Origin: Bordetella flabilis | GTDB lineage: Bacteria > Pseudomonadota > Gammaproteobacteria > Burkholderiales > Burkholderiaceae_B | Length of the DNA: 64,000 bases | Assembly: GCF_001676725.1 (NCBI RefSeq) | Contig: NZ_CP016172.1 | Location: 248,001 to 312,000, forward strand | Reading direction: 5' to 3' | Shown: positions 1 to 64,000 of the stretch, in pieces | Numbering within the stretch: position 1 is the first letter of the stretch | How the letters are laid out: every line of letters begins with the position of its first letter | Program-made: the position numbers and the translations under genes | The notes under the pieces: model-generated | What the model saw: only the letters and a program-made list of their open reading frames with translations | The model's database searches: none | What the model was told of the DNA's origin: nothing

Positions 1-243
1 CTGGTGCCGCGCGAACGGTTCGAGATGGATTCGCCCGACGGCATCGCCATGCTGGTCGGCCGCGGGCTGGGGATTTCGCTGGTGCCGGACTGCTACGCCC
101 CGGGCACCCTGCCCGCCAGCGTGGTGGCGGTGCCGCTGCCGGGCAGCCGGCTGGCGCGGCGCCTGGGCATGTTGTGGCCGGCCGGCTCCCCGTATGGGCG
201 CCTGTTCGAAAGCCTGACCGGCCCGGCCAGCGCGAGTGCCTAG
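1..243 (+). CDS. LysR-family transcriptional regulator, C-terminal fragment
   Basis: The reading frame is open from the first base and ends in TAG, giving about 80 residues of a protein that begins outside the window. The stretch MLVGRGLGISLVPD followed by a PLPG segment and an arginine-rich end is typical of the last third of the LysR effector-binding domain, where the inducer pocket closes. The helix-turn-helix is not in the window. Its stop overlaps the stop of the convergent psiF-like gene by two bases. The family call is fairly safe; the target genes cannot be told. Confidence 0.8.
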   Translation: MVPRERFEMDSPDGIAMLVGRGLGISLVPDCYAPGTLPASVVAVPLPGSRLARRLGMLWPAGSPYGRLFESLTGPASASA

Positions 244-563
244 CTCTTGCCCTTCAGGCAACTGCTCATGAAGGCCTTGCGCTGGTCGCCGGCGAGCGAC
301 TGCTTGCCGGCCTGGGCGTTGCAGTCCTTCATCCGCTGCTGCTGCGGCGTCAGGCTGGCGGCCGGTTTTTCGCCTTTCAGGCAGCTGCTCATGGACGATT
401 TATAGTCGTCGCCGGTCTTGCCCTTGTTCGCGGCGCTGCATTCGGCCATGCGCTGCTGCTGCGGCGTCGGCGTCTTGGCCGGCGATGTCTGGGCGAGGGC
501 GGCCGAGGCGCTGAATGCCAGGGCGGACGCGGCAAGGATCAGGGTGCGATTGCGGAAAAGCAT
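240..563 (-). CDS. psiF: PsiF-family small periplasmic protein
   Basis: This 107-residue protein starts with a signal peptide (MLFRNRTLILAASALAFSASAALA) and carries two copies of the PsiF repeat, recognisable as TPQQQRMAECSAANKGKTG and LTPQQQRMKDCNAQAGK, each followed by a SSCLKGE/K motif. PsiF is named for phosphate-starvation induction in E. coli, but its biochemical role is unknown. The start at 563 has a good GGAGG ribosome binding site; the open frame upstream is spurious. It is convergent with the LysR fragment. Phosphate regulation here is family knowledge only, as no clear Pho box was recognised. Confidence 0.85.
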   Translation of the reverse strand: MLFRNRTLILAASALAFSASAALAQTSPAKTPTPQQQRMAECSAANKGKTGDDYKSSMSSCLKGEKPAASLTPQQQRMKDCNAQAGKQSLAGDQRKAFMSSCLKGKS

Positions 564-997
564 GATGTCCTCCGGATAGGGCGGCGGGCGGTCATGGCGC
601 CCGTGCTGCCGCGCGATTGTCCCGTGACCCTGCACACGCCGGCGCGGTCCGCCGGTGCGCGCATCATGGTCCAAAGCGTCGCGGCTCGCAAGAGGCATCG
701 CGATGCCGGCCCGGGAGGGCCCGCCGCGCCGTGCGCGCATCGGCTTGCCCCCGGACCGGCCGTCCGGCCGCGCGCTCCGTCGCGCCCGCGGCGTTGCGGG
801 ATGTCCCTAGGTTGCCGCTGCGATCACCCCCCACTTAGCATTGCCGCACCTCGCGGCGATGGCCCGCCCGGGCGATGCGCGTATCCGGGCGGTCCTGGCC
901 ATCAACCCATCGGGCTCGCCAGAAGCCCGGACGCGATGGCCCGCGCCGAACCGCGGCCCGGCCATCCGGCGTTTCTTCTATAGATAGAGGACCACCC
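564..997. other. Gene-free region with a 14-bp palindrome
   Basis: These 434 bp lie between the divergent psiF-like gene and the amino-acid transporter. No convincing coding sequence is seen. A perfect palindrome, GGCATCGCGATGCC, sits at 694-707, and an inverted repeat CCGGAC/GTCCGG at 751-767. Either could be a regulator site or simply a product of high GC. No clear sigma-70 promoter could be assigned by eye. Confidence 0.4.
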
Positions 998-1759
998 ATG
1001 AAGCTGAGATCCATCGCCGTATCCGCGCTGGCCGCGCTGTCCTTGACCGCCGCGGCCGTGGCAAATGCCCAGACCGTGGTGAAAGTGGGGTCCACGCCCA
1101 CCGGCAGCCCCTTCACCTTCCTGGACACCAAGACCAATAGCATCGAAGGCGTCATGGTGGACATCATCAAGGCGGTCGGCAAGCAGGCCGGCTTCGAGGT
1201 GCAGATCGAGCCGATGGCGTTCTCCGCGCTGATCGGCTCGCTGACCTCCAAGCGCATCGACCTGGTCTCGGCCGCGATGTTCATCACGCCGCAACGGCAG
1301 CAGGTGGTCAGTTTTTCCGACCCTGTGTACACCTACGGCGAAGGGCTGATGGTGCCGAAGAGCGACACCAAGCAATACAAGTCCTTCGACGATATGAAAG
1401 GCATGACGGTGGGCGTGCAGGTGGGCACCGCCTTTGTCGAGCCTATCCAGAAAAGCGGCGTCTTCAAGGAGGTCAAGCTGTACGACAATCCGCCGGACAT
1501 GATGCGCGACGCCAACGCAGGCCGCATCCAGGGCGGCTTCATGGACTACCCGATCGCCGCGTACACCCTGAAGCAGGGCAACTATCCCAACCTGCACATG
1601 GTCGACAGCTACCAGCCCAAGGTCACCGGCAGCGTGGGCATCGCCGCGCGCAAGGACGACACGGAGCTGGTCAACAAGGTGAACGCCGCGCTGAAGGTCC
1701 TGAAGGCCAACGGAACGCTCGACGGCATTCTGAAGAAGTGGGGCCTGAACGGCGCGTGA
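998..1759 (+). CDS. Polar amino-acid ABC transporter, periplasmic binding protein
   Basis: A 253-residue family-3 solute-binding protein with a cleavable signal peptide (residues 1-24, ending ANA). The mature start VVKVGSTPTGSPFTFLD and the segment EGVMVDIIKAVGKQAGFEVQ are classic for the PBPb fold, followed by the SFSDPVYTYGEGLMV hinge region and a C-terminal LKANGTLDGILKKWG. It captures an amino acid or related amine in the periplasm for the permease and ATPase that follow. The start at 998 has GAGG eight bases upstream; the longer frame beginning at 875 encodes no signal peptide at its end. Substrate not determinable. Confidence 0.9.
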   Translation: MKLRSIAVSALAALSLTAAAVANAQTVVKVGSTPTGSPFTFLDTKTNSIEGVMVDIIKAVGKQAGFEVQIEPMAFSALIGSLTSKRIDLVSAAMFITPQRQQVVSFSDPVYTYGEGLMVPKSDTKQYKSFDDMKGMTVGVQVGTAFVEPIQKSGVFKEVKLYDNPPDMMRDANAGRIQGGFMDYPIAAYTLKQGNYPNLHMVDSYQPKVTGSVGIAARKDDTELVNKVNAALKVLKANGTLDGILKKWGLNGA

Positions 1760-1787
1760 ACGCCGGGGACCAAGGGGAGGAGTCGGG

Positions 1788-2444
1788 ATGTTAGGGCAAT
1801 TTTTTCAGGACTCGGCGGAATACCTCCCCATCCTGCTGCAGGGCGCCAAGCTGACCATCCTGGTCACCGCCGGCTCGCTGGCGCTGTCGACCTTGCTGGG
1901 CCTGGTATGGGCGCTGATGCGGGTGTCGGGCATCAAGGCCCTGGCCAAGTTCAGCGCGGGACTGATCAATGTGCTGCGTGGCATCCCGATTATCGTCCTG
2001 CTGTTCTATATCTATTTCGTCATGCCGGACGCCGGCCTTTCGCTGACGGCGGTGCAGGCCGCCATCATCGGCCTGGGCATCGCCTATTCCGCCTACCAGG
2101 CGGAGAATTTCCGCGCCGGCATCGAGGCCATCGACCGCGGCCAGATCGAGGCGGCCATGGCGATGGGCATGAGCTGGAGCCTGACCATGCGCCGCGTGGT
2201 GCTGCCGCAGGCCGTGCGCATCGTGCTGCCGCCCTACGGGAACATCATGATCATGATGTTGAAGGACTCCTCGCAGGCCTCGACGATCACGGTGGCCGAA
2301 CTGGCGCTGCAAGGCAAGCTGATCGCGGTGTCTACCTTCAAGAACGCGACCGTATTCACGCTGGTCGCGCTGATGTACCTGGTGATGTGCGTGCCGTTGA
2401 TCCTGTTCGTGCGCCACCTCGAAAAGAGGAATGCAGTCAAATGA
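1788..2444 (+). CDS. Amino-acid ABC transporter permease (HisM/GlnP family)
   Basis: A 218-residue inner-membrane permease with about five hydrophobic segments. The EAA loop that docks the ATPase is visible as [24 protein letters not shown], and [19 protein letters not shown] is the conserved HisMQ-family segment. Only one permease gene is present, so it probably works as a homodimer. A strong AAGGGGAGG ribosome binding site precedes the ATG. The stop overlaps the next ATG (ATGA), pointing to translational coupling with the ATPase. Confidence 0.92.
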
Positions 2445-3172
2445 TCGTCATGCGGGGCGTGCGCAAGCGTTTCGGGGCGCTGGAGGTATTGAAGGGCATC
2501 GACGCCGAGGTCGCCAAGGGCGAGGTGGTCTGCGTGATCGGGCCGTCGGGTTCGGGCAAGTCGACGATACTGCGCTGTATCAACGGCCTGGAGCGCTACG
2601 AGGAAGGCGAGATCGCCATCGATGGCCAGCGCGTGGACAGCAATGCCGCGTCCATCGTCTCGATCCGTACCCAGGTGGCCATGGTATTCCAGCGCTTCAA
2701 TCTGTTCCCGCACCGCACGGCGCTGGAGAACGTGATCGAGGGCGCCATCCACGTCAAGGGCGAAGCGCGCGGGCCCGCCACCGAACGCGGGCAGGCCCTG
2801 CTTGCCAGCGTGGGCCTGGCCGACAAGGCGCAGGCCTATCCTGCCCAATTGTCCGGCGGGCAGCAGCAGCGCGTGGCCATCGCGCGGGCGCTGGCCATGC
2901 AGCCCAAGGCCATCCTGTTCGACGAGCCGACCTCGGCGCTGGACCCGGAACTGGTGGGCGATGTGCTGGGCGTAATGCGCAAGCTGGCCGAGGCCGGCAT
3001 GACCATGGTCGTCGTCACGCACGAAATCAGCTTCGCCCGCGAGGTGGCCGACCGCGTCCTGTTCCTCGACGGCGGGGTGGTGGTGGAAGAGGGGCCGGCG
3101 CGCGAGGTGTTGAATCATCCCCAGCATCCCCGCACGCAGGATTTCCTGCGCCGCGTGCTGCATCCCATGTAA
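2441..3172 (+). CDS. Amino-acid ABC transporter ATP-binding protein (GlnQ/HisP type)
   Basis: A 243-residue ATPase that energises the amino-acid importer. It has Walker [10 protein letters not shown], the Q-loop FQRFNLFPH, signature [15 protein letters not shown], Walker [13 protein letters not shown] and the H-loop VVVTHE, all intact. The start is the ATG that overlaps the permease stop. The much longer upstream frame is a shadow of the permease. Ten bases downstream begins the FAD oxidoreductase, making a four-gene operon. Confidence 0.94.
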
Positions 3173-3182
3173 GGCCTCAGCC

Positions 3183-4472
3183 ATGCCGCAGGAACCCTTT
3201 CCGCTTGCGCCGTCATTGTGGGCAGCCACCGCGGCGCCCGCGCCCGCGACCGTGCCGTTGCAGGAATCCACGCGCGCGGACGTGCTGGTGATCGGCGCCG
3301 GATACGCGGGTCTCAGCACCGCGCTGCACCTGGCCGAGCGCGGCGTGGACGCCCTGGTGCTGGAAGCCCGCGAGATCGGCTTCGGGGGCTCCGGCCGGAA
3401 CGGCGGACAAGTCATTCCCGGCCTGAAATACGATCCCGACGAGCTCATGGCACGCTACGGTCCGGAGCGCGGAGCGCAGGTCCTGCGCTTCGCGGCAGGC
3501 ACGGCCGACGCGGTGTTCGACCTGATCGAACGGCATGGCATGGACGTGCCGCGCGTGCGCGCGGGCTGGATCCAGGGCGCGCATACCCGCGCGGCGCTGG
3601 AGCTGGCGCAGCGCCGCGCGGCGCAATGGACCCGGCACGGGGCCGATGTCCAGGCGCTGGATCGCGCGCAGGTTGCCGCGCGGCTGGGCACCGGCAAGTA
3701 CCTGGGCGGCTGGCTCGACCGCCGTGCCGGCACCATCCAGCCGCTGAGCTACGTGCGCGGACTGGCGCGCGCCGCCATGCGGGCCGGCGCACGCCTGCAT
3801 ACGGACAGCCCGGTGCGCGCACTGCGCCGCGAGGCCGGCAAATGGGTGGCGGCCACGGCGTCCGGCGCCACGGTGACGGCGGACCGGGTGATCCTGTGCA
3901 CCAATGCCTATGGCGCGGACCTGTGGCCGGGCCTGAAGCCGACCATCATCGACGCCAATACCTTCCAGGTGGCCACGCAGCCGCTGCCGGACGACGTGCG
4001 CGCCAGCATCCTGCCGCAGGGCCAGGTGTGCTCGGACACGCGCAACCTGCTGCTGTACTTCCGCCTGGACCACCAGGGCCGGTTGTTGATGGGCGGGCGC
4101 GGGCCCTTCCGCGAGCCGAAGGGCCCGCAGGACTGGCGCCACCTCGAGCGCGTGATGGTGAAGATGTTTCCGCAGGTCGCCGGCATTCCTTTCGAATACC
4201 GCTGGTGCGGCCGGGTGGCCATCACGCGCGACTACCTGCCGCACCTGCACGAACCGGCGCCGGGCGTGCTGATCGACATCGGTTGCCAGGGGCGCGGCGT
4301 GGGGCTGCAGACCGCCATGGGACAGGCCATGGCGCGGTACGTGGCGGAGGGCGACCAGGCCGCCTTGCCCGTCCCGCTCACGCCGATCAAGCCTTTTCCG
4401 CTGTATGGCTTGCGACGCGTCTATGTGAACGCGGTCGTGACCTGGTACCGGCTGACGGACGGAGGCGTTTGA
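3183..4472 (+). CDS. FAD-dependent amine/amino-acid oxidoreductase (DadA/PuuB-like)
   Basis: A 429-residue DAO-family flavoenzyme. The Rossmann motif VIGAGYAGLSTALHLAERG (residues 36-54) with Glu61 binds FAD. The FGGSGRNGGQ motif is characteristic of the gamma-glutamylputrescine oxidase/OrdL group, and a C-terminal GCQGRGVGLQTAMGQ closes the FAD site. It probably oxidises a C-N bond in an amino acid or polyamine conjugate. Its position directly after the ABC genes suggests that it acts on the imported compound. No transmembrane segment is seen. Subfamily assignment within DAO is uncertain. Confidence 0.88.
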   Translation: MPQEPFPLAPSLWAATAAPAPATVPLQESTRADVLVIGAGYAGLSTALHLAERGVDALVLEAREIGFGGSGRNGGQVIPGLKYDPDELMARYGPERGAQVLRFAAGTADAVFDLIERHGMDVPRVRAGWIQGAHTRAALELAQRRAAQWTRHGADVQALDRAQVAARLGTGKYLGGWLDRRAGTIQPLSYVRGLARAAMRAGARLHTDSPVRALRREAGKWVAATASGATVTADRVILCTNAYGADLWPGLKPTIIDANTFQVATQPLPDDVRASILPQGQVCSDTRNLLLYFRLDHQGRLLMGGRGPFREPKGPQDWRHLERVMVKMFPQVAGIPFEYRWCGRVAITRDYLPHLHEPAPGVLIDIGCQGRGVGLQTAMGQAMARYVAEGDQAALPVPLTPIKPFPLYGLRRVYVNAVVTWYRLTDGGV

Positions 4473-4580
4473 GCCCTGCGCCGCCGTCCGATGCGAGGGC
4501 GGTCTTCCGCAGCGGGCGGCGGCGTCCGGATGCGGTGCGGCGGGCCGCCGCCCGGTTGTCCTTTTCCACGCCCCGGGTGC

Positions 4581-4601
4581 TACCCGGCCGCTGGCCGGGT
4601 A
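4581..4601. other. Hairpin with 9-bp perfect arms between two operons
   Basis: TACCCGGCC at 4581-4589 and GGCCGGGTA at 4593-4601 are perfect complements around a 3-base loop. No T-run follows on either strand, so it is not a canonical intrinsic terminator. It could end the upstream amino-acid operon with help, or act in the leader of the next one. The rest of the 4473-4739 gap shows no gene. Confidence 0.4.
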
Positions 4602-4739
4602 CCGACGCCTGCCTATTGAGGTTAACCATTATTCCAGGCGGCGAACAACCTTCCTAAGATGAGGCTCCCATTGCCGGCCTTCGTCTTATTCGCGGGACCC
4701 CTTCCCGCCATGCCGGTGACCCTGCATCGAGGAACGCTT

Positions 4740-5603
4740 TTGGCGACGACAGCTACTCCCGCGATGGATGCGGAACGCCAGATGACGCGGCGCCGCGGCC
4801 CCATCCCCTGGGCGCGCACCCTGCATCGCGCCTTCGTCGCGCTGATGTATTTCTTCATGCTGTGCCCGCTGATCTTCGTGGTCTGGCTGAGTTTCTTCAA
4901 GGACGCGATCCTGTACTTCCCGCCGTCCGGCTACACGCTGCAGTGGTACCTCAAGGCCTGGGACAACGACGCCTTCGCCAACGGCTTCCTGTTCAGCCTG
5001 CAGGTCGCCCTGCTGGCCGCCGCGTGCGGCGTGGCGGTCGGCGTCATGGCGGCCCTGGGCATCATCCGGTACCGCTTCGCGGGCGCGGCGTGGGTCAATA
5101 CGGTGCTGCTTTCGCCACTGCTGGTGCCGGGCATCGTCGCCGGCATCGCCATCTACCTGTTCTACCTGCGTGCCGAGAACCTGCTGGACATGGATGTGGT
5201 CGGCACCTATGGCGGGCTGGTCATCGCCCATGTCTGCCTGACCATCCCGTGGACCGTGCGCCTGGTATCGGCCAGCATGGCGGGCCTGGATCCGTCCATC
5301 GAGGAAGCCGCGCGCAACCTGGGCGCCAGCGGCCGCGTGGCCTTCCTGCGCATCACCCTGCCGATGCTGCGGCCGGCCATCGTGGCGGCCGCGCTGTTCA
5401 GCTTCATCGTGTCCTTCGAAAACCTGGAATTGTCCCTGTCGCTGGTGGGACCGGGCCGCACCACGCTGCCCATCGCCATCATGCAATACCTGGAATTCAA
5501 CCTGGACCCGACCATCGCGGCCGTGTCGTCCGTGCAGATCGTGCTGCTGGGAATCATCATGCTGGTGACCGATCGCTTCGTAAAACTAAGCCAGGTAGTG
5601 TGA
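4740..5603 (+). CDS. Spermidine/putrescine-type ABC transporter permease (PotC-like)
   Basis: An inner-membrane permease of about 287 residues with six hydrophobic segments. The EAA loop reads SIEEAARNLGASGRVAFLRITLPML. PotC-like features are the final domain with FENLELSLSLVGPG and the order ahead of the ATPase. I chose TTG at 4740 because GAGGAA lies five bases upstream. An ATG at 4659 would add 27 unconserved residues, and an ATG at 4764 lacks a ribosome binding site. It forms the translocation channel with the second permease at 6658. Confidence 0.85.
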   Translation: MATTATPAMDAERQMTRRRGPIPWARTLHRAFVALMYFFMLCPLIFVVWLSFFKDAILYFPPSGYTLQWYLKAWDNDAFANGFLFSLQVALLAAACGVAVGVMAALGIIRYRFAGAAWVNTVLLSPLLVPGIVAGIAIYLFYLRAENLLDMDVVGTYGGLVIAHVCLTIPWTVRLVSASMAGLDPSIEEAARNLGASGRVAFLRITLPMLRPAIVAAALFSFIVSFENLELSLSLVGPGRTTLPIAIMQYLEFNLDPTIAAVSSVQIVLLGIIMLVTDRFVKLSQVV

Positions 5604-5608
5604 GCGTC

Positions 5609-6661
5609 ATGGCCCAGGTCGCACTCGAAAATCTGCACAAGCAGTTCGGCTCCGCCGTCGCGGTGGCCGACTTTTCCCTGGATATCGCCGACGGCGAACT
5701 GGTGACCTTCCTGGGGCCGAGCGGTTGCGGCAAGACCACCACCCTGCGCATGATCGCCGGCTTCATCGAGCCATCCGCGGGCACCATACGGATCGGCGGC
5801 AAGGACGTGACGTCGCTGCCCGTGCACAAGCGCGACACCGGCATGGTGTTCCAGCGCTATGCGCTTTTCCCGCACATGACGGTGGCGCAGAACATTGCGT
5901 TCGGCCTGGAGATGCACAAGGTGCCGGCCGGCGAGCGCGACGCGCGCATCCGCGAGGTCCTGGACATGGTGCGCATGACGGCGCTGCGCGACCGCTATCC
6001 GCGCCAGTTGTCGGGCGGCCAGCAGCAGCGGGTTGCCATTGCGCGTGCGCTGGCCATCCAGCCCAAGGTGTTCCTGCTGGACGAACCGCTGTCCAACCTG
6101 GACGCCAAGCTGCGCCTCGAAGTACGGGAGGAAATCCGCGCCCTGCAGCGGCGTCTGGGGCTGACGACCATCTTCGTGACGCACGACCAGGAAGAGGCCC
6201 TTGCCATCGCCGACCGCATGGCCATCATGCATGACGGCAAGGTGCAGCAGGTGGGCACGCCGCAGGCGCTGTACGAGCGCCCCGCGAACCTGTTCGTGGC
6301 CGACTTCCTGGGCAAGATGAATTTCTTCAAGGGCAATCTGGCGGAGCGGGGGATATTCGGCACGGCGAGCGGGGCTCGCATCCACGTGGAGGACGGGCCG
6401 GCGGCCGCCGCGCATATGGGCGTGCGCCCGGAACGGGTGCGCCTGGCGTCCGCGCCCAGCGGCCGCAACGCCCTGCCGGGCGCGGTGGAGTCCACCGTCT
6501 ACATGGGCGCCCAGCTGGAGGTCCGCGTCAAGCTGGAAAGCGGCGAGGCGATCTGCTGCCAACTGCCCAACAGCGCCGGGCACGATGGCGCGTCGACCCG
6601 CATCGGGTCACGCGTGTACGCCTGCTTCGAGCCGGCGGATTGCGTGATGTTCGCACCATGA
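5609..6661 (+). CDS. Spermidine/putrescine-type ABC transporter ATP-binding protein (PotA-like)
   Basis: A 350-residue ATPase with Walker A GPSGCGKTT, signature [15 protein letters not shown], Walker B VFLLDEPLSNLDAKLR and H-loop FVTHDQEEALAIADR. The C-terminal third (about residues 240-350) is the TOBE regulatory domain seen in PotA and FbpC, with the GVRPERVRL motif. The ATG at 5609 is preferred; a GTG at 5600 overlapping the permease stop is the alternative. Its stop overlaps the next permease (ATGA). The substrate class cannot be told from the ATPase alone. Confidence 0.92.
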   Translation: MAQVALENLHKQFGSAVAVADFSLDIADGELVTFLGPSGCGKTTTLRMIAGFIEPSAGTIRIGGKDVTSLPVHKRDTGMVFQRYALFPHMTVAQNIAFGLEMHKVPAGERDARIREVLDMVRMTALRDRYPRQLSGGQQQRVAIARALAIQPKVFLLDEPLSNLDAKLRLEVREEIRALQRRLGLTTIFVTHDQEEALAIADRMAIMHDGKVQQVGTPQALYERPANLFVADFLGKMNFFKGNLAERGIFGTASGARIHVEDGPAAAAHMGVRPERVRLASAPSGRNALPGAVESTVYMGAQLEVRVKLESGEAICCQLPNSAGHDGASTRIGSRVYACFEPADCVMFAP

Positions 6662-7554
6662 GCGCCACCGTGATGCGACCGGCCTTGGGCGGCGCCCGCC
6701 AGTCGCGCGGGATGGGCGCCGGCCTGGCCTTCCCGGCGTCCCTGGTGGTGATCGTCGTCATCATGGTGCCCCTGCTGATGCTGGCGCGGTACAGCTTCAA
6801 CCATTTCGATCCGGCCGAAATGATGCAGCAGGCCTTTACCGGCGAAAACTATGTGCGGTTTTTCGCGGATCCCTATTACCGCGGCGTTTTCATGACGACG
6901 ATAGGCGTGGCCGCGCTGTGTACCGTGCTGGCCCTGGTGCTGGGATTTCCGGTGGCGTACTTCCTGGCCAAGACGACCAGCCGCTACAAGAGCCTGTTCA
7001 TCATCCTGCTGGTCTTCCCCCTGCTGGTCGGCAATGTCGTGCGCGCGGCGGGGTGGATGGTGATATTGGGCAATGCCGGCGTGGTGAACACGGTGCTGAA
7101 GGGCCTGGGCCTGGTCACGGAGTCCGTGCAACTGATGTACACGCCGGCCGCCGTGGTGATCGGCACGACGGCCGTGGTGATGCCATACCTGATCCTGACC
7201 CTGCAAAGCGTGCTGGAAGGCATCGACTTTTCGGTGGAAGAAGCGGCGCGCAACCTGGGCGCCGATTTCTTCACCACCTTCCGGCGCGTGGTGCTGCCCA
7301 TCGCGGCGCCCGGCGTCGCGGCGGGCACCATGCTGGTGTTCATCCTGTGCATGAACGCCTACGCCACGCCGGTGCTGCTGGGCGGCACGGGACTGACCAT
7401 GATGGCGCCTGCCCTGTACGACCAGATCACGCGGGCATCGAACTGGCCCTTCGGGTCCGCCATGGCGCTGATCCTGGTGTGCGCCACGCTGGTCATGGCC
7501 GTGCTGTCGAACTGGCTGATCCACCGCCGCTATGTGCGCACCATGTCGTCCTGA
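6658..7554 (+). CDS. Spermidine/putrescine-type ABC transporter permease (PotB-like)
   Basis: A 298-residue permease with six hydrophobic segments. It has the long first periplasmic loop (YSFNHFDPAEMMQQAFTGENYVRFFADPYY) typical of PotB-type subunits and the EAA loop SVEEAARNLGADFFTTFRRVVLPIA. The start is the ATG overlapping the ATPase stop. It pairs with the permease at 4740 as a heterodimer. The gene is followed after 36 bp by the first amidohydrolase, so transport and hydrolysis look co-transcribed. Confidence 0.92.
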   Translation: MSATVMRPALGGARQSRGMGAGLAFPASLVVIVVIMVPLLMLARYSFNHFDPAEMMQQAFTGENYVRFFADPYYRGVFMTTIGVAALCTVLALVLGFPVAYFLAKTTSRYKSLFIILLVFPLLVGNVVRAAGWMVILGNAGVVNTVLKGLGLVTESVQLMYTPAAVVIGTTAVVMPYLILTLQSVLEGIDFSVEEAARNLGADFFTTFRRVVLPIAAPGVAAGTMLVFILCMNAYATPVLLGGTGLTMMAPALYDQITRASNWPFGSAMALILVCATLVMAVLSNWLIHRRYVRTMSS

Positions 7555-7590
7555 ACCGAATTCCCCACGCGATACGCTACGGAGCCCCGC

Positions 7591-8838
7591 ATGACTTCCA
7601 TCCTGTTCCAGAACGCGACCTTGCTCGACCCGGCCTTGCCCGACCTGCAGGAGGGTATGCATGTGCTCGTGGAAGGCGGCGCCGTCAAGGAGGTCTCCGA
7701 CCGGCCGCTGCAGTCGTCCAGCGCGCGCGCCATCGACCTGCGTGGCCGTACCTTGATGCCTGGCCTGATCGACCTGCACGTCCACGTGCTGGCCACCCAG
7801 TTGAACCTGAGTACGCAAGGCGTGTTGCCCGATGCGCTGGTGATGATGCGCGCCGTGCCCATCATGGCGGCCATGCTGCGCCGGGGTTTCACGACCGTGC
7901 GTGACGCCGGCGGCGCGGGCTGGGGCCTGAAGTGCGCGGTGGAGGAAGGCACGGTCGTGGGGCCGCGGCTGTTCATCTCCGGGCACGCCATCAGCCAGAC
8001 CGGGGGCCATGGCGATCCACGGCCGCGCTCCGACCACCTGCGGCCCATGAGCTTCTGCGGCTGCTGCTTTCGCGCCGGCGACATCGGCCGCGTGGCCGAC
8101 GGAGTCGACGAGGTGCGCAAGGCTGTGCGCCAGGAATTGCAGATGGGCGCGGACCAGATCAAGATCATGGCTTCGGGCGGCGTGGCTTCGCCGACCGACC
8201 CCATCGCCGCCTTCGGCTATGCCGAGGACGAGATCCGCGCCATCGTCGCCGAGGCCGCAGGCCGCCAGACCTATGTGATGGCGCACGCCTACACCGCCCA
8301 GGCGATCTCGCGCGCCGTCGCCAATGGCGTACGCACCATCGAGCATGGCAACCTGGTGGACGAGGCGGCCGCCGCCCTGATGGCCGAGCGCGGCGCCTAC
8401 GTGGTGCCCACGCTGATCACCTACGAGGCCTTGGCCAACGAGGGCGCCGACTATGGCCTGCCGGCCGACAGCGTGGCCAAGATCGCCACGGTGCGCACCG
8501 CGGGCCTGCATTCGCTGGAAATCTACAAGCGCGCGGGCGTGAAGATGGGCTATGGCTCCGATCTGCTGGGTCCTTCGCAGCGGCTGCAAAGCGACGAGTT
8601 CCGGCTGCGTGCGCAGGTGCTGACGCCGCGCGAGGTCATCCAGAGCGCCACCACGATCGCGGCGGAGGTCTTGAACATGCGGGATCGGCTGGGACGCATC
8701 GTGCCGGGGGCCATGGCGGACATGCTGGTGGTGGATGGCAACCCTTACCGCGACGTGTCCTGCCTGCTGGGGCAGGGTGACCATATCGGGCTGGTCATGA
8801 AGGACGGGAAGATCTTCCATGACGCATTGGCGGCCTGA
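7591..8838 (+). CDS. Metal-dependent amidohydrolase (imidazolonepropionase/prolidase-like)
   Basis: A 415-residue member of the amidohydrolase superfamily (COG1228 type). The metal site is intact: GLIDLHVHVL gives the HxH pair (His63, His65), DQIKIMASGGV the candidate bridging Lys, VMAHAYT and TIEHGNLV two further His ligands, and GYGSDLLGP the catalytic Asp. The N- and C-terminal beta-strands form the usual small sandwich domain, ending with the DMLVVDGNPYRD motif. Expected to hydrolyse a C-N bond, such as a cyclic amide or a dipeptide with an unusual residue. GGAG precedes the ATG. No signal peptide, so cytoplasmic. Confidence 0.88.
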   Translation: MTSILFQNATLLDPALPDLQEGMHVLVEGGAVKEVSDRPLQSSSARAIDLRGRTLMPGLIDLHVHVLATQLNLSTQGVLPDALVMMRAVPIMAAMLRRGFTTVRDAGGAGWGLKCAVEEGTVVGPRLFISGHAISQTGGHGDPRPRSDHLRPMSFCGCCFRAGDIGRVADGVDEVRKAVRQELQMGADQIKIMASGGVASPTDPIAAFGYAEDEIRAIVAEAAGRQTYVMAHAYTAQAISRAVANGVRTIEHGNLVDEAAAALMAERGAYVVPTLITYEALANEGADYGLPADSVAKIATVRTAGLHSLEIYKRAGVKMGYGSDLLGPSQRLQSDEFRLRAQVLTPREVIQSATTIAAEVLNMRDRLGRIVPGAMADMLVVDGNPYRDVSCLLGQGDHIGLVMKDGKIFHDALAA

Positions 8839-8986
8839 ACGGGAAGCTGGCGTATCCCGGTCCGCAACATGAGACTACGCCGCCGACTACCCCGCGCCAC
8901 TGCATTGCACACTGCATCGCCCACTACGTCGCCCACGATCCGGCCCGCGACGTACCCGACTGCCCAGCCCACTACGGAGCGCCAGC

Positions 8987-10600
8987 ATGCCCATCGACAA
9001 TCCCTATGCAGACGTGGAAGTCGGCGAGGAATCCCGAGCGCTGAATGCCGCCAAGGGGTGGCACCCGCCGGTCGCCGCCACGGCGCGGGACCGCGGCGAG
9101 GGGCCGTTCGGTCGCCTGGTGCTGCGCGGCGCCACCATCATCGACGGCACGGGAGCGCCGCCCTGGGGACCGGTGGACATCGTGGTGGAGAACGACCGCA
9201 TCGTCGCGCTGGTGAACGTGGGCACGCCGCACAAGCCCATCCATCCCGACCGTCGCCCGGCGGCGGGCGACCATGAGATCGATTGCCACGGCAAGTTCGT
9301 CACCCCGGGATTCGTCGACTCGCACGCGCATATCGGTACGCCGTATCACACGATGAGCGGCGTCGTGCCGCCGGCGGACTATATCTACAAGCTGTGGCTG
9401 GCCCATGGGGTGACCACCGTGCGCGAGATGGGTTCGATGAACGGGTTGGGCTGGAACCTGGAACAGAAGGCGCTGTCCGAAAGCAACGGAATCGCCGCGC
9501 CGCGCATCGTCGCGCACGTGGTGTTTCCGGCGGTCAACGACCGCGTCAAGACCATCCATACGCCGGAGCAGGCGCGCGAATGGGTGCGGCGCATCCAGGC
9601 GCGCGGCGCCGACGGCATCAAGTTCTTCGGCGCGCCCCCGGCCATCATGCAGGCCGCGCTGGACGAGGCACGCAAGCTGGGCTTGCGTTCCGGCTGCCAC
9701 CATGCGCAGATGGCGGTGACCCGGGTGAACGCGCTGAAATCCGCGCAATGGGGCCTGACCAGCTCCGAGCATTACTACGGCCTGCCGGAAGCGCTGTTCG
9801 AGAACCGCGTGGTGCAGGACTTCCCCACCGACTACAACTACGGCGACGAGTATTACCGCTTCGCGCTGGCCGGCCAGACCTTCATGCAGGCGGCGCAGCC
9901 GGGCAGCGCCAAATGGCGCGAGGTCATGGACAAATTCCTGGAGCTCGGCCATACCTTCGTGCCTACCTTCAACATCTATGACGCCAACCGCGACCTGATG
10001 CGCGCGCGGCGCGCGGACTGGCACGACGACTACACCTGGAAGGCGATCTGGAAGTACTTCCAGCCGCAGCGCGGCGGCCATGGCGCCTATTGGTATCGCT
10101 GGAGCACGACCAACGAAATCGAATGGAAGCAGAACTACCGGCTGTGGATGCAGTTCATCAACGAATACAAGAACCTGGGCGGGCGCGTCTGCGCGGGCAG
10201 CGACTCCGGATTCATTTTTCAGATCTATGGCTTCGGCTTCGTGCGCGAACTCGAATTGCTGCAGGAGGCCGGCTTCCATCCGCTGGAGGTGCTGCGCGCC
10301 GCGACCTCGCTGGGCGCCGAGCTGTTGGGCGTGGACGGCGACACGGGGACGGTCGACGTCGGCCGGCGCGCGGACCTGCTGGTGCATGACCAGAACCCGC
10401 TGGAGGACTTCAAGCTGTTGTACGGCACCGGCGCCATGCGCCTGAACGACGAGACCGGCCAGGTCGAGTGGAAACGGGCGCTGCGCCATACCATCAAGGG
10501 CGGCGTGGTCTACGACACGGAACAATTGCTGGCCGATGTGCGCGAGCTGGTCCAGGGCAGCTGGGAAGGAGATCCGGATGGACCGCCCCACGCCCGTTGA
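8987..10600 (+). CDS. Second metal-dependent amidohydrolase
   Basis: A 537-residue, longer amidohydrolase-superfamily protein, only distantly similar to its neighbour. It shows GFVDSHAHIGTP (His113 and His115), a Lys in DGIKFFGAPP, His residues in SGCHHAQMAV and SSEHYYG, and the Asp in CAGSDSGF. The C-terminus ends with the RADLLVHDQNPLEDF strand. A central insert rich in aromatic residues (about 320-385) is unusual for the superfamily. The preceding 148-bp spacer holds degenerate copies of CACTGCAT and GCCCACTACG but no gene. The 3' end overlaps the GTPase gene by 23 bp. Substrate unknown. Confidence 0.87.
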   Translation: MPIDNPYADVEVGEESRALNAAKGWHPPVAATARDRGEGPFGRLVLRGATIIDGTGAPPWGPVDIVVENDRIVALVNVGTPHKPIHPDRRPAAGDHEIDCHGKFVTPGFVDSHAHIGTPYHTMSGVVPPADYIYKLWLAHGVTTVREMGSMNGLGWNLEQKALSESNGIAAPRIVAHVVFPAVNDRVKTIHTPEQAREWVRRIQARGADGIKFFGAPPAIMQAALDEARKLGLRSGCHHAQMAVTRVNALKSAQWGLTSSEHYYGLPEALFENRVVQDFPTDYNYGDEYYRFALAGQTFMQAAQPGSAKWREVMDKFLELGHTFVPTFNIYDANRDLMRARRADWHDDYTWKAIWKYFQPQRGGHGAYWYRWSTTNEIEWKQNYRLWMQFINEYKNLGGRVCAGSDSGFIFQIYGFGFVRELELLQEAGFHPLEVLRAATSLGAELLGVDGDTGTVDVGRRADLLVHDQNPLEDFKLLYGTGAMRLNDETGQVEWKRALRHTIKGGVVYDTEQLLADVRELVQGSWEGDPDGPPHAR

Positions 10601-11579
10601 CCTGGTCATCCTGTCCGGCTTCCTGGGCAGCGGCAAGACCAGCCTGCTGGTGGATTTCCTCGCGCGCGCCGATGCCGGCGATACGGGCGTGATCGTCAAC
10701 GAGGCCGGCGAGATCGGCGTGGACGGCGCCATCGTCGCCGACGGCAGCGACGACGTTCCGATGCGGATGCTGGCCAATGGTTGCGTGTGCTGTTCCCTGC
10801 GCAGCGGGCTGGTGCATACGGTGAACGCGCTGCTGGATGCGCCGCGTCCGCCGGGCCGCGCCGCGCTCTCGCGCATCATCCTGGAGACCAGCGGACTGTC
10901 GCGCCCCGGGCCCATCATCGCGTCCCTGGCCGATCCCGAGCTGGCCGCGCGCGGGCTGCGCCTGTCGGTGGTGACCACCTACGATTGCGCGCGCGGCGCA
11001 TTGGGCAACGAACAGTTCGAGGAAGCCGCCGCCCAGTTCGCCGCCGCGCAGCGCATCGTGCTGACCAAAACCGACACGGTGCCGGCCGCCACGCTGCCGG
11101 AGCACCGGCGGCGCGCCCAGGCCCTGAACCCGCTGGCGGAAATCGTCGCCGAGCCGGACCGCGCGCAGGCCGTCGCGCAAGCCTTCGCCGGCCTGCCCGG
11201 TACATCGGTCACGACGCTGGCCCTGGAAGCGCTGCGCCGCGCGGGCGCCGAAGCCGGGGCCATGCGCCATCCGCGCATCCGGGTGTGGCGCGGAACGGTA
11301 CGCGAGCCCATGGCATGGGCCACGTTCTCGACCTGGCTCGACGACCTGGCGGGGCTGTGCGGCGACCGGCTGTTGCGCCTGAAGGCCTTGCTGCGCGTCA
11401 GCGATTGCGCCGAGCCGGTATTGATCCAGAGTGTCGGAACGACCTTCGGCATGCCGCGCCGCATGGCTACGCTGGCGTCCGAACAGGATGTGTTGATCGT
11501 CATCACGCGCGACGTGGAGGCCGAGGCGCTGGCGACATTGGGCGCGGACGCACCGGTGGTGCTCACGGCCTGTCCGTGA
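10578..11579 (+). CDS. CobW/COG0523-family GTPase (putative metallochaperone)
   Basis: A 333-residue P-loop GTPase. Walker A is GFLGSGKT (residues 14-21). The family's metal-binding GCXCC motif is NGCVCCSLRSG (68-78), LETSGLS lies in the switch region and LTKTD provides the guanine specificity motif. The C-terminal CobW_C domain follows. COG0523 proteins deliver or insert Zn, Co or Fe into client enzymes. The start is fixed by AAGGAG inside the end of the upstream amidohydrolase, so the two genes are physically coupled. This suggests the amidohydrolases as clients, which is an inference. Confidence 0.88.
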   Translation: MDRPTPVDLVILSGFLGSGKTSLLVDFLARADAGDTGVIVNEAGEIGVDGAIVADGSDDVPMRMLANGCVCCSLRSGLVHTVNALLDAPRPPGRAALSRIILETSGLSRPGPIIASLADPELAARGLRLSVVTTYDCARGALGNEQFEEAAAQFAAAQRIVLTKTDTVPAATLPEHRRRAQALNPLAEIVAEPDRAQAVAQAFAGLPGTSVTTLALEALRRAGAEAGAMRHPRIRVWRGTVREPMAWATFSTWLDDLAGLCGDRLLRLKALLRVSDCAEPVLIQSVGTTFGMPRRMATLASEQDVLIVITRDVEAEALATLGADAPVVLTACP

Positions 11580-11696
11580 GCGCGCCGGCACGTGCGGGCC
11601 AGGGGCCGCGTGCGGCGGCCGGGTCATTCATGTGTGCAGTTGGCATGCGGTTTCTGCCCGCGATTGCCGGGCTTACTTTCACATAAGGGATCGATC

Positions 11697-12761
11697 ATGA
11701 ACCATCGGGGTATACAGCGTCGCAGCTTCCTGAAAACCGCTTCCGGCCTGGCGCTGGCGCCCGCGCTGCCGCTCGTCCCGGCCCTGGCGCAGGCCGCCGG
11801 CAAGGAGGTCGTGGTGGGCACGTGGGGCGGGGATTACCAGAACCTGCTCCAGCAATACATATCGCCGCTGATGGAGAAGCAGGACATCGGCGTGGTCTTC
11901 CAGACCGGCAACGCCGTGCCGCGCGTGACCAAGCTGCGGGCCGAGCGCGATGCGCGCCGGGGCAGCATGGACGTCGCGCTGCTGGGCGATGTGGATATGT
12001 ACGATGCCGCCCAGGCCAAGGCGCTGGCGGACATCAAGAGCCATGCGGCCGAGGTGCCGAACCTGGCCCAGGTGTATGACCAGTTCAAGACGGCGTATTC
12101 CATCCCGCATATCTTCAGCGCGATGACGCTGGTCTATAACACGCAGCAGTTTTCCACGCCGCCGGATTCGGTGCAGGTAATGCTGGACCCGAAGTACAAG
12201 GGCCGTGTCGGGTTCTCCGACATTCTGTATCTGTACAACGGGCTGTTCGTCGGCGCGGGCGGCAGCGGCGGCCACATCGACAGTTTCGAGCCGGGCAAGA
12301 AGTTCCTGGGCGAACTCGTGAAGAACACGCCGCGCATCTACCCGTCCAACGAGGCGGTGGCCACGGCCTTCAAGTCCGGCGAGATCTGGATGGCGTGCAT
12401 GTGGAAGGCGCGCGCGCTGCAATGGCGCGACGCGGGCCTGCCGCTGGACTTCGTCATTCCCAAGGAGGGCGCGATACCGGTGACATTCGAGGCGGCCGTC
12501 GCGAAGAACTCGCGCAATCCCGGCCCGGCATGGGCCTACCTGAACGCGCTGCTGGAGCCGGCGGGCCAGGTGCATTTCGCGCGCGCCATGGGTTACGCGC
12601 CCACGGTCCGCAACGCCTCGCTGCCCGACGACCTGCGCAAGCGCGTGGCCTTCACCGACGCGGAGCTGTCGCGCATCTATCCCTATTCGCTGGACAAGCT
12701 CGCCGCGGGCAAGTCGGCCTTCCTGGACTACTGGACCAAGTCATTCAAGGGCGCGCTATAA
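11697..12761 (+). CDS. Spermidine/putrescine-type periplasmic binding protein with Tat signal
   Basis: A 354-residue family-1/PotD-type binding protein. The N-terminus QRRSFLK followed by a mild hydrophobic stretch and ALAQAA is a clear twin-arginine (Tat) signal, so it is probably exported folded. The mature protein begins EVVVGTWGGDYQNLLQQY, typical of this class. It completes the ABC system whose permeases and ATPase begin at 4740; the two amidohydrolases and the GTPase lie between. AAGGGA precedes the ATG. The ligand may be a polyamine, opine or similar cation, but this is not proven. Confidence 0.9.
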   Translation: MNHRGIQRRSFLKTASGLALAPALPLVPALAQAAGKEVVVGTWGGDYQNLLQQYISPLMEKQDIGVVFQTGNAVPRVTKLRAERDARRGSMDVALLGDVDMYDAAQAKALADIKSHAAEVPNLAQVYDQFKTAYSIPHIFSAMTLVYNTQQFSTPPDSVQVMLDPKYKGRVGFSDILYLYNGLFVGAGGSGGHIDSFEPGKKFLGELVKNTPRIYPSNEAVATAFKSGEIWMACMWKARALQWRDAGLPLDFVIPKEGAIPVTFEAAVAKNSRNPGPAWAYLNALLEPAGQVHFARAMGYAPTVRNASLPDDLRKRVAFTDAELSRIYPYSLDKLAAGKSAFLDYWTKSFKGAL

Positions 12762-12832
12762 GGCGTGGGGCCGGCGGGCAGCCCGTTCCGCACGGAGGGT
12801 ATGCGGGCGGGGCCGGCCCTGGCCGGAAAAGG

Positions 12833-13990
12833 CTAGAGCGTCGCCGCCGTGCCGAGGATGACCGTGCTCTGGCTCGACAGCGTGCCGCCGTTCCCGTGCG
12901 CCAGCGCGGTCGCGCAGCCGGGGACCTGGCGCGCGCCGCATGCGCCGCGGAGCTGCCGCACCGCTTCGATCAGCGCGAAGATGCCGTACATCCCGGGATG
13001 GCAATAGGACAGGCCGCCGCCGCTGGTGTTGACGGGCAGCGCGCCCCCCGGCGCGATGCGGCCATCTTCGACGAAGCGTCCGCCTTCGCCCTTCGGGCAG
13101 AAGCCCAGGTCTTCCAGGAACAGGAGCGTCGTGATGGTGAACGCGTCGTACAACTGGAGCACGTCCATATCGGCCGGCGCCAGCCCGGCCATCTGGTAGG
13201 CCTGCCGGCCGGACTGCACCGCCGCGGTGGTGGTCAGGTCGGGCATCGACGATATCGAGTAATGGCCCAGGGCCTCGCCCAGCCCCAGTACGTAGGCCGG
13301 CGGCCTGCGCAGGTCGCGCGCGCGATCCGCGCGGGTCAGTACGATCGCGCCGCCGCCGTCGGTCACCAGGCAGCAGTCGCGCAGCGTCAGCGGGTCGCTG
13401 ATCATCGGCGAGGCCAGGACATCCGCCACGGTCAGCGGCTTCTTCTCCCAGGCCACCGGGTTCAGCAGCGCCCACTGCCGCGCGGCGACGGCGATCCGTG
13501 CCAGTTGTTCGCGCGTGGTGCCGTGGACATGCATGTGGCGCGACGCGGCCAGCGCATACGAACTGGCCGTGTACAAGGGCTGGTACGGCGCCTCGTGCGG
13601 GTTGGCGTCCGGCGCCGCCACGTTGGCGCGGCCCATGCTGCGCTGGGTGCTGCCATACGCGATGACGGCGACTTCGCACAAGCCCGCCGCGATGGCGGCC
13701 TGCGCGTGGGCCACCATGGACATGAACGACGCGCCGCCCATATTGGTCGCGTCGTGGTAGCGCGGCGCGATGCCCAGGTATTCGCACAGGGCCAGGGTCG
13801 GCATGCGGCTCTGCGAGGTGGTGGCGAAGACGCCGTCGACGTCGGCCAGCGCCAGGCCGCAGTCGTCCAGCGCGCGTCCCACGGCCTGGGCCATCAGGTC
13901 GATGGCGCCCAGGCCGGGCGCGACCTTGCCCAGGTCGGATTCGGCGGCGCCGACAATGGCGACGTGGCCGCGCTGCAGGGCGGGCGTCAT
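12833..13990 (-). CDS. Thiolase-fold protein lacking the catalytic Cys (SCP2/Ltp2-like, putative aldolase)
   Basis: A 385-residue thiolase-superfamily protein of the lipid-transfer type. At the place where thiolases have N-x-x-C-A-S-G it reads NMGGASFMS, so the nucleophilic Cys is Gly86. The second active-site Cys is also missing: the C-terminal motif is HGNGGTLSS. The NTSGGGLSYCHPG segment keeps the family His. Claisen/thiolysis chemistry is therefore unlikely. Relatives such as Ltp2 of steroid degraders act as retro-aldolases together with a DUF35 partner, and a DUF35 gene overlaps this one (ATGA). Order and overlap argue for a complex. The substrate is unknown. Confidence 0.87.
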   Translation of the reverse strand: MTPALQRGHVAIVGAAESDLGKVAPGLGAIDLMAQAVGRALDDCGLALADVDGVFATTSQSRMPTLALCEYLGIAPRYHDATNMGGASFMSMVAHAQAAIAAGLCEVAVIAYGSTQRSMGRANVAAPDANPHEAPYQPLYTASSYALAASRHMHVHGTTREQLARIAVAARQWALLNPVAWEKKPLTVADVLASPMISDPLTLRDCCLVTDGGGAIVLTRADRARDLRRPPAYVLGLGEALGHYSISSMPDLTTTAAVQSGRQAYQMAGLAPADMDVLQLYDAFTITTLLFLEDLGFCPKGEGGRFVEDGRIAPGGALPVNTSGGGLSYCHPGMYGIFALIEAVRQLRGACGARQVPGCATALAHGNGGTLSSQSTVILGTAATL

Positions 13991-14382
13991 GCAGCCTCCG
14001 GTACGTCGAAAACAGGATAGGGCGCGTCGTCGCCGTCCGGCTGCACGGCCCGCATGCGCACCCGCATGCCGATGCGCACGTCGGCGGGCGCGACGCCTTC
14101 GACGCGGCTCATCATGCGAAAGCCTTCGTCGACGTCGACCAGCACCACGTTGTACGGCGCCTGGTCGCGCGGACGCACGACGGTGACGGCGTGCACGGTC
14201 CCTGCGCCGGCGCTGATGCGCCAGGGCAGGTCCGTGGCGCCGGATCCCGGCGCGAGCACGCGCGGCGGGAACACGGGGCGCTGCGCGACCGGGTCATATT
14301 GGTAGGCCAGTTCGCCGCGCGCCAGGTGGCGCCGGTAGGTGGCCAGCGGGGACTCCCGCGTGGCGCTTTCGTTCGCATCCAT
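13987..14382 (-). CDS. DUF35 OB-fold protein without zinc-ribbon cysteines
   Basis: A 131-residue protein. The second half (AGTVHAVTVVRPRDQAPYNVVLVDVDEGFRMMSRVEG then IGMRVRMRAV) is a clear DUF35 OB fold. The N-terminal part, which normally holds a CxxC...CxxC zinc ribbon, contains no cysteine; the whole protein has none. DUF35 proteins pair with thiolase-like enzymes and help CoA binding or complex assembly. Start at 14382 gives MDANESATRESP. It ends inside the thiolase start codon, implying translational coupling. Confidence 0.82.
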   Translation of the reverse strand: MDANESATRESPLATYRRHLARGELAYQYDPVAQRPVFPPRVLAPGSGATDLPWRISAGAGTVHAVTVVRPRDQAPYNVVLVDVDEGFRMMSRVEGVAPADVRIGMRVRMRAVQPDGDDAPYPVFDVPEAA

Positions 14383-14414
14383 GAAACGCTTTCCTGAAAA
14401 GATGAGGCAGGGCG

Positions 14415-15746
14415 CTAAACCACACGCTTGTCCCGCAACGCCGCCACCTGTTCGGTGGAGTACCCGAGCAGCCTTTCCAGCACATAGGACGTGCTGTCGC
14501 CGAGCCGCGGCGGGGGCAGGTCGTAGCGCGGGGGCGTGCCTTGCAGGCGCAGCGGGCTGGCGATGGTGGAGACGACGGCGTTCGCGTCGCCGGGCCGTGG
14601 AATGTCGACGCGCAGGCCGCGATGCCGCACCTGCGGGTCCTCGAACACCTGGGCGTAGTCGTTGATGGGGCCGCATGGAACGCCGTGGCCTTCCAGCCGT
14701 TCGATCCATTCCCTGGCCCCGCGCGTCAGCATGGTGCGCGCCAATTGGGGAACCAGCTGGTCGCGGTCCTGGATGCGCCCGGTGACCTTGTGCCAGCGCG
14801 GATCGGCGCCCAGGTCCGGCCGGTCGATGGCGCGGCAGTAGCGCTGCCACTGGTCGTCGTTGCCCACGGCCACCACGATTTCCCCGTCGGCGACGGTGAA
14901 GACCTGGTACGGCACGAGGCTGGCGTGCGCGTTGCCGTAGCGGTGCGGCACCTTGCCGCTGGCGAAATAGCCCGTGACCTGGTTGCCGCCCAGCGCCACG
15001 ATGCAATCGAGCAGGGCCATGTCGATGTACTGGCCCTGGCCGGAGACGTCGCGATGATTGAGCGCGGCCAGGATGGCAATGGTGGCGTACATGCCGGTGA
15101 TCACGTCGGCGATGGCGATACCGGTTTTCTGCGGGCCGCCGCCGGGCAGGTCGTCGCGTTCGCCGGTAATGCTCATCAAGCCGCCCAGGGCCTGGAAGAC
15201 GAAGTCGTAGCCCGGCTTGTGCGCGCTGGGCCCGTCCTGTCCGTAGCCGGTGATGGAGCAATAGACCAGGCGCGGATTGACGGCCCGCAGGCTGTCGTAA
15301 TCCAGGCCGTAGCGCTTGAGGTCGCCGATCTTGTAGTTCTCGATGACCACATCGCTGTGCGCGGCCAGTTCGCGCGCGATACGCTGGCCGTCGGCCGTGG
15401 AAATGTCCAGCGTCAGCGATTTCTTGCCGCGGTTGGCGGCGGCGTAATAGGTGGAGTCGCGCGTGTCCCGGCCTTCGGCTTCGCGTATCCAGGGCGGTCC
15501 CCATGCCCGCGTGTCGTCGCCCGTGCCCGGGCGCTCCACCTTGATGACCTCCGCGCCCATGTCCGCCAGGTTCTGCGTGCACCAGGGACCGGCCAGGATG
15601 CGCGACAGGTCCAGGACACGGATGTGGGACAGGGCGCCCGCCGCGGGGCCGGGGCGCGCGGCGGCGTCCGTGCCGCCGGACGGCGCTGGTGCGCCGCCCC
15701 GGCCAGGGGGCGTTGCGCCGGCGGCTGACGTCGGATTGACCGTCAT
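14415..15746 (-). CDS. CaiB/BaiF-family (class III) CoA-transferase
   Basis: A 443-residue CoA-transferase. The N-terminal VLDLSRILAGPWCTQNLADMGAEVIKVERPG is the CoA-binding signature of the family. DMALLDC carries the catalytic Asp (residue 247), which forms the acyl anhydride. The MTVNPTS start at 15746 is supported by AGGAG seven bases upstream; two upstream ATGs are less well placed. The first 37 residues are Pro/Gly/Ala-rich and unconserved. It probably moves CoA onto the carboxylate taken up with the help of the Bug receptor 10 bp upstream, starting the pathway in this operon. Confidence 0.92.
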   Translation of the reverse strand: MTVNPTSAAGATPPGRGGAPAPSGGTDAAARPGPAAGALSHIRVLDLSRILAGPWCTQNLADMGAEVIKVERPGTGDDTRAWGPPWIREAEGRDTRDSTYYAAANRGKKSLTLDISTADGQRIARELAAHSDVVIENYKIGDLKRYGLDYDSLRAVNPRLVYCSITGYGQDGPSAHKPGYDFVFQALGGLMSITGERDDLPGGGPQKTGIAIADVITGMYATIAILAALNHRDVSGQGQYIDMALLDCIVALGGNQVTGYFASGKVPHRYGNAHASLVPYQVFTVADGEIVVAVGNDDQWQRYCRAIDRPDLGADPRWHKVTGRIQDRDQLVPQLARTMLTRGAREWIERLEGHGVPCGPINDYAQVFEDPQVRHRGLRVDIPRPGDANAVVSTIASPLRLQGTPPRYDLPPPRLGDSTSYVLERLLGYSTEQVAALRDKRVV

Positions 15747-15756
15747 GCACATGCTC

Positions 15757-16731
15757 CTATTGGATGGTGATGTGGGCGTCGGCGATGACCTTGGCCCATT
15801 TGTCCATTTCGGCATTGACGAACTGCGCGAACTGCGGCTGCGTCATGGTGCCCGGCTCGGCGCCCTGCAGCGCGAACTGCTGCTTGATCTCCGGGCTTTG
15901 CAGGGCGGCCAGCACGTCGCGCGACAGCCGCGCCGTCAGGTCGGCGGGCATGTTGCCGGGGCCGTAAAGCCCGAACCACGCGGTGGCTTCGAAGCCCTTG
16001 ACGCCGGCTTCGTCCAGCGTGGGTACGTCCGGCAGCGCCGGCGATCGGGTCAGCGATGTCACGCCCAGCGCGCGCAGCTTGCCCGCCTTGATGTGCTGCA
16101 GCACGCCTGGCACGGAATCGAACATCACGCGTATCTGCCCGCCCAACAGGTCGTTCAAGGCCGGCGCCGCGCCCTTGTACGGGATATGGACCATGTCGAC
16201 GCCTGTCATGGACTTGAAGAGCTCGCCGGACAGGTGGTTGGCCCCGCCCGTGCCGGCCGAGCCGAAATTGACCTTGCCCGGGTTGGCCTTGGCGTAGGCG
16301 ATCAGTTCGGCCACGGTCTTGGCGGGGAAGGCCGGGTTCACCACCAGCACATTGGGCACCGCGGCCACCAGCGCGATGGGCGTGAAGTCGGTACGGGTGT
16401 CGTAGCGCAGGTTCTTGTACAGCGCGGGGTTGATGACGTGGTGGGTGGCGGTGACCATCAGGGTGTAGCCGTCCGGCGCGCTGCGCGCCAGTTGTTCGGA
16501 GAAGATCGTGCCGCTCGCGCCGGGCTTGTTCTCCACGACGACGGGCTGGGACCACTTCGCGCTCAGCGCATTGCCCAGCAGCCGCGCCAGGATGTCCGTG
16601 GTGCCCCCTGCAGGGAAAGGTACGACCAGCCGCACGGGACGGTCGGGGAAGTCCTGCGCGGACGCGGCTGGGCCGGCCATGCAGGTCAGGCCGAGGCAAA
16701 GCGCCACGGCGGTACGCAACCAGGTTTTCAT
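15757..16731 (-). CDS. Bug-family tripartite tricarboxylate transporter receptor
   Basis: A 324-residue periplasmic receptor with a signal peptide (ending AASAQ) and the Bug hallmarks: FPDRPVRLVVPFPAGGTTDILAR, VVVENKPGASG, the HIPYKGAAPALNDLLGGQIRVMFD segment and LPDVPTLDEAGVKGFEA. Such proteins bind small carboxylates such as dicarboxylates, aromatic acids or amides. No TctA/TctB membrane genes lie nearby, as is usual for Bordetella Bug genes. It sits in the CoA-module operon, 10 bp before the CoA-transferase, so its ligand is probably the module's substrate. Confidence 0.92.
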   Translation of the reverse strand: MKTWLRTAVALCLGLTCMAGPAASAQDFPDRPVRLVVPFPAGGTTDILARLLGNALSAKWSQPVVVENKPGASGTIFSEQLARSAPDGYTLMVTATHHVINPALYKNLRYDTRTDFTPIALVAAVPNVLVVNPAFPAKTVAELIAYAKANPGKVNFGSAGTGGANHLSGELFKSMTGVDMVHIPYKGAAPALNDLLGGQIRVMFDSVPGVLQHIKAGKLRALGVTSLTRSPALPDVPTLDEAGVKGFEATAWFGLYGPGNMPADLTARLSRDVLAALQSPEIKQQFALQGAEPGTMTQPQFAQFVNAEMDKWAKVIADAHITIQ

Positions 16732-16842
16732 TGCTTGTCTCCTGTCTATTGTGGTCCGGATGTCCGCGCGGCGCGCATGGCGGCGCGCGGCGTCCGGGTT
16801 CGTTCCCGCGCGGTCCCGCGGCCGGGACCGCGGGACCGCGTT

Positions 16843-17283
16843 TCAGGCCAGCGGGAATTCCACCATGGCCTCGCCCACCGCCACGGTTTCGCCGCGCTGG
16901 TTCAGCACCTGCACGTCCAGCGTTGCCCAGCGGCTTTTCTCGGTCTTGCGCGTGGCGGTCACCACGGCCTGCGGCCGTATGGTGTCGCCCGGCTTGACCG
17001 GCGCTTTCCAGCGGGTTTCCAGGCGGCGCTGTACGCCCCCATTGGGGTGCAGCCAATCGGTCAGCATCTTGGTGATCACGCCAAAATTGTTCATGCCGTG
17101 CATGATGATGCCGCCGAAATTCGTCTTGCCGAAGCTGCCCTTCATGTACTCGTCATCCCAATGCAGGGGATTGAAGTCCAGCGAGGCCTCGCAGAATTCG
17201 CGTATCGATTCGCGCGTGGGCGAGAACGGCGTGCCGTCGATCTTCACGCCGGGCGCCAGGGTGTCGAAGGTATGCGTCGTCAT
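16843..17283 (-). CDS. MaoC-family enoyl-CoA hydratase, catalytic subunit
   Basis: A 146-residue hot-dog-fold protein. The hydratase signature D-x-N-P-x-H-x-D is intact as LDFNPLHWDDEY (Asp36, Asn38, His41), followed by GGIIMHGMNNFGVITKMLTDWL. It should add water across an alpha,beta-unsaturated acyl-CoA. Ten bases upstream is a second MaoC-like protein with a damaged motif, so the two probably form a heterodimer with a single active site. A 110-bp gap separates it from the Bug gene downstream. Confidence 0.9.
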   Translation of the reverse strand: MTTHTFDTLAPGVKIDGTPFSPTRESIREFCEASLDFNPLHWDDEYMKGSFGKTNFGGIIMHGMNNFGVITKMLTDWLHPNGGVQRRLETRWKAPVKPGDTIRPQAVVTATRKTEKSRWATLDVQVLNQRGETVAVGEAMVEFPLA

Positions 17284-17293
17284 GGCGGGTTCC

Positions 17294-17764
17294 TCACATC
17301 GGGCGGATCGTCCAGCCGCGGCCGGAGCAGATCACTTCATTGTTCTGGTTGAAGAAGACGTTGTCGTGCACCACGAACAGGCGGTCTTTCTTGATGAACT
17401 TGTCCAGCGCGCGCGCATCCAGGCGGATGACGTCGCCGGGGCGCGCCGGCACGTTGTAGCTCCAGGACTGGCCGGCGTTCACCGTGCCGGGGCTGCGCAT
17501 CCAGTCATCGGTCGGCGTGCAGGCGAACATCAGCAGGATGTGGATGGCGGGCGGCGCGATCAGCCCCTTGTACGGCGACTTGCGGGCGTACTCCTCGTCG
17601 AAGTACAGCGGGTGCATGTCGCCCACCACCTTGCAGTACTTCTGGATGGCTTCCAGCGTCAGGGTGTAGGGGATGGTCTTGCGCGGTTCGCCGGGCACGA
17701 TGTCGTCCCAGATCTTGCGCGAGGCGGCGTCTTTCCAGAAGTCTGTCTCGAAGGTTTGTGTCAT
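17294..17764 (-). CDS. MaoC/FAS1-like dehydratase domain protein, probable non-catalytic partner
   Basis: A 156-residue protein of the MaoC-N/FAS1-like dehydratase group. At the active-site position it reads GDMHPLYFDEEYA: Asp49 is kept but Tyr54 stands where the catalytic His should be. This fits a structural half of a heterodimeric hydratase paired with the next gene. The start at 17764 has GGAAAGG upstream and begins MTQTFETDFWKD; the upstream in-frame ATG at 17827 falls in the promoter region. First gene of the leftward operon, facing the IclR regulator. Confidence 0.86.
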   Translation of the reverse strand: MTQTFETDFWKDAASRKIWDDIVPGEPRKTIPYTLTLEAIQKYCKVVGDMHPLYFDEEYARKSPYKGLIAPPAIHILLMFACTPTDDWMRSPGTVNAGQSWSYNVPARPGDVIRLDARALDKFIKKDRLFVVHDNVFFNQNNEVICSGRGWTIRPM

Positions 17765-17846
17765 GGCCTTTCCAGGGCGGTTGTAGGGGTCTCGCATGCC
17801 GGGCCCGGGCTTGCGTGCGGCGATCATCGTGTTAGAATAACCGCTA

Positions 17847-17866
17847 AGCGGATATTTACATCCGCT
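17847..17866. promoter_or_regulatory. Palindromic operator candidate for the IclR regulator
   Basis: AGCGGAT at 17847-17853 and ATCCGCT at 17860-17866 are perfect 7-bp arms around a 6-bp AT-rich spacer. A second, overlapping dyad CCGCTAAGCGG is at 17841-17851. The site sits between the divergent MaoC operon and iclR gene. IclR proteins bind short palindromes in such positions. Binding is inferred from position and symmetry. Confidence 0.45.
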
Positions 17867-18029
17867 CTATGGTCATTGTCGGCGGCAGGCCGGGTCGTGT
17901 CAAGCGTCCGGGCCAAGTGCCTGATCGCGCGCTTGCCGGGTGCCCGGGCAGGGGCCGGGTCAGGTCGCCGCCGCGCCGCCGTAGCAACAGCCGTATCGCA
18001 GCCGTGCCGTGCACGGCGGGGAGGAATGC

Positions 18030-18803
18030 GTGGCCACACCGGAAAGCGAGTCCTTCGTCCGCACCTTCGCGCGCGGGTTGAAGATCATCGAAGCCATGGG
18101 GCAGGGCCAGGCGCGCCAGACGCTGGGCGACGTGGCCGCGGCCGTCGACCTGCCGCGCACGGCCGTGCGCCGTTTCCTGATGACTTTGATCGAGCTGGCG
18201 TTCGTCAGGACGGACGGCAAGCACTACTGGCTGACGCCCAAGGTGCTGCGGCTGGGACTTTCCTACCTCTACACGCTGCCGTACTGGCGCGAATCGCAAC
18301 TCGCGCTGGAAGAACTGGGCGCGCGCATCGGGCAGTCCTGCGCCGTGTCGGTCCTGGACGAGGAAGACATCGTCTATGTGCAGCGGCTGCATACGCGGCG
18401 CATCCTGCCCATGAGTCCATCGCTGGGCAGCCGCCTGCCGGCGCACGCGGTATCCATGGGCCGCGTACTGCTGGCCGGACTCGATGATGACGCGTTGGAC
18501 GCCTACCTGGACGCGGCCGTGCTGAAGAAGCTGACCGCGACCACGGTGGTGGATCGGGCCAGCCTGAAGGACATCATCCTGGGGGTGCGCGGCCAGGGCT
18601 ACGCCTGGGTGGACGGGGAACTGGATGATTCGATCGCCGGCCTTGCCGTGCCGGTACGCGACCAGGACGGCGCGATCGCCGCCGCCATCAACGTCAGCCT
18701 GCAGGCCGGAACCTACGACCAGGAACGCGCCATGGCGGAATTCCTGCAGCCGCTGCGGCAAACCGCATCGCAGCTGCGGGCAACGATGGTGGGCTATCGC
18801 TAG
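18030..18803 (+). CDS. IclR-family transcriptional regulator
   Basis: A 257-residue regulator: winged helix-turn-helix at about residues 10-70 (RTFARGLKIIEAMGQGQARQTLGDVAAAVDLPRTAVRRFLMTL) and the IclR effector domain after it, with ACGPAV-like segments replaced by GSRLPAHAVSMGRVLLAGL and the C-terminal GQGYAWVDGELDDSIAGLAVPV. This most resembles the PcaR/PobR branch that controls aromatic or CoA catabolism. GTG at 18030 is chosen because GGGGAGG precedes it; a GTG at 18009 would add seven residues. It is divergent from the MaoC operon, its likely target. Confidence 0.9.
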   Translation: MATPESESFVRTFARGLKIIEAMGQGQARQTLGDVAAAVDLPRTAVRRFLMTLIELAFVRTDGKHYWLTPKVLRLGLSYLYTLPYWRESQLALEELGARIGQSCAVSVLDEEDIVYVQRLHTRRILPMSPSLGSRLPAHAVSMGRVLLAGLDDDALDAYLDAAVLKKLTATTVVDRASLKDIILGVRGQGYAWVDGELDDSIAGLAVPVRDQDGAIAAAINVSLQAGTYDQERAMAEFLQPLRQTASQLRATMVGYR

Positions 18804-18820
18804 GGCGGGTTCCCCCGCCC
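18803..18820. terminator. Hairpin between convergent genes
   Basis: GGGCGGG at 18803-18809 and CCCGCCC at 18814-18820 form a perfect 7-bp stem with a 4-base loop. It fills the 21-bp gap between the ends of iclR and the autotransporter gene. No T-run, so its terminator role is a guess from position. Confidence 0.4.
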
Positions 18821-18824
18821 CGGC

Positions 18825-21803
18825 CTAGAACGCGACCTTCAGCGCGGCCATGACACCGTTCTGGTGTACGCCGTCGCCCAGCTGCCCGGTGTACGACAGG
18901 CCGGCCTTGACGCGCGTCGTCAGATTCAGGTCGAAGCCGACCTGGATGATGGCCGCGTCGACGGCGACCGGGACACCGGCGACCGTGAACGGCGAACCCG
19001 CGGGCAGCGATTGCGTTGCGGTCGGCGTCGTGTCGCCGAAGGCGTGGCGCCAGCCCAGCATGCCGCGCAGCACGCCGCTCTTGCCGCCGGCGTCGAAGCG
19101 CGTCGAGGCCCGCAGCCCGACGGTGGAAGTCGTCACCCCGGTATTGTCGCTGCGGCCGGACAGGCCCGCGTCGCCGCCTTCGTCGAAGCCGCGCGTGTGC
19201 AGGTTGGTGTAGGCCAGACCCACGAAGGGCTCGAAGGTGGAGGCGCCGCGCTCGATGGTGTAGCCGGTTTCCGCGAACAGTTGCGCGGTGTTGCCCCCAT
19301 ACGAGGCCTTGTCGGTTTCCCCGGCGAAACCGGCGAAACCCACGTTGCGCGTCGTGTCGATGTCGTGCCAGGTGCTGGCCGCGCCCAGTCGCAGGCCCCA
19401 CGGGCCCATGCGCGTGCCGGTGTAGGCCGCCACCGTGTAGCTGTCGATGCCGGCGCCGCTGGCACGCCCGTCCAGGTCCAGGTCGCTGTGGTCGTAGCCC
19501 GCCGCCAGGCCGGCGCGCCAGCCGCGCCCCAGGGGAAAGTCGGCGCCGACGATGAAGCCGCCGACGTTGCGGTCCAGCCTGGCGGCGTTGCCATTGCCGT
19601 CGATGCCGCCCCACGAACCATAGGCTTGCGCCCAGACGGCGCCGCGGTCGGCCGCCCCGGGCAGCGTATCCACGCCGGCCGCGGACGCCGTGCGTATCGG
19701 TCCCGACGCATCGCCGGCGAAGGCCGAGCGCAGGCGGTCATTGATGGCGTCGCGGGTGTACTGGCTGTTTTCGATCAGTGCGCTTTTCAGGCTGGCGTGG
19801 ATCTCCCCGGACAGGCTGTCGTACGCTTCGCGCAAGGCCGACTCGTCGTCGCCCATCAGCGCGATGGTGTCGTGCACGACCTGGCCGTTGGGCTGGCTGT
19901 CCGCGGCGTTTGCGGCGGCGCGCTGGTTGCGCGTCTGCGCGAAATCGGCGTAGCGCGTGGCGTTGCGGTCGAACTGCAGGTAGACGTGGTTGGCGTCGTA
20001 GTACAGGTCCGGCTGCAGGAAGACGAAGCTCGCGGTGCTGGTCGCCGAAGCATAGCTGCCATCGATGCCCTGGCCCGCCGACAGCAGGGTGTAGCGCAGG
20101 CCCGGCGCCACCTGCGTCCCGGGCAGCGGCGTCACCACCACGCTGCCGTCCAGCGTCGCCGTGCCCGCCACACTGATCAGGTCGGACTGCCCGCCGCTGG
20201 CGATTTCCGCCTGGTAGGTGGAGCCGGGCAGCTGGGTGTAGTTGCCGGTGAAGGTCAGCGTGCCGATGGAATGCCCGGGCGAAACGGTGCCCGCCACGCG
20301 CGCGCTGCCCAGGGTCCCGTTGCCGTCCAGTACCGCGCCCGCGCCCACGTCGAGCATGCCGGCCAGGCTGCCCTGCACATCCAGGCTGCCGCCGCTGGCC
20401 ACCGTGATGCCGTTGGCGTACTGCTGGCTGCCGGTCAGGATCCAGGCGCCGCCGCTGATATTCAGCAGTTCGAAGTTGCTGGCGCCGGCGAAGCTGCCGC
20501 TGCCCACCAGTCGCACCGTGTCGGTACCGGCGCCGCCGTCGACCAGCCCATCGAAGCGGCCGCCGCCCTGCACGACGAGCGTATCGTCGCCGCCGCCCAT
20601 GTCCAGCGCCAGGCCGTTGCCGCCCTGTATCAGGCCGGCATTGGTGACGCTGTCCGCCTGGTTGCCGATAAGCTTGATGCCGAATCCCGCCACGCCGCGT
20701 ATGGTGCCGTTGTTCACGATCACGGTCGGGGCCGGCGCGTTGCCGGCATTGCTGTCGTCCACGAGGATGCCGTTGGTCTGCCCGCTGATCAGCGAGCCCG
20801 CGGTCATGTTGCGGATGGTGCCGCCGCCCACGGCAACGCCTTCGCTGGTGTTGGCGGAGCCGTCTTTCTCGCCCTTGGCGCCTACGCCCTGGATGGTGCC
20901 GTAGTTGGTGATGCTGGCATTGCCGTCGATGTCCACGCCGTCGCCGTCGCCGTTGACGGAGGTCGTGTCCACGGCGCCCGTGATGGTCCCGTAATTGACG
21001 ACGGTGCCGTCGCCGTCCGATCCCACGCCGGACCCGTTGCGGCCGATGATGGTCCCGCCGGCGGCATTGCTGACATTCACGTCGACGTCGCTGGTGATGC
21101 CGTGGCGAGCCCCGGAAATCAGCCCGCCGGCGTTATTGTTGACCGTGGCGGCGTGACCCTGCAGGTCGACGCCGTCGTTCGAGGGGTCGTCGTCGGGATC
21201 GCCGGATGTATTGGCGGGCGCATAGGAAATGATGCGGCCGTCGTTGTTGACCACGCCGCCTTCGCCCGGACGTACGGCGTCGGCGTCCATGGCCTGGATC
21301 AGGCCGCCGGCGCGATTGTTGATCACGACATTGCCGGCGGTGTCGATCTTGTCGAAATCGATGGCTTGTCCGGTTTGCGAAGTGATGGTGCCGGCGTTGT
21401 CCACCACGATCCTGCCGACCGGCACGTCGGTGTTGATCCGCACGGCGTCGTCGCTGGTGTCGATGGCCGCGCCGGCCAGGTTGTTCAGGGTGAAGATGAA
21501 CGGCGATCCACCGCTGCCGCTGGTGTCGATGCCCCGGTTGCCGGACCGCAGCGTGCCGGCGTTCTGCACGCTGAGTCCGGGCGCCGCGGCGCCGGCGTTC
21601 AGCGTCAGGGCGGTGCCGGAGGTGTCCAGCGTGCCGCCATTGGCGATCTGTGCGCTGTCGCTGCCCGATAGCGTGTAGCGCTTGGTGTCGGTCTGGCCGC
21701 TGCCGACCGTGACGGATGCGGCGCTGGCGGCCATCGGCGTCATGGCGGCGGCCATCGTGGCGACCAGCGCGGCAGGCGCCGCATGATCCAGGAACTTCGG
21801 CAT
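18825..21803 (-). CDS. Type Va autotransporter with beta-helix passenger
   Basis: A 992-residue protein in three parts. A signal peptide covers about residues 1-30 (ending MAASAASV). The passenger (about 31-690) is built from many N-N-x-G-x-I repeats such as VVNYGTITGAV, ITNYGTIQGV and VVNNDGRIISY, which predict a right-handed beta-helix. The C-terminal autotransporter barrel (about 718-992) starts WAQAYGSWGGIDG and ends in Phe, as required for BamA recognition. The linker contains ALIENSQYTRDAINDRLRSAF. No protease or lipase motif and no RGD were seen, so an adhesin-like role is the best guess. Signal-peptide start at 21803. Confidence 0.92.
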   Translation of the reverse strand: MPKFLDHAAPAALVATMAAAMTPMAASAASVTVGSGQTDTKRYTLSGSDSAQIANGGTLDTSGTALTLNAGAAAPGLSVQNAGTLRSGNRGIDTSGSGGSPFIFTLNNLAGAAIDTSDDAVRINTDVPVGRIVVDNAGTITSQTGQAIDFDKIDTAGNVVINNRAGGLIQAMDADAVRPGEGGVVNNDGRIISYAPANTSGDPDDDPSNDGVDLQGHAATVNNNAGGLISGARHGITSDVDVNVSNAAGGTIIGRNGSGVGSDGDGTVVNYGTITGAVDTTSVNGDGDGVDIDGNASITNYGTIQGVGAKGEKDGSANTSEGVAVGGGTIRNMTAGSLISGQTNGILVDDSNAGNAPAPTVIVNNGTIRGVAGFGIKLIGNQADSVTNAGLIQGGNGLALDMGGGDDTLVVQGGGRFDGLVDGGAGTDTVRLVGSGSFAGASNFELLNISGGAWILTGSQQYANGITVASGGSLDVQGSLAGMLDVGAGAVLDGNGTLGSARVAGTVSPGHSIGTLTFTGNYTQLPGSTYQAEIASGGQSDLISVAGTATLDGSVVVTPLPGTQVAPGLRYTLLSAGQGIDGSYASATSTASFVFLQPDLYYDANHVYLQFDRNATRYADFAQTRNQRAAANAADSQPNGQVVHDTIALMGDDESALREAYDSLSGEIHASLKSALIENSQYTRDAINDRLRSAFAGDASGPIRTASAAGVDTLPGAADRGAVWAQAYGSWGGIDGNGNAARLDRNVGGFIVGADFPLGRGWRAGLAAGYDHSDLDLDGRASGAGIDSYTVAAYTGTRMGPWGLRLGAASTWHDIDTTRNVGFAGFAGETDKASYGGNTAQLFAETGYTIERGASTFEPFVGLAYTNLHTRGFDEGGDAGLSGRSDNTGVTTSTVGLRASTRFDAGGKSGVLRGMLGWRHAFGDTTPTATQSLPAGSPFTVAGVPVAVDAAIIQVGFDLNLTTRVKAGLSYTGQLGDGVHQNGVMAALKVAF

Positions 21804-21917
21804 AGTGGACGTGCCCTTCTTATTGTGTGGAAGGGCTGTGACACTACGTCACCAATATGACGGGCCCGTGAAACGCCGCCGTGCGCGGGTGCGCGCAGCG
21901 TCCCGGGCGGGCGGCGA

Positions 21918-22736
21918 TCAACTGGCTTCGGCGGCCAGGCGCAGCGGCCGTCTTGCGGGGCGCGTCGCGGGCGCCGGGCGAGGTCCGGCCCGCAGGAATT
22001 CCAGGACGCGCGCGGTGACCGCGTAGCGTTCGTTGTCGATGCACACCATGTGGTAGCTGTCGCGCAGCAGCTCCAGCGTGCTGCGCGGAATATGCCGGTG
22101 CAGGAAGGTCGCCGACCGCACGGACGTGAGCTCGTCCTCGTGCGCGTGGACGATCAGCGTCTCGCACGGAATGCGGTCCAGCCCCTGCCTGACCTGGGCA
22201 CGCAGTACGTCGACTTCACGGACGCTGCACAGCGGCACCCAGGGGTAGTGGAAGGCGTCGCCTCGCTTGAACTTGGCCCGCACCACGGCGCGCACCCGGC
22301 TGCTCTTGATGCCGTAGGGTTCTTCTTCCATGACCCGGATGCGGCTGGCCAGCGCCGGGACGGCGTAGAGCGGTTTGCGGATCCACCGGTACCAGGGCAT
22401 GCGCCAGCCGTCGATGAAGACGGGCGCGGCCAGGCAGACCAGCTTGCCGCGTGCATGTTGTTCCAGCTTGCAGACCTCGGCGGCCAGCAGCGCGCCCATG
22501 CACATGCCGACGACGTGCAGGGTGCCGTGGTCTTGCAGCAGCCGGCGGTAGGTGCTTTGCACACTGCCGAGCCAGTCCGCCGCGCCGATGCCGATCAGGT
22601 CATGCGGCCGGGTGCCGTGTCCGGGCAGCGTAATGGCGTGCACGGCGTAGCCCGCGCGTTCGAGCACGGCGGACATGTTGCCCATGTCGTGCCGCGTGCC
22701 GCCAAGTCCGTGAATGAGAAAAATGCCTTGCCGCAT
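21918..22736 (-). CDS. Alpha/beta hydrolase with Cys at the nucleophile position
   Basis: A 272-residue alpha/beta-hydrolase-fold protein resembling carboxylesterase/monoacylglycerol-lipase types: IFLIHGLGGTRHDM oxyanion loop, ITLPGHGTRP, then the nucleophile elbow VVGMCMGALLA. The elbow reads G-M-C-M-G, so Cys79 (TGC) stands where Ser is expected. Acid Asp201 (HAHEDELTS) and His229 (DSYHMVCID) are kept. Cys is known at this place in dienelactone hydrolases and PHA synthases. No signal peptide. Start ATG lacks a clear ribosome binding site. Function open: thioesterase, esterase or a CoA-linked activity. Confidence 0.85.
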   Translation of the reverse strand: MRQGIFLIHGLGGTRHDMGNMSAVLERAGYAVHAITLPGHGTRPHDLIGIGAADWLGSVQSTYRRLLQDHGTLHVVGMCMGALLAAEVCKLEQHARGKLVCLAAPVFIDGWRMPWYRWIRKPLYAVPALASRIRVMEEEPYGIKSSRVRAVVRAKFKRGDAFHYPWVPLCSVREVDVLRAQVRQGLDRIPCETLIVHAHEDELTSVRSATFLHRHIPRSTLELLRDSYHMVCIDNERYAVTARVLEFLRAGPRPAPATRPARRPLRLAAEAS

Positions 22737-23021
22737 GCCGCTGATATGTGTCGCGCCTTGGGTCCCGCAAAGCCATGCTTTGGCCGCCGGGGAGGGCGAT
22801 GCGATGCGTGGCGCTCGCCCTTGCCTGCGGGGCGGCTCCAGATGGTAGGACCTGGGGATGGTAAGGACAGCTTGCGGCCCTGCATATCAGAAGAATCTCA
22901 CGGCCATCGCGATCGGAGCGCGGCGGCATCCCCGCCTTGCGGCCGGATGACTGAATGCGCGGACGGGTGGAAGGGCGGCAAGTTCAGGCCGATGCACGAA
23001 CCGGCAGGGGCGCCGACGGTC

Positions 23022-23069
23022 GGATGTGCAAACGGGGGCATGTGCAGACGGGCGCATGTGCAGACGGGC
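23022..23069. repeat. Three tandem copies of a 16-bp repeat
   Basis: Units at 23022-23037, 23038-23053 and 23054-23069. The last two are identical (GCATGTGCAGACGGGC); the first differs at three positions. A decayed fourth unit follows. Such arrays can vary by slippage. No function can be given. Confidence 0.8.
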
Positions 23070-23094
23070 GGATGCCCGAGCGCCCACATGGAAC

Positions 23095-23135
23095 GACGCC
23101 CCAGGGTCTGGACGGATGTCCGACCCTGGGGCGTC
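23095..23135 (-). terminator. Long perfect hairpin after icd
   Basis: Arms of 14 bp (GACGCCCCAGGGTC at 23095-23108 and its exact complement at 23122-23135) with a 13-base loop, 60 bp downstream of the icd stop. There is no T-run on either strand, so it may protect the 3' end of the icd mRNA or stop transcription with Rho. Confidence 0.5.
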
Positions 23136-23195
23136 GAGGGTATTGCTTCAGGCGGCAGCGACCGGCGGTCTGCCGCCGGCCGCCGTGGGCCCGCG

Positions 23196-25748
<2,553 letters not shown>

Positions 25749-26291
25749 TCAGGAACCGTAGCCGAGGGCTTTGCGCGCGGTATCCGGCGTCGGATGTCCC
25801 TCGAACAGCGCCCCCAGGGCTTGCCGCGCACGCGACAGCCGGCTCATCACGGTGCCGATGGGAACGGCCAGGACGTCGGCCGCTTCCTTGTAGCTCAGGC
25901 CTTCGATGGCCACCAGCAGGATCACCGCGCGCTGGGCTTCGGGCAGGCGCTCGATGGCGCGCAGCACCTGGCGGTGCAGGACTTCGGTCTCCGGATTGGC
26001 GCCGGATGGATCGGGCACCGTCTCCAGCAACTGGTCGTCCCATTCGACTCCGTTGCGGCTGCGGACCTTGCGCGCCCGCAGCTCGTTGATCCAGATGGAA
26101 TGCATGATGGAAAACACCCAGCTCAGGGGCGAGGTGTCCTGCTGCAACTGATGCGCGCGTTCCAGCGCGCGCACGCAGGCGCGCTGCACCAGGTCCTCCG
26201 CGTCGTGCCGGTTGCCGGAAATGCGCAGCGCGAATGCCCATAGGCGCGGCAGCATGTCGACAAGCAGGCTGGGCAGATCTACGCCGGTCAT
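25749..26291 (-). CDS. ECF-type RNA polymerase sigma factor
   Basis: A 180-residue extracytoplasmic-function sigma factor. Region 2 (about residues 8-75) includes GNRHDAEDLVQRACVRALERAHQ and the -10-binding WVFSIMHSIWINELRARK. Region 4 (about 112-165) has the helix-turn-helix LPEAQRAVILLVAIEGLSYKEAADVLAVPIGTVMSRLSRARQ. GAGGAAG precedes the ATG. The probable anti-sigma gene is transcribed the other way, 463 bp apart, rather than in the usual operon. Likely controls the peroxidase module to the right. Confidence 0.92.
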   Translation of the reverse strand: MTGVDLPSLLVDMLPRLWAFALRISGNRHDAEDLVQRACVRALERAHQLQQDTSPLSWVFSIMHSIWINELRARKVRSRNGVEWDDQLLETVPDPSGANPETEVLHRQVLRAIERLPEAQRAVILLVAIEGLSYKEAADVLAVPIGTVMSRLSRARQALGALFEGHPTPDTARKALGYGS

Positions 26292-26754
26292 CGACGTTGC
26301 TTCCTCGCTTCCAAAATAGGCGCCACGAATGCCGGCGGCCGGTTCGCGGCGCGTGCATGCGATCGATGCCGGGCCGGGTGCAGGTGGCGCGCAAGGCCTG
26401 CATGGGGCGGTTCAGGGACCGCGGGGCGGGCGCATGAAATCGACGGCAAGTTTACCCTCGAATAAAACGGAATTTCCGGTACGGCTCAGGTGTTTCACGT
26501 GGTAATGATTGAGGGAAGCGGACCCATGGCATGCTTGCAATATCGCGCGCGCCGCACGGGCTCATGGCGCTCGCGATGTTCAGCTCGCGGTCAGTCGGTA
26601 TGCCTGCAAGGCGGGCGGCGACTATGATTGCGGCGGGTTCAAAGACGTGACGATGACGAGGACGCGCGGGAAGGCGTGATGATGATGACGCACGGGGTAG
26701 GAAGGGCGGCTTGCTGGAACATCGACAGAATGAGACGTTGGAGACCGCGGTTCA
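26292..26754. other. Divergent regulatory region between sigma and anti-sigma genes
   Basis: These 463 bp carry no credible gene. The middle is relatively AT-rich (around 26450-26510). A GGAAC-N15-CGTT element near the anti-sigma start is listed separately. GACG/GATG-rich short repeats lie at 26645-26690. Confidence 0.5.
26716..26739 (+). promoter_or_regulatory. Possible ECF-type promoter for the anti-sigma/peroxidase operon
   Basis: GGAAC at 26716-26720, 15 bases, then CGTT at 26736-26739: this matches the general GGAAC/CGT pattern of ECF promoters. Transcription would begin just before the ATG at 26755, giving a very short leader, which is a weak point. Confidence 0.4.
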
Positions 26755-27693
26755 ATGGAAGCCGATAATGCACTATTGATGGCTTACATCGACGGCGAGC
26801 TGGAAGCATCGGAACGCCAGGAAGTCGAGAAGCGCATCCTGGAATCGCCGGAAGTCGCGCGGCGCGTGGCGCAATTGCAGGCGTCACGGCAGGTCAGCCG
26901 CGACGCCTTCGCACGGCAGCAACTGCCGCCCGTGCCCGACAGCCTGGCGCGCAGTGTCGCGGCGCTGGCGCAGGCGCACCGCGAACGGGCGGCCAACGAG
27001 GACCCTGGCCGCGCGGCGCCGGACCGGCCGGACGCCGCGCGCAGCGCCGCGGGCGCCGATGCCGCCGTGGCCAGTCCAGCCGTACGGCGCCCCGCGCGCG
27101 CCGACCGCTGGCGGCCGGCCTGGGGTTGGCTGCTGGGCGCCTTCGTCGCCGGCGCCGCGTGCGCCGGCGTGGTGATGCAGCTGGGCCCGGCGCTCGGGCT
27201 GCTGCCGGGCGGCGGCCCCGCGCCGCGCGCGGCCGTCGCCATGGGCGACGCGCCCTGGGTGCGCCAGGCCGCGGATTATGTCGCGCTCTATACCCGCGCC
27301 ACCCTGGCCGATACGGAAGCATCGCTGCCGGCGACCGCCAAGACCGTCGCCGATATCGCGAGCGAGGACGGCTTGTCCTTGCGCATTCCGGACTTGAGCC
27401 AGGCGGGGCTGACCTTCAAGGAGGTGCAGCGGCTGCGTTTCAATGGCAAGCCGCTGGTGCAGATCATGTATCTGCCCGCGCAGGGCGATCCCGTGGCGCT
27501 CTGCGTCCTGCCTGAACCCAAGCCGGACCAGGGGGTGTCGGAGCAGCGCGTGGACCGGATGAACGTGGTGACGTGGCGGCAGTCCGAGCTGGGGTATGCT
27601 CTGATCGGGGCGCCCGAGGGGATGGACCTGCGCGCCGTGGCCGCGAGCATCGCCGAGCGGCGCGTGCAGGCCCTGCCCCTGGAGCGCAGCTGA
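26755..27693 (+). CDS. Membrane-anchored anti-sigma factor
   Basis: A 312-residue protein with one transmembrane segment at about 123-145 (GWLLGAFVAGAACAGVVMQLG). The cytoplasmic N-terminus begins ALLMAYIDGELEASERQEVEKRI, the typical anti-sigma domain helix pattern, but has no HxxxCxxC zinc motif. Residues 60-120 are Ala/Arg/Pro-rich. The periplasmic half contains LPEPKPDQGVSEQRVDRMNVVTWRQSELGYALIGAPEGMDL, a segment common in anti-sigma proteins linked to peroxidase genes. It should hold the ECF sigma factor inactive. It faces away from the sigma gene and leads the peroxidase. Confidence 0.87.
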   Translation: MEADNALLMAYIDGELEASERQEVEKRILESPEVARRVAQLQASRQVSRDAFARQQLPPVPDSLARSVAALAQAHRERAANEDPGRAAPDRPDAARSAAGADAAVASPAVRRPARADRWRPAWGWLLGAFVAGAACAGVVMQLGPALGLLPGGGPAPRAAVAMGDAPWVRQAADYVALYTRATLADTEASLPATAKTVADIASEDGLSLRIPDLSQAGLTFKEVQRLRFNGKPLVQIMYLPAQGDPVALCVLPEPKPDQGVSEQRVDRMNVVTWRQSELGYALIGAPEGMDLRAVAASIAERRVQALPLERS

Positions 27694-27784
27694 GGGGCCG
27701 CAGGGGCTCCGCGCATTGCAGGAATGTTGGGGCAAGGCTGGCGGTTCGCACCGGAGCGTTGTTGTCGGGGTTCCGCTGGACGGT

Positions 27785-28858
27785 ATGCTCAGGAAAAGAC
27801 GAATTCGCCGCGCATTGCCCGGGGCAATGGCCGCCTTGCTGTTGTGCGCCACCGGGTATTGGTATGTGTCCGGCGCCCGATGGCCGCGTCCGGCGGCGGA
27901 GCCGACGGCGGCCGAGGTGGTGGACGCATTCGAGGCCGCCGATGGTCCGCATCCGGGCTTTCGCCGCAATCATGCCAAGGGCATCTGCGTCACCGGCAGC
28001 TTCGAAAGCGGCGGCGGCGCGATGCCGGTGTCGACCGCCAATGTGTTTCGCGCCGGCTCCATGCCCGTCATTGGCCGCTTTTCCATACCGGGTGGCGATC
28101 CCGCCATGGCCGATGGCGCGACCAATTTGCGCAGCCTCGCGCTGTGGATCATGCCGCCGCACGGCCCGCCCTGGGGCATGGCCATGAATTCCGTACCCGT
28201 GTTTCCGTTCCGCACGGCGCAGGACCAGCTCGACTTCCTGCGCGCCATGCGGGCCGACCGGCGCGCGGGACGCTCCGGCACCATGCAGCGTTACGTCATC
28301 AGCCATCCGGGCGCCCGGGCCTTCCTGGACTGGATACACACGCATCGGGCGCCTTCCGACTATGGCGATGCGACTTACTACAGCGTGAGCGCCTTCCGCT
28401 TTATCGGCGGCCAGGGCCAGGCGCGCGACGGCCGTTGGCGCCTGGTACCCGAGACGCCTTTCCGTCCCCTGCCCGAGGCGACCGCCAGCGATCCGGATTT
28501 CCTCTCCTTCGATCTGGTCCGGCGCCTGTCGCAGGGTCCCTTGCGCTGGCGCCTGGTCATCTCCATGGCCATGCCGGGCGATGCCGTCGACGACGCGACG
28601 CAGCTGTGGCCGCAACGCCCCGGGCGCGTCGAAGTCGACGCAGGAACCTTGATTATCGAGAGGGCGGAGTCGCAAATCGACGGCCCCTGCCGCGATATCG
28701 ATTTCAACCCGCTGGCCCTGCCCGACGGCATCGCGCCATCGGACGACCCCTTGCTGCGGGCACGCCAGGCGGCCTACGCCGAATCGTCCAGGCGACGCCT
28801 GCGCGAAGCGCACGGCGACGGCAAGGCGGGGGCACAGGGCGGCGGCGCAGAGGAATAG
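27785..28858 (+). CDS. Catalase-related heme peroxidase (SrpA-like), membrane-anchored
   Basis: A 357-residue member of the small catalase-like family. GFRRNHAKGICVTGSFE holds the distal His (His63), and RARQAAYAESSRRRL near the C-terminus holds the proximal heme Tyr (Tyr331). NLRSLALWIMPPHG and DYGDATYYSVSAFRF are the family's core segments. An N-terminal hydrophobic helix (about residues 11-27) would anchor or export it, so it probably detoxifies peroxides in the periplasm. Start ATG at 27785 gives the basic MLRKRRIRR run before the helix. About 90 bp after the anti-sigma gene. Confidence 0.9.
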   Translation: MLRKRRIRRALPGAMAALLLCATGYWYVSGARWPRPAAEPTAAEVVDAFEAADGPHPGFRRNHAKGICVTGSFESGGGAMPVSTANVFRAGSMPVIGRFSIPGGDPAMADGATNLRSLALWIMPPHGPPWGMAMNSVPVFPFRTAQDQLDFLRAMRADRRAGRSGTMQRYVISHPGARAFLDWIHTHRAPSDYGDATYYSVSAFRFIGGQGQARDGRWRLVPETPFRPLPEATASDPDFLSFDLVRRLSQGPLRWRLVISMAMPGDAVDDATQLWPQRPGRVEVDAGTLIIERAESQIDGPCRDIDFNPLALPDGIAPSDDPLLRARQAAYAESSRRRLREAHGDGKAGAQGGGAEE

Positions 28859-28923
28859 GCGCGCGGTCCCGCCGGTGGGGCGGGCCGGCCCGGCATGTGC
28901 ATGGAATAAAAACGGGCCCCGCG

Positions 28924-28941
28924 CTGTTGTGCGGACAACAG
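28924..28941. promoter_or_regulatory. Perfect 18-bp dyad upstream of the P450 gene
   Basis: CTGTTGTGCGGACAACAG: 7-bp perfect arms with a 4-base centre, 19 bp before the ATG at 28961. It could be an operator for a repressor or a small attenuating hairpin. It overlaps no coding sequence. Confidence 0.4.
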
Positions 28942-28960
28942 GCGGATCGCGGAGGGCCCT

Positions 28961-30211
28961 ATGCGGCGTTCTCGTCCCGCCGCCTCGCCCATCGCTCCCG
29001 GAGCCGCCATGAAGCTGCAAGACCTGTCCACGCCCGATTTCTATCGCGACCCCTATCCGTTCTACGAAAAGATCCGCGCCAGCGGCAAGATATTCAAGGT
29101 CGCCCCGAACATCCTGCTGAGCGGGCATTTCGACATGATCGACGCCATGCTGCTCGATCGTCGCATGGGCAAGGGCTATATGGAAAGCATCCGGGCCCGC
29201 TATGGCGAAGACGGTCCGAACCAGCCGGCTTTCCAGGGCCTGGCCCGGATGTTCCTGATGATGAACCCGCCCGCGCATACCCGCCTGCGCACGCTGCTGA
29301 CCAAGGCCTTCGACGCACGCCACGTCGAAGCGCTGCGCCTGGTCTGCCAGGAAGTGGCTGACGAATTGGTGGATGCCTTTCCGCGCCGGGAGGCCTTCGA
29401 CCTGGTGTCGGCATACTGCGCGCCCCTGCCCGTGCGCATCATCTGCCGCCTGCTCGATGTTCCGGTCGCCGATGCCGACATGCTGGCCGCGGATGTCAAC
29501 CAACTGGTGCTGTCCCTGGAAGCCGCGCCCTTGCCGCCGGAAGGCGTGGAAAAGGTCAACGCCGCCATGCTGGCGGTGGAAGCCTATTTCCGCCGCCTGG
29601 TGCGCGCGCGCCGCGAGCAGCCCGGCGATGATCTTATATCCGTACTGCTGTCGGTGGAGGCCGACGGCGAGGGCATGACGGAAGAAGAAATCGTCTCCAA
29701 CGTCATCCTGCTGTTCATCGCCGGTCATGAGACCACGGCCAACATGATGGGCAACGCCCTGATCGCCTTGCACCGCCATCCCGAGCAATTGCGGCAACTC
29801 AAGCAGCGGCCCGAATGGCTGCCCAGGGCCATCAATGAATGCCTGCGCTACGACAGTTCCGTGCAGTTCACCACCCGGATGGCGCTGGAGGACACGGAGG
29901 CCGGCGGCGTCCCCTTGCCCAAGGGCTCGATCGTATTCATGTGCGTGGGCGCCGCCAACCGCGACCCGGAGCGTTACGCCGACCCCGACAAGCTCGTGAT
30001 CGACCGCCCCGAGACCGGCAACCGGCTTATCTCCTTCGGCGGCGGCATTCACTATTGCATGGGCGCGCGCCTGGCCGCGATGGAGTTGCAGGTGGGACTG
30101 TCCACCTTGCTGGCGCGCATCCCCGACATGCGGCTGGTCAACCTGGACGCGCTGCAGTGGCGGGCGCGCAATACCGTGCGCGGCGTGGAAACGCTGATCG
30201 CCGCGCGCTGA
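28961..30211 (+). CDS. Cytochrome P450
   Basis: A 416-residue soluble bacterial P450. The I-helix is LFIAGHETTANMM, the ExxR motif is NECLR, and the heme loop FGGGIHYCMGARLA carries the thiolate ligand Cys366. The K-helix/PERF-like segment DPERYADPDKLVIDRPE is intact. GGAGG five bases before 28961 supports this start; ATG 29009 is an alternative with a shorter leader. No ferredoxin or reductase gene is nearby, so redox partners must come from elsewhere. It follows the peroxidase by about 100 bp and may be part of the same stress regulon or independent. Confidence 0.94.
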   Translation: MRRSRPAASPIAPGAAMKLQDLSTPDFYRDPYPFYEKIRASGKIFKVAPNILLSGHFDMIDAMLLDRRMGKGYMESIRARYGEDGPNQPAFQGLARMFLMMNPPAHTRLRTLLTKAFDARHVEALRLVCQEVADELVDAFPRREAFDLVSAYCAPLPVRIICRLLDVPVADADMLAADVNQLVLSLEAAPLPPEGVEKVNAAMLAVEAYFRRLVRARREQPGDDLISVLLSVEADGEGMTEEEIVSNVILLFIAGHETTANMMGNALIALHRHPEQLRQLKQRPEWLPRAINECLRYDSSVQFTTRMALEDTEAGGVPLPKGSIVFMCVGAANRDPERYADPDKLVIDRPETGNRLISFGGGIHYCMGARLAAMELQVGLSTLLARIPDMRLVNLDALQWRARNTVRGVETLIAAR

Positions 30212-30248
30212 GCGTGCGGCGATTGGCGGCGCGCGCCGTGCCGCGGTA

Positions 30249-32318
30249 CTAGCCTGGCGCCGTCCCGTTGGGGTCCTGCCGCGCGTGCAGGGCCGCGCGC
30301 CGGGCGCGGCGCTGGCCGCGCCATTGCAGCGCCAGTGCGACCAGTATCAGCGCATAGCCGATGCCGTTCGATAGCGGTCCGGGATACACCAGGGTGACGC
30401 CGGCGACGATCAGCAGCGCGCGCTGCAGCATCGAGGCGCGCACCATCAGCCAGCCCTGGAAGCCCACCGCCAGGGCGAATATCCCCGCGGCGGCGGTGAG
30501 CGTGACCTCCGCGATATCCCAGATGTTGGCCCCCGCCAGCGCCTTGGCCGAGCCCATCAGCAGCAGGCCCTGGCCGCTGGGCGCGAGCACGAAGATGAAG
30601 GGCACCAGGAAGGCCGGAATGGTGTACTTCCAGCATTGCATGGTGGTCTTGTACGGATCGCCCCCCGTGATGGCCGATGCGGCGAAGGGCGAAAGCGCGG
30701 TGGGCGGCGACACTTCGGACAGCACCGCGTAGTAGAAGACGAACATATGGGCCGCGAAATCCGGCACGCCCAGCTTGATCAAGGCCGGTGCGGCGATGAC
30801 CGCACAGATGATGTACGAGGCGGTGACCGGCACGGCCAGGCCGATGACCCAGACCACCAGGGCGGTGTAGACGGCGGTCAGCAGCAGCGAGCCGGCCGCA
30901 TAGTCGATGACGATGCCGCTGAACTTCAGCCCCAGCCCGGTCAGCGTCACCACCCCGACGATGATGCCGGCCCCCGCGCACGTCGCGCCCACGCCCAGCA
31001 TCCCCACCGCGCCGCTGCGCAGCGCCTCGATCAGCGGCGAGCGCAGCAGGTGTTGCGCGACCGAGCCGCGGCCGCGGAACAGGTCGTAGGAGATCATCGC
31101 GGTATCGGCGCGCAGGAAGCTGGTCAGGAATGACACGACGATGGCCCAGAAGACCGACAGCACCGGCGAGAAGCCCAGCATCATGAAGACGACGATGGAC
31201 ACCAGCGACAGGAAGTGGAACCAATAGCGGCGCGTCAGGTTCCAGACGCTGTCCACCTTGGCGAACACGGTGCTGCTCATGCCGTATTTGCGGACGTCTA
31301 TCTCGACCATCAGGAACAGCGCCAGGTAGAACAGGATGGTCGGTATCACCGCCATCATCAGCACGTCCAGGTACGAGATTTTCAGGAACTCGGCAATGAT
31401 GAACGCCGCCGCACCCATGACCGGCGGCGAAATGATCGCGCCCAGGCCGCCGGCCGCGAGCAGGCCGCCGGCGGCGTTGCGCGCATAGCCGACCTTGGCC
31501 AGCATGGGCCACGCCACGGTGCCCAGCGTGACCGTGGTGGCCACGCCGGATCCCGACGGGCCGCCCAGCAGGAAAGACGCCAGGACCACGGTGCGGCCGG
31601 CGCCGGCGGGCTTGCCGCCCATCGCGGAGAAAGAGAAATCGATGTAGAACCGGCCGGCCCCCGACAACTGCAGGAAAGCGCCGAAGATGGTGAACAGGAT
31701 GATCAGCGAAGACGAAACGTCCACCGCCACGCCGAAGATGCCTTCCAGCGTCATGTACATGAAGCCGACCAGCCGGGCGATGCTGTAGCCGCGGTGCGTC
31801 CAGGGGTGGGGCAGGTAGGGGCCCAGGAAGGCGTAGAGCAGGAAGCAGATGCAGATGACGGGCAGTATCCAGCCGATGGTCCGTCGCATGGCTTCCATGA
31901 CGAGCAGGATCAGCGCGGCCCCGAAGAAGATGTCCCAGGGGTCGGGGCTCGTGTTGCGGTCGGTGAAGTCGTCGCCGCCCATGATGAGGTAGACGACGAT
32001 GGCGATGGCCAGCATCCCCAACGCCCAGTCCCATGGCATGACCCGGTGGCGAAAGCGCCGGCTGACCGGGAACACCAGGAAGGACAGGAACAGGACGAAG
32101 GCCACGTGGACGGGCCGCAGCACTTGGGTCGGCACGATGGCATAGGCCGCATACAGGTGGAACAGCGACATCGCGACCGCGACGGTGGCCACGAATGCGC
32201 CCAGCCAGCCGCCGAGCCGGTTGCTGGCGCCTTCCTCCTGTTCGATGTATTCCTCGGCCTTGCGCAGCGCCTCGTCATCGACGGCGGCGGGCGTATCGGC
32301 TCGTACGGCTTCGGTCAT
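30249..32318 (-). CDS. TRAP transporter fused permease (TAXI-type, 4TM plus 12TM)
   Basis: A 689-residue membrane protein with about 17 hydrophobic segments. The N-terminal part (about residues 35-190) corresponds to the small DctQ-like subunit, and the rest to the DctM-like permease, with GGPSGSGVATTVTLGTVAWPMLAKVGY and PPVMGAAAFIIAEFLKISY as its conserved core. Sodium-driven uptake together with the adjacent TAXI binding protein, whose gene lies 72 bp upstream. Substrates of TAXI systems include glutamate and other carboxylates; not determinable here. Confidence 0.93.
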   Translation of the reverse strand: MTEAVRADTPAAVDDEALRKAEEYIEQEEGASNRLGGWLGAFVATVAVAMSLFHLYAAYAIVPTQVLRPVHVAFVLFLSFLVFPVSRRFRHRVMPWDWALGMLAIAIVVYLIMGGDDFTDRNTSPDPWDIFFGAALILLVMEAMRRTIGWILPVICICFLLYAFLGPYLPHPWTHRGYSIARLVGFMYMTLEGIFGVAVDVSSSLIILFTIFGAFLQLSGAGRFYIDFSFSAMGGKPAGAGRTVVLASFLLGGPSGSGVATTVTLGTVAWPMLAKVGYARNAAGGLLAAGGLGAIISPPVMGAAAFIIAEFLKISYLDVLMMAVIPTILFYLALFLMVEIDVRKYGMSSTVFAKVDSVWNLTRRYWFHFLSLVSIVVFMMLGFSPVLSVFWAIVVSFLTSFLRADTAMISYDLFRGRGSVAQHLLRSPLIEALRSGAVGMLGVGATCAGAGIIVGVVTLTGLGLKFSGIVIDYAAGSLLLTAVYTALVVWVIGLAVPVTASYIICAVIAAPALIKLGVPDFAAHMFVFYYAVLSEVSPPTALSPFAASAITGGDPYKTTMQCWKYTIPAFLVPFIFVLAPSGQGLLLMGSAKALAGANIWDIAEVTLTAAAGIFALAVGFQGWLMVRASMLQRALLIVAGVTLVYPGPLSNGIGYALILVALALQWRGQRRARRAALHARQDPNGTAPG

Positions 32319-32390
32319 GCGGCGACTCCCTCAAGCGGTAGGCAAGGCCGGCCGGCGATGCGCCGCGACGGGCGCATCGCGGCGCGCGAC

Positions 32391-33362
32391 TCAATCCAGG
32401 TTGACGCCCCGTTCCTTGTAGTACTTGACGGCGCCGGGATGGAAGGGAATCGGCGTGGCGGCGGTCTTCTGGTTCTCCAGCTTGAAGTCGGCCGTATCCT
32501 TGTGCACGGCAATGAGTTCGTCGCGACTGGTGAATATCGTCTTGACGATGTCGTAGGCCGTCTGGTCGCTCATCTTTTCGTTGGCGACCAGGATGTTCAT
32601 GACAGTGGCCTGGCGGTTGTCCTTGTCCATGCCGCGGTAGACGGTTTTGGCGATGGTGTCCTGGACATACAGGTTGCCGTATTTCTTGTTCATCGCAGGC
32701 ACGAGGTCGGCATTGTCGATCATCTTGATGGTGGTGCCCGGCGTGTTGGCCAGGTCCGTGACCGCCGCGGTGGGCAGGCCGCCGACCCAGAAGAAGGCGT
32801 CGATCTTGTTGTCCTTGATGGCGTTGACGGATTCGGCGACGCTGAGCCGCTCCCGCTTGACGTCTTTGTCCTTGTCTATGCCGGCCGCTTCGAGCATGCG
32901 GAAGGCCATGACTTCGGTGGCGCTGCCGGGCGCGCCGGTGGAGATGCGCTTGCCCTTGAGATCCGCCATGGTGTTGATGCCTTTGCCCTCGACGGAGACG
33001 ACATGCATGCGGTTGGGGTAGAGGATCATGAGGGTGCGCAGGGGTACTTTGCGGCCCTTGAATTTGTCCTCGCCGCGATAGGCGTCCTGGGCGGCGTCGG
33101 ACATGGTGAGACCGATGTACGAGGCGTCGCCATCGATCAGCTTGAGGTTGTCGACGGAGCCGCCGGTGACTTCGGCGGTGGCTTCCATGCCGGGGACTTT
33201 CTTGGAGAGCACGGCGGCGATGCCGCCCCCGATGGGGTAGTAGACCCCGCCGGTGCCGCCGGTGGCGATGGAGATGTTTTCCGCGACGGCGGTCCTGACT
33301 CCGATAAGGCCGAACAGGGCCAGGCATAGCAGTAAAGCCAACCGCAGGATTGGGGTCTTCAT
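32391..33362 (-). CDS. TAXI-family TRAP transporter periplasmic binding protein
   Basis: A 323-residue protein with a signal peptide (ending RTAVAEN). The mature protein starts ISIATGGTGGVYYPIGGGIAAVLSK, diagnostic for the TAXI family, followed by LKGKRISTGAPGSATEVMAFRMLEAAGI and DAFFWVGGLPTAAVTDLA. It delivers substrate to the fused permease. The sequence uses more Lys than neighbouring genes, as is common for this family. Confidence 0.94.
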   Translation of the reverse strand: MKTPILRLALLLCLALFGLIGVRTAVAENISIATGGTGGVYYPIGGGIAAVLSKKVPGMEATAEVTGGSVDNLKLIDGDASYIGLTMSDAAQDAYRGEDKFKGRKVPLRTLMILYPNRMHVVSVEGKGINTMADLKGKRISTGAPGSATEVMAFRMLEAAGIDKDKDVKRERLSVAESVNAIKDNKIDAFFWVGGLPTAAVTDLANTPGTTIKMIDNADLVPAMNKKYGNLYVQDTIAKTVYRGMDKDNRQATVMNILVANEKMSDQTAYDIVKTIFTSRDELIAVHKDTADFKLENQKTAATPIPFHPGAVKYYKERGVNLD

Positions 33363-33388
33363 CGTTTGTCTCCAGAGTGGTTCGACGT

Positions 33389-33414
33389 CGCCACCGCACG
33401 GTTGCGCGGTGGCG
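33389..33414. other. Hairpin in the TAXI gene leader
   Basis: CGCCACCG (33389-33396) and CGGTGGCG (33407-33414) form a perfect 8-bp stem 27 bp before the TAXI start. It could separate this operon from the protease gene upstream. No T-run. The remaining 209-bp gap shows nothing else. Confidence 0.35.
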
Positions 33415-33571
33415 CGTTTGCCTTGTTATGGACGATCCGATGCGAGCTGGAACGAGCCTGCCTGTGGTGTACCCGCCATGACATGCGGCGTCAATCGGGT
33501 GTTGTGCGGGGCTGAGGGCGCGCTGGCGGCGGGCGAGGAGTTCGCCGCGCCGCCCGTGCGGTGCGGATGGG

Positions 33572-34549
33572 CTACGCCGCGGGTGCCCCGTCGGGGCTCG
33601 CGTTCCATGCGCGGAGCTGCGCCTTGATGGAGTCGGCGTATGCGCACAAGGCGACGGCGTGGGATTCGATATGGGCCCGCGTCGCGGAGTCGAAGATGGA
33701 GCCGCTATGCACGCCGATCTGTGTCTGGGTAGAGGACATCAGAGGGCTGCCGGAGTCCCCCCGGACGGACGTCCTGTTGTTGCTGCGCAGCGTGGTGCCC
33801 CAGGCTTCATCGAACGCAATGCTGGAGACATCCGTGGTTTGTATGCCCATCTGGTCCGATAAGGTTCCTATGCTGCGATAAGCCTGTGCCGGGCCGAGGC
33901 TGGCCTCGCAGTTGTCCTGCTCGGGTATGGAGGCGGTAATGGCGCCTTCTTCCGGACGGACGGGCGCAGGCAGTTTGATGAGCGCGAGGTCCGGCTTCAT
34001 GTCTTTGTTCTTGTCGTGGATGCGGGCCCAATTGGGCTGGACGTCATCGCGGACGACGGTGATGGCGTGCGCGAAATCACGGCCATAGCGGGTCACGACG
34101 CTGTCCCAGTTGCCGCGCAGGCAATGGCCGGCTGTCAGGACGACGTTGTCGGCGATCAGGGAGCCGTGGCATTTCTTGGCGGCGCCCAGGCCTTGCCAGA
34201 CGTCGATTTTGACGTAGTTGGTCTGCACGGGTTTATAGATTTTGACGTCGGGCGGTGGGCTATGGGAGAACCAGGTCTCCAGGGCGGCGACGGCCTTGCG
34301 CAGGGTATCGCGCATGGAGTGCGGTTCGTGAACGGTCCGGGGTGCCGGGACCGTGGCGCGGTCGGCAGCGGATGTCAGGGAATACGCGGTGGCAGGCGGG
34401 GCGCGCGGCGTTGGCGGTGCGCTGGGGGGCTGGTACGAGGCGAAGATGTTTTCGCCCGTTTCAGGCTGCGTTTTTTCAGGCTTCGGTTGCGGTGCGGGGC
34501 GGTGGGCGGGTACGGAGAGCGCAGGAGTCGAGGAAGGGTATGTGGCCAT
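33572..34549 (-). CDS. Trypsin-like serine protease with Pro-rich N-terminus, no signal peptide
   Basis: A 325-residue protein in two parts. Residues 1-100 are disordered-looking and rich in Pro, Ala, Ser and Thr. Residues 108-315 are a chymotrypsin-fold protease with the complete triad: His142 in LTAGHC, Asp187 in DLALIKL and Ser266 in RGDSGSPL. There is no Sec, Tat or lipoprotein signal. No ribosome binding site is visible; ATG at 34549 is used, with GTG 34555 just upstream. The layout, a floppy N-terminus before an enzyme domain, is that of a secreted effector, but no secretion genes are in the window. Transcribed alone. Function as an effector is speculative. Confidence 0.85.
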   Translation of the reverse strand: MATYPSSTPALSVPAHRPAPQPKPEKTQPETGENIFASYQPPSAPPTPRAPPATAYSLTSAADRATVPAPRTVHEPHSMRDTLRKAVAALETWFSHSPPPDVKIYKPVQTNYVKIDVWQGLGAAKKCHGSLIADNVVLTAGHCLRGNWDSVVTRYGRDFAHAITVVRDDVQPNWARIHDKNKDMKPDLALIKLPAPVRPEEGAITASIPEQDNCEASLGPAQAYRSIGTLSDQMGIQTTDVSSIAFDEAWGTTLRSNNRTSVRGDSGSPLMSSTQTQIGVHSGSIFDSATRAHIESHAVALCAYADSIKAQLRAWNASPDGAPAA

Positions 34550-34720
34550 GGACACTGTGTGTGGGTACGAGGGTGGGAAGGTGACGTGTCAGGCTGCATC
34601 GTGATCGGCGCAGCATGGCATGGGGCCGGCGGGCTGGGGGTCTTGCGGGGTCGAGGTTCGTGTATCGATGTCGCCATGGGTTCCGGGGGGGCGATAAGAC
34701 GGCGCAGTTTTTCATGGTCC

Positions 34721-34919
34721 GTCCGGCGGGGTGGTCGCCTGCCGGGGACGGCCCGGGCGGGCGCTGCGGCGCGCGGGCGCCGCAGACCACTTCGCTCGCC
34801 TCGTCCGCCGGCCGTTCGATGGCGGGTTTCTTTTTGGCGGGGTGCCGGCTCGGCTGCCTTCGGCATCCGCTCGTTCGCCCTTCACGGGCCGTCCCCGGCA
34901 GGCGACCACCCCGCCGGAC
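34721..34919. repeat. 35-bp perfect inverted repeat flanking a 129-bp spacer
   Basis: Positions 34721-34755 are the exact reverse complement of 34885-34919, beginning GTCCGGCGGGGTGGTCG on the left arm. Pairing stops abruptly on both sides. The spacer contains a further 8-bp dyad, CTGCGGCG/CGCCGCAG at 34764-34785. No target-site duplication or transposase was recognised. It could be a non-autonomous mobile element or a dispersed intergenic repeat. Confidence 0.8.
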
Positions 34920-35010
34920 TGCGGCATCTTTGATTCACGGGCGCTGCGTGCGTCTGTTTCCTTGCCGCTGCGCTTTGCGGTGTGTGCTGATGGAAGGTCT
35001 CGGCGCGCCC

Positions 35011-35044
35011 GCCGATGAGCGGCCCGCGGGGACCGCTCATCGGC
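35011..35044 (+). other. Strong 12-bp hairpin
   Basis: GCCGATGAGCGG (35011-35022) pairs perfectly with CCGCTCATCGGC (35033-35044) around a 10-base loop. On the plus strand it is followed within ten bases by GATTTTGAGGGTTTT, somewhat like a terminator, but no plus-strand gene precedes it. Confidence 0.45.
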
Positions 35045-35284
35045 ATACGATTTTGAGGGTTTTGCGGGCATCGGCAGATTTTCCAGCATCCGCGCCTGTG
35101 CAGCGCGAATCACCGATGGCTGTTGCCGGTCTGCGTGTTGGCCGAGTGGCGGCCGGAACGCAGGGGGCGGCGGCGACCCTTCAGCAAAGATGGCCGGGGT
35201 CCGGCGCGGATGCGCCGGCGTCCAGGCGTAGCGCCATCGGGCGGTAACCGGAGTCGGTATGGCAGCCCTGGCCGCGGCTGCCGG

Positions 35285-36295
35285 TTATTCGACGCTGACC
35301 TTGGCTTCCTTGACGACCTCGGCCCAGGTCGCGTGTTCCGCCGCGATGGCTTTCTGGAAAGCGGGGGCGGGGGTGTAGATGAGTTCCGCGCCCTGGGCCG
35401 CCATGGCGGTTTTCAGGTCGGGCATGACGAGGACTTTCTGCAGGGCCTGCGCGATCACGTCGATGGCGGCCTGGGGTGTGCCCTTGGGGGCGACGAAACC
35501 GAACAGGTTGTCCGCCTGGACGCCCGGGACGCCCGCTTCCTTGAGCGTGGGAACGTCGGGCAGCAGGCTGGCGCGCGAGCCGGAGGCCACGGCGAGGACT
35601 TTCAGTTTGCCGGCCTGGATGAGCGGCATGGAGCCCGGAATGCTGTCGAACATGAAGCTGGACGAGCCGGTGACGAGTTCGGGCAGGGCCTGCGAACTGC
35701 CCTTGTAGGGTATGTGGGTGGCCTTGACGCCGGTTTTCAGGGCGAAGAGTTCGGCTTCCAGGTGCGATAGCGTGCCGGTGCCCTGCGAGGCAAAGTTGTA
35801 TTGGCCTGGCTTGGCCTTCAGGTAGGCGACCAGTTCGCCGACATTGTTGACGGGCAGGGATGCCGGCACTTCGAGGATGTGCGGGACGATGCCGACGCCG
35901 GCGATGGGCGTGAAGTCGTCGATCAGGCTGGCCGCCTGCTTTTTGTAGAGGGCGGCGGCGATGGCCTGGTTGGTGACGGCGGCCAGGTAGAGGGTATAGC
36001 CGTCGGCCGGCGCCTTGGCCGCCGCGACCAGGCCGATCGCTCCGCCGGCGCCGGGGCGGTTCTCGACGATGACGGATTGCTTGAGCTCGATGGAGAGCTT
36101 CTGGCTGATGGCCCGGGCCAGGATATCCGTGGCCCCGGCCGGCGGGAAGGAGATGATGACCTGGATGGGCCGCTGCGGGTAGTCGGCGTGCGCCGCGGTC
36201 ACGCTGGCGGCGGTCAGGCCGAGTCCGAAGGCCAGGGCCCCGAGGGCGTGGGCCAGTCGGCGCAGGGCCGAGGTGGGGCGAGGCAGGGTAGGCAT
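35285..36295 (-). CDS. Bug-family tripartite tricarboxylate transporter receptor
   Basis: A 336-residue periplasmic receptor with a signal peptide (about 1-37, ending AAHAD). Family marks are YPQRPIQVIISFPPAGATDILARAI, VIVENRPGAGGAIG, THIPYKGSSQALPELVTGSSSFMFDS and LPDVPTLKEAGVPG. The ATG at 36295 has GGAG eight bases upstream. No TctA/B genes are nearby. A strong hairpin lies upstream, between it and the oxygenase gene, so it may be its own transcript. Ligand unknown. Confidence 0.92.
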   Translation of the reverse strand: MPTLPRPTSALRRLAHALGALAFGLGLTAASVTAAHADYPQRPIQVIISFPPAGATDILARAISQKLSIELKQSVIVENRPGAGGAIGLVAAAKAPADGYTLYLAAVTNQAIAAALYKKQAASLIDDFTPIAGVGIVPHILEVPASLPVNNVGELVAYLKAKPGQYNFASQGTGTLSHLEAELFALKTGVKATHIPYKGSSQALPELVTGSSSFMFDSIPGSMPLIQAGKLKVLAVASGSRASLLPDVPTLKEAGVPGVQADNLFGFVAPKGTPQAAIDVIAQALQKVLVMPDLKTAMAAQGAELIYTPAPAFQKAIAAEHATWAEVVKEAKVSVE

Positions 36296-36324
36296 GGTGG
36301 ATCTCCGGTCGGGAAGAAAGGATA

Positions 36325-36355
36325 GCCGGCCTTTGCGGAGGCCGGCATTTTTTTT
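36325..36355. terminator. Intrinsic terminator between oxygenase and Bug genes
   Basis: GCCGGCCT (36325-36332) pairs with AGGCCGGC (36339-36346), then A and eight Ts (36348-36355) on the plus strand. On the minus strand, in the direction of the genes, it is 30 bp after the oxygenase stop and is followed only by a weak pyrimidine tract. It looks like a bidirectional terminator that ends the LIV operon. Confidence 0.65.
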
Positions 36356-36375
36356 GAAGGTGTTGCCGCGACGCG

Positions 36376-37374
36376 CTACATGGTGGCGTTCTGCGTGGCG
36401 ACGAACATGGCGCGCAGGTGTTCGCCGGACGTGGTGGGCGGGTACTTGGCCGGCTCGCCGGGCCTGCGGCAGGTGGGCAGGCATTCGATGCGGGCGTCGT
36501 AATTGGGGTTGTGGAAGAAGACGATGGATAGGCGGCGGCTTTCGGCCTGCGCGCTCGGCGGAGGGTTTACCACCCGGTGCAAGGTCGAGACCCAGCGGTC
36601 GTTGGTCCAGCGCGCCATCAGGTCGCCGATGTTGATGATGAAGCAATCGGGCACGATGGGCACGTCCACCCATTGCCCTTCGGCATTGAAGACCTGCAGA
36701 CCGCCCGGGCGGTCTTCGGTGGCCAGGATGGTCAGGCTGCCATAGTCGGAATGCGCGCCGGCGCGGATCTGGCCGGGCAGCGGCGGCTTGTCCGGCGCGG
36801 GATAGTTGCGCAGCCGCAGGCGGCTGATGTGGCGGTCGATCTTGTCGTCGAAATGGTACTCGTCGAGCTCCAGCGCCATGGCGAAGATGCGCATGAGCGT
36901 GCGCGCCAGCGCACCCATGGCGCGGTAATACTCGGTCCAGACGGCTTGCAGGTCCGCCGGCGCGGCGGGCCAGATGTTGGGCGCGAAATGGCGGCCCGCC
37001 GCGGGAGCGTGGGCGTAGGCGGGGTCGGGCGGGTCGACCGGTCCGATCATCAGGCTTTCGTTCAGGTCTCCCGCCATCGCGGTTTGGTCGCGGGAACGGC
37101 CCACCGTTTCGTCTTCCAGGCCGATGTAGCCGCGCGCCACGTCGATGCCGGGGCGCGCGATGCGTGTCTTCTCGGCCAGCGGCAGGTCGAAGAAGCGGCG
37201 CGATACGTCGCGCATGCGCGCCATGAGGCCGCCGTCGATGCCGTGTCCCGAAATGATCAGGAAGCCGATGTCGCGGCAGGCCTGGTCCACCGAGCGGGCG
37301 ATGGCCTGCTTCCCGGCGGCGCTACCGGCCGCGAAACGCGAGATGTCGATGACGGGGACTTGCAGGAGCTTCAT
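36376..37374 (-). CDS. 2-oxoglutarate/Fe(II)-dependent oxygenase (isopenicillin N synthase-like)
   Basis: A 332-residue non-heme iron enzyme of the IPNS-like superfamily. The facial triad is complete: His208 and Asp210 in GAHSDYGSLTIL and His266 in STLHRVVN, followed by the co-substrate motif R-x-S at 281-283 (RRLSIVFF). The N-terminal DIOX_N domain is PVIDISRF...CRDIGFLIISGHGI. Start ATG at 37374. It comes last in the LIV operon, 40 bp after the SDR gene, so it may hydroxylate or desaturate the imported compound. The product is not predictable. Confidence 0.9.
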   Translation of the reverse strand: MKLLQVPVIDISRFAAGSAAGKQAIARSVDQACRDIGFLIISGHGIDGGLMARMRDVSRRFFDLPLAEKTRIARPGIDVARGYIGLEDETVGRSRDQTAMAGDLNESLMIGPVDPPDPAYAHAPAAGRHFAPNIWPAAPADLQAVWTEYYRAMGALARTLMRIFAMALELDEYHFDDKIDRHISRLRLRNYPAPDKPPLPGQIRAGAHSDYGSLTILATEDRPGGLQVFNAEGQWVDVPIVPDCFIINIGDLMARWTNDRWVSTLHRVVNPPPSAQAESRRLSIVFFHNPNYDARIECLPTCRRPGEPAKYPPTTSGEHLRAMFVATQNATM

Positions 37375-37414
37375 GGGGCGTACCTCTGCATAAGCTTGGA
37401 GTGGATGGTCCGGC

Positions 37415-38128
37415 TCAGGCGACTGCATCGCCGCCGTCGACGAGCAGGGTCGCGCCGGTGATGTAGGGATTGCCGGCGAGCGACAAAATGGCGTGCGCGA
37501 CCTCTTCCGGCCGGCCGATGCGGCGGACCGGGACGCGCGCGGCGTAGGCGTCGAACTTGTGCTGGCGCGCCCCCGGGTCCAGCTTCTGCCACAAGGGCGT
37601 ATCGACGACGCTGGGGGATACGGCATTGACGCGCACGGGCGCCAGTTCCAGCGCGAGGCCGCGCATCAGTCCTTCCAGGGCGGCATTGATGGCGCCTTGC
37701 AGCACGGCGTCGCGGTTCGGCCGGACGCTGAACACGCCGGACACCAGGGTCAATGAACCCTGCGCGCGGATGCGGCAGGCCCGCGCGACATGGTAGGCGC
37801 CCCAGAACTTGCTTTGCATGGCGGCGCGGGCGTCTTCCAGCGGCAGCGCACGCACGGTATCGCTGCGCGTCTGCGAACCGGCGACGACCACATGGTCCCA
37901 GTCTTCGTGGGCAAGGAAGAAGCGTTCGACGGCCGGGGCATCGGTCAGGTCGACACAAGCGCATTGCGCGATGGCCGGATGCCTGGCGCGCGCGGCGGCC
38001 AACCTGTCGGCCGAGCGGCTGGCGATGGTGACCTGCGCGCCGCGCGCGCCGGCCAGCGCCGCCGTGGCCAGCCCGATGCCGGCGCTGCCGCCCATGACCA
38101 GGATGCGTTTGTCGTGGAAGTCGTCCAT
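37415..38128 (-). CDS. SDR-like protein lacking the Tyr-Lys catalytic pair
   Basis: A 237-residue short-chain dehydrogenase-fold protein. The cofactor loop is MGGSAGIGLATAAL and the C-terminal SPSVVDTPLW and ITGATLLVDGG are normal. The catalytic Y-x-x-x-K is replaced: the stretch aligned to it reads VLQGAINAALEGL, putting Gln144 and Asn148 at the Tyr and Lys positions. The NNAG motif is VAGSQ. Ser130 is kept. A branch of SDRs with this pattern is known to be widespread, as I recall. Start ATG 38128 is 13 bp after the LivMGF stop. It may bind NAD(P) without classical reduction chemistry. Confidence 0.88.
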   Translation of the reverse strand: MDDFHDKRILVMGGSAGIGLATAALAGARGAQVTIASRSADRLAAARARHPAIAQCACVDLTDAPAVERFFLAHEDWDHVVVAGSQTRSDTVRALPLEDARAAMQSKFWGAYHVARACRIRAQGSLTLVSGVFSVRPNRDAVLQGAINAALEGLMRGLALELAPVRVNAVSPSVVDTPLWQKLDPGARQHKFDAYAARVPVRRIGRPEEVAHAILSLAGNPYITGATLLVDGGDAVA

Positions 38129-38141
38129 GTTCGTTCCTTGG

Positions 38142-40631
38142 TCAGTGCGCGCCCAGGTAGGCTCGTGCGAGTCCTTCGTCGCTCGCGATGGCCTGGGCCG
38201 TGCCCTGGGCGACGATGTGGCCGGCCTCCATGACGTAGGCACGGTCGGCCAGGGCGAGGGCCAGCCCGGCCATCTGGTCCACCAGCAACAAGGTCATGCG
38301 CTGCGCGCGCAAGGCGTCCAGCGACGCGAACAGTTCCGCGATGACCTTGGGCGCCAGGCCCAGCGAGGGTTCGTCGAGCAGCAGGATGACGGGCCGCGCC
38401 ATCAGGCCGCGCGCCAGCGCGAGCATCTGCTGCTCGCCGCCGGACAGCAGGCCGGCGCGCTGGTGCAGGCGTTCGCGCAGGCGTGGGAAACGGTCCAGCA
38501 TCTCCTGCACGCGCGCCTCGCCGTCGCGCGGATGCAGGAAGGCGCCCAGGCGTATGTTGTCCAGCACGGACAGGTCGGGGAAGACTTGCCGCCCTTCGGG
38601 AACCAGCACCACCCCCAGCTTGACGATGGCTTCGGACGACAGGTGGTCCAGGGGCCGCCCTTCGAGGTGCACGCCGCCCGCCGTGGCGCGTTGCAGGCCG
38701 GCCAGCGTGCGCATCAGGGTGGACTTGCCCGCCCCATTGGCGCCCAGCAGGGCCACCATCTCGCCCTGGCGCACCTGCAAGTCGATGCCATGCAGCACGG
38801 GATTGGCGCCATAGCCCGCCACCAGCCCGCCCACGCCCAGCAATTCGTGCCCGGGCGTGCGGGGTTCGCCGTCGCGCGGCGGGCCCGGGGTATCGGCCTG
38901 TTCGCCCAGGTAGGCCTTGCGTACGGCGGGGTCGGCCTGGACATGCGCCGGCGTACCGACGGCGAGGCGCCTGCCGGCATCGAGGACCACGATGTGATCG
39001 GAGATGCCCATGACCAGGGTCATGTCATGCTCGACAACCACTACGCTCAGGCCGGCGTCAGCGATGCGGCGCAACAGCCGCGCCAGTTTTTCCTTGTCTT
39101 CGCGGCTCAGGCCGGCGGCGGGCTCGTCCAGCAGCAGCACGTCGGGATCCGCCGCCAGGGCGCGGGCGATTTCGACCAGCCGGCGGTCCACGTGGGCCAG
39201 GCCGTCGGCCGGCAGGCCGGGATCGCCGCTGTAACCGCAGAAGGCCAGCAGCGCGCGCGCCTGCTGCCGGTGCGCCGGCGAAGCCAAGGGGCCGCCGGCC
39301 AAAGGCGGCCCCAGGCGGCCGCGCGCCATCGCAAGCGCGACGTTGTCCTGCACGCTCAGGCTGGGGAACAACTGCGAGGTCTGGTAGGTGCGCGCGATGC
39401 CGCGCCGCGCGATGCGGAAGGCCGGCAGGCCTTGCAGCCCATGCCCCTGCAGCGAGAACTCGCCGCTGCTGGGGACATAGAAGCCGCTGAGCATGTTCAG
39501 CGCCGTGGTCTTGCCCGCGCCGTTGGGCCCGATCAGGCAGGTGACCGCGGCGGGCGGGACGTCGAAGTCCAGTTCGCTGACGGCGTGGACGCCGCCGAAG
39601 GTCATGCCCAGGCCGCGTACCCGCAGGGTCGCGCGCGGCCGCGGGCCCAGCGGCATTCCGTCGGCCGGCTGCGGGGGCGTGACGCGGCTGCCCGCGGGAT
39701 GGCGGCCGGCGCGGGCCCGCAGCCAGCGTCCCGCCGCCCCGGCCACGCCCTGCGGGGCCAGCCACAGCACGATCAGCAGCAGCGCACCGAAGAACAGCAG
39801 CCGATAGGCTTCCAGCGAGGCCAGCAGTTCCGGCAGGACGCCGACGATGACGGCGCCCACGATGGGGCCGGCGACCGTGCCGGCGCCGCCGATCACGACC
39901 ACGAGCACGAACAGGATGGACTGCATGAAGCCGAAGGTGTCGGGCGTGACAAAGCCGGAGAGCGGGGCGAACAGGCCGCCGGCCAATCCGGCCAGCCCCG
40001 CCGAGATCGCGAACGCGGCGGTCTTGATGACCAGCGGGTTCAGGCCGACGGATTCCGCCGCTGTTTCGCTGTCCATTACCGCGCGCATGGCGGCGCCCCA
40101 CATGCCGCGCGCCAGGCGCGCATACGCGCCCAGCAGCACCAGCACGGCGGCGATGGCGACCATCGCGATCCCCTGTTCCGGCGCGAGGCCGCCGAACGAT
40201 GGCGCGGGAATGCCCATGATGCCGTTCTGGCCGCCGGTCAGGTCTGGCATCTCCACGATGGCATGCTGCACGATGAAGCTGAAAGCGATGGTGATCATCG
40301 CCAGGTAAGGACCTTTGACGCGCAGCGCGGGCAGGGCCAGCAGGCCGCCGGCAGCGGCGCTCAGCAGCACCCCTGCGGCCCACGCCGGCCAGAAGCTCCA
40401 GCCGGCGTGGCTGGTCAGGACGGCCACCGTATACGCGCCCAACGCGTAGAAACCCACGTGTCCGAACGACACCTGCCCCGTCAATCCCAGCAGGACATTC
40501 AAACCTATGCCGACGATGGCGACCAGGGCCACATTCGCCAGCACGAATACGTAGTAACTGTTCAGTGTCGCCGCAAGGCCCACGCAGAGGATGGCGCCCG
40601 ACAGCGCACAGACCGTCGCGGCGCGGCTCAT
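38142..40631 (-). CDS. LivM-LivG-LivF fusion: branched-chain-type ABC transporter permease with two ATPases
   Basis: One 829-residue open reading frame combines three subunits usually made separately. Residues 1-300 are a LivM permease (GLTGQVSFGHVGFYALGAYT; RVKGPYLAMITIAF; AGAGGTVAGP-like GGAGTVAGPIVG). Residues 335-577 are LivG, with Walker A GPNGAGKTT (368-376) and Walker B DVLLLDEPAAGLS; its signature reads LAHVDRRLVEIARAL. Residues 598-829 are LivF, with Walker A GANGAGKST, signature LSGGEQQMLALARGL and Walker B ILLLDEPSLGL. No stop or frame change separates them; short Pro/Arg-rich linkers lie at 301-334 and 578-597. Start overlaps the LivH stop. Confidence 0.93.
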   Translation of the reverse strand: MSRAATVCALSGAILCVGLAATLNSYYVFVLANVALVAIVGIGLNVLLGLTGQVSFGHVGFYALGAYTVAVLTSHAGWSFWPAWAAGVLLSAAAGGLLALPALRVKGPYLAMITIAFSFIVQHAIVEMPDLTGGQNGIMGIPAPSFGGLAPEQGIAMVAIAAVLVLLGAYARLARGMWGAAMRAVMDSETAAESVGLNPLVIKTAAFAISAGLAGLAGGLFAPLSGFVTPDTFGFMQSILFVLVVVIGGAGTVAGPIVGAVIVGVLPELLASLEAYRLLFFGALLLIVLWLAPQGVAGAAGRWLRARAGRHPAGSRVTPPQPADGMPLGPRPRATLRVRGLGMTFGGVHAVSELDFDVPPAAVTCLIGPNGAGKTTALNMLSGFYVPSSGEFSLQGHGLQGLPAFRIARRGIARTYQTSQLFPSLSVQDNVALAMARGRLGPPLAGGPLASPAHRQQARALLAFCGYSGDPGLPADGLAHVDRRLVEIARALAADPDVLLLDEPAAGLSREDKEKLARLLRRIADAGLSVVVVEHDMTLVMGISDHIVVLDAGRRLAVGTPAHVQADPAVRKAYLGEQADTPGPPRDGEPRTPGHELLGVGGLVAGYGANPVLHGIDLQVRQGEMVALLGANGAGKSTLMRTLAGLQRATAGGVHLEGRPLDHLSSEAIVKLGVVLVPEGRQVFPDLSVLDNIRLGAFLHPRDGEARVQEMLDRFPRLRERLHQRAGLLSGGEQQMLALARGLMARPVILLLDEPSLGLAPKVIAELFASLDALRAQRMTLLLVDQMAGLALALADRAYVMEAGHIVAQGTAQAIASDEGLARAYLGAH

Positions 40632-41506
40632 ACCTTGCGCACTCCCGCGCGCCCCAGCAGGCCGTCCGGACGGATGGCAAGCAAGGCGATGACCAGCCCG
40701 AACGTAATGATCTGCGTGTACCCCGAACCCAGGTAAGCCGCGATGAGCGCTTCGGCAATGCCGAACAGCAGCCCGGCCAGCATCACGCCCCAGGCGCTGG
40801 TGATGCCGCCCAGGATGGCGACGGCGAAAGCCTTCAGGCCGAATAGCGTGCCCATGTCCGCGCTCACATTGAACAGCGGCGCGATCAGGATCCCCGCCAC
40901 GCCGGCGAAGCATGTGGACAGCGCGAAGGAGGCAGTGATGGCGCGGCGGATCGGGATACCCATCAGGCGCGCCGCGTCGCGGTTCTGCGCCACGGCCAGC
41001 AGCGCCTTGCCCCAGCGCGTGCGGCGCGATACCACGTGCAGCGCGGCCGCCATCGCCAGGCCGATCGCCGGTATGAGCAGGTGCAGCGCATAAACGCCCA
41101 GGCCGACGCCGCCCACCGTGACCTGGCTGCCGACGAGCGGCGAGGGCAGGCTGCGCGGCTCCTTGCCGAAGGTGTGCATGATGAGGTTGTCCAGCACGAT
41201 GCCCAGGGCTACCGTGGACATCAGCCAGGCGTTGGAGCCCCTGCTGGCGAAGGGTCGCACCGCAAGCAGTTCGACCACCGCGCCATACGCCGCGCAGACG
41301 GCCAGCGCCAGCACCACGGCAATGGCCATGGGCAGGCCGGCGCCCTGCGCCAGCGCGAAGCACACGACCGCACCCAGCATGACTGAACTGCCCTGGGCGA
41401 AGTTCACCGTGCCCGACACCGCGTATGTCATGGTGAAGCCCAGGGCCACCACGCCGTACATGCTGCCCAGGCTCAGGCCGGTAATGAGTGCCGACAGAAG
41501 CTGCAC
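40628..41506 (-). CDS. Branched-chain-type ABC transporter permease LivH
   Basis: A 292-residue permease of the LivH family, with about eight hydrophobic segments and the hallmarks GLSLGSMYGVVALGFTMTYAVSGTVNFAQGSSVMLGA and LFGLKAFAVAILGGITSAWGVMLAGLLFGIAE. It pairs with the LivM part of the fusion protein encoded next. Start is GTG at 41506 with GGGAAA upstream. Stop overlaps the fusion start (ATGA). The substrate is an amino acid, amide or aromatic acid. Confidence 0.92.
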   Translation of the reverse strand: MQLLSALITGLSLGSMYGVVALGFTMTYAVSGTVNFAQGSSVMLGAVVCFALAQGAGLPMAIAVVLALAVCAAYGAVVELLAVRPFASRGSNAWLMSTVALGIVLDNLIMHTFGKEPRSLPSPLVGSQVTVGGVGLGVYALHLLIPAIGLAMAAALHVVSRRTRWGKALLAVAQNRDAARLMGIPIRRAITASFALSTCFAGVAGILIAPLFNVSADMGTLFGLKAFAVAILGGITSAWGVMLAGLLFGIAEALIAAYLGSGYTQIITFGLVIALLAIRPDGLLGRAGVRKV

Positions 41507-41521
41507 GCTGTTTCCCGGCGC

Positions 41522-42706
41522 TCAGGGCTTCATGCCGACGGGCACGATGCGGTTGTCGATGAACTGTGCCCAGACGTAGTCGTTTTCGCTCAGCGCGTCG
41601 TGCCGGGTCGCGCTGAAGGGATGGATGTAGACCTTGATCAGCCCTTCGTAGCGGTCGATCCCGTAATAGCCCTGCCGGATCTTTTCGCCGTCCGTGGAGC
41701 CCGCGTTCGCGATGGCCAGGGCGGTCAGGCGCATGCCGTCGTAGGCATTGGCCACGCCCACGGCCGGCGTGATGTCGCTGGCCTGCTTGATGTCGGGATA
41801 CCTGGCCTGCAGCGCGGCGACCACTTTGGTCCCCACGGGCGAAAGCTTGCCGTAGAAGCTGTACGTTTGCACGAAGTGCACGTTGCTGGCGTTGGGACCG
41901 CCGAGTTCGGTGAAACGGCCGCCGGCCACGCCCCAGTGCGAGACCACCGGCACCTTCCAGCCCATGCGATCCATCGATTTCACCACCTGGGCGGCCGGCC
42001 CCACATTGGCGACGAGGAAAATCGTGTCCGCGCCCGCGGCCTTCAGGCGCGTCAACTGCGGCGTCACGTCCACATCGCTGGCCTCGAATTTCTCGCTGGC
42101 CACGGGTTCCATGCCTTGCTCCTTGAGCGCGGCGACCAGGCCCTTCTGGTTGGATTCGCCCCAGGGGTTGTTGATCATGAGCAGGCCGAAACGGGAGGTG
42201 TTGAAGGTCTTCCGGGCGTAGGCCAGCATGCCCTTGTCCACCAATTCGTCCACGGCCGAGACCCGGAAGACATAGTTGTCCTTGGCGCCGTTGCGCGTGA
42301 TCGCGGTGCCCGCCGCCCATGGGTTCATGAAGGGCACCTTGGCCTGGTTGGCCAGGGGTGCGATGGCCAGGGCCACGGGCGTATCGATGCCGCCGAAGAT
42401 GACGGCCACCTTCTCGCGATAGATCAGTTCGCGCGCGGCAGTCACGCCCTTGGCCGGATTGGATTCGTCGTCGCGCCGCACCAGCTCCAGGCGGCGTCCG
42501 CCGAGCAGGCCGCCTTGTGCATTGACTTCATCGATAGCGATCTGCAGGCCACGCGTGATGGCTTCACCCGACAGCGCCGATTGGCCGGACAGCGCGGCGA
42601 CCAGGCCTATCTTGATCGGCTCGGCGGCGTGGCCGCAAGGCAGCCAGCCCAGGCCGAGCGTGGCCAGGACGAATGCGGCGAAGGTACGACGGGACGGTCG
42701 ATTCAT
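41522..42706 (-). CDS. Branched-chain-type ABC transporter binding protein (LivK family)
   Basis: A 394-residue periplasmic binding protein. It has a signal peptide with RR before the hydrophobic core (MNRPSRRTFAAFVLATLGLGWLPCGHAAEP). The mature start IKIGLVAALSGQSALSGEAITRGLQIAIDEVNAQGGLLGGRRLELV is diagnostic for family-4 binding proteins. ATG 42706 follows AGGGGAAA; an ATG five codons upstream is less well placed. First gene of the leftward operon with livH, livMGF, SDR and oxygenase. A Cys near the signal end is not in a lipobox. Confidence 0.92.
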   Translation of the reverse strand: MNRPSRRTFAAFVLATLGLGWLPCGHAAEPIKIGLVAALSGQSALSGEAITRGLQIAIDEVNAQGGLLGGRRLELVRRDDESNPAKGVTAARELIYREKVAVIFGGIDTPVALAIAPLANQAKVPFMNPWAAGTAITRNGAKDNYVFRVSAVDELVDKGMLAYARKTFNTSRFGLLMINNPWGESNQKGLVAALKEQGMEPVASEKFEASDVDVTPQLTRLKAAGADTIFLVANVGPAAQVVKSMDRMGWKVPVVSHWGVAGGRFTELGGPNASNVHFVQTYSFYGKLSPVGTKVVAALQARYPDIKQASDITPAVGVANAYDGMRLTALAIANAGSTDGEKIRQGYYGIDRYEGLIKVYIHPFSATRHDALSENDYVWAQFIDNRIVPVGMKP

Positions 42707-42814
42707 GGTTTCCCCTGGCATTGTTGCTTTGACGTGGCGTGACGTACGGCAACCGGTACTGATGCAACAACCATGCCAATTTCAGGACGCGCGAAGCGCG
42801 GCGATGCGACGGAT

Positions 42815-42859
42815 ATTTTTGTCAGCGATCTGCGCGAATTTTTGTCGGCAAAAAATATC
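42815..42859. promoter_or_regulatory. Direct and inverted AT-rich repeats between divergent operons
   Basis: ATTTTTGTCAG (42815-42825) and ATTTTTGTCGG (42838-42848) are direct repeats 23 bp apart, about two helical turns. GATATTTTT (42812-42820) and AAAAATATC (42851-42859) form an inverted pair. The cluster stands out in GC-rich DNA and lies between the LIV operon and the deacetylase/gntR operon. A GATAAT at 42868-42873 could be the -10 of the latter. Probably the GntR site. Confidence 0.5.
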
Positions 42860-42999
42860 GGATTGGAGATAATGTGGCGGCGCCCGGCGGCCCGCGTCAC
42901 GCATGCGACGAGCGGTCAGGCGTCAATGCGGTGCACGGCGTGCCGCGATCCGTGCATCGCGCACCGTGGCGGCGCATCCCACGCAGGACCGAGACTCCA

Positions 43000-43929
43000 A
43001 TGACGACACTCTCTCGTTTCAACACGCTGGCGACACACGACCGCTTCGACTATTCGCCCATCGCCGAACGTGCCGATTACGCGTGGCCGGGTGGTGCGCG
43101 GCTGGCGGTCTACCTGGGTTTCAACATCGAGCATTTCGCCTTTGGCGAAGGCTTGGGGGCCAAGCTGGGCGCGGCGCTCGCCGAGCCCGACGTGCTGAAC
43201 TACTCGTGGCGCGAGTATGGCAACCGCGTGGGCGCATGGCGCTGCCTGGAACTGTTCGACGCCTTGGGCTTCCCGGCGGGAATCATCGCCAATACGTCGG
43301 TGTTCGACCATTGCGGCTCGCTGATCGAGGCCTGCCTGCGGCGCGGCGACGAACTGATCGGGCATGGCCACACCAATTCGGACCACCAGAGCTCGCTGCC
43401 CGAGGCCCAGGAGCGGATGCTGCTGGAACATTGCCGCGACCGCATCGCGGCGCTGGGCGGACAAGCCGACGGCTGGTTGTCGCCCTGGATTGCCGAGTCG
43501 CGCGTGACGACGGACCTGCTGGCGGAAACGGGTTACCGCTATACGCTGAACTGGGCGCATGACGACCAGCCCGTGCGCATGCGTACGCGCGGCGGCCAGC
43601 CGTTCTGGTCCATTCCCTATCCCCAGGAGCTGAACGACATCCCGATGATCGTGGCGCGGCAGATGGACGCGAAGGATTTCGCGCAGATGATCATCGACAA
43701 CTTCGATGAGATGCTGGCGCAGTCGGCGCGCCAGCCGCTGGTCATGGGCATTGCGCTGCATCCCTATCTGGTGGGCCAGCCATACCGGTTGCGCCACCTG
43801 CGGCGCGCGCTCGCGCATATCGCGCAGGCGCGCGACCGCGGCGGTATCTGGCTGACCACGCCGGGCGCGATTTGCCGGCATGTCGAGACGCTGGACACGG
43901 ACGCCCGGACCGGGGAACGCGCGGCATGA
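43000..43929 (+). CDS. Polysaccharide deacetylase-family hydrolase (PuuE/allantoinase-like)
   Basis: A 309-residue NodB-fold protein of the type often annotated as polysaccharide deacetylase or Zn-independent allantoinase. Family segments are WPGGARLAVYLGFNIEHFAFGEG, GNRVGAWRCLELFDALGFPAGIIANTSVFDHC, IGHGHTNSDHQ and PLVMGIALHPYLVGQPYR. No signal peptide, so a cytoplasmic amidohydrolase acting on a small amide is more likely than a cell-wall enzyme. The ATG at 43000 is the first good start. The stop overlaps gntR (ATGA). Confidence 0.87.
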   Translation: MTTLSRFNTLATHDRFDYSPIAERADYAWPGGARLAVYLGFNIEHFAFGEGLGAKLGAALAEPDVLNYSWREYGNRVGAWRCLELFDALGFPAGIIANTSVFDHCGSLIEACLRRGDELIGHGHTNSDHQSSLPEAQERMLLEHCRDRIAALGGQADGWLSPWIAESRVTTDLLAETGYRYTLNWAHDDQPVRMRTRGGQPFWSIPYPQELNDIPMIVARQMDAKDFAQMIIDNFDEMLAQSARQPLVMGIALHPYLVGQPYRLRHLRRALAHIAQARDRGGIWLTTPGAICRHVETLDTDARTGERAA

Positions 43930-44720
43930 AGAAGGCGGGGAAGGCCGCCACCACGGCCGCCAGGCCGCGCGGACGGCCGAGGGTCCGGCCGGAACCCCTG
44001 GCGCCGGTCGCCAGCGTGCCCGCCGACGGAATACCAGGTGCCCACGAAGGCGATACGGAAACGCATATCTACCAGGCCGTGGTGCAGAGCGTGCTGGCGC
44101 AGCGGCTGAAGCCCGGGACGAAGCTGCCCGAAGCGGCGTTGTGCGAGCTCTTCGGCGTGGGCCGGCTGATGGTGCAGAAGGTGCTGCAGCGGCTGGCGCG
44201 CGACCATGTCGTCGAGTTGCGCCCGAATCGCGGCGCCATCGTCGCCATGCCCACGCGCGAGGAAGTCGCCAAGCTGTTCGAGGCGCGCCGCGCACTGGAA
44301 GCGGCGATCGTGCCGCTGGTGGCGCGTCACGCCACGCGCGCGGACTATGCGGCGCTGCGCAGGCATCTGCGGGAAGAGCACCGGGTCCTGCACCGCAGCG
44401 CGCAGGCGCAGTGGGCCGTGCTCGCCAGTGCCTTCCACGTCAAGCTCGCGGCGCTGTCGCGCAATCCGATGCTGCAACGCTATCTGGACGAGACGGTCTC
44501 GCGCTGCGCGCTGGTGGTGGCGGTGTTCCAGCCGCCGGGCAACGCGACCTGCGAGCATGACGAACATGTGCTCGTGGTGGACCTTATCGAACGCGGCGAT
44601 ACCGCGGGCGCCATACGCGCCATGGACCGCCATCTGCGCGACCTGGAGGCGCATATCAGCATCGTGCAGCAGCCGGCATCCGACAGCCTGGCCACGATGC
44701 TGGGCCTGGCGGATGGGTGA
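43926..44720 (+). CDS. GntR-family (FadR/FCD) transcriptional regulator
   Basis: A 264-residue regulator. Winged helix-turn-helix at about residues 45-110 (IYQAVVQSVLAQRLKPGTKLPEAALCELFGVGRLMVQKVLQRLARDHVVELRPNRGAIV), then an FCD all-helical effector domain with FEARRALEAAIVPLVA and the metal-ligand region HDEHVLVVDLIERGD. The first 40 residues are an Arg/Pro/Ala extension. It overlaps the deacetylase gene and is divergent from the LIV operon, and probably controls both. Confidence 0.9.
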   Translation: MKKAGKAATTAARPRGRPRVRPEPLAPVASVPADGIPGAHEGDTETHIYQAVVQSVLAQRLKPGTKLPEAALCELFGVGRLMVQKVLQRLARDHVVELRPNRGAIVAMPTREEVAKLFEARRALEAAIVPLVARHATRADYAALRRHLREEHRVLHRSAQAQWAVLASAFHVKLAALSRNPMLQRYLDETVSRCALVVAVFQPPGNATCEHDEHVLVVDLIERGDTAGAIRAMDRHLRDLEAHISIVQQPASDSLATMLGLADG

Positions 44721-44772
44721 AAGGCGCCGCAGGCGGGCGGGCGCAACGCAGTAGGCCTAGGCACGCCGCGCG

Positions 44773-44808
44773 GATGCCGTTTCCGCGCGCTTGCGCGGTT
44801 CCGGCATC
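44773..44808. terminator. Symmetric hairpin between convergent genes
   Basis: Outer arms GATGCCG/CGGCATC (44773-44779, 44802-44808) and inner arms CCGCGC/GCGCGG (44783-44788, 44793-44798) form a two-tier hairpin between gntR and lysR. No T-run. Probably a bidirectional stop for the two convergent genes. Confidence 0.45.
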
Positions 44809-44813
44809 GCCGC

Positions 44814-45737
44814 TCAGGTGCGGCGCGCCGGCGCGTCCTCCGCCAGCGGGGTGCAATACGCCTTCAGTCCGCTATGCAGCAGTTGGACGGCGGGGGAGAA
44901 CTGCTTGCGGTGCGGGCAGATCAGGTTGAAGGGCGCCGGTTCGCCGGGGACGTGCGGCAGCACCAGCTCCAGGTGGCCGGCCCGGACGTCGGCGCCGACG
45001 TCCAGCCATGACTTGTAGGCGATGCCCTCGCCGGCGAGGGCCCAGCGATGCACGGCGTCCGCGTCATCGGTAAGCAGCGTGCCGGACACCGGGACGACAT
45101 GGCGGTCGCCGTTATCGCCAAAGCGCCACTTGTCGTAGGGGCGGCCGTGCATCATGTACAGCAGGCAGTTGTGCTGGCCGAGCGCGGCGATGTCCTCCGG
45201 ACGCCCATGGCGTTCCAGGTAGGCGGGCGCGGCAACCAATACGCGCCGGTTGTCCGGCACCACCGGCAGCGCGATGAAACTGGCGTCGGCGACCTGGCCG
45301 TAGCGCAGGGCGATATCGACCGGATCGCGGAAAACGTCGGTGATGCCGTCGGACAGGAACAGGCGCAGGGTCAGCCCGCTATGCTGGCGGCGGAACGAGG
45401 CGAGCCAGGGCAGGATCAGGTTGCGCCCGATATCCGAAGGCGCGGCGATCTGCAAGGTCCCGTGCAACTGGGCGGCATCCTGCGGTCGCAGGCACTCGCT
45501 GCCTTCGCGCAGGGCGTCGAGGGCGTTCTTGGCATAGGGCAGATAATGCTCGCCTTCGGCGGTCAGGCGCAGGCTGCGGGTGGAACGCGCGAACAGGCGG
45601 ATGCCCAATTCCGTTTCCAGGCGCTTGATGGCCGCGCTGACCTGGCCAGGCAGCAGGTCTACCTCGCGCGCGGCGTGGGAAAAGCTGCCGAGCGCGGCTG
45701 CGCGCACGAACAGGGCCAAGTCGTCCAAACGGATCAT
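44814..45737 (-). CDS. LysR-family transcriptional regulator
   Basis: A 307-residue LysR protein. The N-terminal helix-turn-helix is MIRLDDLALFVRAAALGSFSHAAREVDLLPGQVSAAIKRLETELGIRLFARSTRSLRLTAEGE. The effector domain follows (GTLQIAAPSDIGRNLILPWLASFRRQHSGLTLRLFLSDGITDVFRDPVDIALRYG), typical of the CrgA/DsdC-like group often found next to oxidoreductases. Start ATG 45737. It is divergent from recC, with a 136-bp gap, but control of recCBD is not implied. Target unknown. Confidence 0.9.
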   Translation of the reverse strand: MIRLDDLALFVRAAALGSFSHAAREVDLLPGQVSAAIKRLETELGIRLFARSTRSLRLTAEGEHYLPYAKNALDALREGSECLRPQDAAQLHGTLQIAAPSDIGRNLILPWLASFRRQHSGLTLRLFLSDGITDVFRDPVDIALRYGQVADASFIALPVVPDNRRVLVAAPAYLERHGRPEDIAALGQHNCLLYMMHGRPYDKWRFGDNGDRHVVPVSGTLLTDDADAVHRWALAGEGIAYKSWLDVGADVRAGHLELVLPHVPGEPAPFNLICPHRKQFSPAVQLLHSGLKAYCTPLAEDAPARRT

Positions 45738-45873
45738 GCCGGATCGTCCCAGAAGAGTTGGCGCATTTTGCCGCTTTTCCGCCGCCGCTGCAGGATCGCC
45801 GGGCGGCCGGCGCCGGCCGATCCCGGCGATCCGCGTTATCGTTGCGGATTGCGTACACCCTGGTATCCGCCAC

Positions 45874-48800
45874 GTGCCCGTGCCGTCCCTGCCGCCTGGC
45901 CTGATCGTCATCCACAGCAACCTGTCGGAGTCGCTGCGCGACGTGCTGGTTGCGTGGATGCGCGACCACCCTCTGGCGCCGCTGGAGCGCGAGGTCGTAT
46001 TGGTGCAAAGCAGCGGCATCGCGCAATGGCTGAAGCTGGCGCTGGCCGCCGACAGGCAAGCCGATGGACCTGGGGGCGGGGCCGGCATCGCGGCGGCCTT
46101 CGAGTTCCTGTTGCCGGCCCGGTTTCTGTGGCGCGCGTATCGCGCGGTACTGGGTGCGGCCGCCGTGCCGGAAGTCTCGCCTTTCGACAAGCCGCGCCTG
46201 ATGTGGCGCCTGATGCGTGTGCTGCCCGAAGTGATGGACCAGCCGGTGTACGCTCCGTTGCGCCGCTTCCTGGAGGACGACGCGGACTGCCGCAAGCGCT
46301 ATCAGTTGGCGGAGCGGCTGGCCGACGTCTTCGACCAGTACCAGGTGTATCGCGCCGATTGGCTGGCGGCCTGGGCGGCGGGGCGCGACACGCTGCCGCG
46401 CGATGCGGGCCCCGACCTGCCGCTGCCCGACGGCCAGCGTTGGCAGGCAGCGCTGTGGCGCGCAATCCTGGACGACGTAAAGGCGCTGGACGCGCCGGTG
46501 GGCGCGGCGCCTTCTTCGGACGGGCGCGCCGCGGTGCATGCCGCCTTCCTGCAACGGGCCGCGACGCTGCCGGACGACACGGTGCTGCCGGGTTTGCCGC
46601 GCCGCCTGGTGGTCTTCGGCATATCCACCTTGCCGCGCCAGTCGCTGGAGGTGCTGGCCGTGCTGGCGCGCCGGATCCAGGTGCTGATGTGCGTCAACAA
46701 TCCCTGCGAGCACTACTGGGCAGACATTATCGAAGGCAAGGAGCTGCTGCGCGCCACCCAGGCCCGCCAGGCGCGCCGCCACGGCAGTCCGCCCCGGATC
46801 GCCGAGGATGCCTTGCATCTGCACGCCCATCCGCTGCTGGCGGCCTGGGGCAAGCAGGGACGCGATTTCATCGGCCTGCTGGACGAGCACGACAGTGCCG
46901 ACGCCCGCGCGCGCGCGTCGGCGGCGATGGGCGAGCAGCCGCGGCGGCTGGATCTGTTCGGTTCCGCCGGGGAGGACACGCTGCTGCGGCAACTGCAGGA
47001 CGATATCCGCGACCTGCGGCCGCTGCGCGAAACACGCGCGCGCTGGCCAGCCGTGGACACGGCGCGGGACGCGTCCATCCGTTTCCATGTCGCACACAGC
47101 CGGCAGCGGGAAGTGGAGATCCTGCACGACCAGCTGCTGGCCGCCTTCGACGACGATCCCGCGCTGCGTCCGCGCGACGTCATCGTCATGGTCCCCGATA
47201 TCGAGGCCTACGCGCCGCACATCCAGGCCGCCTTCGGCCTGCACGACGCCGACGACAGGCGCGCGATCCCATACACCATTGCCGATCGCGGCAAGCGCCA
47301 CGCCGACCCTTTGCTGCACGCGCTGGAGCAACTCCTGCAATTGACGCGCGCGCGCTTCTCGGTCAGCGAGTTCATGGACCTGCTGGAAGTGCCGGCGGTG
47401 CGGCGGCGCTTCGGCATCGCGGAGGACCAGCTGGCCCTGCTGCATGCCTGGATACGCGGCGCCAATATCCGCTGGGGCCTGCATGACGACCAGCGCCAGG
47501 CCCTGGGGCTGCCTTCCAGCGGAACGCCGGCCGCGCAGAACACCTGGCTGTTCGGCCTGCGCCGCATCCTGCTGGGCTATGCGGTCGGCGCTGGCGCGGG
47601 CGACTGGAACGGCATCGAGCCGTACGACGATATCGGCGGCCTGGATGCCGCGCTGCTGGGGCCGCTGACGGCTGTCATCGACGCGCTGGAGCAGACCTGG
47701 CGCGAACTCGGCACGCCCGCCCTGCCTTCGGCCTGGGGCGAGCGCCTCGCGGCGCTGCTGGGACGGTTTTTCCTGCCCGGCGAGAGCGCGGACGCCTATA
47801 CCGTGCAGCAACTGAACGCGGCGCTGCAGGAATGGCTGGAGATCTGCGCGGAAGGGGGCGTGGACGAGTCCCTGCCGCTGTCCGTGGTGGCCGAACACTG
47901 GCTGTCGCGCCTGGACGAGGGCGGGCTGTCGCAGCGCTTTTTCGGCGGTGCGGTGACCTTCGCGACCTTGATGCCGATGCGCGCCATCCCGTTTCGCATC
48001 GTCTGCCTGCTGGGCATGAACGACGGCGAGTATCCGCGCATCCGCATGCCCATGGATTTCGACCTGATGGCGTGCGACTACCGGCCCGGCGACCGCTCGC
48101 GGCGCGAGGACGACCGCTATCTGTTCCTCGAGGCCCTGCTGTCCGCGCGCGACCGGTTCTATGTGTCCTGGGTGGGTCGCAGCGTGCGCGACAACACGCC
48201 GCGACCGCCCTCGGTGCTGGTGAGCCAGTTGCGCGACCATCTCGCCACGGGCTGGCGCCTGGCCGGCGCGCAGGGCGCCTCCGATGAAGATACCGATGCG
48301 GCCTCGCCCGACGATGCGCTGCTGTCGGCGCTGACGACCGAGCATCGTCTTCAACCCTTCAGCGCCGCCTACTTTCCGCCGGACCCGCTGGCGGCCGCGC
48401 GCGCCGGCGGCCTTTTCACCTATGCGCATGAATGGCATGGCGTGGGCAATGCCGCGCGTCCTGTGGCGCGGCCCTTGGCGCCGCTGGCGCGCGAAGAGCC
48501 GCTGCGCCTGCGCGAGCTGGCCGACTTCGTGCGGGCGCCTGTGGACGCGTTCTTCCGGCAACGGCTGCAGGTCAGCTTCGTGCTGGACGACGCCGCGGCG
48601 CAGGACATCGAGCCTTTCGTGCCGGACTCCCTGGAGCAATGGCAGTTGCAGGACGCCTTGATCCGCGCGCAGTCGCGCGCCCTGGAAAGCGGCGCGGACC
48701 CCCATGCCAGCCGCGAGGCGGAACTGGCGCGTATCGGCCGCGCCGGCACCCTGCCCGACGGGGCCTTCGGCGCGCTGACGGCCAGCGAACTCGTCGAGCC

Positions 48801-49521
48801 CCTGGACGATATGCTCGATCGCCATGGCAAGGCGCTGCAGCGCTGGCCCCATGCCCTCGAGGGCGACGCGTTGCTGGCCGTGGCCGCCGACGGGGATGCG
48901 CCCGCGCTGGAAGACAGCCTGGGCGCCTGGCGCCGTGACGATGCGGGACAGCGATGCCGCATCCTGGTCGACAGCAGCAGCCTGATTCCCAAGGGCAAGT
49001 ACCGGGCGACGCGCATCGTGCCGCACTGGGTGGCCCATGTCGCCGCCCAGCTGGCGGGCGGCGAGGCCACCACCGTGGTGGTCAGCAAGGCCGGCGACGT
49101 CGTGTTCCCGCCTCTCGATCCCGCCCTGGCCCTGCGCATGCTGCGCACCTGGCTGCATGCCTGGCAGATGGGGATGCGCCGTCCGCTGCCCCTGGCGGCG
49201 GCGGCGGCCTTCGAGTGGCTGACGCGCCATCCGGCGCCCCCCGGGGACGAGGAAGACCCGCTGGCGGACGCGCAGGGGCTGCAGGCCTCGGCCGCCGCGC
49301 AGGCCGCGCGCAAGGTCTACGAAGGCGGCGTGGAAACCCGCGGCGAAGTGGACGGCAGCGCTTACCTGCGCGCGGTCTACCCCGACTTCGCGTCATTGAC
49401 GGGCAGCGGGGAATTCTTCGCGCTGGCCCAGGCCTGGCTGCGGCCCATGCGCGCCGCGCTTTACGCCGACCGCAACAAGGGCAGGCCGGCAGCGGCCGGC
49501 ATGGAGGGCGACGATGCCTGA
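45874..49521 (+). CDS. recC: Exodeoxyribonuclease V gamma subunit RecC
   Basis: A protein of about 1,215 residues, slightly longer than E. coli RecC. The start IVIHSNLSESLRDVLVAWMRDHPLAPLEREVVLVQSSGIAQWLKL is the conserved RecC N-terminus, and FRIVCLLGMNDGEYPRIRMPMDFDLMACDYRPGDRSRREDDRYLFLEALLSARDRFYVSWVGRS is its signature block. RecC recognises Chi and holds the RecB and RecD motors. GTG at 45874 is the best start, with no strong ribosome binding site. Overlaps recB by 8 bp. Confidence 0.95.
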   Translation: MPVPSLPPGLIVIHSNLSESLRDVLVAWMRDHPLAPLEREVVLVQSSGIAQWLKLALAADRQADGPGGGAGIAAAFEFLLPARFLWRAYRAVLGAAAVPEVSPFDKPRLMWRLMRVLPEVMDQPVYAPLRRFLEDDADCRKRYQLAERLADVFDQYQVYRADWLAAWAAGRDTLPRDAGPDLPLPDGQRWQAALWRAILDDVKALDAPVGAAPSSDGRAAVHAAFLQRAATLPDDTVLPGLPRRLVVFGISTLPRQSLEVLAVLARRIQVLMCVNNPCEHYWADIIEGKELLRATQARQARRHGSPPRIAEDALHLHAHPLLAAWGKQGRDFIGLLDEHDSADARARASAAMGEQPRRLDLFGSAGEDTLLRQLQDDIRDLRPLRETRARWPAVDTARDASIRFHVAHSRQREVEILHDQLLAAFDDDPALRPRDVIVMVPDIEAYAPHIQAAFGLHDADDRRAIPYTIADRGKRHADPLLHALEQLLQLTRARFSVSEFMDLLEVPAVRRRFGIAEDQLALLHAWIRGANIRWGLHDDQRQALGLPSSGTPAAQNTWLFGLRRILLGYAVGAGAGDWNGIEPYDDIGGLDAALLGPLTAVIDALEQTWRELGTPALPSAWGERLAALLGRFFLPGESADAYTVQQLNAALQEWLEICAEGGVDESLPLSVVAEHWLSRLDEGGLSQRFFGGAVTFATLMPMRAIPFRIVCLLGMNDGEYPRIRMPMDFDLMACDYRPGDRSRREDDRYLFLEALLSARDRFYVSWVGRSVRDNTPRPPSVLVSQLRDHLATGWRLAGAQGASDEDTDAASPDDALLSALTTEHRLQPFSAAYFPPDPLAAARAGGLFTYAHEWHGVGNAARPVARPLAPLAREEPLRLRELADFVRAPVDAFFRQRLQVSFVLDDAAAQDIEPFVPDSLEQWQLQDALIRAQSRALESGADPHASREAELARIGRAGTLPDGAFGALTASELVEPLDDMLDRHGKALQRWPHALEGDALLAVAADGDAPALEDSLGAWRRDDAGQRCRILVDSSSLIPKGKYRATRIVPHWVAHVAAQLAGGEATTVVVSKAGDVVFPPLDPALALRMLRTWLHAWQMGMRRPLPLAAAAAFEWLTRHPAPPGDEEDPLADAQGLQASAAAQAARKVYEGGVETRGEVDGSAYLRAVYPDFASLTGSGEFFALAQAWLRPMRAALYADRNKGRPAAAGMEGDDA

Positions 49522-52500
49522 CGCAAGGCCCACCCTGGCCAGCATGGCGGCCACGCCGCTGGACGTGCTGCGCTTTCCGCTGCATGGCAGCCGCCTGATC
49601 GAGGCCAGCGCCGGCACCGGCAAGACGTACACCATCGCCACCTTGTATGTGCGCCTGGTGCTGGGACACGGCGGCGCGGACGGCTACGATCGGCCGCTGA
49701 CGCCGCCGCAGATCCTGGTGGTCACTTTTACCGAAGCCGCCACGCAGGAGCTGCGCGACCGCATACGCGCGCGGCTGGCGCAGGCGGCGGCATATTTCCT
49801 GGCCGATCCGGCCCAGGTGGCGGCCTTGCCGCCGGGGCAGGATCCGCTGCACGATCTGCGCGCCGACTATCCGCCGCAGGCGTGGGCCGCCTGCGCACGC
49901 AAGCTGCAGCTGGCGGTGGAATGGATGGACGAGGCAGCCGTCAGCACCATCCACGGCTGGTGCAATCGCATGCTGCGAGAGCACGCCTTCCACAGCAACA
50001 GCCTGTTCCAGCAGACGCTGGAGCAGAACACGGCGCCGCTGCTGGCCGAGGTGGTGCGCGATTACTGGCGCACCCATATCGCGCCGCTCGATGCCGTGTC
50101 CGCCGCCGAGGTGCGGGCCTGGTGGCCCGGGCCGGAGGCCCTGCAGGCACAGTTGCAGACGGTGCTGAAATACGCGCCGCAGCTCAAGGCGCCGGATCAT
50201 CCCGAGGTGCTGCTTTGCGCCGCCCGCGAGCGGCGCCAGGCCATGCTGGACGAACTGAAGCAGCCCTGGCCGCAATGGCTGCCGGCGTTGCGCGCGCTCT
50301 TCGATGACGGTGTCGCGCGCAAGCGCGTCAACGGCCGCCAGCTCCAGGCCCGCTACTACGTGCCATGGCTGGAAAGCCTGGCGGCCTGGAGCGAGGACCC
50401 GCACGCGCACGCCCCCGTCCTGAGCGATACCGCATGGCAACGCCTGGGGCCGGGCCTGGGCGAGGCCTGGAAGGGCGACCCGCCCGATCATCCCGCCTTC
50501 GCCGCGCTGGCCGAACTGCGCGAACGCACCCGCGCGCTGCCGCAGGCACGGCAGGATGTGCTGTGCCATGCCACGGCGTGGGTCAGCCGGCGTTTCGCGC
50601 AGGAACAGGCGCAACGCGCGCAGATGAGTTTCGATGCCTTGCTCGACCAGCTGGATGCGGCACTGGCCGGTCCCAGCGGCGACGCGCTGGCGGCGACGCT
50701 GCGCGGCCAGTTCCCGGTCGCGTTGATCGACGAATTCCAGGACACGGACCCCGTGCAGTACCGGATCTTCGACGCCGTCTATCGCGTCGCGCGCAACGAC
50801 CGCGCCACCGGGCTTATCCTGATCGGCGATCCCAAGCAGGCCATCTACGGCTTTCGCGGCGCCGATATCCATACCTACCTGCGGGCCCGCGCCGCCGTGC
50901 AAGGCCGCCTGTATGCCTTGCAGACGAATTTCCGGTCGACGCACGCCATGGTGCAGGCCGTCAACCACTGCTTCGAAACGGCGGAGCGCCGTCCCGATGG
51001 CCAAGGCGCCTTCCTGTTCCGCCGCGCCGACGGCAACCCGGTCCCTTTCGTGTCCGCGCAGGCGCATGGACGTCCGGACCGCCTGATCGTGCGGGAAGGA
51101 GCGCAGGAAGCCGAGGTGCCGGCCCTGACGGCCTGGTGGCTGCCGGCCGGCGAGGACGGCAAGCCGGTGGGCGCGGGCGCCTACCTGGAAACGATGGCCG
51201 ATGCCTGCGCGGGCGAGATCGTGCGCCTGCTGACCATGAGCCGCGATGGCCGTGCGGCTTTCTGCGGCGCGCAGGCCGACCCGCCGCGCGCCTTGCGTCC
51301 GGCCGACATCGCCGTGCTGGTCGACACGGGGCGCCAGTCGCGCGCGATACGGCGCGCACTGTCGCGCCGGGGCGTGCGCAGCGTCTACCTGTCCGAACGG
51401 CAATCCGTGTTCGCCAGCGACCAGGCCACGCAGGTCGAGTTCTGGCTGCGCGCCTGCGCCGAGCCCGACGATGCGCGCGCATTGCGCGCCGCCCTCGCCA
51501 CGCCGATGCTGGGCGTGCCCTGGCATGAACTGGACCGCCTGGGCAATGACGAGCTGGCGTGGGAAGCTCGTGCACAGCAGTTCCGCGCCTATGCGCGCGC
51601 CTGGCGCGAGAAGGGCGTGCTGCCCATGCTGCGCCGCCTGCTCGACGACTTCGACGTGCCCGCGCGCCACTTGGGCGGGGGCCGCGCGATCGGTGTGCCG
51701 GCCGACCTGCACGCCGACCTTGAAGACGATGTTCCAGGCGATCCCCGACCCGACCTGCAAGCCATCCACCAGTCCGACGACGGCGGCACCGGCGGCGAGC
51801 GCGCGATGACGGACCTTCTGCACATCGCCGAACTGCTCCAGCAGGCCAGCGCGGGCATCGATGGCGAACACGGCCTGATCCGCTATCTGGCGGAAATGCG
51901 CCACGCCGCCGAACAGGGCGAAGAGAACGATGCCCTGACCATCCGCCTGGAAAGCGATGCCGACCTGGTGCGGGTGATCACCGTGCACAAATCCAAGGGG
52001 CTGGAGTATCCGCTGGTCTTCCTGCCCTACGCCGCGGCGTTTCGCGCGGTGCCGGCCGACGCCGTGCCCTTGTCCTGGCATGATGACCGGGGCGACCTGA
52101 AGGTTGCGCTATCCACGGATGCCGACGGCCACGCGCGCGCCGATCGCGAGCGCCTGGGCGAGGACCTGCGCAAGCTGTACGTGGCGCTGACACGTGCGCG
52201 CTACGCCACGTGGGTGGGCCTGGCCCCGCTGGCGAATCTGGAGCTCAGCGCGTTCGGCTATCTGATCGGCGCCGGAGAGTCCGCGCGCGGACTGCCTTTG
52301 CCGGACGCCCTTGCGGCCTGGCAGGGCGGGCATCCCTGCATCGCGGTGCGGCAGGCGCCGGAGCCGCCGTCCTATGTCTATCGCGCCGACAGCGGGCCCC
52401 GGCATGATGGCCGTGCGCGCGCCATGGGACGCGCCGTGCGCGACCACTGGTGGATCGCCAGTTATTCGTCGCTGCGTTCTGTCCGGGGCGATGCCGATCC

Positions 52501-53392
52501 CGAGGCCGCGCCGGAAACCGCACAGGAAGACGTTTTCCAGGAAACGCTCGATGCCGGCCCCATGCCGGATGGCGATCCGCGCGACGCGATCGCGCGCGCC
52601 GTCGGGGCGCCGCGTGGCGGATCCGCGGGCGCCGCGGCGCTGCACGCCGTTCCCGCTGGGGCGCAGGCCGGCACCTTCTTTCACGAACTGCTGGAGTGGG
52701 CCGCCGCCCAGGGCTTCGATACGCTGCCCGCGCAGCCGGAGCGCGTGCGCGATGCGGTGGCGCGGCGCTGCCAGGTACGCGACTGGTCGGCATGGACGGA
52801 CCCGATCACCGAGTGGCTGCTCGATGCCGTTGCGCGTCCCATGGCCTTGCCCGATACGCCGGCCGGTCCCGTGAGGCCGGCCACCCTGGCGGGACTGGAC
52901 CAGGCCATCCCGGAGATGGAGTTCTGGCTGGCCGCCGACGACGTGGACGTACGCCGCCTGGATCGCATCGTTCGCGCGTACACGCTGGACGACGCGCCGC
53001 GGCCGCAGCTCGAATCCACGCGCATCAACGGCATGCTGAAGGGCTTCATCGACCTGGTCTTCGAGCACGAAGGACGGTATTACGTGCTGGACTACAAGTC
53101 CAACCGCCTGGGTCCGGACGACGCGGCCTACACGCCGGCCGCGATGCGCGACGCCGTCCTGGCGCACCGCTATGACCTGCAATACGCGCTGTATGTGTTC
53201 GCCCTGCACCGGCTGCTGCGCGCCCGCCTGCCGGACTACGATTACGACCGGCACGTGGGCGGCGCGGTCTATGTTTTCCTGCGCGGCATGCGGTCGCCGC
53301 ACGCCGGCGTGTTCGCGCAGCGGCCCCCGGCCGCCATGGTGCAGGCGCTGGACCGGCTGTTCGCCGCCGATGCGCCGCGGGAGGTGGCCTGA
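49514..53392 (+). CDS. recB: Exodeoxyribonuclease V beta subunit RecB
   Basis: A 1,292-residue UvrD-family helicase with a C-terminal nuclease. Walker A is ASAGTGKT (31-38); LIDEFQDTDPVQYRIFDAVY is the Walker B motif, GDPKQAIYGFRGADIHTYL motif III and VITVHKSKGLEYPLVFLPYAA motif V. The nuclease domain retains Asp1180 and Asp1193/Lys1195 (GFIDLVFEHEGRYYVLDYKSN). It unwinds and degrades DNA ends for recombination. Start overlaps recC; TGATG joins it to recD. Confidence 0.96.
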   Translation: MPDARPTLASMAATPLDVLRFPLHGSRLIEASAGTGKTYTIATLYVRLVLGHGGADGYDRPLTPPQILVVTFTEAATQELRDRIRARLAQAAAYFLADPAQVAALPPGQDPLHDLRADYPPQAWAACARKLQLAVEWMDEAAVSTIHGWCNRMLREHAFHSNSLFQQTLEQNTAPLLAEVVRDYWRTHIAPLDAVSAAEVRAWWPGPEALQAQLQTVLKYAPQLKAPDHPEVLLCAARERRQAMLDELKQPWPQWLPALRALFDDGVARKRVNGRQLQARYYVPWLESLAAWSEDPHAHAPVLSDTAWQRLGPGLGEAWKGDPPDHPAFAALAELRERTRALPQARQDVLCHATAWVSRRFAQEQAQRAQMSFDALLDQLDAALAGPSGDALAATLRGQFPVALIDEFQDTDPVQYRIFDAVYRVARNDRATGLILIGDPKQAIYGFRGADIHTYLRARAAVQGRLYALQTNFRSTHAMVQAVNHCFETAERRPDGQGAFLFRRADGNPVPFVSAQAHGRPDRLIVREGAQEAEVPALTAWWLPAGEDGKPVGAGAYLETMADACAGEIVRLLTMSRDGRAAFCGAQADPPRALRPADIAVLVDTGRQSRAIRRALSRRGVRSVYLSERQSVFASDQATQVEFWLRACAEPDDARALRAALATPMLGVPWHELDRLGNDELAWEARAQQFRAYARAWREKGVLPMLRRLLDDFDVPARHLGGGRAIGVPADLHADLEDDVPGDPRPDLQAIHQSDDGGTGGERAMTDLLHIAELLQQASAGIDGEHGLIRYLAEMRHAAEQGEENDALTIRLESDADLVRVITVHKSKGLEYPLVFLPYAAAFRAVPADAVPLSWHDDRGDLKVALSTDADGHARADRERLGEDLRKLYVALTRARYATWVGLAPLANLELSAFGYLIGAGESARGLPLPDALAAWQGGHPCIAVRQAPEPPSYVYRADSGPRHDGRARAMGRAVRDHWWIASYSSLRSVRGDADPEAAPETAQEDVFQETLDAGPMPDGDPRDAIARAVGAPRGGSAGAAALHAVPAGAQAGTFFHELLEWAAAQGFDTLPAQPERVRDAVARRCQVRDWSAWTDPITEWLLDAVARPMALPDTPAGPVRPATLAGLDQAIPEMEFWLAADDVDVRRLDRIVRAYTLDDAPRPQLESTRINGMLKGFIDLVFEHEGRYYVLDYKSNRLGPDDAAYTPAAMRDAVLAHRYDLQYALYVFALHRLLRARLPDYDYDRHVGGAVYVFLRGMRSPHAGVFAQRPPAAMVQALDRLFAADAPREVA

Positions 53393-55662
53393 TGTTCCGC
53401 CCCCTGCTGTTCCGTCCCACGGCCCCTGGCGGCGGCCGTGCCGGTCCGGAAGATGCCGCCGGTCATGGCCATTCCACGGACGCCGCCGGTCTTGCGCATG
53501 GCTTGCGCCCCGGCGCCCGGTCCGGGGCCGGTCGGGCCGGCCTGTCGAACGATGCGGCCGCCGCCACGCAGGAACTGCTGGCCCTGTTCGACGCCTGGAC
53601 GGCGCAGGGCTGGATACGGCAGCTCGACGCGGTCTTCGCGCGCTTTCTGTGGACGGAGGTGCCGGAGGCGCCGCCGCTGCTGATTTTCGGCGCCCTGCTG
53701 GCGAGCCACCAATTGGCGCACGGACATGCGTGCCTGGACCTGGGCGCCGCGCTGGAAGACCCGGAGATGACGCTGGCGCTGCCGCCCGAGGGCGCCGACC
53801 TGGCGGCGGGCGAAGCAGCCGCTCGCTCGCCCGCCGCGCTGCTGGAACACGTGTCGCTGTCGCGCTGGCAGGCGGCCCTGGACCTGCCCGTCCTGGTGGG
53901 GCAGGGCCCGGGCGCGACGCCGCTGGTGCGGGTGGAGCAGCGCCTTTACCTGCGCCGCTGCTGGCAGTACGAGCAGGACATCAATGCCGGGATCATGGCG
54001 CGGCTGGCACGCAATCCGGAATTGCAGGCGGCCTTGCCCGCCGCGCGCCTGCGTCGCCTGCTCGATGCCTTGTTCCCGGCTGCCCCGCCGGCGGGCGCGG
54101 CGCGCAGCGGCGCCGATTGGCAGAAGATCGCCTGCGCCGCCGCGGCGCGCAGCGCCTTCACCATCATCACGGGCGGACCCGGCACCGGCAAGACCACCAC
54201 GGTGGTGAAGGTTCTTGCCGCGCTGCAAGCGCTGGCGCTGGATGGCGCGCACGGCGGCGCGAATCCGCCGCGGCCCCTGCGCATCCGGCTGGCCGCGCCC
54301 ACCGGCAAGGCGGCCGCGCGCCTGAGCGAGTCGATATCCGGGGCGGTTGCCCGGCTGCCGGTCGGCGACCTGTCCTCCGGCGTGGCGATACGCGCGGCCA
54401 TTCCTACCGAGGTCTCCACCTTGCACCGCCTCCTGGGCAGCCGGCCCGGTTCGCGTCGCTTTCGGCACGATGCCGACAACCCGCTGGCGCTGGACGTGCT
54501 GGTGGTGGACGAGGCGTCGATGATCGACCTGGAGACCATGGCGGCGCTGTTGCAGGCGCTGCCCGCCCGGGGGCGCCTGATCCTGCTGGGCGACAAGGAC
54601 CAGCTCGCCTCCGTGGAGGCCGGCGCGGTGCTGGCCGACCTGTGCCGCGAGGCGCACGCCGGCCGCTATACCCCGGCGACGCGCGACTGGCTGGCGGAGG
54701 TGACCGGCGAGCAAGTCGATCCTGCGCTGGTCGATGCCGACGGAACAGACCTGGACCAGGCGGTGGTCATGCTGCGTCACAGCCATCGTTTCGCGGCGGA
54801 CAGCGGCATCGGCCGGCTGGCCACCGCGGTCAACGCCGGCGATCGCGCGGCGGTCGCCCGGTTCTGGCGCCAGCCGCACGCGGGCGTGGCCCGCCTGGCG
54901 GGACGCGAGTGCGATCGCCACTTCGCCGCCCTGGTGCTGAACGGGCAGGCGCAGACGGAACTCGAACTTGCCGCGGCCGGGCCCTTGCGGCAGGAGCCGG
55001 CCGGCGCGCCTGGCGCCCTGCACGGCCCGCAGGGATATGCCAACTACCTGCGCGTGCTACGCGAGCGGACGCCGGGCCTGGATGCGGACCAGGAAGCCCT
55101 GGACGACTGGGCCCGCGCGGTTCTCCAGGCCCATGGCGCTTTCCAACTGCTGACCACCTTGCGCCACGGCCCCTGGGGCGTGGAGGGATTGAACCGGCGC
55201 GTGGCCCAGTTGCTGCGCGACCAGGGCCTGATCGCGGGTGCGGGCGACTGGTACGCCGGACGTCCGGTGCTGGTCACGCATAACGACTATGCGCTGGGCC
55301 TGATGAACGGCGACATCGGTATTACGCTGGCCTTGCCGCGCGCCCCCGACCAGCCCGCGGCCCTGCGCGTGGCCTTCCCCATGACCGACGGCAGCGGACG
55401 GGTGAAGTGGGTGCTCCCCAGCCGCCTGCAGGCCGTGGAGACCGTCTTCGCGCTGACGGTGCACAAGTCCCAGGGTTCGGAATTCGAGCATGCCGCCGTC
55501 GTGCTGCCGGAGCGGCTCAGCCCGATCCTGACGCGGGAGCTGCTCTATACGGGCATCACCCGCGCCCGCGCCTTCCTGACCGTGCTGAGCCCGGGAGGCG
55601 AAGGCGTGCTGGAGCAGGGGATCGCGCGGCAGGTACGGCGCGCCAGCGGGCTGCTGGCCTGA
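53392..55662 (+). CDS. recD: Exodeoxyribonuclease V alpha subunit RecD
   Basis: A 756-residue 5'-3' helicase, some 150 residues longer than E. coli RecD. Walker A is GGPGTGKTTT (261-270), Walker B VLVVDEASMIDLETM, GDKDQLASVEAGAVLADLC motif III, and FALTVHKSQGSEFEHAAVVLP the C-terminal motif. The first 60 residues are a Gly/Ala/Arg-rich extension not needed for the fold. Stop of recB and ATG share one base. Last gene of the recCBD operon, convergent with the Cys-rich gene 33 bp on. Confidence 0.95.
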   Translation: MFRPLLFRPTAPGGGRAGPEDAAGHGHSTDAAGLAHGLRPGARSGAGRAGLSNDAAAATQELLALFDAWTAQGWIRQLDAVFARFLWTEVPEAPPLLIFGALLASHQLAHGHACLDLGAALEDPEMTLALPPEGADLAAGEAAARSPAALLEHVSLSRWQAALDLPVLVGQGPGATPLVRVEQRLYLRRCWQYEQDINAGIMARLARNPELQAALPAARLRRLLDALFPAAPPAGAARSGADWQKIACAAAARSAFTIITGGPGTGKTTTVVKVLAALQALALDGAHGGANPPRPLRIRLAAPTGKAAARLSESISGAVARLPVGDLSSGVAIRAAIPTEVSTLHRLLGSRPGSRRFRHDADNPLALDVLVVDEASMIDLETMAALLQALPARGRLILLGDKDQLASVEAGAVLADLCREAHAGRYTPATRDWLAEVTGEQVDPALVDADGTDLDQAVVMLRHSHRFAADSGIGRLATAVNAGDRAAVARFWRQPHAGVARLAGRECDRHFAALVLNGQAQTELELAAAGPLRQEPAGAPGALHGPQGYANYLRVLRERTPGLDADQEALDDWARAVLQAHGAFQLLTTLRHGPWGVEGLNRRVAQLLRDQGLIAGAGDWYAGRPVLVTHNDYALGLMNGDIGITLALPRAPDQPAALRVAFPMTDGSGRVKWVLPSRLQAVETVFALTVHKSQGSEFEHAAVVLPERLSPILTRELLYTGITRARAFLTVLSPGGEGVLEQGIARQVRRASGLLA

Positions 55663-55695
55663 GCACGGCCGGCCGGGGCATTGGCCATCAAGCCG

Positions 55696-56055
55696 TCAAG
55701 GACGGCCTGCCGTCGCGCCCGCCGTGCCGGCCATGCGTTCGCAGGCATCGGCGCAGCGACGGCACATGGCGGCGCATTCGTCCATGTCCCGCAGGCTGTC
55801 GCAGCTGTCCGCGCACTGCCGGCACAGCGAGGCGCAGTCCGCGCACGTGTGGCGGTGGTGCGGTACGCCGAGCAGCATGAAATGGGCGGCCGTACGGCAC
55901 ATTTCCGCACAGGCCATCATCAGGCGGAAGTGGTCGGGGGCCAGATGCGGGCCGCCGGCTTCCAGGCAGTGCCGCATCGCCCCGCCCAGGCAGCTTTGAT
56001 AGCAATTCAGGCATTCGTCGATACAGCGCTGCATGTCGGGCAGGATGGTTTGCAT
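55696..56055 (-). CDS. Cys-rich four-helix-bundle protein (DUF326, cytosolic copper-storage Csp3-like)
   Basis: A 119-residue protein with 16 cysteines, arranged in CxxxC, CxxC and CxxxC pairs along helices: MQRCIDECLNCYQSCLGGAMRHC, MMACAEMCRTAAHF, RHTCADCASLCRQCADSCDSL and DMDECAAMCRRCADACERMAG. This is the pattern of copper-storage proteins that fill a four-helix bundle with Cu(I). There is no signal peptide, so the Csp3 (cytosolic) type is likely. ATG at 56055 follows GGAGG. It could buffer copper in stress. Metal binding is family knowledge, not seen directly. Confidence 0.85.
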   Translation of the reverse strand: MQTILPDMQRCIDECLNCYQSCLGGAMRHCLEAGGPHLAPDHFRLMMACAEMCRTAAHFMLLGVPHHRHTCADCASLCRQCADSCDSLRDMDECAAMCRRCADACERMAGTAGATAGRP

Positions 56056-56142
56056 GGGGAACCTCCGGGCAAATGGAAGCGCCAGGGCTTCCTGAAATGG
56101 AAGCCCTGCCGGCAGCAAACCCCGTACCGTGCGCGCGGCGTA

Positions 56143-58128
56143 TCAGGCCGCGGCCGGCGCGTCCCCCGTGCTGCCCGGCGTGGGCAGGTGCAGGATCTTC
56201 ACGAGCGCTTCGGCGGAGTAGGGCTTGGCCAGGAAGTCGAAGCCGTGCATGCCCTGTTCGGACAGCACATGGCTATAGCCGCTGGTCAGGACTACCCGCA
56301 CGCTGGGCCAGCGCTTGCGCACCGTGGAGGCCAGTTCGACGCCGTTCATCCCCGGCATGACGACGTCGGAAAACATCAGGTCGAAGCCGCCGTTGCGCTG
56401 TTCCATCAGGGCCAGCGCCGACTGTCCATCGGTGGCCCAGTTTGCCCGCAAGCCCAGTTCGTTCAGCAGCCCCAGCGCGAAGCGCCCCACGGTCTCGTTG
56501 TCTTCCACCAGCAGGACCGACAGCGGCTCGATGCCGTCCGGCGTGCTGGCGTGCACAGAGGTCTCGGCTTCTTGCCGTGGGATTGCGTCGATCTTGGCAC
56601 AGGGCAGGTATAGCGTGAAGGTGGTGCCCTCGCCCACCCGGGTGCTGACGTCGATTTCGCCGCCGGATTGCTTGGCGAAGCCATAGGCCTGGCTCAAGCC
56701 CAGGCCGGTACCCTTGTTCACGGCCTTGGTGGTGAAAAACGGCTCGAATATTCGGCGCAGGGTGCCCGGTTCGATACCCGTGCCCGTGTCGGTGATCGAC
56801 ACCGCGACAAAGTCGCCCTGGGCGCCGGAATGGTTGCGCACTGACGGGATGCGGTCCACCTGTCTGGCCGAAATGGTCAGATGGCCGCCGCGCGGCATGG
56901 CGTCGCGCGCGTTGATGACGATGTTCAGCACGGCGGTTTCGAACTGGTTCGGGTCCGCTTCGGCCGCGCGTATGCCGTCGGGAAGCTCGAAGTGCAGCTT
57001 GACGGGCGAGCCTACCGAGGTACGGATGATGTGCTCCAGGCCGCGCAACCGTTCGCTGACCAGGAAGGCTTCCGGCTGCAGCGGCTGCTTGCGGGCGAAG
57101 GCCAGCAGTTGACGTGTCAGTTGCGCCGCCTTGTTGGCCGTATCGGCGATCGCGTCGATATATCGGGCGCGCCTGGCCTCCGGCAATCCCGGACGCCGCA
57201 GAAGCTCGGCGGATGAACGGATGATGGTCAGCAGGTTGTTGAAGTCGTGCGCGACGCCGCCCGTGATGCGGCCGATTGCTTCCATCTTCTGCGCCTGGTT
57301 CAGCGCGTCGCGGCTGCGGTCCAGCGCCAATTGGGCTTCGCGGCGTTCGGTCACGTCGCGCGTGATCTTGGCGAAGCCGATCAGATGCCCACGCTCGTCC
57401 CGTATGGGGTCCAGCACCACGCTGGCCCAGAAGCGCGTGCCGTCCTTGCGCATGCGCCAGCCTTCGCCCAGGAACTTGCCGTCGCGCAGGGCCGTGCCCA
57501 GTGCGCGGGCCGGTTCGCCGCGGGCGCGATCCTCCGGGGTATAGAAGCGCGAAAAGTGCTCGCCGATGATCTCCGCCGCGCTGTAGCCCTTGATCGCCTG
57601 GGCGCCGGCGTTCCAGTTCGTGATGCGGCCGTCCGGGTCGAGCATGAAGATGGCGTAATCGCGTATGCCCTGCACCAGCAGGCGGAAACGCTGCTCGCTG
57701 GCGAACAGCGCCTCGAGCGCCCGTTTTTTGTCGCTGATGTCGCGGGTGACCTTGGCGTAGCCGATCAGGGAGCCGTCGTCGTCGTACACCGGGTCGATCA
57801 CCACGCTGGTCCAGAACCGCGTGCCGTCCTTGCGCACCCGCCAGCCTTCGGCCTCGTAGGTGCCGGTGGCGGCGGCGGTGGCCAGGGCGCGCTGCGGCAG
57901 GCCGCTCGCCCGGTCTTCATCCGTGTAGAAGCGGGAAAAATGCTGGCCGATGATCTCGTCGGCGGTATAACCCTTGAACCGTTCCGCGCCGGCGTTCCAG
58001 CTGACAATATAGCCATCCCGGTCCAGCAGGTAGATGGCGTAGTCCTTGATGGCGCGCAGCATCAGCTCCAGGCGCCGGTCGCCTTGCAGGGCGAGGGACG
58101 GTTTGTCGGGAATGGCGGGTTCGTTCAT
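56143..58128 (-). CDS. PAS-PAS hybrid sensor histidine kinase with receiver domain
   Basis: A 661-residue cytoplasmic sensor. Two near-duplicate PAS domains with PAC tails (about 18-135 and 145-262; both contain HFSRFYT-EDRA and RKDGTRFW) are followed by a HisKA/HATPase core: H-box GGVAHDFNNLL (His294), N-box NIVINARDAM and GTGLGLSQAYGF. A C-terminal receiver (535-650) holds the phosphoacceptor Asp588 in MFSDVVMPGMNG and Lys635. No transmembrane segment and no response regulator gene nearby, so its output is unknown. Start ATG 58128. Confidence 0.92.
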   Translation of the reverse strand: MNEPAIPDKPSLALQGDRRLELMLRAIKDYAIYLLDRDGYIVSWNAGAERFKGYTADEIIGQHFSRFYTDEDRASGLPQRALATAAATGTYEAEGWRVRKDGTRFWTSVVIDPVYDDDGSLIGYAKVTRDISDKKRALEALFASEQRFRLLVQGIRDYAIFMLDPDGRITNWNAGAQAIKGYSAAEIIGEHFSRFYTPEDRARGEPARALGTALRDGKFLGEGWRMRKDGTRFWASVVLDPIRDERGHLIGFAKITRDVTERREAQLALDRSRDALNQAQKMEAIGRITGGVAHDFNNLLTIIRSSAELLRRPGLPEARRARYIDAIADTANKAAQLTRQLLAFARKQPLQPEAFLVSERLRGLEHIIRTSVGSPVKLHFELPDGIRAAEADPNQFETAVLNIVINARDAMPRGGHLTISARQVDRIPSVRNHSGAQGDFVAVSITDTGTGIEPGTLRRIFEPFFTTKAVNKGTGLGLSQAYGFAKQSGGEIDVSTRVGEGTTFTLYLPCAKIDAIPRQEAETSVHASTPDGIEPLSVLLVEDNETVGRFALGLLNELGLRANWATDGQSALALMEQRNGGFDLMFSDVVMPGMNGVELASTVRKRWPSVRVVLTSGYSHVLSEQGMHGFDFLAKPYSAEALVKILHLPTPGSTGDAPAAA

Positions 58129-58438
58129 GGATTTCTCGTGGGCCGGCGGCCGTCGTGTCGTGGGTCCGCCCAGTGCGGTTGTGGTTGAGCAGGGCGCGCG
58201 CGCGACGGATATCCCGGCAAGTCTAGCGGTAAAAGGGCAGGCGGGGCCAATCGCCCCTTCGGGGGAACTGCCGGGCGCCTGTCCGTACCGGCAAATCGCA
58301 GCGGGAGCCGTGAAAAAAAATGCCACGGCGTTGCCGTGGCTGAATCGCCGGTACAGGCGAGCCCGCGGGAATGCGGGCATCGAACCTGGGGACCGGGCGG
58401 CGGAGACACCTGGGGCCGGCACGGCGTGCCGGCGACGG
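58129..58438. other. Gene-free region upstream of the hybrid kinase
   Basis: These 310 bp carry the kinase gene's promoter region and the terminator of the SDR gene (listed separately). No other gene or repeat was recognised. Confidence 0.5.
58313..58340 (-). terminator. Intrinsic terminator of the SDR gene
   Basis: On the minus strand, GCCACGGC and GCCGTGGC form an 8-bp stem with a 3-base loop (58322-58340), followed by A and eight Ts (58313-58320). It lies 100 bp after the SDR stop and is the clearest Rho-independent terminator in the window. Confidence 0.85.
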
Positions 58439-59380
58439 TCAGACGGGCGAGCGCTTGTTGGATTGCATCGCCTGGTCCGGGTCGGCTGCATTGGTATCGC
58501 CGAACCCGGTGATTTCGCCGCTTTCGCCGGGTTCGTACAGGGTACCGGGCCGCGGATAGGCCGCGGCGTTGCGTTGCTGGCGGCCCATCTGCTTCTTCGC
58601 CATGCGGTCGGCCAGACCCGGCAACAGCTTGAACATCGCGGTGTTGAGTACCGACATCGCGCCAACCTTGACTTCGCGCGTGGGATCCGTGGCCGCTTCC
58701 AGGATGGCGCTCGCGACCTTCTGCGCTTCGATCATGGGCGTAGGCAACTTCGGCGCCTGGCTCATGTAGTTCGCGGCGTGCTCGGGGAACGGGGTATCCA
58801 CCGCGGTGGGCTGCACCAGCGTCACGGAGATCGGGGCCTCGTCAGCCTCCAGTTCGATGCGCAATGCATCAGTAAAACCTTTCACGGCATGTTTGCTGGC
58901 GGCGTACATGCCCTGCAACGGCACGACGGCGTCGGAGACCTCGCTGCCGACATTGATCAGGGCGCCTCCCTGGCTGCTCTTGAGCAGGGGCAGGGCGACC
59001 AGCGAGCCGTGCACCACGCCCCAGTAGTTCACATCGAACAGCCGCCTGGCGTCCTTTTCCGGAACCTCGTGCAGGCGGCCGTAGATGGACAGCCCCGCGT
59101 TGTTGATCCAGGTGTCCACATGGCCGTAGCGATCCACGGCGGCTTGCGCGATACGCTCCACGTCTTCGCGCACCGCCACGTCGGCCGCCACGGCGACCGC
59201 GTTGCCTCCGCCGGCCACGATTTCCTGGGCGACATGCTCCAGGGTGCTGCGGCTGCGCGCCGCCATGACGACCCGGGCGCCCTGATGGGCGGCCAGCATG
59301 GCGGTGGCCAGGCCGATCCCGCTGGAGGCCCCGGTGATCACGATGACCTGCTCGGCGATGGGTTTGAGTCGGATGCGCAT
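58439..59380 (-). CDS. Short-chain dehydrogenase/reductase, classical
   Basis: A 313-residue SDR with the full set of motifs: TGASSGIG (16-23), NNAG (93-96), Ser146, and Tyr159/Lys163 in YAASKHAVKGF. The basic residues ARSRS after strand 2 suggest NADP. A C-terminal extension (about 235-313) continues with MSVLNTAMFKLLPGLADRMAKKQMG. This type, sometimes called DltE-like or YqjQ-like, is widespread in Proteobacteria; substrate unknown. GGAG before ATG. Own transcript with a strong terminator. Confidence 0.93.
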   Translation of the reverse strand: MRIRLKPIAEQVIVITGASSGIGLATAMLAAHQGARVVMAARSRSTLEHVAQEIVAGGGNAVAVAADVAVREDVERIAQAAVDRYGHVDTWINNAGLSIYGRLHEVPEKDARRLFDVNYWGVVHGSLVALPLLKSSQGGALINVGSEVSDAVVPLQGMYAASKHAVKGFTDALRIELEADEAPISVTLVQPTAVDTPFPEHAANYMSQAPKLPTPMIEAQKVASAILEAATDPTREVKVGAMSVLNTAMFKLLPGLADRMAKKQMGRQQRNAAAYPRPGTLYEPGESGEITGFGDTNAADPDQAMQSNKRSPV

Positions 59381-59498
59381 GGTGTTCTCCTGCCGCGTGG
59401 GCGATCACGCGGCGGTCGCAATCCGCGTGCCTCCGATGCCGCACGGGGCGGCATCATCGATGCCAAGGCGCCGCTGGCCTGGCCGTCCGCGCGGCCGC

Positions 59499-60401
59499 TC
59501 AGGGTTGCGTGACGCGCGCCGCGATGTACTGGCGCAGCCAGGCATGGCCCGGGTCGTCCTGGTAGCGCTCGTGCCAGTACAGCGACACCGACATCACCGG
59601 CAATTTCAGCGGCACATCGAGCAGCGCGAGCCCGGTGGTCCGGGCCACTGCCTTCGCCACGCTCATCGGCATGGTGGCGATGAGGTCGGAAGCAGCGACC
59701 ACATAGGGGCAAACCATGTAGCTGGACAGGGTCGCGGCCACCCGGCGGCGGCGATTCATGGTCTGCAGCATGCGGTCGATGGCCACGCTGAAGTGGCCCG
59801 TGTGCGCGGAAAGGTCGACATGGGCGTAGCGCAGGTAGCTATCCAGGTTCCAGCGCCGGCGCAAGCAGGGATGCTGTTCCCGCACGATGCAGACGGCGGG
59901 CTCTTCATACAGGAAGCGGGCGCGCAGGTTCTGCGCCGGATCGGGGAAATAGCCGGTCAGCAGTTCGACGTGATTGGTGTCGAGCATGCTCATCCCATGC
60001 AGCGGCCGGGCCGGCATGATGCGCAAATGCACATGCGGCGCATCACGTGCCAGGTCGGGCAGCACGCGCGGCAGCACGGTGAACTGCATGTAGTCGGTGG
60101 CATACAGCGAAAAAGTGCGCGCCGTCATGCGCGGGTCGAAGTCCTGGCGCGGACTGGTGGCGCGTTGCCAGCGCGCCAGCAGCGGCTGGAATTCCAGATG
60201 CAGGGCGGTCGCCTGCGGCGTGGGCTTCCACAGCGCGCCCTCGCGGACCAGCAGCGGGTCGTTGAACAGCTTGCGCAGCCGGCTCAGCGCGGCGCTCATC
60301 GCGGGTTGGCTGACGCCGACCTGCTCAGCCGCGCGCGACACGGCGCGGCAGGTCATCAAGGCATCGAAGTGCACGAGCAGGTTGAGGTCGGGGTGTTTCA
60401 T
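59499..60401 (-). CDS. LysR-family transcriptional regulator (NodD/NahR-like)
   Basis: A 300-residue LysR protein. The N-terminus HPDLNLLVHFDALMTCRAVSRAAEQVGVSQPAMSAALSRLRKLFNDPLLVREGALWKPT is the typical helix-turn-helix of the NodD/NahR branch. The effector domain has FSLYATDYMQFTVLPRVLPDLARDAPHVHLRIMP. It is divergent from the Bug receptor and hydantoinase genes and probably activates them. The long frame upstream of its start is antisense to those genes and is rejected. Confidence 0.91.
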   Translation of the reverse strand: MKHPDLNLLVHFDALMTCRAVSRAAEQVGVSQPAMSAALSRLRKLFNDPLLVREGALWKPTPQATALHLEFQPLLARWQRATSPRQDFDPRMTARTFSLYATDYMQFTVLPRVLPDLARDAPHVHLRIMPARPLHGMSMLDTNHVELLTGYFPDPAQNLRARFLYEEPAVCIVREQHPCLRRRWNLDSYLRYAHVDLSAHTGHFSVAIDRMLQTMNRRRRVAATLSSYMVCPYVVAASDLIATMPMSVAKAVARTTGLALLDVPLKLPVMSVSLYWHERYQDDPGHAWLRQYIAARVTQP

Positions 60402-60416
60402 GGCGGCAGTCCCGTG

Positions 60417-60460
60417 GATGCAGCGCACCGGTGCATCAATGACGTTTATGTGACTATAAA
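60417..60460 (+). promoter_or_regulatory. LysR-type operator and promoter for the Bug/hydantoinase operon
   Basis: GATGCA (60417-60422) and TGCATC (60432-60437) form a dyad of the LysR type. The right arm occupies the -35 position, 17 bp before TATAAA at 60455-60460. The arrangement suggests LysR activation of rightward transcription and possibly autoregulation. Inferred by eye. Confidence 0.5.
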
Positions 60461-60581
60461 TGGAAACGGCTGCCGCCGACTCCGGCCCAGCCCTAGGATG
60501 GCTGCTGCAATGCATCGGCCGGTTTCCAGCGGACAACGAGCCGCGCCGGAACCGATATTCATAGACAAGGGGAATACGTTC

Positions 60582-61565
60582 ATGAAGACTCGCATGTTGC
60601 GCAGGTGTGGTGGGTTGCTGGCGGGCCTGGTGCTGGCGGCCGCCAGCGCCACGGCCATGGCGGCCTGGCCCAACGACAAAATCATCCGCATGGTCGTGCC
60701 GTTCGCTGCCGGCGGCTCGACCGACCTGGTCGCGCGCAAGCTGGCCGAAGGCCTGGGCAAGAACCTGGGCGCCAATGTCATCGTGGAGAACCGTCCCGGC
60801 GCCGGCGGGACGGTGGGCACCGACTATGTGGCCCGCCAGCCCGCCGACGGCTACACCATCCTGATGGGCTCGGTCAGCACGCACGGCAGCGCGCCGTGCA
60901 TCTATCCCAAGCTGCCCTACGACCCCGCCAAGGATTTCACGCCGCTGGCCGTGGTCGCCACCATCCCGAATGTGATCGTGATCAACAAGGACCTGCCGGC
61001 GCAGGACCTGCAGTCCTTCGTTGCGCTCGCCAGGAAGGACCCCGGCCGCTATACCTACGCGTCCAACGGACCCGGCACCTCCAACCACCTGGCTTCCGCC
61101 GCCTTCACCAGCGTGGCGGGCATTTCGATGACTCACGTGCCGTACCGCGGATCGGGGCCGGCCCTGATCGACCTGCTGGGCGGGCAGGTCAACATGATGA
61201 TGGATGTCGTCATGACCTCCTACCCCTACATCAAGGAAGGCAAGTTGCGCGCGCTGGCGGTGACGTCCGCGCAGCGCAGCGCCATGCTGCCCGATGTGCC
61301 GACCGTGGCGGAATCGGGCTATCCGGGTTTCGAGGCCATCGTGTGGTTCGGCATGTTCGCGCCGGCGAACCTGCCGCCGGAGATCGCCAGTCGCCTGGAG
61401 AAGGCCATCGTCGCCGTCCAGAACGGCCCTGACATGAAGCCCTATCTGGAAAGCACCGGTGCGCAGGTGTCGTCGACGGCGGGCGACGCGTTCGCCGCCA
61501 TGATCAGGAACGACACCGCCAAGTGGTGCAAGGTGGTCCAGCAGGCGCAGATCCGCCTGGAATGA
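60582..61565 (+). CDS. Bug-family tripartite tricarboxylate transporter receptor
   Basis: A 327-residue periplasmic receptor. Signal peptide about 1-27 (ending AMAAWPND). Family blocks are KIIRMVVPFAAGGSTDLVARKL, VIVENRPGAGGTVGTDYV, THVPYRGSGPALIDLLGGQVNMMMD and LPDVPTVAESGYPGFEA. AGGGGA precedes the ATG. It is followed after 180 bp by hyuA-like, and its ligand is probably the imide or hydantoin that these subunits open. No membrane partners nearby. Confidence 0.93.
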   Translation: MKTRMLRRCGGLLAGLVLAAASATAMAAWPNDKIIRMVVPFAAGGSTDLVARKLAEGLGKNLGANVIVENRPGAGGTVGTDYVARQPADGYTILMGSVSTHGSAPCIYPKLPYDPAKDFTPLAVVATIPNVIVINKDLPAQDLQSFVALARKDPGRYTYASNGPGTSNHLASAAFTSVAGISMTHVPYRGSGPALIDLLGGQVNMMMDVVMTSYPYIKEGKLRALAVTSAQRSAMLPDVPTVAESGYPGFEAIVWFGMFAPANLPPEIASRLEKAIVAVQNGPDMKPYLESTGAQVSSTAGDAFAAMIRNDTAKWCKVVQQAQIRLE

Positions 61566-61745
61566 TGACCCGCGAATGAACGGGGCTGGAAGCGATGCGC
61601 GCGCGATGACCGGCCTGGAATGATCCGCGCCGCATCGGTCCGTCCGGGTCGATCGCGCGGACCGCAACGATCCATCGTCTGGGACCGGCGGCCACGCCCT
61701 GGCGCGGCCGCCCGGGGAACCTTTATTTTCTTCAGGAAGAACCCT

Positions 61746-63803
61746 ATGTACCGTATCGGCATAGACGTCGGAGGGACGTTTACCGACTTCACCATGATCG
61801 ACGAAGGCGCGGGGATCGTGCACTTTCACAAAGTGCCGTCCACGCCGGATGATCCGTCGCGCGCGATCGCCACGGGTATCGCGGGCCTGCTGGAGACCCA
61901 CGGCGTCGATGCGTCGCAGGTGTCGCATGTCGGCCACGGCACGACGGTGGCGACCAATCTCATCATCGAACGCAAGGGAGCCCAGGTGGGTCTGATCACC
62001 ACGCGGGGCTTTCGCGACGTGCTGGAGATCGGCCGGCAGACCCGTCCGCACCTGTACGACTACAGCGTGGGCAAGCCGCCCGTGGCCGTGCCGCGCCAGT
62101 TCCGCATCGAGGTCGCCGAACGCATACAGGCCGGCGGCGAGGTGCGCGAGCCGCTGGACGAACAGGCGGTGCGGCATGCTGCGCGCTACTTCGCCAGCCA
62201 TGGCATCGGCGCGGTCACGATCTGCTTCCTGCATGCCTATCGCAATCCGGTGCACGAGCGGCGCGCGCGCGAGATCGTCGCCGAGGAAATGCCGGATGCG
62301 TACATCAGCCTGTCCAGCGAAGTCCTGCCGGAGTTCCGCGAATACGAGCGGCTGTCCACCACCGTGCTGAACGCCGCGGTCGGGCCCCGCATGGCCGGCT
62401 ACCTGGAGCGCTTCCTGCTGCGGGTGCGCGAGCTGGGCATCGCTCACGAACCCCACACGGTGCACTCGAACGGCGGCCTGATGTCCATCGCCAGCGTGCG
62501 GCAGTTTCCGGTGCGTACCTGCCTGTCCGGCCCGGCTGCCGGCGTGGTGGGCGCCGCCGCGGTGGGCCGCGTGATCGGCAGCCCCAACCTCGTCACCTTC
62601 GACGTGGGCGGCACCAGCACCGACGTATCCCTGATCGTCGAGGGCAAGCCCTTGTTCACCTCGCATCGCCACGTGGCCGGCTATCCCGTGAAGACACCCA
62701 TGGTCGATATCCATGTGATCGGCGCCGGCGGCGGCAGTATCGCGTGGATGGACGATGCCGGCGCCTTGAAGGTGGGACCGCATAGCGCCGGCGCGGTGCC
62801 CGGGCCCGTGGGTTATGGCCGCGGCGGCGCCGAACCCACCATCACCGACGCGGAAATCGTGCTGCAGCGGTTGAATCCGGTCTCGCTGCTGAACGGCCGC
62901 ATGCCCGTCTACGCCGAGGCCGCGCGCGGCGTCATCCAGGAAAAGGTGGCGCAGCCGCTGGGCCTGGGTATCGAGGCGGCGGCCGAAGGCATCCTGCGCA
63001 TCGCCACCGCCAACATGAGCCGCGCCATCCGCGCGGTATCGACCGAGCGCGGCTACGACCTGTCCCGCTTCGCGCTGTTCGCCTTTGGCGGCGCCGGCCC
63101 GCTGCATGCCGTCGAGGTGGCGCAGGAGTGCGGCATACCGCGTGTCATCGTGCCGCAGGAGCCCGGCACCATGTGCGCGCGCGGCATCCTGTTGAGCGAT
63201 ATCTCCTTCGATTTCGTGCGCAGCGAAATCTCCCTGGCCACCCCGGCCAACTGGACCCGCGTGGCGGGCATCCTGGACGACCTGCGGCGGCAGGCCGATG
63301 AATGGCTGGCGGCCGAAGGCGTGGCGCAGGGCCTGCGCGCCGCGCACTGCGCCATCGATGCGCGCTACGAGGGCCAGAACTTCGAGGTCCAGGTGCCGCT
63401 GGACGACACCGGTGAAAGCGGCTTCCAGGAATTCCTGGCGCGCTTTGCGCAGGCGCACCAGCGCGAGTACGGCTACGACGTGGACGACCGCGCCATCCAG
63501 ATCATCAATTGCCGCGTGCAGGCCAAGGGCCAGGTGATCAAGGCGCCGTTGTCCCCGCGCACCGTCTCGGGCACGGTGGCCGACGCCCGCATCGGCACGC
63601 GCGACTCCTATTTCGGCGCCGCCCACGGATGGCTGGAGACCCCCGTCTACGACCGCGCCCGCCTGCCCACCGCCGTGTCCTTCCAGGGACCCGCGCTGGT
63701 GGAGGAAATGAGTTCCACCACCGTGGTCGGCGTCGGCCATCACGCCGTGGTGGACGACTACGGCAACCTCATCATCACCCTGCAAGGCAATTCCCATGGC
63801 TGA
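61746..63803 (+). CDS. hyuA: Hydantoinase/oxoprolinase family protein, subunit A
   Basis: A 685-residue ATP-dependent hydrolase subunit. The N-terminal YRIGIDVGGTFTDF and FDVGGTSTDVSLI are the actin-like ATP-binding phosphates loops; GHGTTVATNLIIERKGAQVGLITTRGFRDVLEIGRQ is the family's signature. FAFGGAGPLHA and the C-terminal domain (about 520-685) match HyuA/OplA. With subunit B it hydrolyses 5-oxoproline, N-methylhydantoin or a related cyclic amide at the cost of ATP; some relatives are acetone or acetophenone carboxylases. Start at 61746 follows AGGA. Stop overlaps subunit B's first ATG. Confidence 0.93.
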   Translation: MYRIGIDVGGTFTDFTMIDEGAGIVHFHKVPSTPDDPSRAIATGIAGLLETHGVDASQVSHVGHGTTVATNLIIERKGAQVGLITTRGFRDVLEIGRQTRPHLYDYSVGKPPVAVPRQFRIEVAERIQAGGEVREPLDEQAVRHAARYFASHGIGAVTICFLHAYRNPVHERRAREIVAEEMPDAYISLSSEVLPEFREYERLSTTVLNAAVGPRMAGYLERFLLRVRELGIAHEPHTVHSNGGLMSIASVRQFPVRTCLSGPAAGVVGAAAVGRVIGSPNLVTFDVGGTSTDVSLIVEGKPLFTSHRHVAGYPVKTPMVDIHVIGAGGGSIAWMDDAGALKVGPHSAGAVPGPVGYGRGGAEPTITDAEIVLQRLNPVSLLNGRMPVYAEAARGVIQEKVAQPLGLGIEAAAEGILRIATANMSRAIRAVSTERGYDLSRFALFAFGGAGPLHAVEVAQECGIPRVIVPQEPGTMCARGILLSDISFDFVRSEISLATPANWTRVAGILDDLRRQADEWLAAEGVAQGLRAAHCAIDARYEGQNFEVQVPLDDTGESGFQEFLARFAQAHQREYGYDVDDRAIQIINCRVQAKGQVIKAPLSPRTVSGTVADARIGTRDSYFGAAHGWLETPVYDRARLPTAVSFQGPALVEEMSSTTVVGVGHHAVVDDYGNLIITLQGNSHG

Positions 63804-63855
63804 ACACATCCGCGAGGCAACGCACATGGCTGAACACATTCGCGCGGCCGGGGAC
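63796..63855. repeat. 30-bp direct duplication at the hyuB start
   Basis: 63796-63825 and 63826-63855 are in-frame tandem copies, near-identical over the first 18 bases (ATGGCTGAACACATCCGC against ...ATTCGC) and diverging after that. Each copy supplies an ATG. Confidence 0.75.
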
Positions 63856-64000
63856 CTGGCCGATCCGATCGGCATGGAGGTCTTCTGCAACCGGCTGCTG
63901 TCGATCACGGAAGACATGAACAACACGCTGGTGCGGGCGTCGTTTTCCACGAACATCAAGGAACGCAAGGATTGCTCCGTGGCGCTGTTCGATGCCGCGG
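63796..64000 (+). CDS. hyuB: Hydantoinase/oxoprolinase family protein, subunit B, N-terminal part
   Basis: An open frame of 68 codons running off the window. After a doubled MAEHIR start it reads DPIGMEVFCNRLLSITEDMNNTLVRASFSTNIKERKDCSVALFDAA, the conserved N-terminus of HyuB. Two starts are possible: ATG 63796, overlapping the hyuA stop by 8 bp, or ATG 63826, which has GAGG at good spacing. The frame is intact to the end of the window. Confidence 0.9.
   Translation, partial: MAEHIREATHMAEHIRAAGDLADPIGMEVFCNRLLSITEDMNNTLVRASFSTNIKERKDCSVALFDAA

Follow-up and report, generated by a model that had tools for sequence, protein, structure and literature searches.

Thiolase-fold proteins in which Gly replaces the nucleophilic Cys, attended by a DUF35 partner, are known from the degradation of steroids and bile acids and, by an assignment from gene order, of ibuprofen. 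In cleavage of the steroid C3 side chain, TcLtp2 is paired with the DUF35 domain of ChsH2 (PDB 6ok1), and hydration is the task of the heteromeric MaoC protein ChsH1-ChsH2 (4w78), in which Tyr stands for the catalytic His of one half. In degradation of the bile acid side chain, CtSal is paired with the DUF35 domain of CtShy (PDB 9myr), and the hydratase is a single MaoC-DUF35 fusion. The accessible text of the CtSal paper gives the same Tyr as catalytic base of CtSal and TcLtp2, with Gly at the Cys place of CtSal as well, and calls the Cys3His1 zinc finger (that of the CtShy DUF35 domain) an outlier (PMC12329534). In the case of ibuprofen, the accessible part of the published account assigns a retro-aldolase step, describes an ipfDE-encoded thiolase and reports that insertion in ipfD yields an ibuprofen-negative phenotype (PMC9195938); IpfD as a retro-aldolase is genetically supported. 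For DUF35 proteins at large, the accessible part of the 2010 SSO2064 paper describes a two-domain zinc-ribbon/OB architecture in all homologues, and it mentions thiolase fusions as well (PMC2954200). A literature search, with poor coverage of subscription journals, returned nothing on a zinc-less DUF35 protein or on a MaoC-CaiB-DUF35-thiolase operon.

The window (the whole 64,000-nt stretch of Bordetella flabilis DNA that was analysed) contains genes of precisely these last kinds, with a divergent regulator gene:

17764-17294, minus strand: P0001 (MaoCY), a FAS1_DH/MaoC protein (Pfam) with Asp49 and Tyr54 at the catalytic Asp and His places.
17283-16843, minus strand: P0002 (MaoCH), a MaoC hydratase subunit (Pfam) with Asp36/His41.
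16731-15757, minus strand: P0003, a Bug/TctC periplasmic receptor (Pfam).
15746-14415, minus strand: P0004, a CaiB/BaiF (family III) CoA-transferase (Pfam).
14382-13987, minus strand: P0005, a DUF35 (PF01796)/OB-fold partner with zero Cys (Pfam).
13990-12833, minus strand: P0006, a thiolase-fold (Pfam), Cys-less presumed retro-aldolase with Gly86, Tyr281 in YDAF, and His331.
18030-18803, plus strand: an IclR regulator gene, divergent from the operon (Pfam).

From P0001 to P0006 the intergenic gaps are 10, 111, 10, 32 and -4 nt, the last being an ATGA overlap common to the DUF35 and thiolase-fold genes, and the six genes plausibly form one operon. The families, residues and coordinates that an earlier note on this DNA had given for them were all borne out on re-checking: Asp36/His41 is seen in P0002 and Tyr replaces His in its neighbour P0001, and in the alignment Gly86 of P0006 falls on the Cys of 7yvy, a Pyrococcus thiolase. 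The absence of Cys from the DUF35 protein, His331 of the thiolase and the divergent IclR gene are additional to that note. The nearest solved relative of the Bug receptor is a terephthalate-binding protein; the models closest to P0004 are dicarboxylate CoA-transferases, the best being succinate-glutarate CoA-transferase (453.9 bits, against a cut-off of 750); and the regulator is PcaR/PcaU/PobR-like at 262 bits, below the cut-off of 284.75. Just past the IclR gene lies a repeat-rich protein of 992 aa, autotransporter-like by eye (18825-21803), and the plus strand at 7591-12761, convergent with the operon, carries a pair of amidohydrolase-like genes together with genes for a PotD-type binding protein and, judged by eye, a CobW-like GTPase.

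The best explanation of this locus, toward which we lean slightly, is an IclR-controlled catabolic operon for CoA transfer, hydration and retro-aldol cleavage. The Bug receptor would bind an organic acid, onto which CaiB, to judge from its family, would move CoA from an acyl-CoA such as succinyl-CoA. MaoCY and MaoCH would be obligate partners in a heterodimer that has a single active site, hydrating an alpha,beta-enoyl-CoA to the beta-hydroxyacyl-CoA; P0006, held by its DUF35 partner, would split the latter by retro-aldol cleavage to a short acyl-CoA plus either an aldehyde or a ketone, with Tyr281 accepting the beta-hydroxyl proton and His331 probably protonating or stabilising the enolate. 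(Ordinary cysteine-based thiolysis is not expected from the Cys-less site of P0006.) The aldolase module would be optional, pcaF-pcaI standing in its place in three relatives. Chemistry of the ChsH1-ChsH2-Ltp2 type, as the earlier note had it, survives in part: the MaoC pair, the Cys-less thiolase grouped with aldolases and the DUF35 link stand; the joint assembly finds no support in the form proposed, the active site differs from that of Ltp2, and the DUF35 protein has lost the zinc ribbon.

The MaoCY and MaoCH genes are adjacent in 34/34 loci. MaoCH has D-H in all 34 and MaoCY has D-Y in 33 and D-F in one, so that the claimed pair with a single complete active site, the catalytic His being absent from MaoCY, holds throughout, and within a hydratase heterodimer P0001 is likely to be the inert half, which binds the substrate. 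One intact half with His replaced by Tyr in the other is shared with ChsH1-ChsH2. The fusion of DUF35 to the inert half that ChsH2 shows is absent here, where the two are separate genes; the single MaoC-DUF35 fusion of the CtSal system is a difference too. HadAB likewise pairs a catalytic MaoC subunit with an inert one, HadA, and the sequence likeness of HadAB and ChsH1-ChsH2 to P0001/P0002 is weak. In a single-sequence search P0001 is slightly nearer to ChsH1/ChsH2; P0002 and the joint MaoC profile are nearer to HadB. The MaoCY model (pLDDT 75.5, from an alignment that also contained MaoCH rows) leaves HadA and ChsH kinship undecided because the structure matches lie within ~2 Z of each other, and from predicted structure and sequence taken together the two kinships cannot be told apart.

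How firmly hydratase and aldolase belong together can be read from related loci. An alignment search led by P0006 yielded 80 genome loci with DUF35-thiolase. In all six with a thiolase at least 78% identical, the MaoC pair, Bug, CaiB and DUF35 genes are present in the same order, with the IclR gene in five (not found in L009), and these six fall in four differently flanked settings. Flank genes, as compared with a crude codon-score gene caller that misses genes, differ between genera and are common only to two Achromobacter loci and to L011/L013, weak cross-family matches (<=47%) aside; flank genes of the window recur in the Bordetella genomosp. 9 genome that encodes the fusion described below. 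Copies of the operon are also found on Achromobacter plasmids, so judged by their replication and integrase genes. (The copy on a plasmid of Achromobacter denitrificans, L003, is decayed, with Bug split and CaiB and thiolase fragmentary.)

Searching with MaoCY instead finds 25/268 genomes of the family at E <=1e-40, 6/399 of the order sample at >=75% and 1/369 of the class sample, that one being the centre itself. In 13 of the 25 family genomes the MaoC genes are followed by DUF35-thiolase, in one (G587) by a DUF35 gene where the contig ends, and in three by pcaF-pcaI; the remaining eight have neither ending, and one of these, G492, lacks Bug and CaiB there too. Most loci are covered for 4-5 kb past CaiB (L171 for <2 kb), and a copy lying farther off could escape this count: G491 has a 51% homologue ~8 kb downstream, and in G474 a broken homologue (66%) lies ~7 kb past the IclR gene. 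Elsewhere in the 11 family genomes without adjacent aldolase, homologues reach at most 69% identity, and no orthologue of the >=78% kind was found. PcaF, which occupies the DUF35-thiolase place in three related operons, is a 3-oxoadipyl-CoA thiolase with the canonical Cys, NEAF, GHP and a second Cys; its score is 710.9 bits in L180 and 719 bits in L181 against a cut-off of 597, both loci also have a pcaI that exceeds its own cut-off, and in L182 pcaF-pcaI was called by motif and by eye only. In all three the canonical pcaF and pcaI follow a MaoC-Bug-CaiB operon, and a pcaJ-sized gene is also seen in L181 (235.7, just below the cut-off of 243.55) and L182. Because the MaoC operon ends in DUF35-thiolase, pcaF-pcaI or neither among the 25 genomes, its core comprises the IclR gene, the MaoC pair, Bug and CaiB, and the aldolase is an optional ending, one of several. 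The neighbourhood comparison suggested in the earlier note thus upholds the gene order among close relatives and separates the two modules, and with 11/25 family genomes lacking DUF35-thiolase after MaoC and DUF35 unfused to MaoC, unlike ChsH2, a single hydratase-aldolase assembly finds no support in the form proposed.

The same distribution could mean that the hydratase and aldolase modules serve different steps or substrates in a shared operon, MaoCY-MaoCH-CaiB being self-contained and DUF35-P0006 a recruited add-on. We think this unlikely, though it would account for the MaoC genes without adjoining aldolase, which occur on a Diaphorobacter plasmid as well as in those 11 genomes, for the company that MaoCY-MaoCH keeps elsewhere (an AMP ligase in one locus, two UbiD genes in another), and for the 74/80 DUF35-thiolase loci in which a MaoC pair was not found (17/74 span <5 kb upstream). 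Conservation of the full gene order in 6/6 close loci across four differently flanked settings speaks against it.

The preferred reading, retro-aldol cleavage, draws on the active site of P0006. Its Gly86 aligns with Gly in TcLtp2, CtSal and 4u4e, a 'putative thiolase' of Sphaerobacter that is the nearest solved structure (Gly, YDSF, HPGMYG). Since Gly86 is kept in 86/86 ORFs from 85 loci, and G86, Y281 and H331 are all kept in 167/167 database relatives among the matches listed, Gly86 is not there by chance. P0006 lacks the Cys of a canonical thiolase, and it scores 614.9 against the NCBIfam model PRK06158 (curated cut-off 421), whose name, acetyl-CoA acetyltransferase, fits it badly because the nucleophile is absent. 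In a 58-row tree Gly86 always goes with Tyr281 (52 rows) and Cys86 always with His281 (6 rows); the 52 rows are a single branch (SH-aLRT 99) that includes CtSal, TcLtp2, IpfD and P0006, and the kinship with retro-aldolases claimed for this Cys-less thiolase fold is thereby sustained. Structure comparison is less discriminating: DUF35-type Cys thiolases score nearly as high.

P0006 shares with the Sal and Ltp2 kinds both Gly for the nucleophilic Cys and a Tyr base in YDxF/Y. It differs from each at the second active-site place, which is the thiolase-type His331 (the His of the GHP motif) in P0006, Gln352 in CtSal and Tyr344 in TcLtp2. The motifs differ also: P0006 has YDAF, TcLtp2 YDHF, and CtSal YDCY with a catalytic Cys304, for which P0006 has Ala283. 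The active site of P0006 is accordingly not that of Ltp2 (YDAF/His331 versus YDHF/Tyr344); ChsH2 with its four-Cys zinc ribbon and DUF35-MaoC fusion, and the steroid pathway itself, are further differences. IpfD-IpfE, which cleaves ibuprofen-CoA (assigned on pIBU218 by gene order, L087:13639-14826 and 13228-13626), resembles P0006-P0005 in YDAF, in Gly at the nucleophile place, in a ribbonless DUF35 and in a non-steroid substrate. Unlike P0006, IpfD has Tyr in place of His331, its step comes after that of a ring dioxygenase and not of a MaoC hydratase, and in the tree it groups with Ltp2 and not with P0006 (support 87, on long branches). Another DUF35-Ltp2-like pair, with the YDHF motif, is also present on pIBU218, where its neighbours are a crotonase and a CaiB gene. 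The G002 paralogues L129 and L130 and the loci L134, L135 and L140 supply other Gly86/Tyr281 types: one combines YDDY and Gln, another YDCF and a shortened HPG loop.

Retro-aldol cleavage is, on these alignments, the likely and best reading of P0006. Some other Cys-free reaction, such as hydrolysis of a 3-oxoacyl-CoA at a C-C bond, decarboxylation or forward C-acylation, would make sense of the retained GHP-motif His331, and TbSLP of the same fold family is described in the accessible text of the CtSal paper as slowly decarboxylating malonyl-CoA (PMC12329534). We regard this as quite improbable: Tyr281 goes with the aldolases in the tree, the same accessible text reports no malonyl-CoA decarboxylation by CtSal (PMC12329534), and what the operon encodes farther upstream is a hydratase, not a dehydrogenase. 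That P0006 is still a thiolase by way of another Cys, for instance Cys330 beside His331 (kept in 155/167 relatives listed, with a Cys thiolase, PcaF, at the same place in three related operons), is very improbable given Gly at position 86 throughout the clade, Thr at position 330 in 4u4e and Gly there in 12/167 relatives listed, and given that Cys207 and Cys298 are no thiolase marks because TcLtp2 has both.

The DUF35 partner is itself unusual. P0005 has no Cys and therefore no four-ligand zinc ribbon, and the Pfam scan gives PF01796 alone; CtShy, in contrast, has its Cys3His1 finger. Among the 85 DUF35 partners of the fetched loci, the C-x2-C...C-x2-C ribbon is present in three (L004, L005 and L079), and the number of Cys is 0 in 20, 1 in 37, 2 in 22, 3 in 3 and 4 in 3 (L046 begins at a contig start, with the ribbon region outside, and the start of L023 is possibly short). 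More distant DUF35 paralogues of relatives mostly retain the ribbon: 20 were fetched, 13 have a DUF35 match, and 10/13 show the ribbon pattern in the longest open frame. The DUF35 gene adjoins the thiolase-fold gene upstream in 85/85 loci. Natural DUF35-thiolase fusions exist, one of the best 120 matches with unfused P0006 as query and 48 of the best 120, query included, with a fusion protein as query (a count inflated by a query that favours fusions); 48/48 fusions have YDAFT and HPG and 0/48 a zinc ribbon. A model of the 547-aa fusion of Bordetella genomosp. 9, made from alignment A4 of natural fusions, has pLDDT 84.6 and pTM 0.88 with a disordered linker at 130-159, and fits a fixed placing of the DUF35 and thiolase domains; its structure matches cover residues 167-546 only, that is, the protein without its DUF35 domain. 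(Alignment A2 was dropped; its DUF35 rows fell on the thiolase part.) Adjacency, fusions and model together substantiate the DUF35-thiolase association that had been claimed.

As to the substrate, the content of the operon points to a non-steroid compound that may already be unsaturated and need no acyl-CoA dehydrogenase; a steroid pathway was set aside, no steroid gene being in the operon. Beyond this the clues from context disagree among loci. A dicarboxylate near 3-oxoadipate would suit the pcaF swap, the PcaR/PcaU/PobR-type IclR protein and the dicarboxylate-type CaiB. An aromatic acid would suit the terephthalate-binder-like Bug and the UbiD neighbours in one genome (L120), in which MaoCY-MaoCH is transcribed divergently to a Bug gene and a pair of UbiD decarboxylase genes; one of this pair comes nearest to phenylphosphate carboxylase beta, below cut-off. 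The locus with an AMP ligase has branched-chain-type ABC genes as well. A sulfur compound would suit a sulfur-type gene group in three loci (L184, L011 and L013): next to the MaoC operon each has a second Bug, a rhodanese and an FAD monooxygenase, to which L184 and L011 add a persulfide-dioxygenase-like MBL protein. In Variovorax paradoxus, according to the accessible part of the paper, two neighbouring enoyl-CoA hydratases are both required for growth on 3,3'-thiodipropionate and may, as its authors propose, be a heteromer acting after CoA activation (PMC6370202); the likeness to MaoCY-MaoCH is by description only, and by this analogy a thio-dicarboxylate is an open lead.

A more far-reaching proposal, which we offer tentatively and as unlikely in its entirety, is that P0006, with Tyr281/His331 and a zinc-less DUF35, stands for a third and widespread class of active site among thiolase-fold CoA aldolases, and in this operon would provide a beta-oxidation bypass interchangeable with PcaF thiolysis and cleave a hydrated, CoA-activated unsaturated or branched dicarboxylate near the beta-ketoadipate pathway. 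At least 167 relatives are without a thiolase nucleophile, several of them named 'acetyl-CoA acetyltransferase' or 'thiolase' at source; if they are aldolases, degradation routes whose annotation relies on them are one step off. The Tyr/His pair and zinc-free DUF35 could reveal the roles of the second residue and of the zinc finger, and the pcaF swap bears on whether beta-oxidation and retro-aldol steps can substitute for each other.
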